In this document: piece by piece, positions 1 to 64,000 of the stretch
Layout of the letters: each line of letters begins with the position of its first letter
How positions within the stretch are numbered: position 1 is the first letter of the stretch
Assembly: GCF_021155765.1 (NCBI RefSeq)
Contig: NC_060106.1
Span: 21,292,031-21,356,030 of the forward strand
Direction: 5' to 3'
From: Diprion similis
Taxonomy: Eukaryota > Arthropoda > Insecta > Hymenoptera > Diprionidae
Length of the DNA: 64,000 nucleotides
The notes under the pieces: generated by a model
Told to the model about the DNA's origin: nothing
What the model saw: only the letters and a program-made list of their open reading frames with translations
The model's database searches: none
Translations under genes and position numbers: made by a program

Positions 1-1400
1 ATTTTATTATACGATTTTTTCACAATGTGCCACCTCCATAAAAAAAACATATATCTCGTGCCTCTTTCACGTTTAACACGCTGAATTAATTTATCTTATT
101 TATAATCTTCCGCTTCCAGAAATTATAATCATGACGTCTTTCAGTTTAACGATCAGTATTTATATGTAAATGCAATGGTATACACACATGCAAAAAAACG
201 CATTGCGGTTTGGGATGTCGATAAAAAACGATAGTATGCGAGATAATTAATAAACACCACATGTTCAGCCAATGTCTTGCTGTCATAACTTTGTTTAGAT
301 TTTTTTTCTTTGTGGTGGCAAAATATAAATAAATATAAATTGTGCACCCCCCCCCCCCCCCCCCCCCCCCCCATCAAATTAGGTATATAACATATTTTAA
401 ATACCGGCATGCTAGTCCAGAAATTTGTTGATATTTGTGCAAAAACATTTAAGTTCTACGATCCGCACAAAAACAGGAACTGAGTTATAATGTGAAATAA
501 AAATTATGGCAATCCGTTTAACCTTCACGATAATTATTATTAATAAATTATTATATATTACTTAAACGTATATACGTGCAGTACTGCCAACTTTTAAATA
601 GAAATACGCTAAAAATAGGTATAATAAACGCTTTAATTAATTCATCTATTTACATTTGTTGTGAATAAGATACGCATGAATAGTGAATTAGAATTAAAGA
701 AACTTCCGCTACAGTCGAATTTATTTCTTCCTTCTTTTCGACTTCCGGCTTACTACGTATAATATGGTATACACGCATAGATATAATCATCACCGCATGT
801 ATTATGCCGCATACCTACATCGTTGCAGAAGAAATGCGTTAATTTAAATTTGACCCGAAATTTCCGGACTTCAGGGACCGTTACACGTATTTTGACCCGC
901 TTCGTAATATACTGTACATACATACACGTAAGATGCGTGCATTTATATGCTTTTGTATCACTTTCCTTTTTTTAGCCGTTAAACAATTATTCAAGAATCG
1001 TTACGCGAGCGTCAGCGATTCTCTTGCAACAACACGCGACACGATTCAATCAGTTGATACATAAATGTCCTTCTTAAATACATGATCGTGCATGAAACAA
1101 TCCATTTTGAACGGGATCACGTACGATTAAACGGAAAAAAAAAAAAAAAAAAAAAAAAATTTCTCAATAACGCGATTCTAATCGAAATAAAACTCGAGTA
1201 AAAAATTTCCTTTGTATTCCCTAACCTGTCTTATCAAGAAAAAAGGCGTGACGAAAGCAGGGTAAAAAATCGACGAAACAACACGCGACGTCGGGCATGC
1301 AGAAGGCTGAACGACGAACAAGTTCGACGTATTTTACGAGAACAAAAAATCATCAACCGCCGAGGTTCTCCTTTATTACGTACACAGAGATCTGAATCTC
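1..1400. other. AT-rich non-coding DNA, no gene seen
   Basis: No reading frame here resembles a known protein and I could pair no convincing splice sites. It contains a 26-base C run (347-372) and a long A run near 1135-1159. It may be intergenic or the intron of a gene lying off the left edge. Confidence 0.5.
347..372. repeat. Poly-C homopolymer, 26 bases
   Basis: Uninterrupted run of C on the plus strand. Runs this long are prone to length error in assembly, so the exact count is uncertain. The short reading frame that crosses it is an artefact encoding poly-glycine. Confidence 0.9.
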
Positions 1401-3750
1401 GGAGGCGGAGTACAACAACGGTACGAAACGTATACGTATGTCAGACATGTACCTACGCACAGGGGTGGATATTTATTTTAAGAAATATGAGCGTGTATGT
1501 AGCAGCGAACCCGAGAGCTGCTGCAGAGGCGGACCGACCGATCTCCGGATTCTCCGGCAGCGGGACTTATTCATCATGCTTCATTGGTGGGGGTTGCCGG
1601 CTGCCTGCCGCTGGATACAGCAGCTAACAGCGGCAGCTCTGCGAAGAGCGAACTAGCGATTCTCCGCTCCGCTCCGCGCGCGTAAAAATCCCCTTTTAAT
1701 CTACACCGTATCATATCGGTCTCCTATCTACCGCAAATAATTACGCACGCACTACGCGGCGCCGTGTCGACGTCTTCTCACGACCAGTTTTCCTCTATTT
1801 GCCCGTGTGAAAATATAACCGACGCGAAGCGATCGCGAATCCGCAGATCGAATACTTGTTGACGAGGATGTAACCGCGTTGCGTGAGATCTGCGTCTACG
1901 CTATATATAAACTGCATGCTCTGTTCTTATGCATCGTATTACAGACCTGTGCAATCTATGCTTTTCGAATACTCATTTTCAAATTTGAATTTCGAACGTT
2001 CGTCCGCGGCTAGCTTCGGGTCGAACAGTAACAGCAGACGATCGTCCTTACGCTTCGTTCGCTCAACGACGATTATATTTTATACGCTTTTCGAATACTC
2101 ATTTTCAAATTTGAATTTCGAACGTTGGACCGCTGCTAGCTTCACGCCAAACAGCAGACGATCGTCCTCCCGCTCCGTTCGCGTATCGTCCCAGAATTCA
2201 CTCTGGGCCTACTCGGAGCACGTGAAGGCGTGCACATCCAAGGGACCTGCGAGCTATTGACTCCGAATCCCGAGCGGGCGCGAACGGGAAACGAAACGCG
2301 GGGACGGAAAGACGGTGATAAGCCGACATCGCGAGGGATCGAGGAGCGGCGGTGGCACTGCACGCACCCTCCTACGCACGCCACCAGCGAAGCGGCGGCC
2401 GCAGAGCAATTGACTCGCCTCTCCCCCCCCCCCCTATTCGGAGGAGCGGAACGCCGCCCGCGTTTGATTGGAGTGCGATATTCGAGCCGAGGGACTCGGC
2501 GGCGGTTCTTTTAATTATAATCCGTTTTCCCTTTCTCTTTCTCTTCCTCTTTTTCCTATTCATCATCACTTACTTTCGAAGCCACCCCGCGAACTCGGAG
2601 ACCGATGAAACGGCTTCCTCCTCGCACGCCTCCTGCTTCCTATGTCCAAGGGTGGTTAAACCGCGCCGCTGCAGCACCGCGGATCTCGGACATTCATTCA
2701 CCCTGGACTTTCGACTCCGTCGGATGGCCTGGCTGCCTTCGCCTTTAACCGTGTCACTGCGTTTGCGGGTCGTTAATAACTCCCTGCTTTATTCCCGAAT
2801 GACGATTTATGAATTTCGATTATTATCCCCGTAGCGCTGCGTTCTCGCTTGTATTATACCGTTTTTGGCGATATATATTATATCACCGTGATATAGCGAC
2901 GAGGAAATTTTCCGAATTTTTTTCGCGCACTCCCGGTCACTAATGTTTTCCGATACTATTTGATCGATACTTTGAGAATTGTAAGCCCCGGCACAGCCCC
3001 GTCTCTCAGGAGGTGGGTTGGTACTTTTTATACAATCCAAACGGGGGGAATACGCTCCGCCGTTTTTCCTTCTTACGCGTCTTTTTTTTTCTTTCTTTTT
3101 TTTTTTTTATACTTCGAATCGTTCACCGGCGTCGCGCGATCACTTCTATTTTTTCTTCAAAAACTACGAGTTGATATCACTTCTCCCTCTGGCTCTCTAT
3201 TCTCTCTGGTTCTACTTTGCCTCCACCTCGCCGCTTGATTGATACATAAACACTCCCGAATACTTCTTCGTTTATATATCGTCCCGCGCGATTCGTCCGC
3301 CTTTCTTAGGTGCCTTCTTCGCTTCCTAACAGCGAAATCGAGCTACGCCCGGGCTGTGCCTTCGTCGTGACTAGCTCTCCTCCCCCTGCGGGAACGCGAT
3401 ACAAATTTTTCTAAAACCGATCGAAAAACGTCTTTTGACAGCGGCAGGCTGGACGCGTACTGGCAGCTACCTCGACGCCAGCGACCTCTCGCCCCGCCCG
3501 AACCTTCGCTCGCTGCTGGGGACGAGCCGGCCGCTCGATCAATCCCACGCACCAGCCCACGGGCCCCGCGTCTAGGCAAAGGACCGAGATCCTGTTTGCC
3601 CGAGATTCAAAGTCCTGCCTGGCGACATCTGGCGCCGTTTTCCCGAAGCGATAGTCGACTCTTCGCTCGGCCGGTAACGAGGAGAGTTACGATACTGAAA
3701 TGCTGCCGGAAAAATAGGGCGCGAAGATTTGAAACGGGCCGGAGGAATGC
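1400..3750. promoter_or_regulatory. GC- and CpG-rich block, possible promoter or 5' non-coding exon
   Basis: Base composition shifts sharply from the AT-rich flanks to a GC- and CpG-rich block with many CG dinucleotides, densest around 1500-1680, 2260-2520 and 3330-3620. Open frames exist on both strands but are low in complexity (Ser/Arg/Pro-rich) and resemble no family I know. The likeliest reading is a promoter with a 5' untranslated exon for a gene whose coding part lies outside the window. Orientation cannot be decided from the sequence. Confidence 0.4.
1960..2181. repeat. Two-copy direct repeat of about 100 bp
   Basis: The first 41 bases are identical between 1960-2000 and 2086-2126. 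Similarity then continues with substitutions and small gaps to about 2061 and 2181. Both copies end with the shared stretch cagcagacgatcgtcct. The spacing is 126 bp. This is a local tandem duplication inside the GC-rich block. Confidence 0.85.
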
Positions 3751-5066
3751 TGACTGCTGTGATTTTTGAGACTTTTCACTGCTTGCTTTCAGATTATATC
3801 CGTTTTGGCAAACGATTAAAGTATTAATTGGTAAACTTTTTCAAAGGAAAACGAGATTTGCGTTATATTTATTTAATCGAATAAAAAAACATCGTTGTTT
3901 AACGAAACGTATCGCGAACTGTCTTCTTTTATAACTTAATTATTGAGGCTTTATGTATACACTTCAAGTCCCAAATGGCTGTAAGGGATATACGAAGTAA
4001 AACGAGATGACTTCCGTTTGGCGAAATGCCAATATTCATCCATAAAGTTGAAACTCATTGTCTAGAATTATTCATATATTCCAAGTTTTAACGGTGAAGA
4101 TATAGGTATGTATGTATACCACAGTATCCGGTGAGCGGTTTTTTTTTTTTTGTGTGTATACTATCACTTGTTGGCGTGAAATTTTGATACATTTTTTATT
4201 TTATTCTATCATTAATTCTTATTCGTTTCGCGGTTGGATACGAGAACTTTTTATTGCATACAATGAACGTATAATAATGCAACGATGATCTCGAATCTTA
4301 GTTATTTGCAAAAGAAAAACCTGCAGACTTATCTCGCTGTAAACTGATCAAATTTACAGTTCAATAAAACCTAAATTTAATTATTCAGTCGTTTATTTAT
4401 TCATTCATTTATTTCCGTTTACACACGGGTTAAAATTATGCCGCGATATAATAATGTATCAACCTATTCAAATTCTACATGTATGCCGTGTATGTGATAT
4501 TCTGCCTGAAAGACCTTGGTCAACACCTGCTACTTTGCAAGAACGTACTGTGATTCTCCTCTCCTTCCTTCTTCTCGTAGAACTTTTATACATACAACGT
4601 GCGTGTGTGTGTATAAATAGCAAGCTCTTTTATACATTTGCCTAATGAATAATAGTTAGCATATCAAGGTAACGACCGCTTGCAGTACAAAGATCGTATA
4701 TTTTTGAAGTTTGGATTCAAGACGAAAGAAACATTGGGAGCTGCATGATTTGATTACGGATGAATAATTTGAATTGTAGATGAAAAATAAAAAAGAGAAA
4801 TAGAAAAATACGAAGTATAAAATTATCAAGCTTAAAGTAACGGCAGTGAATATATGAACTTACGGATGAGGAAATAACTGAGACAGAAATTCGTAGTTTT
4901 TACATAATAATTTGATTATCGCAGACTCATATATTGTATACGTATGCATATCGTATAATATATTTATGAAATTTTATATTCATAGGCGAATGTGTATGTG
5001 CATAGGATATATATATATATATATTGCTGCAATATGTGTGCTGCTTTTCACTGTACTTTATTGAAA

Positions 5067-5101
<35 letters not shown>

Positions 5102-5323
5102 TGATATATATATATTATTATGTATGCATATATTTTGGTTATTATCAAACAACACATGACATTTCTGATATCATATTTACATTGAGTGTCTATTACAATT
5201 ATTCAGTTTAATGTATTATCATATCGTACAATAGATATTATTACATAGTTATAGGTCGTTTGAAAATTTGTGAAATATGTTAAAAGTGCCCAACTCTACA
5301 TGTCGTGTAAGGTGTGCGTATGC

Positions 5324-5349
5324 GTGTGTGTGTGTGTGTGTGTGTGTGT
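5324..5349. repeat. (GT)n microsatellite
   Basis: About 13 uninterrupted GT units. Confidence 0.9.
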
Positions 5350-8300
5350 AGTACACGTATTAGAGGGAAGGCCTAGTGTTACGTTCGAATTACAAACTGT
5401 ATCCAATTAATGATTATCGATATACAATATTTAAGTATGTATTTCGAAACTGGATCTATGTTTTTTTTTTTTTTATAATATATAATCTGCTCGACCGCAA
5501 CAATCGATCCACCCTGTACTACTGTTGCTGCTACTGTTGCTGCTGCGACGACTTCGCTGATTTATTATACAGACACTCAGATTGATACTCAATTGCACCT
5601 ACACATTGTAATAAAATCGCTGCGTGCAATTGCGTCAGTTGTATAAAAAATTCCCAGTGAATTTCAAGACACACCTTATGGAGTATTTTTATATAGAGTT
5701 ACAGTTATTCTTACTCATATACATATTTAGAATTTTTCCATATCAAGTGGATTCAAAATTGTTATATTTTTCCCCTTAGATAAAATATAATATAAACCTG
5801 ATCAAGAATTTTTATTTTAAGAATGAATCGGCGCGCGTTTACAGCGTGTAAGTGTAGGTTTCGCAAGCTGAAATTCTCTGTTTTTAGACTAAATGTGCAG
5901 AAATCACATCTTGCCATTATTCTGTTTCACATGGAATAGCTCTCGACCAATTTCGAGTGCTGGGAAAAATTGGATCGCCAAAATAAATCCCCAAGCGTAT
6001 CACCAGCAGCCATGTTGATTTTAAAGATATCTTATTCATAAAATTAAGGCTAAATTTGCGACTGTTGTGACACTATGTGACGTTTTATGCTAAGACGAGT
6101 GCGCAGTTCAATCCTTTGAAACTTTCTAATATTACCAATAAAACGCGATTGCACGCACAGATAACCGATACTGTGTATATACATATATATATAAGGTTTT
6201 TGCGTGATATTGTGTGACAACATTGATATAAATATATGCACATGTATGTATAAGTTATATTTTAAACAGCTAAACTAGGACAAGCTTTAATTATAAAAAA
6301 TTATTATTTCTTAAAAACGACGTATGAGCATTTATCTGCACAACACTTTAGCATTTTTCTCTTATTTAAACTTAACTTCACAATTTTTAAATATATATTT
6401 ATATTATACTTACCGAGAAACCTTATGTTTAATACTTACTAATCTTTACCTACTGTCTTTACTTCTTACATCCGGTGAATAAATGTAATGATAATTTACA
6501 GATACATTTGACTATCGCACTGTACAGCTGTTATCTTGACCTGTAATGTTTTACCAATTTTTTTTTTTTTTTTTTTTTTTTTACCAATACATAACATCAG
6601 CGTTAATGAATTTTTTCAATTATACACAATATATTGTAAGACGTAAAGACAGTGACGAGCTTGAATTATTTCTCTTATATTATATCAAACTTCACCCTAT
6701 ATATCATCGCGCACTTTAAACAAGAAAAATATAACTTGGCTACTATTCAACTTTTCTAATCACAATCTACCGTATGTTGCTACAATTAATTAAATATAGG
6801 TATATCACCGCTGGAACACGAGGATACGATGTCGATTTGATCTAGACTGTAGGATGTCTGTCTCATCAATCTTATCTTCGTCTGATCGTCGTGATGCTTG
6901 TATAAAAGAGGGCTAAAACCTACGTATGATTATTTTTAATTAATTCATTACATTAACTTATATGCTCTCATTGTTGTTTTTCTTCTTTTTTTTTTTCAAT
7001 ATGTATATAATATATATTAACTATTACACTTACGTATTATCTACAACTCGCTATATAATCGCATTCCCTATATTCTACCGTTTCGAAAATTACTTAGATT
7101 ATTCATTAGTGAGTTCAATTGTTAGAATACAAATTACGAAAGAGCGATTACAGAGGCAGTAAGTAGAAGTTTCATTCAAGTATATTATGCATGTATGTAC
7201 CTGTACTTTATCCGTCGGGCAATCTTCGTATCAACAAAAAACGCGTTCTTGAAACTTTCAACATGTCTGAATGTGGCTGCAGGTTTCTTCATACGTTTTC
7301 AAACTACATAACGTAACCTTATCTACGAATTATTTCAGATTTCTTCTAGCTTCCGTTCGAAAGACACTAAATTTTGAGTCTTCACGGTAGTCAAGTCAGC
7401 TATTACATTATATTTTTACCCTCAACTTTTCACATGAAATTCTGCGTACAAAAAAAAACAAATGATAACAAGATTGAAATCCCATGCGAGAGACAATTCC
7501 AGTTCTGATTTCAAAGTTATTACCTCTTCAAATTGCCAAAAATTTTAATATTTTTCATAAAATTCATTGCCAACGGACTTTTTTATTCGCTGATAGACTT
7601 AAAGAAGTTCGAGAAAAAGTCACAACTTGTAACATCAAAGTCGGAACCGCCTTTCGCAATATGTTTGAAAATCTGTCTTTGTTAGGCATCTTTTTTTTTT
7701 CTATTGATGTAGAATTTGATGTAAAATTTTGAGTTAAAAAGAATGTAATCATTTAGTTCGTTATCTTTCTACCGAAGGCTGGAAGAATCTAAAATAATTC
7801 GCCAACTTTATGATATTAGGAAGATTCACATCGCGTGAAAAACCTTGAGCCTAATCGGAATTGACGAGGGTCAGGATCGTTAAAGTTAAGAAAATCATCC
7901 GATTCTGAATCCATATTCATTGTTTAACATCTATGATCGATTGATCGTTTGATTTCTCTGTTTTTCTTTTCCTTTAAATATGCAGCCGCTACTGAATATA
8001 TTTGGAAGTTGCGCTCACCGCAAATTGTAAAAGGGAACAGGAAATTAATGATAAGATAGCAAACATTATGGATTGTTAAACGAGGAGTTTGGACATTCCT
8101 AACGTTTGGAAGGATATCTCAACACATTATTTTTTCTTTCACAACTGCGGTGAACGCACAAAGAAACACGAGATAAACAATCTTTCGAACAATACAAAAC
8201 AGTGAAACGAAATTAGAATCAGACGATCTTCCGCATTGCATTGCACATGCATACAGTAGAGTACTGGAAACATTTCCGCTATTGAGTGTAACAAGTTTTC

Positions 8301-9314
8301 ACTACACAGATAATCTCTACAGCGATGTATGTAACGTTTCAAACAGTACTCATTACTGTGCTTTGTGAAAGTTAAAAGTTATGCACAACAGAAGTTTGAG
8401 ATCCTTGAAGAATTTTCTTTGAGCTCCAAACAACAGTTTATTTATTTTCGATTTGGAATCGCCACGAATTTTCTCATTATATAATATTATAAGAACCAAA
8501 GTGTAAAGAACGCGTTTGAAAAATAAACCAGCGGGCAATACATAATTGCGAAAAAAAATTTTGCATGCGATTTATAAAAGAGGATTCAAAATACTTGACC
8601 ATAGTTTTGAAATATGTGAAAATCTATACAATATTACAACAGAAATTTGCCGTAGTTTTTCTAAAATTATTTCACAATATCATAGATTTCACGACATTTG
8701 TTGCATATCAGATTATTTATTTTCACGAAATAAAGCAGCTTATATTTTACAATTTTAGCATGAAATTACCGTCGACCATATACATGTGAAATTTGAAGCG
8801 ATACAATTCTTCGAAATTTTAAGCTCGGTTGCTTATTCAGAAGACCTGCATTTAATGATTATTTATTCCGAATGCGTGAAAATAAACGGGTAATATGTAT
8901 TGCCCTTGTGAATATAAAAATAAGTGAATTTGAGGGACGGAAAAGAGCCGCAGGAAGAAAGAGACAAACGAAGGGATTACTGAAAATAAATTGAATCAAT
9001 AAAATATATTAAACAAATATTGTATATATTTCTGTAATGCCTAATAATAAAAACATAGAAATTAAAATCATCAGGTTAAATGGGCATTGTTACAATTATA
9101 ATTTATTAATTATTAAACTCGTTAATGAAATTATTCTGGACGAGACGTTCTTGAGAGCAAAAATACATAAACATTATATGGGTCACACAAAATTCATAAA
9201 AAAAAAAATTGAAAAAAAAAAAAAAAAAAAAGTAATAATAATACGTCAAGAAACAACAAACGATTGCAGACGAGAATCACATACGACGTACTTGAAATGA
9301 TCGATTGCTCGTGA

Positions 9315-9318
9315 TAAT

Positions 9319-9369
<51 letters not shown>
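9315..9369. repeat. (AAT)n microsatellite
   Basis: About 18 AAT/TAA units in an AT-rich region. Confidence 0.9.
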
Positions 9370-11533
9370 CCTCTATATTCAATAATTCGTATGATAAACC
9401 GAGATATAAACTTTTTGAAGCACTTAGCACAGTTTCACGTAAAATTATGAATCACAATATATTTGAAATTTTTTTACAATTATTTTGCGTGATTTTTTTT
9501 TTTGTTTCTGTCATTTCTTCTCAAAAGTCGTTATTGTATTTGTTTTTCCATATCCATATCATATTATTCGCATCGTAGCTCATCTATCTATACAGTACAT
9601 AAAACGTAACCACTAAAAATCATTCGATTCAAGTAAATCTATTCAATTTATCTTTTGTGTATACATATAGGTATAGTAAATTATTGTATTTAAACGCACG
9701 CATTTACTCCCCTATTTGCATGCGATATTCACATTATTCTTCATCACCTCCTTTTTCTTCTTCTTCTTCTTCTGCTCTTTTTTTTTTCTTTAAATCACTT
9801 TCTTTTAATAATATACAATATAATAATATACTATGTCGCATATAAAAAACAATTACTTAGTATAGAGTACGGGTTCGATTCATAGTTAAGTATTCAATTT
9901 TTTTTGCTTTTACCTCTTTTCTCTTTTTTGCTTCCCTTTTATGGTGTCATCATACTCGTATATTAGTTATATATAAACATAAGACCTTGTTTTCTTTTAC
10001 TTGTTATTCGATTGGAGTTTTGTGTGTTTTTTTTTCCATTTTCTTTTTTATTTTATTTATTGTTTTCGCATTTTTTCTAAAATATTATTTATAGTTCCTC
10101 GCCCCCAGAATTTTTAGTCGCTTCAATTTCAAATTCATTATATCTTCGATAGTTTCAGTGAAATTATAAACGTAATGTATGTATATAGAATTTGAAACTG
10201 ATCAGTGAAATATTCTTCTCTTTTTAATAAGGAATTATAAATCATGAACGATCAATGCCACACATCGGAAATGTAAAACACATCATTGTGTATCGGCACA
10301 ATCGACGAATATTACGAGAAAAATGAAAAAAAAAAATAAGATTATGTAAGGGAACAAAAAAAAAAGTACTACGTGAGAAGATAATACAGGTTTCTTTTAT
10401 TTTATTTTATTTTTCTTTGCAAATTCTCGGTCTGTTTGAAAATTTCGCCGATCCAAATAGGGTTGATAAAATAAAAGGAAAAAAAAAAAAAAAAAAGATA
10501 CATTTGAAAGAGATGAATTCGGGAACGAGGTGAAAAAAAAAATTAAATTGGTCTATGGCGACAGTCAGCGCGAATGCGTTTTTTAGTTGGTTTTTCCGTT
10601 TTTTGTTTCTTTTCTTCTTTTATCTTTATTCTCTAAGAAAGCAATTTATCGTTTGGAGCTAAAAAACCGTATTGTTATGTTTTGGTTGGCAGGTCTGAAT
10701 GCATGTATACATATATACATATATTATATATATATATATATATATAGTATATATATATATGTATATAACATTTTGTTGTTGTTTGTAGTGTGAGATCGAG
10801 CCCTTAACAACAAGATCGACGATATATCGAATTACTCTATCTGAAGAGGAACGCGATGTCGCGATGTTGCTGAGTTAACAAAACAATCTGCTCCACGTTT
10901 CGCCTTCGCACCCTAAAAGACGATTCTTATCACGATTTCATTCCAAGTATCTAAACTGTATCTTGAAGATTAACTAGTTTATCTAGATTCATATACTCTA
11001 AAAAATTTTAACTTCATATTATTGAGTATTGCATACTCATTGATAAAATTTACACACAAAGTTAATACTAATCTTCAAAATAAACTGAATATCAAGATAC
11101 AAGTGAGATTTCAAAACTCTGGTATTCCAGTATCGAATTTATTCAGAATTTATCAGTTAAGGGGATATCCAGGATAAAAAAAAATCAACCGCATAACGAA
11201 CTAGACTTCCTCGTCTCATTCATGAATAATAGTTTCTATTTCAACATTGTGTAAGATCAGTTCGAATCGGTTTAAATTTTTCCTGAAAATCCCCGTATAA
11301 TATCACATTGAGCGAACAGTAATACTGTTTATCTTCAGTTATTACTGTCAACCCTTTAAATTTTGGAAAACCAGCCGCTTTATTCTATTCTAACACCGAC
11401 TTGATCATCGATAGAGAAGAATAATTGGATAAAAAAGAAAAAAAAAAAAATTGAATAAACATGAGCGAAAGAGAACCACTTACCACACTCGAGCAGGCAG
11501 AAGAGGCGGCCGTGGAAGCAGAGGTAGGGACCG

Positions 11534-14500
11534 TCAATATTGAACGATATTATCCACAACTGCAAAACCACAGGCACCGAGACCCGCACTCGACATTAAG
11601 CGAACTAATTCTCTGGCATGTGAGACGGCAACTTCGAGCGGGGGTCGTCGTGGTAGATTACTGGACTCTGTAATGAAAAAAGGGGATGAAAAAAAGAATT
11701 AGCAAAATTATTTTATCTTTGCGATAAGATGCGGTTAATCAGTCTTCTTCTTTCGCTTCATCTGCATTTCAATTTCCTCTGCAGAATCAAATACTTACCA
11801 AGTATCGCGGAGTTCAGCCTATCACAGACAGTTTCTCTCTGTTGGGAATCCAACTGCCAACCAACCGGCGAACTCCACGGGTTCGAATATGCCAACAAGC
11901 TAAATGCATCTTGGAGCATTTTTTTATTCGCATCATTTTTACCGTGCTGTTGCCTTAGGTGTATAGACTGGGAGTACAGCTGCCTTCCGAATTCCAACAT
12001 CTTTTCGACCGCCTGCTTGTTACCTCCGCACAGTAATTTCTTGTTACTCTTACTGCTCGGATTGTCGACGTTGTTACTACTATTGCCATTTTGTTGCTGA
12101 TTTTGATTTGAGTTGTCTACCTCTGTTGCAAAAGAAAAATAACAGCAACTAATTATACGATGCGTATATTGTACAACGATAAAAATAATTTCCAAGATTT
12201 TCATTTGGTGAAAGAAGGTGAAGTCAGTAGAAAAATTCAGAAACATTTTAGTAAAATATGAGTATTGAAACTAATAAGTGGATAAAAATATATAATTAGT
12301 GCAGGAATCATTAACGAAACAGTAATCAGACAGCATTTAGTTAGAATCGTGACTTGTGGAAGAAAATACATTCATTCATCTTACCCATATCTTCAAAGCC
12401 CCCGTTTTCACACTTGTGTCCGTTAGTGTTTAGGTCGCCATTTTGATACCCATTCCCAGTTTTAACGCCATTGATGCCATTTACACTGTTTTCTTCCATG
12501 TCGACGTCATCCTCGATTTGCCCGTTGATGATTTGTTGATCTCCAGCACCATTCAGAGTATTATTTAAGTTCATTTCTTCTACACTACCGTTTGTCGATG
12601 ATTTTGTATTATATGCTTTGGTCGATTGTATAACGCTAGTTTGGTTTTCGCTGCTGCCGGTCTGGCACACCTCTGAATCACTACCATTTACCATTTCGAC
12701 AAATTGACGACACTTCAGGGCGAACATAAGGTTTGGATCTCGATCTAATAGACCAGGGTATAACCTGCTTGTTAGCTCTATAGCTTCACCCATTCGTCCC
12801 GCTAAAACCAACTTTAGAATTCCTGTAAACACAGTCCACATGCATAAAGCATATATTAATTTCGTTCAAACATTTTGCCATACTAAATACAAAACAATAC
12901 GAATTATGCCAAATTTATGACAACAATCCTTATGGGAAAGGAAATATTAGAAAAGTACTTTGCTTGTTTAAAAAAAACCTACTTTGTCTATTCTTAATAG
13001 AATTTATCTCTTCTTCAAAGACCTGTCCAGTGCTATTGGCAAAGGCTTCGGCAGTCGCGCAATATCCGTGATGAACAAGATACGTCGATACCATTCTGAA
13101 AAAATATATTGAGTAATTAATAATCTCCATTGATATTCAATACTACTGTCGCTGCGCGAAACCAATATGCTGGACGAAATGAAAAATGTGACTACATTTC
13201 GACAATTTCTTTCCTCTTTCTTTGTCTCTGCATCAAGAGAAAGCACATCAAGTTTTCGTTATTCCGAAACAGTTTTTTGCTGATTAGATAATAATAGAGT
13301 AAACAGAGATTCGGTTAATCATGAATGACGAACTTTCTTTTCTCACTTGTTTCTGCAACTGAATTGTGCTTAGTGACAGCTAAAGAAAAAGAAACTCAGC
13401 GTAACATTATAAAAATAAACTAAGAGGATAAACCTAGATAGAAGAGAGAAGCAAAGCGATTTCCGCAATCTTTTGAAAGACTGGCTGAGAATTTCTACTC
13501 TTTCGTTAACAAAGATTCTAGAAAAAATCAATGATTCCAACGAGTAATGTGCAATGCTACTGCAATATTTGGTGAAATTCAGATGCTTAAACTGCATACA
13601 TCTCGGTGAGTTTATTTATAGATTTGATAGCGCTGTACATACTTATGTAGGACAGACTGCCATTGTCCTTGGCCATGATCAGGCGTTGGATAATCTATTA
13701 TTTGCAATCGCGTTCTGACACGCAGCTCATTGATCATGTCACCGATATCGAATACGAAAGGAGCCTGACCAAAATTTGCATCGACGATCTCTCCTGGTGT
13801 TTGGAGTCCGACCGTTGGATACAAGTTTGGCTGAAAATCAGGAGCACAACTCGTATAAGAGAGGCTTAAGAATCGATTGTTCAATAACGATAGTTAACAG
13901 TGTTTAATATTACTCACAGGAAGGTCAGTGAACGCTATTCCAAGATGATGTCCATTTTTTGTATAAAAAGCGGTGTTATCCACCAAATTTACTCCGCAAC
14001 CAATAACGTCTCCTGTTGTAAATGTCGGACCATAAGGCTGACCCGTTCCGGATGAACAAAAACTGTGCCCGTCGTCACCGTGGTAACCGTAAGAATTTTT
14101 ATCCCATCCAGGAAGTCTGTTTACATTTACGCCGTGAGCAGACAGACCAATTCCCATGTAACCGTCCCGACCTTTGCTCACTATTTTTACTTCAAAATAA
14201 TATAAGCCACATGCTGCCGGTATTGAATGCATTGTGCGGACGCTTGCTGCATCTTTATGTGTTTTTCCATAACCTGAAGAAGAAGAATTATTTTCAGTAT
14301 TATAGACTTATACCTGTATTCAAGGGTTTTCCATTACTGTGCTCAGATTCGACAATATCCAAGCTGTTTCGGCTGCCAGCACAGTGTGAACTGATCTGTA
14401 GTAACTGTTTTTACATTTGGCGAGACAGGATATATTATGAAAACTCTAGCAAAACGAAAGGATGAAAACTGATCAACGGTACGTGAGATACGAGGCCTGT

Positions 14501-16433
14501 ACTTTGGAATATGAATTCCTGCATGCGTATTGCTAAAATCCAAACAATACAAATCAACACTAAACAGAATATTAAATACATGAACAACTGAGTTTCTAAG
14601 GTTTAATTTTCAACCATCTTTAGGACTCTGAAAACCTGAATCTATGTCATTGGCAAAAACTTGAGTTTTAACTAGATCTAATTTCAGTTTAATAGGCGAT
14701 GTGAAAAGGAGATGAAAAGAGGAGGATTGGCGTGAAAAATAATGCATGAAATTTTCAGGTTTTCAGATTTGCAACTTTTAGCGCCAGCCTAAAAGAACGT
14801 CGCGCTAACGAAAAGCGATATATCTATGTGCCATTCAGTGTACACCTCAAAGTGCTAATATTCACGCGGTACTGGTTTAGGTCTTATCTTTATATGACCT
14901 TCGCTGAAGAAATAACTTCCACTTGATACTTTCTCACATTTTTGAGCTGTTGTTTGGTTACAGATAATTCTAATTATGCCAATTTTCACAAGTATACGTA
15001 ATAAAATGACTTTGTTACACACTCTTTTAGTCCAGTACACTTGTATTGATTTACCGATAATCAAATATTACTGTTCGAAAGTGACATTGATGGTGCAAAA
15101 ATAATCAACTTACTGTATCAAAAAGTGAGATATTTAGCGGTTCCTTGCAATGACACGTTAACAATAAGCTTTACACACACAGTTGCAAATTACGTAGCTG
15201 TAAGGCTGACAGATGGGTGTGCAGACATTTGACAATTAGGTCAGTAGGTCAGGTGCAAACTTTATCAATGCAACTACAAATACTCATGAAAAATCTCTAT
15301 GAAAGCTCGCGTAAAATATCTAGTAATAGCTGAAATAATATACGCATCATTTGGCCATAAGGCTTTTTCAACAATATTATTTTCTCTCCTCAAAATATTG
15401 TTAATCCTAAAGCAGCAGCTGTTGGATTGCATCAGATGTCTGACATGGTTCATTTATTTTTCCCTCAAGCAACCACAATTTTACATCAATGTTACCAAAA
15501 TCTTTTGAAAATATTAAACTTTTTTCAAACACATGAACAATTGACGTGAAAAAAAAAAAAAAAAATTATAATAAATATCGGTTAACAGTCTGATGGGAAA
15601 TTATTATTTATATACGCACACTATTTTGCTTTCATGAAGCAGAGAATGAGGTATTTTTCCTTCTTCCTTAAATTCATTTGTTTTCAAGTCCAATTTTTAC
15701 GATATACGCACACAGAAATTCAAATGGCAAAGTATTTGGCAATAAGCTCAAACATGTTTTTACGAAACCTATTATACTTGGTTGCCCAAGTACGCATATT
15801 CATTTATATGTGTACAAGTGCAATAGTCTGCACAATTACTTTCACAAGACAAGGAATTTCAATTGTACACACTACCTTGTATAAACAAAAAATTATGCGA
15901 ATATAAAAAATACATGAAATAATAATGATAATAATTCTTGCAGATTACTGCAGAATTTATTCATGAAAAATTGTCTAAACAATAATTCATATTTAGATAA
16001 TGACATTCCGCTTCAAAAAATATATGCATAATAATAGCATAGTACGTAGAAATTTAGAATAAATAAAAATTTGTTAAGAAAGAAACGAATTTAGATGGGT
16101 TCTAATACAAAGATACATAGTTTAGATTCAAGGTGATTTAAACATGTGATAAAATTGTGGTTCAATATTTCGATGGAATTAATTTGAGAGAAAATTGTAT
16201 AATTTAATAATAAATCAACAACAATTCGATTTGTTTTTTTTTTTTTTTAATAATTGAGAAAAGTGATTTCGGATGGTGAGAAGTTGATTAATTGTCAAAT
16301 TATCGATCGGAAATTTTTGCGAGAGCAGGGTAGAGAAAAAAAAATCGTAAGCACAATGGCAGCCAATGATTGTTGGAGAAAAATTAAATTTGTGAAACAA
16401 AAGTTGATTGAAAACATTGCGCAAGGCTGCAAT

Positions 16434-16464
<31 letters not shown>

Positions 16465-17286
16465 CGAGCAGAAGCAGCAATGCGCGATAGATTTGATGAT
16501 AGGTAGCGTAAATGTACGCACGCTATACGCTACGTAAGAATAGATACAGAGGAACAGCTGTCATTGACATTGTACGTCTACGCACAATTTTTCGTCCACG
16601 TTTACGCGAAGCGAATAAAATTGATATTTGTGGCGATTGGTGAGCCGTAGACGACAGGGGGGGAGAAGGAGGGGGGGGGGGGGGGGGGGGAAGCTCGCTC
16701 GCTACGAAATAGTAGAATTGTTCAATGACAGGGTTATTTATTGGTTTCATCGAAGTGCCCAGGTGAAAAAGGGGAAAAATATAGGGTTGACAAAGGCAAC
16801 TTGAGGGTAAAGGAATAACGAGGAACGACGACAGCACAAGATAGGTGCGATCAGCTGATTCCTTTGTTTAGGTCACTGACACTCACGAAAAAGCACCCTG
16901 CCATTTTAAATCGATATTGCCGAGGGGTCTGTCAGATTGGGAAATAAATAAATGGCAATTTGGTGGTGATTTTTAGTGATTTTTGGCCAGGTGACACTTG
17001 TGGTGTCAAAAATAAATCGCGTTGGGAAATATCCTTGAAATACGCATCGCAGTTTGAGACAGAGGATGGCTAACTCACCTTTGTAATGGACACGGAGGTT
17101 GTTTTGCGACAGGCCTATGTAGTTGAATTTATCCTTTGGACTCCAGGATCGCGGCAATGGCGTTTCTTCTTCGTTCACCATCGGGTAGAGCATCTTCAAA
17201 CGATCGGTTGGCTGACTTTGCCCTGAATTCGTACCTGAAGGCTCCATAGCGCTCCGCTCCTCGCTGGTTGCTGCCATCTTTGTCAT
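11534..17286 (-). CDS. RanBPM: RanBPM (RanBP9/RanBP10), CTLH E3 ligase scaffold subunit
   Basis: Seven coding exons on the minus strand: 17286-17079, 14273-13918, 13830-13643, 13095-12983, 12822-12385, 12122-11799 and 11667-11534. Joined they give 586 residues with no frame break. Visible domains are SPRY at about residues 60-225 (motif [20 protein letters not shown]), LisH at about 252-282 ([14 protein letters not shown]), CTLH from about 288 ([14 protein letters not shown]), an Asn-rich low-complexity linker, and CRA at about 450-586. Family knowledge: RanBP9/10 is a subunit of the GID/CTLH ubiquitin ligase and an adaptor for receptors; in flies RanBPM acts in the germline stem cell niche and nervous system. 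The start is uncertain: I chose the ATG at 17286 ([10 protein letters not shown]), but an in-frame ATG at 17403 would add 39 residues. Intron 1 is 2.8 kb; the others are short. Confidence 0.95.
16434..16464. repeat. (CAG)n trinucleotide repeat
   Basis: About ten near-perfect AGC/CAG units inside RanBPM intron 1. Not coding. Confidence 0.9.
16671..16690. repeat. Poly-G homopolymer, 20 bases
   Basis: A run of G in RanBPM intron 1, preceded by shorter G runs. It could form a G-quadruplex or be a length-error site. Confidence 0.85.
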
Positions 17287-17445
17287 TCTCGATCCCACCA
17301 CTAGCTCTCCCTGCTGTTCACCGAAACAGGCTGGCCAAGAGCCACTGCTGCCACACGCGGCCCAACAAGTTACTAGATTTTCGAATTTCGAATGTCGAAT
17401 CATCGCTGAGTTGGCGGATAAGAATCGTTTGGATGTATTTAACAC

Positions 17446-19039
17446 GCAAAATACTCACTTGTTACACGCTATATTGATATTCTATTTCAGACTAAAATAC
17501 AAAAGAAAGGCGTCTTTAGATCTATCGATGTGCATTCTTTATATACAAAGTAGTAAAGGCCGTTACTCTATGCGCTAAAAATTATATGATTCTGGTGATA
17601 TTTTTCTATGCAACTTTATGGGAATTATTATTGTAGGAAATAAATTAATTAGCGTTTCTTACATGACATAATGATAACAGTTTTTGAATTGCGATTGAAG
17701 GAAGAAAAATCAAACAATGGAAACTGCTAGAATCAGAATCATGCTATCCAAATAGAAGTCTAACGAACAAGAAGATGGTCACTTTTGTTTATCATGCTCG
17801 GAGCCAGGTCCAAAGTATTTGATTTAATAAGATTACTTAACATTCGATAACGATGTGCATATATTTACAGAAGTGCGAGGTGACCGATAAATCAATTTTA
17901 GGTTTTTGCAATAAAACTGTACAGCGTTAATATGCACCGTAGTGAATTTTGGGAAGTTGGGTTTATTTACGGACTCGTATAAACTGTGGTAGGATAGAAT
18001 AGGAAGGGGTATCGTAATACGCACGATGTACAAATCACTGATGCTGCTTGTACTACAAGCAGAATGACGGCTACCTTCATGTACGCGATCACCGCTTCAC
18101 AAGGCCGTAACGTCACTCTCGTCTGTGGCTATGTGACTATTACATTATAACGATTAAAAAGAACGATACTCCGTAATTCAACAGGTTCAATTTGTGGCCC
18201 TGGTTTAGTGAAATAAATCGACGGACTTGAATTTGCATGTCCCAATTTGAGGTAAGAATTTGTTGTGTACTCATACTATGTAAAACTATTATGAGCTCAT
18301 TCGAATTTTTATGTATTTCGATAATAATAATCAGATCTGAAATATGAGAGACCGCGAGTCACGGACCTCGTTTCGGTCAAGTTCATTACTTTCTGTCTTA
18401 CGTTAACCATTAATTAATCTACGATTTGCTGCGTTGAAATCTTGTAGATAGGTGTTAAATTCTATACGTCTACGAAAATTGGATTTCGAGGATAGAACTT
18501 GTCTTCAATTTTCTCATATGTTCATCGTTCTCGTAGCTGATAGTTGGGCTGAGATATTCGAATGTGGCGAATATTCTTCTGAATCTTGACCTCTGGCATA
18601 GTTCGTAACTCAAACATGGTTATTATTACTTCACTGTTTCTTCTATCATTCAATATGGTAACCAAGGAAAGGAGAGTAAAGAGGAGGAAATCTAAAAGGG
18701 GACAAGCCAGCAATATTTCACAACCTATTTACACAAAAATCCAATCGCGTCCCTTTTACAAACTTTTGGCCATCACGTGTTACAGCTGTGACTTCCATAG
18801 ATAATTCACTATAGCTTCACTAAAACACGTGATAAGCAGCTCCGATGATACGAAGTAAAAGTCACCATGGTTCGAATAATACGGGTTAATCGTGAACTTG
18901 CGCAAAACGAATTGGAATAATCGAATGTTTTATATTGTACAACAAATTATGAATACTTTAAAATTGTAAATTTAAAGTAACTAATTCAAATATCCATTTT
19001 TTCCTTACCATTTCTAGACTCTGAGAATTATATATTAAG
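17446..19039. promoter_or_regulatory. Divergent spacer between RanBPM and neuroglian-like gene A
   Basis: Contains the RanBPM promoter on the minus side and the 5' leader of gene A on the plus side. A likely untranslated exon of gene A ends at 18251 (TTTGAG then donor GTAAGA). The matching acceptor lies after TTTCTAG at 19017, leaving about 22 bases of leader before the ATG. An equivalent TTTGAG/GTAAG donor precedes gene C at 24836, which supports the reading. Confidence 0.45.
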
Positions 19040-21561
19040 ATGATACATCTCACCGTGGCCTCCATCGTACCCATCGCGTTGACAATTCTGCATGTATCTG
19101 CTCTGAGTAAGCTTCTTTCACATGAATTTTATATTTATATATTTTATTTATTCTATTTTATAAATACATATTTTATCATGATAATTATGATGGTAATAAC
19201 CGTTGATTAATGAAAATGAAAAATCATTGTTATAGAGCCAGAAATTACACAGCCACCGACCAATGGGGTGACTGTAGATGGGAAAAGTGTTCGGATTCCC
19301 TGCCGCGTATCCGGTGTTCCGGAACCTGAAGTCAAATGGTTCAAAAATGGCCAAGAACTCACAGCAGGCAGATACCGCATCCTTGAATCCGGGGATCTTG
19401 AAATTGATAATGTCCACTTCGGCGATGCTGGGACCTACAGATGTAACGCATTAAACAAATTTGGCAGTGAGGAAGCCTCCGGTAATCTTGAGGTGAAAGA
19501 ACACACGACCATCACCGATGAACCGGAAGACTACGAAGTTGCTGCTGGATCTACAGCAACATTCAGGTGCGTTACTTTTATATTAAAGAAACAAATAATC
19601 GCCATTTCTGCCCAACTAGTCCAGAAGTTTCTATTATTTTATTATATTCGATTATCACAGTATCTGATTTAAATAACTAAATTAAACTTTATCGCAGATT
19701 TCAGTTTAAACTAATCAAATCTGTGTTCCAGATGTAATGCTGTGACAGATTTAAGTTTGTCACTGATTATTGACTGGCTGCGTAACGGAGAGCGGATAGA
19801 TTTTGGCACTGAGCAGAGGTTTATTATGGCCAACGATTATTCATTGACCATTACAAAGACTATAGACTCAGATTCTGGAACATACACATGCGTCGCTCGT
19901 ACAGAGCTAGATGAAGCAAAAGCTGAAGCTACATTAATGGTCCAAAATGTGCCGGAAGCACCTCGCTTAGAGGTAGTAATGTGCGATATACATGAAGCCA
20001 ACGTCCAATGGGTCCCTACAGGTGACAATAGAGCTCCCATCCTTCGATACACCATCCAATCTAAAACCAGTTTGAACAATGACACGTGGGTGGTTATAAA
20101 GGACGATATTCCGGCCACAGCGCAAAACTACACCGTACCGCTGACACCCTGGGTCGAAAAGGCCTTCCGTGTTTTGGCGTGGAACAAAATAGGTAAATAA
20201 GACATCAATTGTTGAATTTAATCGCTCCTCGTATACGATTGAGGAGTGGATTTTCATCGAGCTTTACTTGAGCACAGGGGTGTCGTTACCATCGCAATCC
20301 AGCGAGGCTTGTGTCACTCCACCTGATGTCCCTCATATGAACCCGAAGAACGTTAGAGCTGCGGGAACAAATCCTCATAATATGGTCATTAGATGGACCG
20401 TGATGCCTCGGACAGATCGTAATGGGCCAGGGTTCAAGTACCGAGTGTTCTATAAGCGTGATGCAGACGGCGCAGAATGGACTGTTACAGATATAAACAA
20501 CTGGAAATTGCACAAACTCCAGATAGACAATCTGCCGACTTACCAGCGGTACAAGATCAAAATTATCGCCATTAATGACCTGGGAGAGTCCAGGATAGCG
20601 GCGAACGAAGTCTTCGGCTACTCGGGAGAGGACGGTGATTATCGGTTCCCACTGCGTTTTTAATTAATGCAAACGACCATGTTTAAGCCGTCGTAGATTT
20701 TTTTTATCCAACCAATTTTTGTCTCGGTTTACTTCTTACACAGTGCCGCAACAAGCTCCGGGGAACTTCACGCTGTTAAATGTAACCGGAAGTACGAGTG
20801 CATTATTCTCATGGAGCCCTGTACCAGAAAAGTCGATTAGGGGAAAATTTCGGGGTTATAAAATCCAGACGTGGACAGACAAGAATACGGATGAAAATAT
20901 AACCGAGATTCATGTGAACAAGGACAGGACCAGATTTCTGTTTCAAAAATTGGTGCCATTCAGCAAAAACTACGTGAGGATTCTTGCCTACAATAAAAGG
21001 TACGGATGAACAGAAAAGTTGTAACGAAATCGTGATGACCAGCTTCTTGATTCAGCTTTTTCAATCATCTCGGATAGGTACTACGGCCCACCGTCGGATA
21101 CGCTGAGCTTTGAAACACCTGAGGGAGTTCCAGGAATGGTCCAATCGTTCGACGCAGATCCTCTGGGATCTGGCGCGCTCAATTTAACCTGGGCAAAGCC
21201 TGAACATCCCAACGGAATTCTCACCGGGTATAGAATTTACTACGAAACCGTTTCAGGCACAGATTTGGGTCCCATTCGGGAGATGAGACCGTCCGTCACG
21301 GACCCAGAAGCGACTAGTGTCGAGCTACATGGGTTGTTACCAGAAACTACCTACAGAATTCATATTCGAGCCACGACAAGAGCTGGGGAAGGTGAACAGT
21401 AAGTGTTGTTGGCAAAATGTTATTACACTGATATGTATATTGAGTTAAGAATCATTCGACTACACTTTTATAATTTCATTTCGCTTTTTCAACCATTTTT
21501 CAGATACTTTATCGAACGATCAACAGACGGCCCAGACACAGAAGATTATTATGACGAATAA
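19040..21561 (+). CDS. Neuroglian-derived secreted protein A (signal peptide, Ig5-Ig6, FN3 x4)
   Basis: Seven exons: 19040-19106, 19236-19566, 19732-20192, 20278-20634, 20744-20999, 21078-21398 and 21504-21561. They give 616 residues. Exon 1 encodes a 22-residue hydrophobic signal peptide and ends in phase 1. The mature part aligns in order with Ig5 (Cys45/Cys92), Ig6 (Cys134/Cys186) and the first four fibronectin III repeats of neuroglian/L1CAM. Diagnostic strings include GDLEI, EDYEVAAGSTATFRC, RGKFRGYKIQTWT and TPEGVP. It then ends in an acidic tail (DGPDTEDYYDE) and a stop. Missing relative to neuroglian are Ig1-4, FN3-5, the transmembrane helix and the ankyrin-binding tail. I infer a soluble extracellular protein that may bind or compete with L1-type adhesion receptors. 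Exons are intact with conserved disulfide cysteines, so this is probably a functional paralogue. Confidence 0.9.
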
Positions 21562-22404
21562 GTCGCTCAGAATTTTCTGCCAATTGGTGCCTTCATCTGT
21601 CTGAAGGGGGAATAATTATAATAATGATTTTTTAGGTATACGTTTTAAAAGAATGTATTTGTTTTTCTTTCAATTAACAATGGAATATAAACTTAAAATA
21701 TTGGCTTTCCCAGTTTCAACTTGTCAAAAATTGAACCTCCTAAGATTTACTGTAAACATTATGTGTTGAACTTCGAATATCGATGGAACCGTAGTTTACA
21801 GGCATGCGTAAAAGTAAGACTTTTAAATTTTTGCTACTGAATGTGTGACGGAAAAACCTCACGGCTGCAGAAGATATTTTGTGACCAGATAGCGAATTAT
21901 AATTATCTGAAAAACTAGCTAAATGAAGTAACAATAAAAATACTTGTTAAATAATTGAGCGACAAATCCAATTTACTGCAATGTTCTCGACAAGCTTGTG
22001 AATCCATGTTTTCCGTACGATCATTTGTGCAGTCGACCAATTTAAGTACGAAGCAAGTAGAGAGCTGCTTTTGCGTGTGATTTTGAATCCTTACGACGAC
22101 TAGATGAAACGCTCATCGAAGCACAGCGACGTGTCAAGCGATTCGTGGCACGTAATGACGATTTTCAACTATATCGACGAAAGTACACTGCAACATCGAA
22201 ATAGACCGAGCATAAGAGCAAAGGATAAGTCATTTGAGCTCTCTGCGTCTGCGAGAGTTAATCGTTAAACTAGTTGCAGTTTTTTTCTACTACATACGAA
22301 CGAGTTGATTGCACAAAATCTACTGACTTTTCGAACTTTTACAATTGATTTTTTTTTTTTACTACTTTCAAATCTCCAAAAACTAACAGTTACAATATAT
22401 TAAG
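21562..22404. other. Spacer between neuroglian-like genes A and B
   Basis: Contains the 3' UTR of gene A and the promoter and leader of gene B. No other coding sequence is seen. Confidence 0.5.
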
Positions 22405-24257
22405 ATGGAACATCTCATCGTGGCCTTAATCTTATCCTTCGAGCTGATTACGGTTCTACAAGTATCTGCGCAGAGTAAGTATACAGATACAATTTATACT
22501 CGTTTTACGATACAAATTGAAAATGCAAGCTTGACGTTCGTTCTCATTTCATATCTATAGTCGAGAAACGCGGAATAACCATTTATAGAGGAAAAATCTG
22601 CAAGAATTTTTTACAGAACGGAACACGTAATGAAACTTAAATAATGATTCAAATATCAAAGTATTATGTGTGCTTGCAGCTACTATCAGACCAGTAATTT
22701 ATCTTCAACGTAGCTATAGTTCTCGGTTCTTTCTAATTCAGAATTCAACACAAATAGACATCCAATAATACAAGTTGATAACGCAGCGGTGACACAGTTG
22801 TTTGCTGTACTTCTTGACCCCGAATGATTACATTTATTTACAGTACAATATCCACCAAAAATAACGAAGCAGCCGCCAACAAATGAACAGTTCTTTCAAA
22901 CCGCTGAACCAATGGTAAAAGGCAGAGATCTTATCCTAGAATGTGAGGCTGAAGGCAACCCTGCGCCAACGTAAGTTAAAAATATCTGCACCTAATGGAT
23001 AAGAAGGAAACTTTTCCATAGAAACTTTCCATCGATTAGCTAGAACCGGTCTCCAATTTAATAAAACTGGGGACTATAATAAACCGCCATTACTATTAGA
23101 CTAAAATTAATTCAATCATCAGGTATCGTTGGAGAAAAAACGGAAGACATTTCGAGTGGCAAACGTACGCAATTCACATCTCACAGCGACCTGGTAAAGG
23201 AACATTGGTAATATCGAAACCGCGAGCCGAAGACGTAGGTCAGTATCAATGCATAGCCGAAAACGCTTTGGGAACCGCAATATCGAATTCGGTATTCATG
23301 CGAAAAGCGGAGCTCGACTATCCGAAAGACATCCAATCGGCCATAATGACTGCAAACGAGGGAGACCCATTCAAACTGACTTGCCAGTCTCCAACCGGAC
23401 CACCCAAGCCACTGATATACTGGTTGAAACGGTATCCAAACGGAAGTACAGCCTTGATCAACGATTCCAGAATGACCACCGATCCTGAGGGAAATCTTTG
23501 GTTCACTAACGTGACTAGAAACGACGCTTCGGACATGATTTCTTACATTTGTGCAGTCAGTTCGGAGTTCAAGGCCGAGTACAAGCTGAGTCCTCCTGTC
23601 TTGTTAAATGTTGAGCGAACGGGATTGCCAGCAAATAATAATACACGAGAGCCAGTACAGCAGTACGTTACCATAAAGAATAAGGCTGCTTTACAAGGTA
23701 GAACAGTGGAACTGTACTGCATTTTTGACGGCACTCCTGTTCCGCAGACAGTGTGGAAGAAAAATGGTGAAATATTGGAAAGCAGCGAGCGGATGACGGT
23801 GAGGAACGACGGAAAATCGTTGTTCATAAGACATGTTGTATTCGAGGATGAGGGAACGTACACTTGCAACGTATCGAATGGAGTCGGCGATCCAAAGTCG
23901 TACTCGATTAACCTCCAAGTCCAATCTTTTCCTTATTTCACTGTCGAACCAGAAACCATAACTGCAGTGGAGAACGAGAGCGCGGAGTTTAGGTGCGATG
24001 CTGGTGGTGTTCCTGGGCCTGAAATCAGGTGGATCCATAACGGGAGGCCTGTTCAGGAGTCGACGTATAATCCGAGAAGGAAAGTATCTGCGAATTCGAT
24101 TGTCATTGAGAACCTGGTCAGGAATGACACTGGGAACTACGGATGTAACGCTACGAACTCTCTAGGTTATGTTTACAAAGACGTTTTTGTTAACGTCTTG
24201 GCTTCGACACCAGAACCTACACAACCGCCGACGACTACGGAAGAAGCGAATATATAG
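22405..24257 (+). CDS. Neuroglian-derived secreted protein B (signal peptide plus Ig1-Ig4), hemolin-like
   Basis: Three exons, 22405-22474, 22844-22970 and 23123-24257, give 443 residues. Exon 1 encodes a 23-residue signal peptide (MEHLIVALILSF...) and ends in phase 1. The mature protein is four Ig domains with cysteine pairs 57/109, 153/209, 265/314 and 357/407. The sequence follows neuroglian Ig1-4 closely: RKAEL, DPEGNLWF, GTPVPQTVW, PYFTVEPE and NYGCNATNSLGYVYKDV. Directly after Ig4 it ends in a short Thr/Pro-rich tail (TPEPTQPPTTTEEANI) and TAG. Several N-glycosylation sequons are present (NGST, NVTR, NVSN, NATN). Ig1-4 of L1-type receptors form the horseshoe used in homophilic adhesion. 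The same Ig1-4-only secreted layout defines lepidopteran hemolin. Immune or adhesion function here is inference from architecture. Confidence 0.9.
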
Positions 24258-24309
24258 AACAATTAACAAATGTATGAAACAGAAACATCATGATTGAGTT
24301 TATTTTGAG

Positions 24310-24315
24310 AATAAA
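24310..24315 (+). terminator. Poly(A) signal of gene B
   Basis: AATAAA 53 bases after the stop codon, consistent with gene B ending after Ig4 as an independent transcript rather than reading on into gene C. Confidence 0.6.
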
Positions 24316-24519
24316 CTTTACCCTTCCCAGTACCGCTCTATTTGTAATATAATATAAAGAGATTTCCTGAAACCAGTAAAAACTTTTCTTGCGATACATT
24401 TTTTACTAACGACACTATTGATGGCGATGCAGGCAGTTACAGAGTGCATGGAAAATTAATTCTTGTATCGCTATAATTGTGCAGCCAGTTATCCTCGCGA
24501 TGTCAATAACTGCTCCTCT

Positions 24520-24615
24520 CACCTTAATCACGATTTCCGGCTACCAAATAAACGCCGCATCGTTGAATGGGTCATGCGAGAAATTGGCAAATTGGTGACA
24601 CTGAAGTCGTAATTA
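24520..24615 (+). repeat. Duplicated flank, upstream copy
   Basis: Aligns over about 90 bases with 28140-28229. Shared strings are atttccggcta, cgttgaatg/cattgaatg, gtcatgc, aattg.caaattggtg and tcgtaattag. It is evidence that non-coding DNA was duplicated together with the neuroglian-like genes. Confidence 0.75.
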
Positions 24616-25630
24616 GGGGGGTGGAGGGGGGAATTTTTTTACGACGCACGTACAGTAGATATTAACATCACGGACAGAGTGACAGTGCCTGGTTTGTCCT
24701 GAGCTTGATCGTCGTTTCGTAAGAGCAGGGTACGAATTTCGTCTACAATTGATTAGAAAGAACGTGAAGATTCGTTCTGTGGTTTTGATTTTGCGAGTTT
24801 ATGTAGCAAATTTGGTTTCTTACGAGCGGATTTGAGGTAAGCGTTTGTTCGATGGTGTCTATGATTATCCCGGGTGAGATTCCATATCAAATTCCTAATA
24901 AAATTCAAGTGCATAGCCTCGATGTATTTAACATTGATTAATTATTCCAAGTTCATAATTTTTCAAGCAATGCACTGCATCGTCAACACTGAAAATAAGT
25001 CAAACTCAAGTTGCCCTCATCCTTATACAGGATTTTACTCTCTGTTGAAATTGACGAAAATTCGATATTTATGAAATTCTTCGTTTCTGATCGTTTGCGT
25101 TCGAACTCCCAGAGAAGGATTTTAAATAAAATACAGAAATAAGCAATCACGTGATAAAAACGTATATTAAATTCTGAATTTATGCATTCGTGTACCGTTC
25201 AATAATTGGCACGATTCTAGATGAATTACCAGAGTTTGAAACTAATTATATATGCATTAATTTTTTTATCGTAATCTACTGGCTTAATTAATTAAAAGTT
25301 ATAGTTATTATTATATAAATACAAAGTAGACCTGCTGGGACATTATGATTAATTCAATTTTTCTAACAGTGTATCTTCAGAGCAACACTGATCATCTTGT
25401 TGAGCATCTAGTTGGAATGCTCACATTCCAAGCATCTCTTTTGTTCTATTAACAAGAAGTCGGGTATTGAATAAATTTCTTTTATTTACCCTCCACACCT
25501 AACCAATACCAGTTAATCAAAGTACAACTTATTAAATCCTGAGAAGTTTACGTTTGAGCTTAATTTATGCATTCGTCAATGTTTTTAGCATTCCGTTTTC
25601 ATTCCATACTACCAATCCTACACCAGGATA

Positions 25631-27514
25631 ATGCGGTTCGATGTGGTCTCAACCGTGCCCCTTGCACTGGCGATTCTGAGAATATCTGTGTTGAGTATGT
25701 CCTTCTGAAACTTGGAAACTATACTTTCCTACACAGAGAATCGATCAGAGACAAAATTAATATCGAAGTACTATGCATGCTTGCTTGGCCGCGTTTATTG
25801 CCAGTTAATTAATTTCACTTCGACTCAGCCGTAGCTCGCTTTTTAACTTTGTTATACTAAAAGTTTAAATTTATATCGACTTCATGATGCCAGGTCCACA
25901 AATTACACAGCCACCAATCGATCAGACGACTGTCATTGGAAAAACCGTCAGGTTTACCTGCCGTTTTGTAGGTGGTTACGAACCTCGACTCGAATGGCGA
26001 ATACAGAGTTGGACATTATGGGGACACAGATTCTCCACCCTTAACTCCGGCGACCTCGAAATTAGAAATGTCGACGCTTGGAATGCGCACACCTACACAT
26101 GTCACGTATTCAACAGCTTTAGCTCTGTTGAAGCCTCTGCTACTCTCGTTGTGAAAAATAAAACTATCATTGTTGAGAAACCTGAAGACTACGAAGGCGC
26201 TATCGGGTCTACGGCAAGGTTTAGGTGCGTTACTGTATTATTAGAAAGAAAAAAACTGACAAATAGTCGTCAATTTTTCCCAAATAGTCCATGAACTTTC
26301 ATTCCGTTAAAAGATCTAAAAATCGATCATCTAGGCCTATTTAAGCATGGATTGAATAAAAACCTCTCTTCACTTTTCAGTATGAACAATTGAAATCTGA
26401 TGTGTTTCAGGTGTATCGCTGTATCAGATTCAAGTTTGAAACTGAGAATCGACTGGCTGAGAAGTGGAAAGCAAATAGATTTTGAAACGGAGTCAAGATT
26501 CGTCAAGAGCAATGATAATTCCTTGACAATTACAGAGATCATAGCATCGGATTTAGGAACGTACACTTGCGTGGCTAAAACAGAGTTGGACGAAACAAGG
26601 GCTGAGGCTATATTGATGATTCAAGAAGTGCCAAGACCTCCTCGCCTGAAAGTGGTTAATTGCAGAATAAACGAAGCCGACATCCATTGGGTCCCTACAA
26701 TGAATAGCAACGGTGCTGCCGACATTCTGCGGTACACCATACAATTTCAAACTAGCTTTAGTCCCGCGAGATGGGAAATTGCTCGAGACAATGTTTCAGC
26801 CTCCGCCCAAATCTACACCGTGCCTCTATCGCCTTGGACCAAGTACAAGTTTCGAGTTGTGGCCTGGAACGAAATAGGTATGGTATTTGGTCGATTATAC
26901 CATGGTTCATGTCAAGTGTTCGATGAGTTTTATCCCAATTGACTTGTGATGCTTTACAGGAGCTTCGTTACCATCGTCACCCAGCAAGGTTTGTGCCACT
27001 CCACCAGATTTGCCTCACAAAAATCCCGACAATGTCAGAGGCGTGGCAGCTAAGCCACAGGGATTTGTGATTCGATGGGCCATGATGCCCGAGATAGAGC
27101 ACAATGGGCCAGAATTCAAGTACCAAGTGTACTTTAAGAAAGACATACCCGGCACGGATTGGACAAGGCTGGGTAACAGTTCAAATGACTTCAGCATTTT
27201 AATTATGGATTTAAAACGTTGAATGTCATTTTTCATTTTCCATTTGAAATTTGAAATAGAACTGGAGAAAGCATTTTCATCTGTCCATTTGAATGACGTT
27301 TTATAAGCATTGATTCTATTTTCGATTTCGAAAGCATTTTACCCAGTCCTGAGAATGGTTAATTCTAGCTATACTCAACTGGACTGTAGAACAGATTCGG
27401 GTAACGGATCAGCCACCCAACCAGCGATATAAGGTCAAAGTTACTGCCATGAATTACCTCGGAGAGTCCTGGGCAAGGCCTACTGAAATCATAGTCGACT
27501 CTGCAGGTGCATGA
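25631..27514 (+). CDS. Neuroglian-derived secreted protein C (signal peptide, Ig5-Ig6, FN3 x2), shortened
   Basis: Five exons: 25631-25694, 25894-26224, 26411-26877, 26960-27172 and 27369-27514. They give 406 residues. Exon 1 encodes a signal peptide related to those of A and B (LALAILRISVL) and ends in phase 1. The mature protein parallels gene A exon by exon: PQITQPPIDQT beside PEITQPPTNGV, then Ig5, Ig6 (EDYEGAIGSTARFRC) and FN3-1 and FN3-2 (NQRYKVKVTAMNYLGESWARP). It stops with GCATGA where gene A continues into FN3-3. Two differences from gene A stand out: FN3-2 is interrupted by an extra 196-base intron (27173-27368, donor GGTAAC), and the third fibronectin exon is only a relic. Ig disulfide cysteines are kept. 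It is probably expressed but reduced; pseudogenisation in progress is the alternative. Confidence 0.75.
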
Positions 27515-27680
27515 CAACGGTAAGTAATTATTGGTTTACGCTACGATTCATGAAAACGTGATTCATTCCTATTTTTCTAGATATTCCAACCTGAAAATAG
27601 GATTTTTTCATTACACAATAACACTAATACCTTCAATATTACCTCGTAAATAACTTGCCGTCTAACTATCAATTAATTTA

Positions 27681-27760
27681 TAAACAACAGCCTGGAAATT
27701 TTTTTTTCCTCAATATCGAGTATACGTATAGTACTTTGTATGAGAACAAGTTTGTTGCTT
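27681..27760 (+). pseudogene. Possible relic of a FN3-3 exon downstream of gene C
   Basis: Reads QQPGNFFFLNI in one frame, close to QQAPGNFTLLNV at the start of gene A exon 5, and lies in the equivalent position. Similarity fades after about 15 codons. I infer a decayed exon left when gene C was shortened. Confidence 0.4.
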
Positions 27761-27769
27761 TGACAAACT

Positions 27770-27970
27770 CTAAAGTTCAGTCTTATTCCCGAAATTCCCT
27801 AACTTTTCGCCGACTTTTACCTACTATAAGAAATTTCCTGAGTTTTCCCTGTTTTCCAGATTTTTTCCATATAATAAGTACAGGTTTGTTATTCGTACTA
27901 AGAATAATTAAGTTTTTGGTACTTTTCGAACTTATTCCCCGTAACTTTTTCAACTATTTTCTAGCTATTT
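27770..27970 (+). repeat. Possible dispersed repeat with ATTCCC-TAACTTTT motifs
   Basis: Repeated short motifs of the type ATTCCCTAACTTTTC, CTGAGTTTTCCCTGTTTTCCAG and CCCCGTAACTTTTTC are typical of low-complexity interspersed repeats in insect genomes. It sits right after the gene C exon relic and may have helped disrupt it. Confidence 0.3.
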
Positions 27971-28139
27971 CGTTGTGAAGCGATCAACGCTGAGTGACAA
28001 TGCAAAAGAAGCTGACGATTTTGTTGACTATTGAGTCGAGTGAAATTTCTCAGTCTGTGGATCGTGATTGAAACGTTGACGACACATGATTCAAGTAGCA
28101 AGATTTTTTAAATAATACTTTTTACTCTACTTCTGATCC

Positions 28140-28229
28140 GAATGACAATTTCCGGCTATAAGCGCAATGGCGTCATTGAATGAGTCATGCTGGAAATTGA
28201 GAAATTGGTGGTACTGGACTCGTAATTAG
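28140..28229 (+). repeat. Duplicated flank, downstream copy
   Basis: Second copy of 24520-24615. About 110 bases further on, at 28335-28348, it is followed by GAGTTTGAGGTGATG. This matches the TTTGAG/GTAAG leader exon of genes A and C, but the donor is changed to GTGATG. Confidence 0.7.
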
Positions 28230-29078
28230 CTATGATTAATTATAATAGAAAATAAAATAGAAGAAGGAGAATGAGGCACTTTTGTTTTCAATCGATTTTA
28301 TGACTTGATTCGAGAAACTTATATTCATGTGGCAGAGTTTGAGGTGATGACTTTTTCTATACTCTCTGCAAAATAATTATCGCTTATAGTTGAATGTATT
28401 ATACATGTATATTATTTATTTAATGTTTGTCAATTACATTAGTTTTCGTCTAATAAAGAGTTCGTCTGCGATTTGCTGTTATAGTGCAATTTCACATCAA
28501 GTTGTAACGAGGTTCGACTTCACAACGTCAACGTATCAAAAAATGCAGAAATTGCTATTTGTCAACTTTAGAATTGTTGTAAGAATGTAGTAAACAGCCG
28601 ATGCTTAGTTTTCCGTGTTTTTTATGGAATACACTAGTTCGTAATCCCTAAATCCCGATTCGATTCTGATTCTGATGAAAACAAAATTGAATTTTGAAAT
28701 ATAGATCATGTGTGCGTTGGTCATGAGAACATAACTATATTAAAATATAAGTAAATCATTCAACGATTGGCAAGTTTCGACAAGTCAACTACCAGGATTA
28801 ATCGAATCTAATATGTGCATTGATTTTTAGTGTTAGATATAGATAGATAGCGAATAGATCAGAGAAAACTATTAAAGTATATTTCACAATAACTACTATG
28901 AGGTCATTAATTTACGTTATGAAATTAAACCAACCATAATCTCATTTAAGATCCTGCGAATCCATGTCTCTGCAGTGTGATTCTTCATTTCAAACGCGAT
29001 GTGGGAAGCGGCTCTTATGCATGTGAGTTTCAATTCCCATGACGACGATGCGAAAAGCTTATCAGCTATCCATGCGGC
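28230..29078. other. Remnant of a further duplicated leader, no coding exon
   Basis: The stretch around 28755-28835 resembles the gene C leader intron around 25197-25270: both have tcaa.gattggcacgatt-like and tatgcattaattttt-like strings in the same order. No signal-peptide or Ig exon follows before the next gene. It looks like a decayed partial copy of the array unit. Confidence 0.35.
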
Positions 29079-32000
29079 ATGGTCGCGTATCAAGATAAAA
29101 AAATCCGATATCAGGTTCTACTTGTTTTTATATCAGTTTCCAATTGTAACCGTTCAACGTCGTCATTTTGCGTTGTCACAATAACCAACGAAACTCGAGA
29201 AATGTTACCAAATTTACTTGCTGTAAAATCGGTGCATCGTCAGGTGCGTCTAAACGAAGTTCTGGCCAGACTCGAGAACGCAAAGACTCAGCACGAGATA
29301 CTGAAGCCACCAAAATCCTCGATAGTACCAGGATGCAGACACTGCAGGATCAGAATGAAGAATTCATGCGGGAGGAAAGTTTTTCCTAACGCATCGCGAT
29401 ACAAGCCAGTCTTCATAGCGAAGTTAGAGCTTTTTGTAGAAAAGGAACTGAACCGCATTGAGAAAGGGTCAGAATGCCGTGAAGTTGGCTGCGACCATCT
29501 TCTTTGCGAGCAGAAAAAGCTGGACGCAGAATTGGCGGTATACAAATCAGCGTTCGAGTTACTTCTGACAAAGATAACGACTTTCAAGCCCATCTTGTCG
29601 AGGATAAAATCAACTTACGACAAGTGCATCGAGGTCAGAGAGGACAGGATGAAGCTGATGGAAATAGTGTCGTCGAAATTGGATGCGTTCAAAAAAACGG
29701 TGGAGAAAAAAATCGACACGATCGAGCGAACGGGGACGGGAAAAGTTGGCGCGTTAATGAGGGAAAAGTCCTGCTTGACGGAAACCGTTGCAAAACTTAA
29801 AGCAGACCTCGAAGAGAGTGGCGCGAAGATAAACAACTTGAGGGAGGAATTGCTCGAGTGCGAGGAGAGGGAAATCCGAAGAATCGTTAACCAACGGAGG
29901 CAAAATATTGAGCCATCCTCTCGAGGCGCCAAAGGTAAATAAAAAAGGTAAAACAAAGCTGTGCTGAGAGTAACGCCGTTGCTGAGAGAGTCGTTCGGTT
30001 TAAATTGTTGAAGAAACAAGGATGGGACGACAGACGACGCAAACTCGACGGCTCGACGAAGATCCCGTTTTGATGAGCGTTTGCTTGCAACGAGCGAGGA
30101 AGGACCTCAGCTCTGCTCATCGGAAAATCGCCGAACTCGAGGACACCTTCCGTGAAGTTGTGCCAAAATGGGAACTCGAACGGCTGGAGAACAGACACCA
30201 GGCTTTTGAAAGGGAATATCGAAACCTCTCACAGGAGTTCGAAGCTCTCAACAAAGAGCACGAGGCACTCAAGTGTAAGGGAGCACAATAATTAGTTTTA
30301 CTCGTTTAGTTAGTTGCTGTGGAAGCTGATTGGTCTTATTAATCATGTCAAGGACATCGGAATGGTGCGATTGTTAGAGTAGGAGATTTTTTAAACTTTG
30401 AATTGTCATTCGTGAAGAGACTGAAGTTAGTAACGTTGACGTAACGAAACATGAAGGTGGAACTAAGGTAATCGAGTTTTCAAAACATAAATAGCAAAAT
30501 TACGTTTTTTTACGGAACGTAGATCATTTCAATAACGTTACCAACTTCATCTTCAACATTCATCTAAGCGTACGAAAATGAATGCGATGGGATCATAATA
30601 TTCTTGAATAAAGATTAGAAAAATAGAGCTATTTAAAAAGTGCGACTAGAAGCTAATCAGGATAAATCAGAATGAGGCAAACAAGATGGATTTCTCCGTG
30701 CGAAAAATGGTTGAATAATAACATGACGTTTATAATGTTTTTAACACACTGAAAAGTGTTTACGCGGGATTCTCTTTCATCGGGGGTAACTAGATTAGCT
30801 TTAGAAGCACTTTTCCAAACATATGTTTGTTTAGTCATGTTTTCGTTTCAACAGATTTTTGACCAGGTCTCACGCGTTATTTTAAAATCATTTCAGTGAA
30901 CTTTGAGGTGGTTCGAGAGCAAAAGAACAGCCTAAGAGACCGCTGCAAAATATTGGCACACACAAACACACCGAGGCCGGATTGGTCCAAGTAGGTAGAC
31001 AGGAGGATATCCATGCCTGCCTGATCAATCCACATGCATGCAAAATATGTGCACAAGTACAGTCGATGCGCGAGCTAAGTACGCGGTTACAATTATAGAC
31101 TCACTCACTCACTCGGTCAGAGGTCTAATTACGTGATTACGGCCGTGAAACGTTGAAACAAGGCCGATTTATCAGTATAATTGTATTTCGCCGCTGACTG
31201 CACTTGCTCGGACGTCGACTATGCAACTACAGAGATCTGCAGGTGCACGCAGTTTATCAGGGGTAGTTCCGAAATCGCTAAATTCCGATTTTTTTCGTGG
31301 CGAAACTTAAAGTAAAGAGATAAAAACTTTAATGAAATGTCAAAGTTTCGGATAGTCCGAAACCCGACGCTTAAAGCTCCGAAAGTGCGAAAATGAGAAA
31401 ATTGAAAAATCTGAAACATCGAAATTCCGAATGATAGAAAGTTTTCAGTTCCGTCAATTTCTGGCTTGGTGAAATTTCGCCATTTTGATCTTTCTTCGTT
31501 TTGGATTTACGATATTTTTACGCTTGAAATCCTGATGATGGTGATCCTGATTTTCGGTTTTTCTGAATTTTTCGCACCCATTCATTGAGTAAACCACGCT
31601 GTGTGAGTATATTTTAATTTTTGAAATTTCGCTCTATCGAAACTTTATTTTTCGGAACTTTGTTCCATCGTAACTTGAATTTTCGTAACTCTGCATTTCG
31701 GAACTTTGAGCCGTTGGATTTCCGACGATTCGAAACTTTGTTGTTTGGTAAAAGTTTGATTTCTTTACCCCGAGTATTGCCACAAAACAATTCGAAATTA
31801 GACGATTTCGTCACTTCTCAAATTCGGGACTTCAACTCCACCCCGTTTATCAGACCTTGGGTTAAAACCGAATCACTTCGTGAGTCTGTCGAGTAATTTC
31901 ACTCTCCACATTTCCCACCATCCAAGCAAATATTCTGACCGATTGACTCAACTTTACAAACCATTCAGAATCCTCGGGTGTTGGGAATCGTGAAAAGTGA

Positions 32001-33887
32001 AATCACATAATCAACCCCCTGGAGACGCCATCGTCTCGTTTAACGCACCTGACGATGATCTGAAAATTCTAATATACCAACACCGTGTGTGATAACCTAG
32101 ATGCGGACAGTTCATTCAAGGCGGAGTTCAACGCTGGAGGGACATAACAGCGAAGAAATCAAGCGAAGATCGACTGACCATTCTTTTATCGGAATTATGC
32201 GGGGTGGCGAGTGCCGAGAACGACTACTTCGTAGGTCAAGGTACCGACCCGTCGGTCCCGGTATTTCTCCGGTACAAGGGTAAGATGAAGAACCGTAAAT
32301 TGGGCCGCAGGGAAGTGAGCATCCTGATAAACGACATCTGGAAGAACAGGATGGGTTCGGACATGGGGACACCGATGGGCGAATACGTACTCAAGTACTT
32401 CTCCGAAAGGTATCACATATCGCTGCTCAGGTACGAGTGGATTTATAATCTCTACTACGCCTGTCAGCGTCTCGTGTACGACGACCAGATTGGACTCTTT
32501 TGGAACATACTCTGGGGCAACGTCGTCGAGGAGGCTTATCACGCCCCGAGGAAGGAGTTCGTCCTCCTCAAAAGGATGATGGAGATGCGGATGGAGGATA
32601 AGAAAATAGTAAATTTCCCACCGTGGTAGGCGTAAAAGAGCTGCGACTCAATGGAAGTCGAACAGACTTTGAATGATCGCATAGACAGATGTTGGTTCTG
32701 TACTATAACCGAGAGATTCATTCAACGGTTTATCGCGAAATCGATTTGAGATACGCAGCTCTTTTCGCACATCTTCTCCCGGGTTTTTGACGTTTTTATG
32801 TAACGAAGGTAACAACTCGATCATTCATTTTCAGAACGCACTGCTCGCTCAGGACTTGATGGACGTAATGGACGTCATGTACCCCCAGAAAAGCAATCGA
32901 GACATCGAAAACATCGTTTACGCGGCAGGGAAACAGCTCGGGATAGATCCTTCGACCGAGGCATTTGACGTGGGAAAATTATTCGCACAAGTACGTAAAA
33001 ATTGATAAAAGAAACTCCTGCAGTGGCTATTAGGGTGGTCCTTATTTAGAGCGTCGACGAATTTTTCTCGTTCCATCCCGTAAATCAGCTTCGAATAATT
33101 AAAAAAACAATTGCCTAATTTTTTCATGTTCTGTAAATGCTACTATCTGAAAAAAATTTACATTGTCATACCAGCCAATCTAAACGAATTGCACAGCCTC
33201 GAAATCTACTGCCTTTTTTTTAAAGGAAAGTGCAATTCGTCAAGATAGGCTGATATGACGATGTGAATTTTCTTTCAGAAATCCTTGCAGTTACAGATTT
33301 TTTTTTAACATTATTACTCTTGCAATACAATATACAAGCGGACTCTATCTTCGAGTTGAGGTAAAAATCTGAAAAAATTAGACAATTGCTTTAGAATTAT
33401 TTGAAGTTGTTTTGCGGGGTGGGGGGGACATAGATTCATCAAAATTTTCTTTTTATCGAATTGAACAGACCGAGGAAGGATGGGAGCGCGGTGATTTTGC
33501 CAGAGAATTAGCTCGTCAAATGAAGCAGGAAATAACGGAATTCGGCAAGGGGATTTTGCACAGTGTAAATATATACGATAAAACGAGCGAGGTGACGGTG
33601 GAAATGCTTAAAAAGGGGTTCATGGAAGTCGACGAAGATATACGTGCGTAAAATTTTCCGTCTTCAAAGTCTTCGTTGGTATTCGTTGCTACCCTAATCC
33701 AGCCATCATTACTTCTCACTTGGTTTCCTCTTTTCCAGCTCAGAATCTGCTCACGCAGCACTTAAAGTGGATTTACAAGGTTCAAGACCTCAGCAAAGCT
33801 AAACCCATGGTGAGCAGCGCAATAGTAAGACAAATGTTAAACGGCTACATAAGGCGAAGTCAGCCGAAAAATCATCGCAGAAACTAA
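29079..33887 (+). CDS. TSNAXIP1-like coiled-coil protein
   Basis: Seven exons: 29079-29934, 30014-30274, 30897-30990, 32101-32608, 32835-32990, 33469-33643 and 33739-33887. They give 732 residues with all phases matching. Residues about 110-190 (KLELFVEKELNRIEKG ... FELLLTKITTFKPILSRIKS) match the N-terminal domain of translin-associated factor X-interacting protein 1. Charged coiled coil follows (about 190-400). A conserved C-terminal half contains VGQGTDPSVPVFLRYKGK and a FWNILWGNVVEE segment. Family knowledge: vertebrate TSNAXIP1 binds TSNAX and is expressed mainly in testis; a sperm or ciliary role in insects is inference. The 5' end is uncertain: the ATG at 29079 opens the frame, but residues 1-40 look poorly conserved. 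An ATG at 29202 or an upstream exon is possible. Confidence 0.8.
30991..32100 (+). other. Intron of the TSNAXIP1-like gene with degenerate repeats
   Basis: Intron with donor GTAGGT and acceptor AACCTAG. Its middle (31260-31770) is filled with imperfect copies of CGAAATTCCGAA and GGAACTTTG-type motifs in both orientations. No nested gene is seen. Confidence 0.6.
33020..33432. mobile_element. Intronic fold-back (MITE-like) element
   Basis: Large imperfect inverted repeat. The left arm has cttcgaataatt, caattgcctaattttttca, atctgaaaaaaatttacattgtcat and cgaattgcac in order. The right arm carries their reverse complements in mirror order, about 80-85 percent matched by eye. The centre lies near 33216. 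It fills nearly all of the 478-base intron between exons 5 and 6 of the TSNAXIP1-like gene. No transposase; probably non-autonomous. Confidence 0.65.
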
Positions 33888-35638
33888 CGACACTCGCATT
33901 GCCATGTAATATGTTCTATGAATAAATTATGTAAATTATTGCATTTTTGGTATTACACCTATAGAAGTATAGGTATTCGTTTCAAAAACAAATCACTAAC
34001 CATTGATTGCTTTGAGATAATCGTTATTATTGTTGTCGCTGTTGTTGTTGTTGTTGTTGTTGAAAAATATTTTATATATACACAATAATTTTTTATTTTT
34101 GTTTGTTGCTTTCTCTCTGTGTCGGGTATAGCTAACATAATAATTTAAAAAATCTATACGTAATACAAAAAAAAAAGAAAAAACAATCTTAAAAATGTAG
34201 TTGTTTGGTTTATTGTTGCAAGTAAACTTTGAAATTTTTCTTCGGTCAATTTTTTTTAAATTATCGTATTAAATATGAATATTTAGGTTTGCATGAATTA
34301 TATTTCAAGTAGTATATAGATAAGTCTAAATGTTAGTTATTGTTGAAATTTTCAAAGTTCATCAGGCTATCGTCAGTTATACATACAGTAGTGATTCTAA
34401 GTGTATAAGATTCTGTACAAAGTGTTTTGCGCCGCTAACATCATGAAAAACTAAAATTAAGTAGCAGGATAAGAAAAGATAAAGAGCAGCGCACTTTCCA
34501 CAGCTACGTTTCAGTTTTTCATCATACGGTAACAGCAGCATTAACTTACACCTTCAATATGTAACAATTTCAAGTTAGAATTAAACTTATCAATATAATT
34601 TTCTTTCTTTCTTCCTTTTTTCTAATCAACCTTATTCATACTAGATTATAATTCACGGGATGCTCGAGAAAAAAAGAGAAAAAAAAAAACAGCATTTAAA
34701 GGAATGCATCAAGTAAAAAGAAAGTAATCCCGTGAATCATAAACCAGCACATGTCTTTAACGTCAAATTTCAGGTTTGAAGCGTTTTAAGAATGCATTTC
34801 AAAACGATCCTCTGACTTTATTTTAGTCTATTTTTTTACTCTTTTACCCTCTGCTTATATCATATATGGCCTTAAAGTATTGCATATTACATTAATTAAA
34901 AAATAGTTCAACTATTTACGTTAAATACATGGGAATTTTGTCTGTTCAACGACCCCAACTCTCTCAACATTTTTAACTTCCAACTCAGAATGTGAATAAT
35001 AGACCTGCTCGATAATCATTTGTTAAGCGATCTGAGTTCAATTTGGGGATTGATTTGAAGCTTAAACTATTATCCACAAAGTGAGTCCAAGGAGATAAAA
35101 CATATAGAGGGAAAATTTGACAGGGCCATTCTGTTGAAGTGACAACAGATGACCGACATGTAAAAAAACATGTATGTCACCCTTATGCCAAGTAATTTAA
35201 TGTATATTTGACTCGTGTTATTAGTCATTCGTTAATACATGTGTTGCTGACGTTATGCGTATTTTTTTTTAGGTGCAACATAATACACGTCTGTCCATAG
35301 GAAATATCAAAGTAAGTTTCAAACGTCGACCATAGGAAGTCCTACTATTTACAAGAAAAATAAAGAATCGTTTTTCAACAAGAATAAATAACTGGAACAT
35401 ATGTATATGCGTGAAATAGAAAAGAGATGCAGGACGACGAGGAGGAGGATGAAAGCTCTTGTAAAAAATAAGAAATGCATCAGCGGCTAAGAGAAGGAAA
35501 AAAAGGAATGAGCCAGATCAACGCGAGTTGAACAGTAAGAGAGACAGACGCGTATAGGATATGCAAAATGTATGATACGGATGAAGTCTACGAAACATAT
35601 TATAATTATTAAGTATATTCATTTGTTTACGCGTTATG
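33888..35638. other. Convergent 3' region between the TSNAXIP1-like gene and SAP30BP
   Basis: AT-rich. It holds the short 3' UTR of the plus-strand gene and the probably long 3' UTR of SAP30BP on the minus strand, plus a (GTT)n tract at 34040-34062. No coding frame is recognised. Confidence 0.5.
33921..33926 (+). terminator. Poly(A) signal of the TSNAXIP1-like gene
   Basis: AATAAA 34 bases after the stop codon. Confidence 0.55.
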
Positions 35639-36622
35639 TTACAGTCTTTTCTTTGGTAGCGAACCAAAAGCGGATATTACCGTTGCTTTTGTCCCCGTCG
35701 CTGAGGACGTGAGCGTTGTTAAGGTAGGTTGAGACAACAATACGGTAGGCTTGACGGAGGTAGGAGCTCCGGTCGCCACCTGATCCCATTTGCTTTTTCT
35801 CTTCTTGGCGTCGTCTTCGGCAGTAACAGAAGAATTTGTTGGCCTCTTAGCGGTGCCGGATACAATTTCAATTTTTGTTTTCTCCTTCCTCATTTTCTCA
35901 AGCTTGTCCATTTCCGTTTTTTGCACCTTGGCCAGTTCCTCGTAGTACGAATCTTTGCCCCATTTGAAAGGATCGAATCTTTCTGGCGGGTAATTGGTAC
36001 CTAATTCATTGATGCTACAAAATTGAATAAGTTTTTCGTAAATAGAAGGATTCCGAAAATCTTTTCTCTGTTGTATGACTTTGTTCATGTCCAGACCGCT
36101 GCCCTCCATCTTTCTGAACAGTTTAGTTATCTTTTCCTGTAACTCGACAGGGCATTGTCCCTGCGGTTCCGGCGGTATCGTCACTCCGAAAAGGTCTGTC
36201 TCGCCATCTGAAATCATATCTCCCTGATGCGAGGGAGACTGCATGGTGGAAGCCAAGGGGGATCTCCCATTTTCAAAGAGCTGCCCCCCGGCGTTAACCA
36301 CCGCAGTACCCTCGTCATCCGAGACTATCGTGTCATCAAAATATGAAACTAATCTCTGGACTTTGGACGTTACATCCGTAACTAAGGTGGGGGCGTTGGG
36401 CAAGTTTGCATTTGACTTGCTATTCGACCCGATGGGGCTATTGGAGGCGGATCGGCCAGATTTGGGACTGGTGAGACCCTGGGGTTGACCAAATTGGACA
36501 TTTTGCGGGGCAGTAGTCCCCTGCGGGGTGTTCTCCTCTAGATCCTCTTCCACCCCGTCCTCACCCTCCGAGTCGGTATAGGTGGCCGTGAGGGATGCCA
36601 ACGCAACACTTGGTACAGACAT
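35639..36622 (-). CDS. SAP30BP: SAP30-binding protein (HCNGP family)
   Basis: Single uninterrupted coding exon of 327 residues. The N-terminal third is acidic (YTDSEGEDGVEEDLEENTP), as in human SAP30BP. The HCNGP domain spans about residues 150-255: IPPEPQGQCPVELQEKI, RKDFRNPSIYEKLIQFCSIN and ELGTNYPPERFDPFKWGKDS. A Lys-rich KKRKSKWDQV segment and the conserved TVISAFGSLPKK tail close it. Family knowledge: a nuclear protein that binds the SAP30 subunit of Sin3-HDAC and also acts in splicing of short introns. The frame is open for 13 codons upstream of the ATG, but no earlier ATG exists; the family-typical start context (SLTATYTDSE beside SLAVYAEDSE) supports 36622. The vertebrate gene has many introns, whereas this CDS has none. 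Confidence 0.93.
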   Translation of the reverse strand: MSVPSVALASLTATYTDSEGEDGVEEDLEENTPQGTTAPQNVQFGQPQGLTSPKSGRSASNSPIGSNSKSNANLPNAPTLVTDVTSKVQRLVSYFDDTIVSDDEGTAVVNAGGQLFENGRSPLASTMQSPSHQGDMISDGETDLFGVTIPPEPQGQCPVELQEKITKLFRKMEGSGLDMNKVIQQRKDFRNPSIYEKLIQFCSINELGTNYPPERFDPFKWGKDSYYEELAKVQKTEMDKLEKMRKEKTKIEIVSGTAKRPTNSSVTAEDDAKKRKSKWDQVATGAPTSVKPTVLLSQPTLTTLTSSATGTKATVISAFGSLPKKRL

Positions 36623-37821
36623 GGTTAGTTGGCTTTGACTGTCCGCGATGCTACCAAGCAATATTTTGTGGGAGAACTCACCGGTGTAGCGTTCCAGCCT
36701 CTTTTTTTTTTGTTTTCTCGCTGGGATATTATTTTAGCAGCGCACAACTATTGCGCAACTTGATTAAAGCGTGCCTTGATTTTCGATCCAATATCTCAAT
36801 CAGTATTCCTGTAACAAGAATAATGCAAAATGTGGATTTGAAAATTCGCCACATATCAGATATTGTCTTATTCCTTATAGACAAATTTGAAAATATTTCT
36901 TTCATCCAGAAAAATATTCTTCAACCTTATAAACTTACGACGCGCGACCTGTTCCACCTTCTCTCGTTTTTCAAGGGCTTACGCTATCTCGATACTTTGG
37001 AAAATCTGTCTGGTTATTTTGTATATCTTTAAAATAAGAAGTTTTGTGTTAATGTAAACTGGCAAGGTGGAAATGAAAAGGGTTAACGATAATTTCCGAT
37101 ATGCGAATAACTCTGACGACTAAGAATATTTTGTGGTAATTTTTTTTACCAACATTTTCAACGTGCTGTAATACCGACGTTAGCTCACAAATTAACTTTA
37201 TTTCAAATTATACCTAAATCGCCAGAAATTCACGAAATTGATCTATTAATCGTAGCGGTGGACGAAATCACTGTCCAACATATTCATGGTGAAAATCATT
37301 TTCCCTAATCGTAACTTCAAATAAATCCCACGAGCCAGCGTTTCCATCATGAGGTTATACTATTCCTGATAACGCTTGGTGGTCGAATATCTTCAAGTTG
37401 TTTTCCCCCCATTGTTTTTTCGTAACTTACTCGGTGGATACTTGACCAATATTAAATTCCGTAGTGAGAGAACGGAGCGAGTAAATTGGGCGAAAAGAGG
37501 CCTAATAAGCGAGACACGAAGCGATACGAGGATGATATACGGACGCTCGGTTGGAGAGATTTGAGGTCACACATAAATGACACAAGTGAAAAGTTAGGTT
37601 AGGTGGCTTTTAAGAATTCGGGGAATTTTTAATAAACCGGATTAACGACTCACCTGATATATGCCGCATTCAATTTTTCACTCTTCACCGTGTCAGAGCG
37701 CACCATCCAAATACAATCAAAACACGGCGTCTTCCTGGCGAATTAATAAATAAATAACGTAACGTTACACAGTCGATCAACGCGCATCCAAGGGCTTTCG
37801 CTTTGTTGCGAAAGCGGAAGT

Positions 37822-37831
37822 GCGCATGCGC
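37822..37831. promoter_or_regulatory. NRF1-type GCGCATGCGC palindrome
   Basis: Perfect palindrome matching the nuclear respiratory factor 1 consensus, typical of housekeeping promoters. It lies about 1.2 kb upstream of the SAP30BP start and may drive its untranslated first exon. Confidence 0.45.
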
Positions 37832-39567
37832 GAGTCTTGATCCGGCACTTTGACTCTGCGCAGTCGGAAACGAATCACAATTTATAAATTGCTCATACAA
37901 TTGAGTGGAAAAAATTTGGCGAAAGTCTTCTCTCTTCAGACAATATTTGAAAAAATCACTGACAAAATTGTAGAATGATCAGAATCACCATCGCTGATAT
38001 CATTTACTATATCGGTTAGCGAAAGATTTATAGTGAAATAAATGTCAGCTGTTTCACAAAAATGAACTCCGCAACTCTCTTTTGTTTAACGAAATTGTGT
38101 AATGAATAAATGAATATTGACATTCGCTCATACAGTCTATAGTGATAAAAAAGTTTACTCAAACAAGACATCCTCGATATTACTCTGAGACAATGTAATT
38201 ACAGCATGTTTTTTGCATAAATTTCGGCCAAATTCTTCGCGACACAGTGTTGCATTGAATATTGTCAAAACAACTAACTTCAGGTCGTAAAAAATTTTCT
38301 TAATATGATCGAAATAAATTCGAAGTTGTTAAACATTACATTTGAATAATCCAGTTCAGAAATTCTTCTTTCACCGAAACGAATCCCTGAACACAATTTT
38401 AGTCGAGTCGAAATTTCAAACGACCGAACCACGACAAACTAAACTACCAGAGAGCCAGCCATATGGGAATTGGTCTGTTATAAAAATTGAACAGCAGAGC
38501 AGAGCGCCACTTGCGACTACGGATCGCCGTGCCTCTCCCGGCAGCACTCGGAAGCGTTCTACCTGTCAAAACTGGTCAAAACCGGCGAGCAGTCGAATCG
38601 AAATAATAACCTATTTTGAAGATTATGGAAACATGCCGTCTGAACACGGGTAAATTTGGACGCAAATTCCGTAAACGACTCTTTATCAAGTAACGTTTCT
38701 TGGATAAGTATAAGTACTTTCGTGTAAGGTGCGTCTTTTGTGAGAAACCGATGTCGGCAAATGAAGTTATATTTAAAATAAATGAAATTGTCAACGATAC
38801 TCCTTCACGCCGGAAGGTTCTTCAACATTTCAATAATATATTTTGACGATAAAGGATAGCCTCGATAATTTCGACCACTGGAAAAAATGACAGTCAAATG
38901 TGTTGCTAGTGAAAAAAAAAATCATAGTTAATGAAATGATAGTCAAATAATTTATCGTCAAAAACGAAGATTTCAAAGAAAATTTTCACAGACAATTGAT
39001 AATTTTGAAGTAGAGTAGAATAGACCTACACAAAATATCTTCCAGAAAGTACTATTATAATTATTTATAATACTTAATCTATTGTTGATATTCGAGTATG
39101 ATCGTACGATCCGCGTCTATCCGCATCTGAAAATATCGCGGTTGTCATGACAACCCAAGCTTCTTCCAAGGGAGAGTAACAAAGTTCGGTCTCCTCCTTC
39201 TAGCCTCCATCCATAGTTCACGTATACAATACACGACATCTTCCATATCTCGCGAAAACTCTGATATATTCTCTGTTATCCCATTGGACGATGCTAATCT
39301 ATTCCCTATTGCTATTGTCAAAAACATACGTATGTACCAGTGAGTTATATCTTTTAGTAGAAATGGTCGAGAATGAAGAATAACTGCCCCACAGAATGCC
39401 CTAATTTACCCTGCCGATGATAGCTCATCAGACACATGCATCGATTGCGAAAGAAATTTAAAAAGCATGTGATAGGATGACTATTAGCCATTTTTACAGA
39501 ATATACGTTACGATTACACGTGACATGTGATACATCCGTGAGTCACTTAGAGCCACGGTCTTAGATA

Positions 39568-39848
39568 CAGGTCTGGAAACTCCATTGGAGAGGGTAGGTC
39601 GCTTATTGAAGCCGTGTTGGTAGTTCACTAGTCGCCACTGGGTTCGCTGCGATCTTATCAACAGCCCCGGCGGGGCCGGGGGGGTCCAGGCGGACTATGG
39701 TATTCGCTCACTCATCGTATTTATTGAGGTTATTGTTATCCTGGTAACTCGACCGCAGCGACAACTGGTGGTGCCGCTAGAATCGAAATTTACCCTTGCT
39801 AAGCGATACGAATAATTGTGGCTCCCAGCAGAGGAGTTTCCAGACCTG
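39568..39848. mobile_element. Non-autonomous DNA transposon (MITE), 281 bp
   Basis: Bounded by a 16-base perfect terminal inverted repeat, CAGGTCTGGAAACTCC (39568-39583) and GGAGTTTCCAGACCTG (39833-39848). The interior is GC-richer than the flanks and non-coding. The CAG...CTG ends suggest a hAT-type element, but no clear 8-bp target duplication flanks it (CTTAGATA versus AATGTCAA). The family is unassigned. Confidence 0.6.
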
Positions 39849-40001
39849 AATGTCAAAGAACATGATACTCACTAGTGAGCAATATGGCGATCGTGAATTC
39901 GGGTCACCAAGGCCACGGTGTCTCATCGATAAATTGAAGTGACTCATCGTGTTGGATCAATTCAAATCGTATTAAATATCGAGAAAATCCAGCTTGAAAA
40001 A

Positions 40002-41610
40002 ATGAGCTTTTTCGCCAAAGTGTTCGGCGGTAAGAAGGAGCCCACGGCTCCTTCAACGGCCGAAGCGATCCAAAAACTCAGAGAGACCGAGGAAATGCTT
40101 ATGAAGAAACAAGAATTCCTCGAGACGAAGATCGACGGTGAAAAACAGGCAGCTAGGAAGCACGGAACTGCGAACAAACGAGGTACCCAAAACGACCGAA
40201 TCACTTATCTCCGTACGATTGGAACCAACCTTGACATTTTTCCATGACACATCACCTGTCATTATACAATGTCAACTACCAGTAATCAGATTTAATGAGG
40301 CTTCAAAACCGATACAAAAGCGGTCTATCAACGACATTTTTGTAACCGACTGAAACTTCTTCTTACCGTTACTCTCAATGTGCCAAATGTGCTACAATGT
40401 AGCTATTTTCCTACTTACAATTTATTGAAAAATTTGTATTGAATAAATTTATTTTTAGCTGCAATTCAGGCACTGAAACGAAAGAAACGCTATGAAAAAC
40501 AATTGCTGCAAATCGATGGAACGTTGTCCACAATTGAAATGCAGCGGGAGGCGCTGGAGGGTGCCAATACCAACACAGCGGTCCTGACCACCATGAACAG
40601 TGCCGCAGCTGCTCTAAAGGCTGCCCATCAACACATGTTAGTCACACCGATGATCATATAGCTTTAGGACTTAACCTATTCTTGTCTTATCTTAGCTGGG
40701 TCAATTTTTTTAATCACTGTATCAAAGCCTGTATCAACATTCATTCTCCCCTCTGCTCTGCAGTATCGAGATTAGTTCAGTTGAAGCATTCTAGACCAAG
40801 CTACAGAGAGTTAGAGTACGCATTTTGTGTAAAAAGGAACTATTTTACAAACAATGGCGCAGCTGGTTTTCTTCTAACACTTTTTACATGAAAAAATCTC
40901 TGTAGCTTGGCCTATTCCTAAACTCTTCAGTTTGTGCTTAAGTATTATTAGAACCCTTTGGGTTTGCTTTTCAGACTGGAAGATACTGTTTAAAAATTGT
41001 TGATTGAAAATTGTAGGATAAGTATCCTGCGATTCTGAGCAAACCATCCGTTTAGCTTTTATAAGCTTTAGTAAGCTAAATTCAGTCACAACTGTAAGTC
41101 TACTATGATACAAATCCTCATTTCAGGGATGTTGACCAAGTTCACGACATGATGGATGATATCGCGGAGCAACAAGATGTTGCACGCGAAATTTCCGACG
41201 CAATTTCAAACCCGGTTGCCTTTGGCCAAGATGTGGATGAAGATGAATTGGCCAAGGAACTCGAGGAACTCGAACAAGAGGAATTGGACAAAGAGCTGCT
41301 CGGAGTTGGCGGAATTGGAACTCCTAGCGAACTCCCAGCCGTTCCTGCTACATCAGTGCCTGCTGCTCCTGCTAAAGCTCGTTCAAGTACGATTTTCTTT
41401 AGCCTAGAACAAATTCTGGCACTCAGCCAAACGCTGAGTGAAGAATCCAAACAATATTTCCAACCACTATGCGACTGACTACAGATAATACGAGCATTGT
41501 TCAAAGTGTTTGTTTTCGCAGTTTCTGCTGACACCTCTTCTTTCTTTTCAGAAGCCAAAGCCGAAGAAGTCGACGACGATCTAAAGGAATTGGAAGCCTG
41601 GGCCTCGTAA
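40002..41610 (+). CDS. shrb: CHMP4 / shrub, core ESCRT-III (Snf7) subunit
   Basis: Four exons, 40002-40182, 40459-40636, 41127-41386 and 41552-41610, give 225 residues, the usual length for CHMP4/Snf7. The start MSFFAKVFGGKKE is the family's N-terminal membrane-inserting amphipathic segment. The basic alpha1-alpha2 hairpin follows (AAIQALKRKKRYEKQL). The acidic C-terminal half (ELAKELEELEQEELDKELL) and terminal helix DLKELEAWAS carry the Alix/Bro1-binding MIM-like end. Family knowledge: it polymerises into filaments that constrict membrane necks in multivesicular body formation, cytokinesis and nuclear envelope repair. The frame is open upstream to 39939, but the conserved start is the ATG at 40002. 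Confidence 0.97.
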
Positions 41611-41677
41611 AGAAACTAGGGCTATGCTGTGTACACAGAGTAGAACGAAAAAATGGTGAGAAAAAGTTATTGGAGGA

Positions 41678-41683
41678 AATAAA
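41678..41683 (+). terminator. Poly(A) signal of CHMP4
   Basis: AATAAA 68 bases after the stop codon. Confidence 0.5.
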
Positions 41684-42124
41684 TGCTTTGTAAGGGGAGA
41701 AATGCTCTGGATACTGTAAAAATTACTATTCTTGCTGGCATAGGAAATTAGTGAGTCAAAAATGGGTATATTCTACACCCCTACGTCCCTCTATATTTTG
41801 ACGTGTAATCCTGTTCTACCTGACTCTATCATTGTTAATTGGTAATAAAAAAAGTATACAAAGTGAATGAGATCTATTAATGCATGACACAAACAGCAAA
41901 TGTTACCTCCAGTAATTAATTTATTTTTTATTCCAGCCGTATAGCTTTCAACTGGCAATGAGAAGAAAGATGTTGCATGTAAGTGAGTCCCAATCGTCAT
42001 TATAAAATAATTTTTTACATAATATAGATTCCTATAATATGAAAATTTACCAGGATAAATTAAACCAGGCGAAATATTGTTAATTCAACTATTCAAGTTC
42101 TAAGGTTTATAATGTTTCTGTACA

Positions 42125-42193
42125 TGGGTCATTCCATGTCAAATCGAAGGGGGTCGATTCCAACTATTGGTCGATTTGACATGGAATGACCCA
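42125..42193. mobile_element. Perfect 23-bp inverted repeat hairpin (MITE-like)
   Basis: Arms 42125-42147 (starting TGGGTCATTCCATGTC) and 42171-42193 are exact reverse complements around a 23-base loop. This is far beyond chance and resembles a very short non-autonomous element. A diverged single arm (GAGTTGACATAGATTGCCC) appears at 42866-42888. Confidence 0.7.
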
Positions 42194-42319
42194 CATACAT
42201 TGTTTCATACAATGATATATTACGATAGCTCTTAATTATAAATTGCCTTATGCATATTCTTTATATAGGCAAAATTGAGCCTATTACTAACACCAGGTAA
42301 TCCATCTAAGTTTAGGCAA

Positions 42320-42453
42320 GCTTAATACACAACTAGTAGAAATATCGATTATTCAAAATAAAAAAAAGTGTCAGTAAATAAAGTAAGCTCAGTACACAAC
42401 TAGTTGAAATATCGATTGTTCAAAATAAAAAAAAATGTCTGTGAATAAAGTAA
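42320..42453. repeat. Tandem duplication, 2 x 67 bp
   Basis: 42320-42386 and 42387-42453 are adjacent copies with about seven differences. Both contain ACACAACTAGT, GAAATATCGATT and TTCAAAATAAAAAAAA. Confidence 0.85.
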
Positions 42454-42495
42454 CAGGCAAATGGCTTGTGCGATTATTCTCTTTATGGCCGAAAA

Positions 42496-42796
42496 GCACT
42501 CCTGAATTTTTTTCCAATTTCTTCGTACAACCGTTAATTTTTTATGATTACTCAAACCTATGTAAAAATCGTCAGTTTTTAAAGATCTTAAAACATTCTA
42601 AAAAATCTTGATTTTCATTCCGATCATTTTGACACCAGCAAGGTTTTGAAAACTCTCCAAAATATCACCAAAAATTTTGTGTTATTGTGTCTAAACCTTC
42701 AGAGTTGAACACCGAATTTTTGGTATTTTTTTTGGGAGTTCTTGGAACATTGAAACTTGTTGAAATGAGGTAAAAACCTGAAAAAACTCAGGAGTG
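42496..42796. mobile_element. Inverted-repeat bounded element, about 300 bp
   Basis: CACTCCTGAATTTTTT (from 42498) is answered by AAAAAACTCAGGAGTG (42781-42796), one mismatch in 16. The interior is AT-rich and non-coding. It may form one composite insertion with the hairpin at 42125 and the diverged arm at 42866. Confidence 0.45.
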
Positions 42797-43658
42797 TTTT
42801 TCTGAGAACGCAGAATTATATAAAAAATTATGAGGCTAATCAAAGATGGTGGGGGGAATTATTGGCCGAGTTGACATAGATTGCCCTATAGTTTTGTCAC
42901 TAATGTTCGTATCTAGACAGACGATTTCCTCTGCAAGATGTGAACGAAATTTAGGGAACTTTATTTCCCTAATTTCTGGCGAAGCCATATTTTGATATGA
43001 ATTCGAAATATCTATGAGAAGAATATTTTCAGTCACGTCTGAAAAAAAAAAAGTTTAACAGCTTTATGAAGTTTCCTCAAAATAGGTCCTTGAGGTAAAA
43101 CTTTATACTGCATAGCTACAAAAAACAACGCTTCTATATATCCGTGTCCATGTTATGTGAAAATGTTTATTAAATAAAATACATTGAATATAAAAACCAA
43201 CATTGGCTTACTAGTTTTTATTGACAGCTGGAGAAATAAATACTATTTACAAATGACATTTCATATAATTTAAACGCTGCCTTGTTCCTTTCACGTATGT
43301 TAAAAAGAAATATTCTTATCTACTGATAATTTAACAAAGCTATGATTATCCAACTTCCCCCATTAGGGCGAAATCACATATTTTTCTTCCTTTCGACCGT
43401 TGACATCAAAAAAACTTGCTATAAACATACATTTCCCACAGTTGAGAAAAATCCTATTCAAAATACCAAATTTATACTTTAGTCTGGGATTCGCATTACA
43501 ATGGTCGCGTACGCGTTAATAACAATACATATTTACACAGGTAAACTCGCACATAAGTATTCTTTTCGACTTATGCGTTACCCATAACAAAAACACACTC
43601 AATAGAAATTTTATCCTCCAAGAAAAAGTTGCTAGTAAACCTACTGTATACGTGGTAT

Positions 43659-46600
43659 TTAAAGCAAAATATCACTTCCACATGTGAGAACTGGTGTGGG
43701 TGTATACTTTTTGTTTACTTTGTTGAGAGCCGGTGCAGACAATGGATGCACATGTGGCTTAGCAGGGAATCTTCGTCCTGCAATATCGACTTCGTAACGA
43801 GCATTTGGATCCATTATGAACTCTGTTGTTATTGGACCTGGATCATTACATTCGTGTCTGTGACCAGGCAGCCCGATAAAACCCAGACAAATGAGTTTAT
43901 CAGTAGCAAATCCATACCTGTTTTAATTCAGACATTTCGTTAATCACCATTTGCAGTGTTGAGACATCGTGGACTTATGCAATAATAATAATACGTGTAT
44001 CCACATGCCACTATATATATAACGATAAAAATCATACCCTGCCGACGTGACCGTCCCTACATATCTATCGTCACGATATAGAGGTTCACCACCCCACGGC
44101 CAAACATCTTTATTTGGATCGAGTTGACCACCCAAGACAAAAAGGACTAATCGCTTTCTCACTCCTTGTTCTTTTTGATGCTGAAGCGCATATTTGCCGA
44201 TAAAATATTCTTTCTGTTTCAAAGAAAAATACAGATATTGATCGGCACGCCATGAAATTTTGAAGTTACAAAGTTCAAAAACAAACTTTCATGAAATCGA
44301 AAACATAGCTTTGAAACTTGGCGGTATAACTCACGTCTAATTTAACACTGTATCCGTTTCCAGCTTCATAAGGCGTTACATATGGGCTTAGTTCTTCAGC
44401 CCAGAATGGAATAAATCTTTCTATTCGCATGAACCGTTGCGTTAGTACTCCCACATTGCGGACTCCATAGTCTTTCCCAGTCGCCATCAATCTTGCATAC
44501 ACATGCAAAGCATATTCTGACGGGATGTACAGGCAATACCCAGGCTCTCCAGTATGCGTAAATGCCATCACCATCACATCAGACGCATATCCAACGTTTA
44601 CCTTCTGCAAGAAAATTGGAAAATATCAGCTCACTGTCATATGAATTGTGCAGCGCTAATCTGTGGATCTGGAGAAAATGGCTGGCACGTAGACATTACC
44701 TTGTGCGTAAATGGAGAGAGGTTGATGTCAGAATTGGATAACGCTGAGAGTAATTCAGTTGCTTTTGGACCGACAACGTTGATTACGGTATATTTAGACG
44801 TCACGTCGTTCAAACCCACAGAACGATCGGAGGGTAAATGTCTGTGGGCAATTGATATAAATATTCTTAACATTAAAACGTTACCTTTGTGAAAATAAGA
44901 AAAACATAAGATCTAGTAAATTGGAGGAGTTTCGAGTACGAGTCAAATATTCTAGTCACCTTGATCGATAATCGTATGCAAGATAAATTTTTGGAAATAT
45001 GTTTGAAATATATTTATTGCTAGTATTACATCTACAGGTCTCACCTGGACATCCATTGGTAGATGCGTGTTTGTTGTGATGTAGGGGAAACCATGAAAAA
45101 ACTGTTATCCATCTGGCGTACCAGCATACAATCATTTTCGTAGCCACCTCTCTCGTTTTGCATTCCTGTATGAGCTATGGTGCCTACAGGTATGTTTGCA
45201 TCGTTCGAGCATAACTGCTGCAGATAGTTGACAACTTCGGAGCGACTTGACTGTTACATTTCAAACATACAATTAGAGCCAACTATCTGAGATACAGGTA
45301 TCTAACAACATTTATAGCCAAACTTTTGATTAAGGACATACACATGTATCTTCATTTTATTAGCATATTGCTTGGGTAAGAATATTTTAGTAACGATTTT
45401 AATTGCATACAGCAAAAACTGTCAATAACATACATAAAGACGGTATGTACAAACATTTTAAATCCGTTGAGAATAATTTATGCAAAGGTAGTAGAAGCAT
45501 ATTATTTGTGTGTTGCGTGGTCGATTCTAGTCTTCAGAATTCCATCAAACAGGCACATATATTAGCATCCAAAGCATGAGATCGATTGGCAGGTTTGTGG
45601 TCTGGCTATAATGATGAATCATCAACATACAAGTACAGACGGTGACATTATGAAACTCCAGAACCGACCACAGCGAACTATTTGCTCTCTCTATAGTTGT
45701 AGTCCTGCGGCAAGTTTGACTATACGACATTGTGCATAGTATTTCAAAAAGACATATATGAAACAACCTGATTTAAGCCACGGTTTGTGTATTATATCTC
45801 TACAATGTTAATTAAAGTTACAAATAAGCTGATATTAATGCCTTTACAAAAAATAATTGCTAAATATATCATACCCCATCGTCAACAATTGAACCATAAG
45901 CCCTACGCCTTGTGTCGGCATGCGTCGACTAATAAAAAAATGGTCGATGTTATTCATTGACTTTCACTTATTCAATCGCCTGCGTTAGTTTCAATAATTT
46001 TACCATTTAATCCTTCAAAATTCTACAGATGTAATATTACCCTATCGAAATGAATTTTCACAACGTTACTCTCACCTTAATTTCGATTTTAGAAAACGAG
46101 CTCATGTCGATTATTCCCACACCTTCACGACAAGCGTGAAATTCTTCTTTCATGAAATCAAAGAATTTTGGTTTGTAGAAACTGCCCGGAGGCATTTCAG
46201 GTTTTTTATCACCTCCTGAAAACATATAAATAAACATCAAATTGGCATTTAACCAATTTTACCCTGCTGAAAAGATTTATAATTCCATATCATTCAAGTA
46301 TCATGCCGATGCATCTGACTGGAATTTAAAAAAGTCTTCGTCAATTAGAAAAAGAGACAAAATTTATGCAGCTTGTCATAAAATTAAAGTTTAATGGCAG
46401 GTTGATGAAGAAAGCTTTGAAAATCACCACGAAATTCGGGAAAAGGAGAAATTTAAGTTGCTGTGGTCCCTAAAAGTGTTACAGAAAAAAAAAATTCCCA
46501 GATTGAAAAAATCAATTTTGACACAACAGAGAAACACAGTGAATTGTGAGGTGCGACTACAGTATTAAGTCTCTTCATAAAAGTTGGATAAAAATGAGCA

Positions 46601-49208
46601 ACGGTAACGTTTTGTGGTCGATACAATTGCTTACTTCGATAAGTTGAAACAAAGTAGAGGGGTCTCTCGTACGCCATCTTTATGCCAAATACTGCACCCT
46701 GTTCTTCTAACACTGAGTATAAAGGTGAGCAGCGTAACTTCCTGGCATACTTGTACTCGCACTGGTGCGGATATAATATGGCGTAGTGGCGACCAACTAC
46801 TTCCTTAATTCTCTGTTGCAGGTACTGCTTGTTGTTGTGCAAATCCAAGAACCTTTGTACATTAAACGGAAGTAACTCTTGCGCAGGTTCACCTTTCATC
46901 ATCCATTCAGCAACTGCTTTTCCAATACCTCCGGCACCTCCAAGAAGAAACATTAATTTCTAATTGGTTTTTGCTTGATGTGTAAATTTTTTTGTTGCTT
47001 TCCCAGAATTTTGTTTATTTCATAGACTGCTTACCCTGCAACGAATTTCCGCTCATACCAACAGCGACGAAATAATTTTTCACCTCTGGACTTTCTCCAA
47101 GAATCCAACGTCCATCTGGAGTAAAGTTGTCTGGAGAATTGTAAATCGTAGGATCTCCCATTTCTCTCAATATAGGAAGACGGTGCTTTGCTCTTTCCCA
47201 AAGTGGTCTCCAGTGTTGTGGGTCATCCTTTAAATGGCGATGCCAGTCTTTAACAGGAACCTTTCCTTCCTTACCAAAGGCTGGTTTTGCTTCTCGTTCG
47301 AACCACCCAACCATTAGACCACCTAGGTACAAAATAACATGATTGTCATTGCCTAAGAAGCATAAATCAAACCTATGATGACCGTTATACTATAAATGAG
47401 AAATCGTAGCTTGAGAAATGAATAAACTCCAGGCAAACAATGGATAGTTGATCAATTTAAATCAGGACTACAGGTTTTGAGAACCATAGAAAGTATATCT
47501 GCAGCTCTGTGTAAATTAATAAACTGATAAAAATATTTAGACATTACATTTTTCTAAATTCGATTCATCTAGCTTTGCACATATTCTCTTCAAATAGATG
47601 CTTGGATTTGTAGGATTTTCATTACCTTGCCATTGGCGAGCATACGAATATGCGTCAAAGTCTCTTACGCATGGCAGATGGGAACTTATCTCAGGCACCA
47701 AAGATGGTGTAACTGCGTAAAAATGTTCTGCCGGATATGCGGGAATTCTCACAGGAGGATTACATCGCAAACCCAACTCTCTCGCCCACTGTCAATGAGA
47801 CATATCATTTTATTACTATATTTTAACAGGTAAGTGTTGATAAATTCTCTGTATACTAAGCAGCAACAAAAAAAGCAATCCTAATTGCTCTGATTCCACA
47901 AAATTTAGATACAGGAACAATAACGACATTAAATAAAAATAAAATAAAAATACTCCTGTTCTAAAAAGATGCGTAACTCAGGTTTGTTAAAATTCTTACC
48001 ATTCCTGCACAGTTTATGAAATATTCGCAAACAATACTGCCTTGATCAGTTGTGAGACTCTTAACAGCCCCATTTTCAGTAAAGACTTCCTCAATACGAC
48101 AATCCTCTTTGTAACGAACTCCACCCTGTTTTGCAAGCTTTGCCAAGGCATGGCATATGGCACTGGAATCAGCGACAGCGTCCTCAGGTACCCAGACGGC
48201 TCCTTCCAAATCATCAACGTGTAAATAAGGATGTAGCTTCTTTAGCTCTTCTTTGCCAAGAAGCTAAGCATACAAAGTTGTTAATCGATGGCTCCGAAGC
48301 AGTGAAGTGTAACAGAGAAACTCACCTTACAGTGCAAGCCTGTCGGAACATTATAAGCTATTCTCCTCTTCAGGGCGATCATTCTATCCTTAGTTTGAGC
48401 GAGATTAACACTCCCACACTCTTTCAAGCCAATGTCAAATCCCATTTCGTGCAATTGTCGGTATAATTTTAAACTGTACATTATTATATTGCGATGAGCT
48501 ATCGGCTTGAACAAGCCAAGCGTTCCAGATCCGAAATGAGAAGTCCCGCCGCCCACCCTGGTAAATTTAGTATTTGAATATAATTATTTAATCTTAGTTT
48601 ATTCTATCGGTAAACAGGAAATAGACGATAAGCTTTGCATACCCAGATATTTATGAATATTTTCATAGTGAATTGAAAGGGTATTCGTCGGGTGTCAAAT
48701 AAACTTGTAAAAGACACAGCCAGAGAAATTAAGGGAGCGCATACTGGAAAAGGGAAATACACAATTTTCCTTTCTATCATGCTACAAAAGAAACAGTCGA
48801 ACAACGGCTAGTCGATGTATTCTTTAGGGCTTGAGGGACTGGACAAATGCCCCCATTTCTTTTTTATTCCTCTCCTAATCGCCTCGAAAGCCAAAAGTCT
48901 GATTGAACGCACCGGCCTTGTTCCAGGACGAGCACGTCGTTCCATCCATTCTGTACAAGGTGGTATGCTACGGAGTTTGCAACTGTCCCTGCGCCCGCTA
49001 TCACGACCTGAACCTGTGACGGGAGTACGGAATCGCTGTCGGGGGTAGACAAGTCTGTTCTGAATTCCCGATTGGTATCCAGCACCCCTGCTGCAGCACC
49101 ATATTTGCAGGTTATGCCCTGTAACAGTCGTCCGTGAAGTTCGTGGCTCGGTTGGCCTGAATGTCGCAAGCGCAAGCACCTCGCACAACCTCGGTTTAAC
49201 ATTAACAT
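43659..49208 (-). CDS. PDPR: Pyruvate dehydrogenase phosphatase regulatory subunit, mitochondrial (PDPR)
   Basis: Twelve exons on the minus strand: 49208-48913, 48557-48326, 48263-48000, 47788-47626, 47322-47035, 46937-46635, 46215-46076, 45250-45045, 44841-44700, 44604-44335, 44213-44038 and 43917-43659. They give 912 residues in unbroken phase. A basic, Arg-rich N-terminus (MLNRGCARCLRLRHSG) suits mitochondrial import. The FAD-binding GxGxxA motif is GAGTVA at 72-77. DAO-type oxidoreductase and GcvT/aminomethyltransferase C-terminal folds follow, with GAGGIGKAVAEW, IDMSSFSKIEI, GGYENDC, FTHTGEPGYCLYIP and DIAGRRFPAK conserved. Family knowledge: PDPR belongs to the dimethylglycine dehydrogenase family and lowers magnesium sensitivity of pyruvate dehydrogenase phosphatase in the matrix. 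The second ATG (49202) is an equally possible start. Confidence 0.95.
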
Positions 49209-50290
49209 TCACGCGATAAGGCTGTAGCAACGTTTCTGCTTCTTCGACCGAACTCTTCTCGGATAATGATAATGAAAGGTGCGGACGTCGCGGCCAGTAC
49301 TTTACTCCACATTCGAACTCTCTCGAGTGCTTCAGTGCTCTCGACCTTCTTTGAATAACCTGGGTTGTATCTTGTAGCATGCGACCCCTTACCCATCATA
49401 TGGTCACAACTCCACCTACATGAAATGAACGTTCGTAGCTTGTAAATTTCATAAGCGACCAATATACAGATCAGTAACTGATCGTGAGTACGTATCGTAT
49501 CTGATGGTCAGTTCTCGAGGGTCACTACATCGAAAAAAGCAACCCCATTTTTAAATTTCATAATTTTTTTTATTCATTGCTTTTGAAAGAAAATTTATTT
49601 TATTACAGTGTTTTTTATTAATCTCAGTATGGTTTAATTCGGTAAGAAAAAACAATTGAACCATTTACTTTTGTGTAAAGAATTCTCAGGTTCCTGGAAA
49701 AAATATCTCACAGCTGAAGTGTTGATTGCAAAATTGTTGGAGTGCAAATCCGCGTTGCATAATCACGCATCGCATCTGCATCATGCTTGCATCCATACAT
49801 GTTTTTTACCTTTGAACGCAGCGGGAAATTTCCTTACAATTAGAAACTGGGAAAATAGCATATGCAGTACATACTATTATGCTAAGATTAATTTTAAGAG
49901 TAAATATGTATGTATGTATGGGAGAACTGTACACCCTATAGTTCTACATACGTACGTGGATCTACCTGGTGTACTGTTGTGTATGCAACAAGATTTTGAA
50001 GTTTCATCTCTTGAGCTTTGACGTATATTTATAAGATCTACAGTACGTATAGTTATCCTTCTGCTTTGAGCCCTTGTTGAGGTCTCTGCTTGTCACCACT
50101 TGTCATTCCAGTCAATTCCAGTCGAAAAGACCGCAGTTACATAATCTAACCTGAAGAAGTTGAATGATCCGACAGCTGTCAGCAGTACTTGCCGCAAAAC
50201 AAAAACGCAGAGTGCAGGTGCAAGCCAAGTTCGCGATCGTCATTCCGACATTTGAGGTAAAAAGGGTAAAAAGAAGAGCTTATTCTACCT
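49209..50290. promoter_or_regulatory. Divergent spacer between PDPR and the DUSP gene
   Basis: About 1.1 kb that must hold both promoters. No coding frame is recognised and no TATA box stands out at either end. Confidence 0.4.
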
Positions 50291-50838
50291 ATGGCGAAGG
50301 GTGGAGATTCCTCGAAGGGTGGTGTAAGTTTCAACTTGTGCTCTAGGCATATAAATCTGATTATAATTTGCGAAATGGGATTTTACGTCAATCGAGACTT
50401 TAGGTAGACAGTAGATGCTCAACACATCCTCATCACTCACGAGGTGTAAATGATGCAATTTGCGTCGCGTTTCGATCGTCTTTAACAGTCTCAACGCTGA
50501 CCATTGTTGTGCGAATGCGTAATCCGACGACCGCCGTTTCGGTGCTTAGAAATTTTGCAAGGCGAATTTAAAAATAAACATTTGATTCATCATGCAACAG
50601 CGTCGGTGGGGATTGAGGTCGCGCTTATTTTTTATTAGCAGTCGAGTATCATTTCCGAGATGAAAAGCACGTGGCGGGACAGAGATCGGGTGAGCAAATT
50701 TTCAATAATCACGGTTTATGGTTGTTACGATTTAAGGTCACGTCGACAACGTGTCCTCTCGATTATTTGAAAAATCACGGTAATAGTTGTCTGCCTTTAC
50801 CTTCAGGATTAACAAATCAGAGGATCAGTTTCTTTTTT

Positions 50839-50871
<33 letters not shown>

Positions 50872-51805
50872 GTGACTGGAGTCTGAACTCTGAAATTTAT
50901 CATTAGTCAACAGTTAAACCTGTATCATATATTCTTCTTTTACCCCATAAACGCAGGACTTTCAGAAACACTTAGCTGGCGGTGAGACAACTGGCCAATA
51001 CTTGGCCCAGGTTCTCTACAATACTAAAACCGATTTTAAGCCGCTGCCTGGATTTACAGAAAAAGATGACAACACCAGTTCCTATCGTCTTCAAGCAAGT
51101 GTTGACTGCGACGAAGTCTGTCCCAATATTTATATCGGAGATGCGTAAGTGTTTTTCACTGACACAATTTATCTTAGCTGCATCGACTTTGATTTCTAAA
51201 AACTAACAGTTCTTGCCTGGAGGATCAAAATTTACACGGGCAATAATAAAGACAGGCATTACTTTTATCACTGATTTTTCAAGTAAAATTACCGATTTAC
51301 AGAGCAACTGCTAAGAATAAAAAGTACCTGAAAATGCTGGGGATAACACATGTTTTGAATACCGCTGAAGGCAAACGTTTTGGATTCGTCGATACTGATG
51401 CAAATTACTACAAGGACACCACCATGAAGTACATGGGTCTTCCTCTAGCCGATTTACCTTCGACCTGCATTAATCAATACTTTCATGCAGCAGCGACATT
51501 TATTGAAGAAGCCGTGTCCACGGGAGGTATTGCAATCTATTGTTTATTACTAACTCTGATCATCAATTTTAATCCACGTAAATACATGTGTAATGGATCT
51601 GGTTTTAGGCAAGGCGTTTGTTCATTGCATGATGGGTATGTCACGCAGCGCGACGTGCGTTCTCGCCTACCTCATGATTAAAGAACAAATGCTTGCTTCG
51701 AAAGCAATTCAAACAGTACGTAGCAATCGAGACATTCATCCCAATGATGGCTTCCTTCGTCAGTTGGCCGAATTGGATAACCAGCTACGCAGGCAACGTT
51801 TATAA
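50291..51805 (+). CDS. DUSP3-like dual-specificity protein phosphatase
   Basis: Four exons, 50291-50323, 50957-51144, 51303-51526 and 51609-51805, give 213 residues. The first exon encodes only [11 protein letters not shown] and ends at a consensus donor GTAAGT in phase 0; it is chosen by phase and splice fit, so it is the weakest part. The catalytic P-loop is [11 protein letters not shown], with nucleophile Cys155 and Arg161 (CX5R). The general-acid loop is PLADLPS. The YIGDA...A.....L...GITHVLN segment is typical of atypical DUSPs (DUSP3/13/26/29 group). Family knowledge: small cytosolic or nuclear phosphatases acting on phosphotyrosine and phosphothreonine, often of MAP kinases. There is no kinase-interaction domain, so the substrate is not predictable. 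A 30-base G run sits in intron 1. Confidence 0.88.
50841..50870. repeat. Poly-G homopolymer, 30 bases
   Basis: An unbroken G run after eight T, in intron 1 of the DUSP gene about 85 bases upstream of its acceptor. It could form a G-quadruplex or mark a sequencing-length error. Confidence 0.85.
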
Positions 51806-53801
51806 TAAGCAATAATTAAGTACCTTAAATTGAATATCTTTATACACTTCTCACCTACTACAAACCTCAAGTATTGAGAAGAGCGAACCAATACACTAAT
51901 CTTAAGATGTCAAAATAACTATTGCAATATTTTTTATCAAACAGCTATTAATGCCAAATATTTGCCTTTTATCAATGTTTGATGTGCATGTATGTCGCAA
52001 ATGCGTCAATACCAAATTTAACAGTTTGTATGTGTATATCTCAGGAATATTCGATGAAGCGGACACCTCCAGGTAATTTAAGGCAACTGCCTTATACTGT
52101 GCCTTGCATTGTGGGTTTAGGGACCCCACTTCACTGAACATTCCAGGAATGTACGAGCGTTTACAAAACATGCAATCATTGCTCACTTGGAAGACTGTTT
52201 TGAAACGTAGATTTGCAATTGTAACAATTTTGGGAGCAAACCTGAATCTTTATATAATAATATGGACGTTATAGTGCAGGACAATTAATATACTTTACAA
52301 AACTAATGCTGTATAATATATTCAAACAACAAACCACTATGCAAACAGTATCAAATGTAACCCAAACGATTACGACCAAAGTTTTCAACGATAATTCTCT
52401 TTTTTGCAACAATATCGCAATTCGCAAAATAATGCCTTTGTGATTCTGTTTAGAACTTGACGTCTGTAATAGTCATCTGCCATACTTTGTAAATAATTCA
52501 CCAACAAATTGTGTAACAACTTTGTGCATATATACAGATCTCTTTCGATGTACCTGCATTTCTTGGACATGAAGTACCGTATTGTTTCAAACTTAATACG
52601 TCGACATTTAATTCTAGGAATCTGTTTTTGGAATTATTCCTCAAATATGCATGTATGGTTAACCGCCACCTATAAGTAAGGTAAGAGTTGTTCAACTTAT
52701 ATTCAGCACCAAAAACCTCGGCATACGTATAATATTTGAAACAATATGCTGACTATACATATACGTGTAAGATACTAATACACACCAACAACGAAGTGCT
52801 TATTAGTTAGATAGCGTTTTACAGAACTAGCGTGAATATGAGTACAAAAAGCATCGCATAGTATTTACCAAAACATTTAATATCATTCCTCTGACTTGGC
52901 CTTTCAGCGATCATGTCAGATAATAAATACTTTGTTATGTTATGTTAAATCAAATAAAGCGGAGTTTCAGCAGTATTGTAATATGAAGCAATGATTATTA
53001 AACAAGCGGCATACAAATGGCTTACACATTGTACAAATAATATTCATATCAGCAAAATGCACTAAATTCATATCTTGTGTATGCAATTACAATAAGATTC
53101 GTAATTCAGGATGTTAAATAAAAATGCATATGACGCAAAATTCTCTAGTTATATTAAAGAAACCCCCTCTTATATTGTGTCAATTTGTATTGGATTCACT
53201 ATTTCCCAAATGGAGAGCTTCATGGGCTGGTACGAGTCAGAAGTAATGCAATTCTTGCTGCAACAATTGGTGGACTTTGTTGTCAACATTGAAATTCTGT
53301 CTTTCAAGTAAAAACACTTATAATTAAATACAGTCTGGTAATCGCATGATTCAGATGGCCAACCAATTAATTCGACAGCCATTAGTAATTAGTCTTTATG
53401 AGCTCTTATTAGAATAAATGTTCATCTGATATGTTAAAAATATATCTTCTCATAATTGCATTAGAATTAGAAAGCAAGGATATGTTTGGCAGACGAATAA
53501 CATAATCAGTTTCTCACACTCTAATTAATGACAACAATAGTCTCCATCTCCAGCCAAGTTGTATTCTAATGTAAGAACAATTATCTTGATTTGTTAGATT
53601 AGGAATTTGTCAGTCTTCCAGGAAAGAATTTTTTGAAGACTGTGGGAAAATATAAAAACTACGAACACGTCTTAGTTAGGAAATAATTTTGTTGGCCATT
53701 TCTTGCCTGGATGATGGAAGGTCACGTGGAATAATTGAGCAGAACACTCTTGAGTTTTATCAGTTTACTTTATTTTTAGAAAAGAAAAAAGCACACCTAG
53801 A
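51806..53801. other. Convergent 3' region between the DUSP gene and RpL13
   Basis: AT-rich. Presumably a long 3' UTR of the DUSP gene on the plus strand and the short RpL13 3' UTR at the right end. No coding exon is recognised on either strand. Confidence 0.5.
53769..53774 (-). terminator. Poly(A) signal of RpL13
   Basis: AATAAA on the minus strand, 27 bases after the stop. The short 3' UTR is typical of ribosomal protein genes. Confidence 0.65.
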
Positions 53802-54776
53802 TTACTTCTTGGCTTTCTTCTCTTTGGGGGCCTTAGTAACGTCGTCAGGGTTCTCAGCAGCGTCTTTAACACGTTTGGCACGTATACCAACAAGACGAGC
53901 GTCGGCTCTAGCTTTACGCAGCGTAATGTAGGCAGAGAATTTCTTCTCTTCGTCCGTAACTACACGTGCCTTAGCCTTAGCAGGTGCTTGATGTCTGACT
54001 GGCATCACTTCGCCCTTAATTTGAGATGCAACCTTACGCTCTTCCTCTGTTGCTTCTCCCTTCTTGATCTATGAACATTTATATTTATGTGTTACACAAT
54101 TTGTATAACAGCGGCATGGATATTCAGCACCAATACAAGGCTTGAGATCAATGACATCTTGCATGTAACGGTATTAAGAATTGCCTAATTTTTTAAACAT
54201 AAAATTAGATGCATACCTTCTTCTCATTGATCGGGAAGAGAATCAACTTGGCTCTGTATTCCTTGAGCCGTTGTGCATTGGTTTGCAGAGACTCTACAGA
54301 CTTGTTTCGTCTGCGATGGTCAACAGCGATGCCGATGGTCCTTGCAAATTTCTTGTTAAGACCAGCGCTTTTCAATTCTTCTAAAGTAAATCCTTTGCCT
54401 GCTCTGACCTTAGCATGGTAACGGAAAGTTGGGCAATGGACAATTGGCCTCAGCAGAGAAGCAGGTCTGGGAATTAATTACAAAATATGACACAGAGCAC
54501 AGTAATATTTTGAACGGCATATACAAGGGGACGACAGCCAAAAGACAAGAGTGTTCATCCGTGGAGTATGGAAATAATATCTCGAAAAAATAGGTGTAAC
54601 GCATCCTCGGAATAAATTATCCAATAACATTACCTGGGAGCTACCGCACGTGCTTTCTTGACACGGTTTTGTCTTCGACGGTATTTGCGGGCTGGCTGGT
54701 TAAACCAGGTCTTCACAAATCGTTGCCAATCTTTGTGGAAGTGCCCATTCGGGATCATGTTATTGCGCTTACCCAT
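53802..54776 (-). CDS. RpL13: 60S ribosomal protein L13 (eL13)
   Basis: Three coding exons on the minus strand, 54776-54634, 54466-54217 and 54068-53802, give 219 residues, close to the insect and human lengths. The sequence is highly basic and diagnostic: [18 protein letters not shown] at the start, [32 protein letters not shown] and [17 protein letters not shown], ending in a Lys-rich tail [10 protein letters not shown]. It is a structural component of the large ribosomal subunit. An acceptor 12 bases upstream of the ATG shows that the leader is spliced to a separate untranslated exon (see 55305-55335). Confidence 0.98.
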
Positions 54777-55304
54777 CTTGGCACCACTGCACAACAAAGA
54801 TTTTGTTAAACAAGTTTAGTGCACAGGACATCAAATCAGTAGCATACCAATATCATTAATTTATAATTAAGTAACCCGATTCGCATAGAACGATCAGAAA
54901 CGAATGTATGATTCAAAGATATTGTACACAGTGTATACAGCGGAATTATAGGTTAGGTTAGGTTATGTTTTCCGTCACGTCTGTCACTCAAGATCAGGTA
55001 TAAGGTGTAATATAAGTAATATTGTTATTTGTATATTAGGTTCAGTCCGGGGTCTGAGCAACTATATGTAATAGTGGCTTTCAAGTCAATTAAGAAAGAC
55101 TGAGATATTCAACTCGACAATGTTGATCGTCGTATCGAACCTTACGTATCACAAAGTTTAAAACTTATGCTTATTAAGAGTATAAATATGTAGAGCGTAT
55201 CATACACGTGAATTCAGTCGAGAATTTTCACTGCACCGTAATTTCTGAAAAACGGTGTGATCGCGGGGATATGGATTGATTTTACGTCAAGAAAATAGCC
55301 TTAC

Positions 55305-55335
55305 CACCTTGTTTAAGGCAGCACACCGGAAAAGG
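55305..55335 (-). promoter_or_regulatory. RpL13 untranslated first exon with 5' TOP start
   Basis: On the minus strand the sequence CCTTTTCCGGTGTGCTGCC resembles a terminal oligopyrimidine transcription start of a ribosomal protein gene. It is followed within 31 bases by the donor GGTG/GTAAGG. It pairs with the acceptor at 54789. A TOP start implies growth-dependent (TOR-linked) translational control. Confidence 0.6.
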
Positions 55336-55736
55336 AGCAATCTCGGAAAGACGGAAGTAATGATGTTCGAAGAGAATTCGAAGTCAAAATAAGATCCGTG
55401 AACGGTATAGAAATCAAAATATTGGATATATTGGAGTTCTGTACTTCAATAATTCTTGGTTATTAAGTTAATTCGTAGTGCAAATATTTTGGATACTTCA
55501 CACCGAATTCGCAGAACTTGACTTTAAATACTCACTGAAAACTTCACTTTCGTTTCAACCAATGGGAAAGTCGGATTCGTGCTCAAGACAGGCTCAAAGC
55601 TACGGTACGAAGTGTAAAACAAAAACTTTGAGGTTAGAGTAGCATACCAATGCCCGTCGCTTTTACGTTTTGAATTTCGAATCAAGCCGACAGATACACA
55701 CACGAAATGCATTACAAGTGCTTGTACTCGTCGAAA
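55336..55736. promoter_or_regulatory. Shared promoter between RpL13 and LARS2
   Basis: About 400 bases separate the inferred RpL13 start and the LARS2 coding start, transcribed in opposite directions. No other gene fits here, so it is probably a bidirectional promoter. Confidence 0.5.
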
Positions 55737-59663
<3,927 letters not shown>

Positions 59664-59874
59664 ATGAGTTAGGTGTTGACCTTGAAGCAACGTACTTTCA
59701 GATATTTGCGGACGACTATTCAAGTACTGAATAAGAACTCTAAGGATTTACTTGAAGTTGTGTCAAACTGCTAATTTGAAAAAAGCGGTTTTAAGTTGTA
59801 ACATTTCACAAAATGTTAAAGTTTTGCACATACTACCACTGGGTGGTACTCTACAGCGCAAATACAGGCTATTT

Positions 59875-61128
59875 TCAATCTAAATAGAACTCTGAACGCT
59901 GCCAGTATAAATATATCAGAGAACCCGCAAGATTTACTCTGCATTTTTTTTTAAACGAAGTAGGAGAGAAATGCAAGAGAGAAATCATTAGATGCAATGG
60001 CTTACCCAATCTCAGGTTCTCCAAGGTAACCATTGTGTGGGAAAGTTTCCAGAAATTTGATATAGTCAGCTGGTAGGCCACTTTCCCGAGCTCCCCTCAG
60101 AATTGTGTCCCTTGAGGGAGAAAAATATTATATTCAACTGTCTTGACAGAAGCTAGAGACCAGTTAATAAGCAGAATAATACCTGTATGCGGCAGAAGGT
60201 CTTCTATCCTGTGGCAAAAGATCGCCGGTGAGGTGCTCCTGTGGGTTATTGCATTGTTGGTAGACTTTGCACTTCAGAAACGAACCGTTCGGCGTTTCAA
60301 TATCCACAATTTTTGGAAAATACAATTTGTCCCCTACACCTTCCTGCTGGTCTAAACTAGCTATGTTGGAATTATCTATTTCCCAGATAGCACCCCACAC
60401 ATGCTCGTTTTCAGTAGGCACTATTGTAGCTGAGGCTCCGTGCCACCGTTTGGAATACGTTGCAAAGTCTAGCCTGAAATCCTGGATGAGCAAGGGCATG
60501 TTGAGATATTTTTTTGACTGTGTCTCTCTTTGTGTATATTAGCAACAATACTAAAGTATCTACCACAAAAACCGAATCTGTTCTCAGAGATTCATGTAAC
60601 TTTTACTATTAAATTTTTGTGTCTGTTAGTCAAATGGGTTGATTTCTGTTACACAATCTACTCTATGATTTGTAAACTCTGTTGTTAGTTCAAATTACTG
60701 AAACGTGATAGTTATTATTCTGAATTTTGGATTGAATCTGTAAGCTCAGTGTGAAATTTTTTTATATTCAAGAAGCAGTGATAAGCCTAATTTTAAACTC
60801 TCTATCAGGAAAAAAATTTAAAGTCTAAATTGAAAATCATCAAATCACATTTGAAGCTAGTATATCTATTTAACATAATTTAATTTTACCCACTAATCAT
60901 CTTGCAGATAAAATTCACCCTTCTATTACTAGTTTCACTCAAGACTGGGTTCGATAGCTGAGCAGTTTAAAAGGGACGAATTTTACTTGCAAGATGGCAA
61001 AACCATAAATGCGTTCGTACCTTAAGCCGTCCGATGTCCCGTCGTACAGCAGTTGGATTATTAATGTGAATACGTTTTGCGAGCAAGTTGCTGCCGTAGG
61101 CAAAATACAGGAACGTGTTGCTGGCCAT
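59875..61128 (-). CDS. GGCT: Gamma-glutamylcyclotransferase (GGCT)
   Basis: Four exons on the minus strand, 61128-61021, 60481-60183, 60110-60006 and 59938-59875, give 191 residues. The start MASNTFLYFAYGSNLL carries the family's YGSN substrate-binding loop (11-14). LDFATYSKRWHG, WGAIWEI and SLDQQEGV follow, the last with the predicted catalytic glutamate at 83. Family knowledge: a cytosolic enzyme that converts gamma-glutamyl amino acids to 5-oxoproline and the free amino acid in the glutathione (gamma-glutamyl) cycle. The first three exons are secure. The last 21 codons come from an exon chosen only because its acceptor and phase fit, and they lack family similarity; another last exon is possible. 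Confidence 0.88.
60482..61020 (-). other. GGCT intron 1
   Basis: 539-base AT-rich intron, donor GTACGA and acceptor CATCCAG. Nothing else is recognised. Confidence 0.6.
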
Positions 61129-61960
61129 CGTAAAGCGAGGTTAACTGTCGTCAGTCTGTTATGAGAATGTGGCACTAGAAAAACTGGATAGACGTAGACG
61201 GTATGTGAGGGGTGAAAGTCATCAGGAAACTTCCCCCCGGGAATTATCTTTTATCTTGTTTATTCAATTATCGTGAACTCTGCACTGTGGTTCGTCGTCC
61301 GTTTTTCATGGTTCGTCATTATTTAGACTCGTCACAACATAGGCACGTGGACAGTGTCTAAGCGTGCACAGGCGCACGTGGCTCCAAGCGTACCCGGTTG
61401 CAGAACATGCGGCGTAATTAGATTAAACGAAATCCGCCCGTATATAGGCAAGCGCTGTGACACGTCTCAAAAATTGTTGCACAAATTGCCTAGACACAGG
61501 CGGGTTTACCCTGTAATAATTTTTCTGTAGTGCGCATAGACTCTGGAATGGTGCTGACCACTACTTTTTGTGATTCAGAATTATCTTTTCTTTTGCTTGG
61601 TAAAATTAATATCTAATACATTACTTTGACGTCGTGATATATCATTTGTATGAGATTGGCATAGGTATAGAAATAATTACGTGAATGAGGATTTTTGAGC
61701 ATGATTATATTTGGTAAAACTCGCTCCGTTTGTTACATTGTGTACACATGATGTTAGATTATTAATATAATATTAACTACGTAATTACTGAAAGAGTATA
61801 ATGTCTTACTTTTAAACGTTGTAGATAGTTTTTAAAGTTAGTAAATCGTGTACTGTATGATTGCTTCAATTAAGTAGTGCAAATGATGTTACGAATATGT
61901 GTTGTCGGATGACCGTAGGAGAATATGTACAGAAAAATGAGTATGAAACAAAGGGGGGGG
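61129..61960. other. Spacer between GGCT promoter and the DM-domain gene 3' end
   Basis: Both genes are on the minus strand, so this holds the GGCT promoter (GC-richer, 61129-61460) and the 3' UTR of the DM-domain gene. No coding sequence is seen. Confidence 0.5.
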
Positions 61961-63490
61961 TCATTTTGTTCCGATAATTGATTCAACGCTGAAAGATATC
62001 ACCGGTTTCTTTTCGAAAATCGGTGGGGGTGAGACGACATATGACGTTCCGTGTTTACCGGATGGGTTGAAATTCTCCCGCGGACTAGAGGCTGCAAATA
62101 TGAAACCACTGAGTCTTGTTTTGGAGGTTTGAGCCTCATTCGAAGACGTGTACCAAGGGGCAGCGGTTTGGTACGCCGGGTACAACGATTGTAAGTCTAA
62201 ACTCTCGTCAGCAAACGTCCGTCTTTTCCGTTGTCGATCACTCGGCGATAGAGCGGCCAAGATCTGGGGTGCTGGCATTACTATAACAGAAAATCGTAAT
62301 TTCGATCAGAGGAACTTTCGGCTTTGCGTCTTCGACGAATTTGACCGAGAGATTGTTAGAGAGATATACGTTAGAGTAACCGCTAACTTAAGGGTATCGT
62401 AATCGATTTCTGCAGGTCGATCGGATCCGGAAATGAAAAGAGATGACGTTGACTAGACCACAATTCTCTAAAGTTTAATAAAATCTAGACATCGGTACAT
62501 AAGTATATTATATATAGCTCGCACCATCGTTGAGCTCGCACAACAGCTGTGGACAAGAGTATCACCTTTTATGATTTCCTTTCGTTGCTTTGAAACTCTA
62601 GGAATGTCAGATGTACAAAAATAACAGGATTTCGTTCCTTGGAAAACTGATGGAAGTGATACTGTATCATTTACAAGAATAAGAAATGGTAAAGGCTCGG
62701 GGAAGAAGGGGGGGACGGGGAAATCGTCCAAAGTAAACGATCGTAAAGTTATTTGGGGCTCGTTGTGTATCTACTCGCCTTAAGATGTTTGCAGAGTGAT
62801 GTAAACAAAGTTTTATTGTCTCGAGGGTCGGCAAGTTTGAGTGTACATTGCACCCTGAATTCACGTATACCTATACATGTTGCACGTACACAATTTGAAT
62901 TTATAAAATTCGCGTTCCCTTGAGTAAACTCGTAAATAACGAAGCAAACGTATACGTCAACTCGTATTGTTAGTTGGGTAAACAAACCCGTATGGTAGTC
63001 GAGTTACAGTACCGTAAGTTGCTATACCTGCGGACTGTAGTCCACCACTCCCAGGCAAGGCGTTCAAGCTCAAATTCTGCGTAACACTGATCTGCGTTTG
63101 GGTGAAGTGAAGATGATGCTGCAGATTGCGCAGTCTTCGCTGATAAGCGGCAGCAGCACGCTGCTGGTCCCCTATATTATGGACTTGTCCCTCGTTTGCC
63201 AATTTCCCGGACGTGGGGAGCCGTCCATGGTCATTGTTATAGCCGCTTCCGTGTGCCTGTTGCTGCCGACGGAGGGCAACTTGGGCTGCCATAACCCGTT
63301 GACGTTCGACAACCAAAAGGCAGCAGGGACAACGGCAGTCCTTCCATGCGCAGGATCTTTTATGACCCTTCAAACCGGAAATCACCCCGTGGTTTCTGCA
63401 CCGCGCACATTTTGGACTGCGGAGACGATGCTCGATCGATGATGATGCCGACTGTCTCGTTGATGGATCGGTCGATTGATCCGTCTTCAT
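61961..63490 (-). CDS. DM-domain (doublesex/mab-3 related) transcription factor
   Basis: Two exons on the minus strand, 63490-63013 and 62280-61961, join in phase 1 to give 265 residues. The DM domain starts at residue 27: [21 protein letters not shown] then CRCPCC. Zinc ligands C28, C31, H34, H43, C47, C52, C54 and C56 or C57 are all visible. The recognition tail is [19 protein letters not shown] Gln-rich, low-complexity middle follows. The second exon (from [20 protein letters not shown]) ends in FSVESIIG at 256-263, which resembles an eh1 Groucho-binding motif. It belongs with Dmrt2/Dmrt11E- or Dmrt93B-type proteins rather than doublesex itself; I cannot choose between them. No DMA domain is seen. 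It is a nuclear DNA-binding regulator. The first exon is secure; joining exon 2 rests on phase and splice fit. Confidence 0.85.
62281..63012 (-). other. Intron of the DM-domain gene
   Basis: 732 bases, donor GTACTG and acceptor TTCTGTTATAG. The first-exon frame stays open for about 18 codons past the donor, so an unspliced shorter isoform (177 residues) is possible. Confidence 0.5.
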
Positions 63491-64000
63491 AGTTTCTCCG
63501 AGTCTTCTCTTCAGGTAATGTGGGTACCTCTTTGCACTATTAGGTACCTGAAACCTATTTTACTTTCCTAAAACTCACGTTGCCTCCGAGTTTTACAGTT
63601 CCCCGAGCTTCTACTTGACTCAACTCGTACATACAATCATTCACCAAACCGTGTCGATATAGTGGCCACGGGTCTCACTCATCCGTAAGAAATCCCAGCT
63701 TTTCTAATCAACTTTTTCAGCGATACTATAATTCGTAGAGCTTGACACTGTAACACCGATTCGGATCGTTGGGGGATGCGTCGTTTACTCGAGAACTAGA
63801 ACCTTGCGACTGGCTGACTCAACTGGTCCAGGTTTGTCGGAATTGCTCGTATAGATGAGACGTTGCAATGTATACCACTCAATCGGAGGCTGAGAAGACT
63901 GCGTGTTTTTTTTTTTTTATTTTTTTTCAAGGAGGAGGAGGTGTGGTGTTGCCGTTGCCTCCGCCTCCGCCTACGAAATTAAAAACTATTCTTAACCATC
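63491..64000. promoter_or_regulatory. Upstream region of the DM-domain gene
   Basis: GC-moderate sequence upstream of the start codon, with a plus-strand T run (63908-63927) and a GGAGG-rich and CCGCCT-rich tract (63931-63972). Presumably promoter and 5' UTR; an untranslated exon may lie beyond the window. Confidence 0.35.

Follow-up and report, generated by a model that had tools for sequence, protein, structure and literature searches.

Neuroglian serves in adhesion in the nervous system and at cell junctions, and L1 molecules have a layout with five FN3 domains. A soluble protein resembling a part of this layout is hemolin of the Lepidoptera. Hemolin has been described as exclusive to lepidopterans (PMC4386667), an exception being a hemolin-like protein of shrimp (PMC9163686); it is induced by infection and binds LPS, lipoteichoic acid and haemocytes (PMC9163686, PMC4386667), and it has been detected in the silk glands and the central nervous system of Galleria (PMC2990333). 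In the open-licence PMC literature, taken by title and the start of the abstract, we found none that deals with neuroglian relatives that are split or secreted as a family.

The window, that is, the whole 64,000-nucleotide stretch of Diprion similis DNA analysed here, contains a tandem array of three open gene models, A, B and C, which lie on the plus strand, as do all features given below. Gene A (19040..21561; 7 exons, 616 aa) encodes a signal peptide, Ig5, Ig6, FN1-FN4 and an acidic tail; gene B (22405..24257; 3 exons, 443 aa) encodes a signal peptide, Ig1-Ig4 and a short tail, which is the hemolin layout; and gene C (25631..27514; 5 exons, 406 aa) encodes a signal peptide, Ig5, Ig6, FN1 and FN2. 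GT-AG borders were found in all 12 introns of the three models, and the database protein P0121 agrees with A at 615/616 residues. Pfam detected Ig and FN3 in A and C and Ig in B, all above the family cut-offs. The FN3 stretches numbered three in A and one in C by Pfam; the fourth FN3 of A, the second of C and the numbering Ig1-6/FN1-5 come from the alignment with neuroglian. For C, the Pfam scan and one of the alignments used a 399-aa form (acceptor 27390) and not the 406-aa form, in which the acceptor of the FN2 intron is 27369. Together, Pfam and the alignment bear out the division described in the first-pass annotation, with Ig1-4 in B and Ig5-6 plus FN3 in A and C. In none of the three does a single chain carry all six Ig and all five FN3 domains: A ends inside the FN5 exon, C ends just past FN2, and a whole FN5 is absent from A, B and C.

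The products of A, B and C should leave the cell, a prediction based on N-terminal hydropathy and on homology to neuroglian exon 1. The maximum of hydropathy over 19 residues at the N terminus was 2.0 for A, 2.2 for B and 1.9 for C, while past residue 30 it did not exceed 0.96 in any of them, compared with 3.24 for the membrane helix of Diprion neuroglian. By hydropathy, then, none of the three has a membrane helix, as had been claimed, and no Pfam match to the intracellular Bravo_FIGEY domain was found in A, B or C. When the 23-aa signal exon of B was compared with the PDB, 0 matches were returned.

A transmembrane neuroglian gene, which the first-pass annotation had proposed to look for, is present on the same contig, 0.55 Mb downstream of the array, and the genome search found no third neuroglian locus. 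The possibility that the exons of the array belong to one transmembrane neuroglian was rejected on sequence grounds: that gene lies elsewhere, and with E values up to 5 allowed, nothing matching neuroglian was found in the four stretches between and around A, B and C. A, B and C have kept the signal-peptide exon and the reading frames of neuroglian, B is 62% identical to sawfly neuroglian (251/404), and the array genes, partners of which exist in Neodiprion, change faster than the parent. In the trees the array genes group with sawfly neuroglian and not with moth hemolin, so the neuroglian origin that had been supposed is borne out; origin and layout of the array genes are well supported by the sequence comparisons. 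A and C grouped together weakly (59/53), so that one loss and several losses of Ig1-4 are indistinguishable.

How the pieces were cut may be read from gene A. Its exon 1 (19040..19106) encodes the signal peptide and is homologous to the first exon of neuroglian (45/67 nt identical, no gap), and the end of its intron 1 (19224..19235) aligns with nucleotides that in neuroglian code for the Ig4-Ig5 linker (10/12 nt identical). An acceptor before Ig5 that aligns with linker coding sequence fits a duplication followed by complementary loss. The acceptor of C matches the linker at only 5/12 nt, so it is A that carries this reading of the linker. The compared exons of A and neuroglian align without a gap; the start of the neuroglian exon 2 piece was set by hand, and therefore only five exon lengths count as an independent match. 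Intron 2 of A (19567..19731; 165 nt) is 84% identical to the neuroglian intron, again without a gap. This conversion-like tract suggests that conversion from neuroglian in the Ig5-Ig6 region of A blurs the dating. We ruled out that such conversion is unique to Diprion, because A follows the neuroglian of its own species at 21 sites in Neodiprion versus 8 in Diprion; it may thus have occurred in both or earlier.

Genes B and C have less tidy ends. The tail of B (24204..24257) is an eroded start of Ig5 that closes in a stop, and an AATAAA signal (24310..24315) lies 53 bases past the end of the stop codon. Behind C we found a relic, or an unused copy, of the last exon of A (27965..28034), open to its own stop, and a likely decayed FN3 relic (27670..27741); the latter match, obtained with A as the tblastn query (37.5% over 24 residues, E 0.05), is weak alone, yet its position is as expected. 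The FN2 intron of C (27173..27368; 196 nt) is absent from neuroglian and from A, and its RNA folding gave a z of -1.56. It is not mere decay, since the database protein P0172 has a spliced reading there and parts of the intron recur at three other places in the genome. With its relics, its extra intron and the lowest identity, C shows signs of being the most eroded of the three. A repeat behind B (24526..24616) has a second copy behind C (28141-28229; 76% over 94 columns). As a candidate dispersed element it was dropped, because a genome search returned only its own place, though that search was insensitive and also missed the second copy at 76%.

The first-pass annotation had spoken of three complete genes. 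The three same-strand models stand, but they may represent either three genes or two. Two database models that are 78% identical, P0172 of Diprion (813 aa) and P0173 of Neodiprion virginianus (815 aa, with 4 members), read through both B and C; B followed by C is the neuroglian order, and the linker of P0173, judged by eye, has the length of neuroglian's. B and C would then form one secreted gene with Ig1-6 and FN1-2, and the array would hold two neuroglian derivatives instead of complementary halves plus a third gene. P0172 has six Ig stretches and no domain beyond FN2. We consider such a fusion rather unlikely, because the sole two-exon join that gives P0172 in the tested range (24204|25888) has the dinucleotides CG..GA and not GT-AG, and a microexon solution was not found. 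B also has its own stop and AATAAA signal, and C begins with a separate signal-peptide exon, in frame and with a GT donor (25631..25694). P0121, too, implies a non-canonical first intron (AA..AG), which suggests that the database junctions were probably set by protein similarity.

Our preferred reading, to which we give a probability of about 0.6, is that A, B and C form one family of secreted modules which arose within the diprionid lineage from the ectodomain of neuroglian. Neuroglian would have been duplicated along with its signal-peptide exon, and complementary losses in the copies, bounded by the Ig4-Ig5 linker, would have followed. A no longer has the Ig1-4 exons and, according to the alignment, its signal-peptide exon is joined at an AG in the linker that serves as 3' splice site; C has the same layout, with an acceptor that no longer shows a linker origin, and the frame of B stops just inside Ig5. 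The duplication and complementary loss proposed in the first-pass annotation agree with the signal-peptide exon and frames that were kept and with the linker sequence at the acceptor of A. If they act as soluble adhesion modules of the L1 type, which we take to be the likeliest mode of action, B may, by analogy with hemolin, work as a hemolin-like Ig1-4 horseshoe binding surface neuroglian or other partners, and A and C as soluble rods, the modules tuning the adhesion of haemocytes or tissues. This soluble adhesion function is a tentative proposal, less probable than the origin just described.

The modules might instead act outside immunity: in soluble form they could regulate signalling by neuroglian, integrins or growth-factor receptors, whether in the nervous system, in epithelia, in the silk gland or in the reproductive tract. 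Such a role would suit descent from a molecule of neural and junctional adhesion. The reported presence of hemolin in Galleria silk glands and central nervous system (PMC2990333) also favours it. The faster change of the array genes, on the other side, fits many roles. The horseshoe fold predicted for Ig1-4 of B, as in hemolin, is common to contactins, sidekicks and DCC and so does not point to immunity. We regard this non-immune role as somewhat unlikely. That the array consists of partial neuroglian copies becoming pseudogenes, as the truncated genes, the FN3 and last-exon relics behind C and the extra C intron with its recurring segment might suggest, is highly improbable, since all three models are open throughout, the compared exons of A contain no gap, partners are retained in Neodiprion and pairwise dN/dS is low, albeit a rough value with pS of 0.52-0.62 near saturation and partly owed to the constrained neuroglian branch.

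Neuroglian pieces with the same cut are annotated in other insects. P0158 (Helicoverpa armigera, annotation only) resembles A and C in that its hydrophobic N-terminal leader, past which hydropathy stays at or below 0.79, leads directly into two Ig stretches and then five FN3 stretches; unlike them, it groups with Plutella neuroglian, and one clade of P0158, A and C was rejected (p-AU 5e-49, a test chosen after the tree was seen). P0047 (Cotesia glomerata, annotation only) resembles B, with 435 aa, four Ig stretches and no membrane stretch (0.73), but it groups with Microplitis neuroglian (100/99), and one clade with B was rejected (p-AU 1e-4, likewise chosen after the tree was seen, and with a bootstrap that had not settled). 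P0035 (Mythimna loreyi; four Ig stretches) and P0061 (Planococcus citri; by eye) also have Ig1-4 only; they differ from B in that each contains a stretch resembling a membrane helix (hydropathy 3.2 in P0035 and 3.6 in P0061). By these groupings, the moth and wasp proteins with the Ig4/Ig5 cut are of separate origin from the array. The statement that no described system has both halves as separate secreted genes accordingly needs narrowing: the N-terminal half has a precedent in moth hemolin, and one-half proteins are annotated in Cotesia and Helicoverpa and, carrying a membrane anchor, in Mythimna and Planococcus.

As a speculation that we hold to be quite improbable as a whole, an L1-type receptor may have been divided more than once, in diprionid sawflies and noctuid moths, into separate N-terminal and C-terminal modules at the Ig4-Ig5 linker, because the linker can provide a 3' splice site to which the signal-peptide exon is joined; the sawfly halves, adjoining as secreted genes, would cooperate with each other or with neuroglian on the cell surface, forming a soluble two-part system for recognition or for the control of adhesion. 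Hemolin has so far been treated as a lepidopteran peculiarity. If genes of hemolin layout were separately derived in sawflies and in a braconid wasp, and their C-terminal counterparts in sawflies and in a moth, free neuroglian pieces cut at the Ig4-Ig5 boundary would be seen to evolve repeatedly, and repeated origins would be independent replicates for asking why a neural adhesion receptor yields soluble, possibly immune, proteins.

Compared with neuroglian/L1-CAM, their parent gene, the array genes have common exon lengths, phases and domain order, and they differ in that each is a part of the ectodomain only, without membrane helix, Bravo_FIGEY or whole FN5; Neodiprion neuroglian (P0202), by Pfam, has 6 Ig and 4 FN3 stretches and the intracellular Bravo_FIGEY. 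B alone resembles hemolin (PDB 1bih), with four Ig domains, no membrane helix and predicted secretion by Pfam and hydropathy. It is unlike hemolin in its descent, and we rejected B as a hemolin orthologue: B and its Neodiprion partner sit with Athalia and diprionid neuroglian (99/96, in a B/hemolin tree whose bootstrap had not settled), whereas the place of hemolin, which has a branch of 5.33 and whose identity to the 26 rows of the tree nowhere exceeds 38%, is itself unsure. B would thus be a hemolin-layout gene, of a known kind, with an origin separate from that of hemolin.

The array consists of three gene models on the + strand, arranged head to tail and resembling parts of neuroglian. A spans 19040-21561 with seven exons and encodes 616 aa; B spans 22405-24257 (443 aa from three exons), and C spans 25631-27514 (406 aa from five). 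All 12 of their introns are GT-AG. Pfam detected Ig and FN3 domains in the array proteins, and hydropathy gave each protein one strongly hydrophobic stretch, at the N-terminus, and no membrane helix in any of the three. The tandem same-strand models with leaders and without membrane helices, proposed in the first-pass annotation, were thus confirmed. A corresponds to the database protein P0121 (neuroglian-like [Diprion similis]) at 615/616 residues. At residue 23 (19106|19236), P0121 has S while GT-AG splicing of the assembly yields K; S requires an AA..AG junction at 19108|19238. Downstream of the array, the next open frame (29043-29942, +) encodes a TSNAXIP1_N domain, and Pfam matches place HCNGP at 35639-36733 (−) and a DM domain at 63000-63559 (−).

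The window (C2:21292031-21356030) comes from the pine sawfly Diprion similis, and its assembly comprises 269 Mb in 60 contigs. The same annotation had proposed to look for an intact neuroglian, and a transmembrane neuroglian is present on the same contig and strand, 0.55 Mb downstream; its first exon begins 547,612 bases beyond the end of C. Our model of it, one open frame of 1223 residues, runs from the signal-peptide exon through Ig1-6, FN1-5 and the membrane helix into the cytoplasmic tail; the last exons were seen but left unjoined. Ig1b to Ig5 form a single 1416-nt exon (2789-4204 of L016, the stretch holding this gene). A likely microexon, read by eye, lies in intron 1 (L016:1361-1386), where the Neodiprion neuroglian P0202 has ITIPDGTT; the array gene models are without it. 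Elsewhere in the genome, beyond this gene and the window, the strongest matches were only 64 bits for B (28% identity) and 91 bits for P0121 (29%). With the top 95 of 141 and the top 71 of 187 candidates scored, no third neuroglian locus was thus found; single Ig domains among these candidates reached 49% over 81 residues.

B and C might instead be one gene, because database models in both genera, P0172 (Diprion) and P0173 (Neodiprion virginianus, 4 members), read through both. However, the sole join in Diprion DNA found to give P0172 is 24204|25888, with the dinucleotides CG..GA, and no microexon rescuing this join was found. As P0121 also implies a non-canonical first intron, we infer that such junctions were set by protein similarity. 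Moreover, B has its own stop and AATAAA and C its own signal-peptide exon, favouring separate genes in Diprion. We put the probability of three genes, rather than a B-C fusion, at about 0.65.

The first exons of all three array genes align with neuroglian exon 1 and share its end phase. In A, the model passes straight from exon 1 into Ig5. Its intron 1 closes with the 12 bases TCATTGTTATAG, of which 10 agree with the neuroglian coding sequence for the Ig4-Ig5 linker, TCCTTGCTATAG, and the alignment extends into the A exon; judged from this similarity, former linker coding sequence seems to have become the acceptor. Reading by eye, splicing of neuroglian exon 1 to the linker point would keep the frame. 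C is laid out like A, although its acceptor agrees with the linker at only 5/12. In B, the linker AG is absent and the frame continues over an eroded Ig5 start to a stop. A closes with an acidic tail inside the FN5 exon, and C stops directly after FN2. C is followed by what is probably an FN3 relic (27670-27741, E 0.05) and by a further copy of the A tail exon (27965-28034), suggesting that C probably derived from a longer, A-like gene. A repeat of ~90 bases, 76% identical, occurs behind B (24526-24616) and behind C (28141-28229), and is perhaps a trace of tandem duplication. C also has an extra 196-nt intron in its FN2 exon (27173-27368); since parts of its bases 63-175 recur with 74-80% matches at three other genome places, a dispersed element that inserted here may be its source.

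The lengths of whole A exons are exactly those of neuroglian in 5/5 compared, with 0 gaps in 1793 nt when exon 2 is included, whereas 4 of the 5 introns compared have gaps and 50-62% identity. The exception is intron 2 (165 and 165 nt), ungapped and 84% identical. pS between A and neuroglian is 0.28-0.39 over codons 60-280 and mostly 0.5-0.8 beyond. This intron and the low pS point to conversion by neuroglian 0.55 Mb away; the segment 19536-19760 (end of exon 2, intron 2, start of exon 3) looks converted. Across the low-pS codons, differences that the two A proteins share against the two neuroglians are rare too: of 70 in all, four 50-column bins hold 0, 1, 3 and 4. A follows its own species' neuroglian at 21 sites in Neodiprion and 8 in Diprion, indicating that conversion extended beyond Diprion. 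Measured against neuroglian, dN/dS is 0.24 for A, 0.20 for B and 0.36 for C (A to C, 0.39), and Diprion-Neodiprion identity is 93.1% for neuroglian, 85.1% for B, 78.0% for A and 72.0% for C. The array genes are retained, yet evolve faster than their parent.

In the Ig1-4 tree of 26 rows, B and its Neodiprion partner grouped with Athalia and diprionid neuroglian (99/96, bootstrap unsettled), as they did with 17 rows (89/97, not starred, bootstrap likewise unsettled). In the Ig5-FN2 tree of 20 rows, A and C each joined a Neodiprion partner (100/98 and 100/100); groupings of A+C (59/53) and A+C+diprionid neuroglian (61/91) were present in the best tree but weak. Because each gene pairs with a Neodiprion partner, the three sequences, as far as these trees tell, antedate the Diprion-Neodiprion split. 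No A, B or C cut was found in another sawfly among the minority of rows bearing a species name in the homologue lists (best 120 of 124, 174 and 466 proteins), and an origin of the array within diprionids is suggested.

The nearest known likeness to B is moth hemolin, described as a secreted, horseshoe-shaped four-Ig protein binding bacterial surfaces and haemocytes (PMC9163686), as well as LPS and lipoteichoic acid (PMC4386667). It has been termed exclusive to lepidopterans (PMC4386667; PMC2728511), and a hemolin-like protein of shrimp was reported in 2015 (PMC9163686). B resembles it in layout and predicted fold but differs in descent; it is not a hemolin by origin. Moth haemocytes positive for neuroglian are described as foci of aggregation (PMC9218073), and for this reason, as well as by analogy, we favour the view that the array products would act as soluble modulators of cell adhesion, perhaps in immunity.

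By annotation, other one-half neuroglians cut at Ig4/Ig5 are P0158, P0035, P0047 and P0061, of which two also carry a membrane stretch. Cotesia P0047 is a case separate from B (one clade with B rejected, p-AU 1e-4). Helicoverpa P0158, a moth protein, has A's cut, with two Ig and five FN3 stretches, and an origin separate from the array genes (p-AU 5e-49). In Mythimna loreyi P0035 and Planococcus P0061, Ig1-4 are retained together with the membrane stretch. Among the open-licence PMC papers listed, judged by titles and abstract openings, none dealt with a split or secreted neuroglian family. The proposed duplication with complementary deletions is well supported: the array genes are tandem derivatives of an L1-type gene, truncated in complementary ways, and for one of the halves hemolin is a known precedent.
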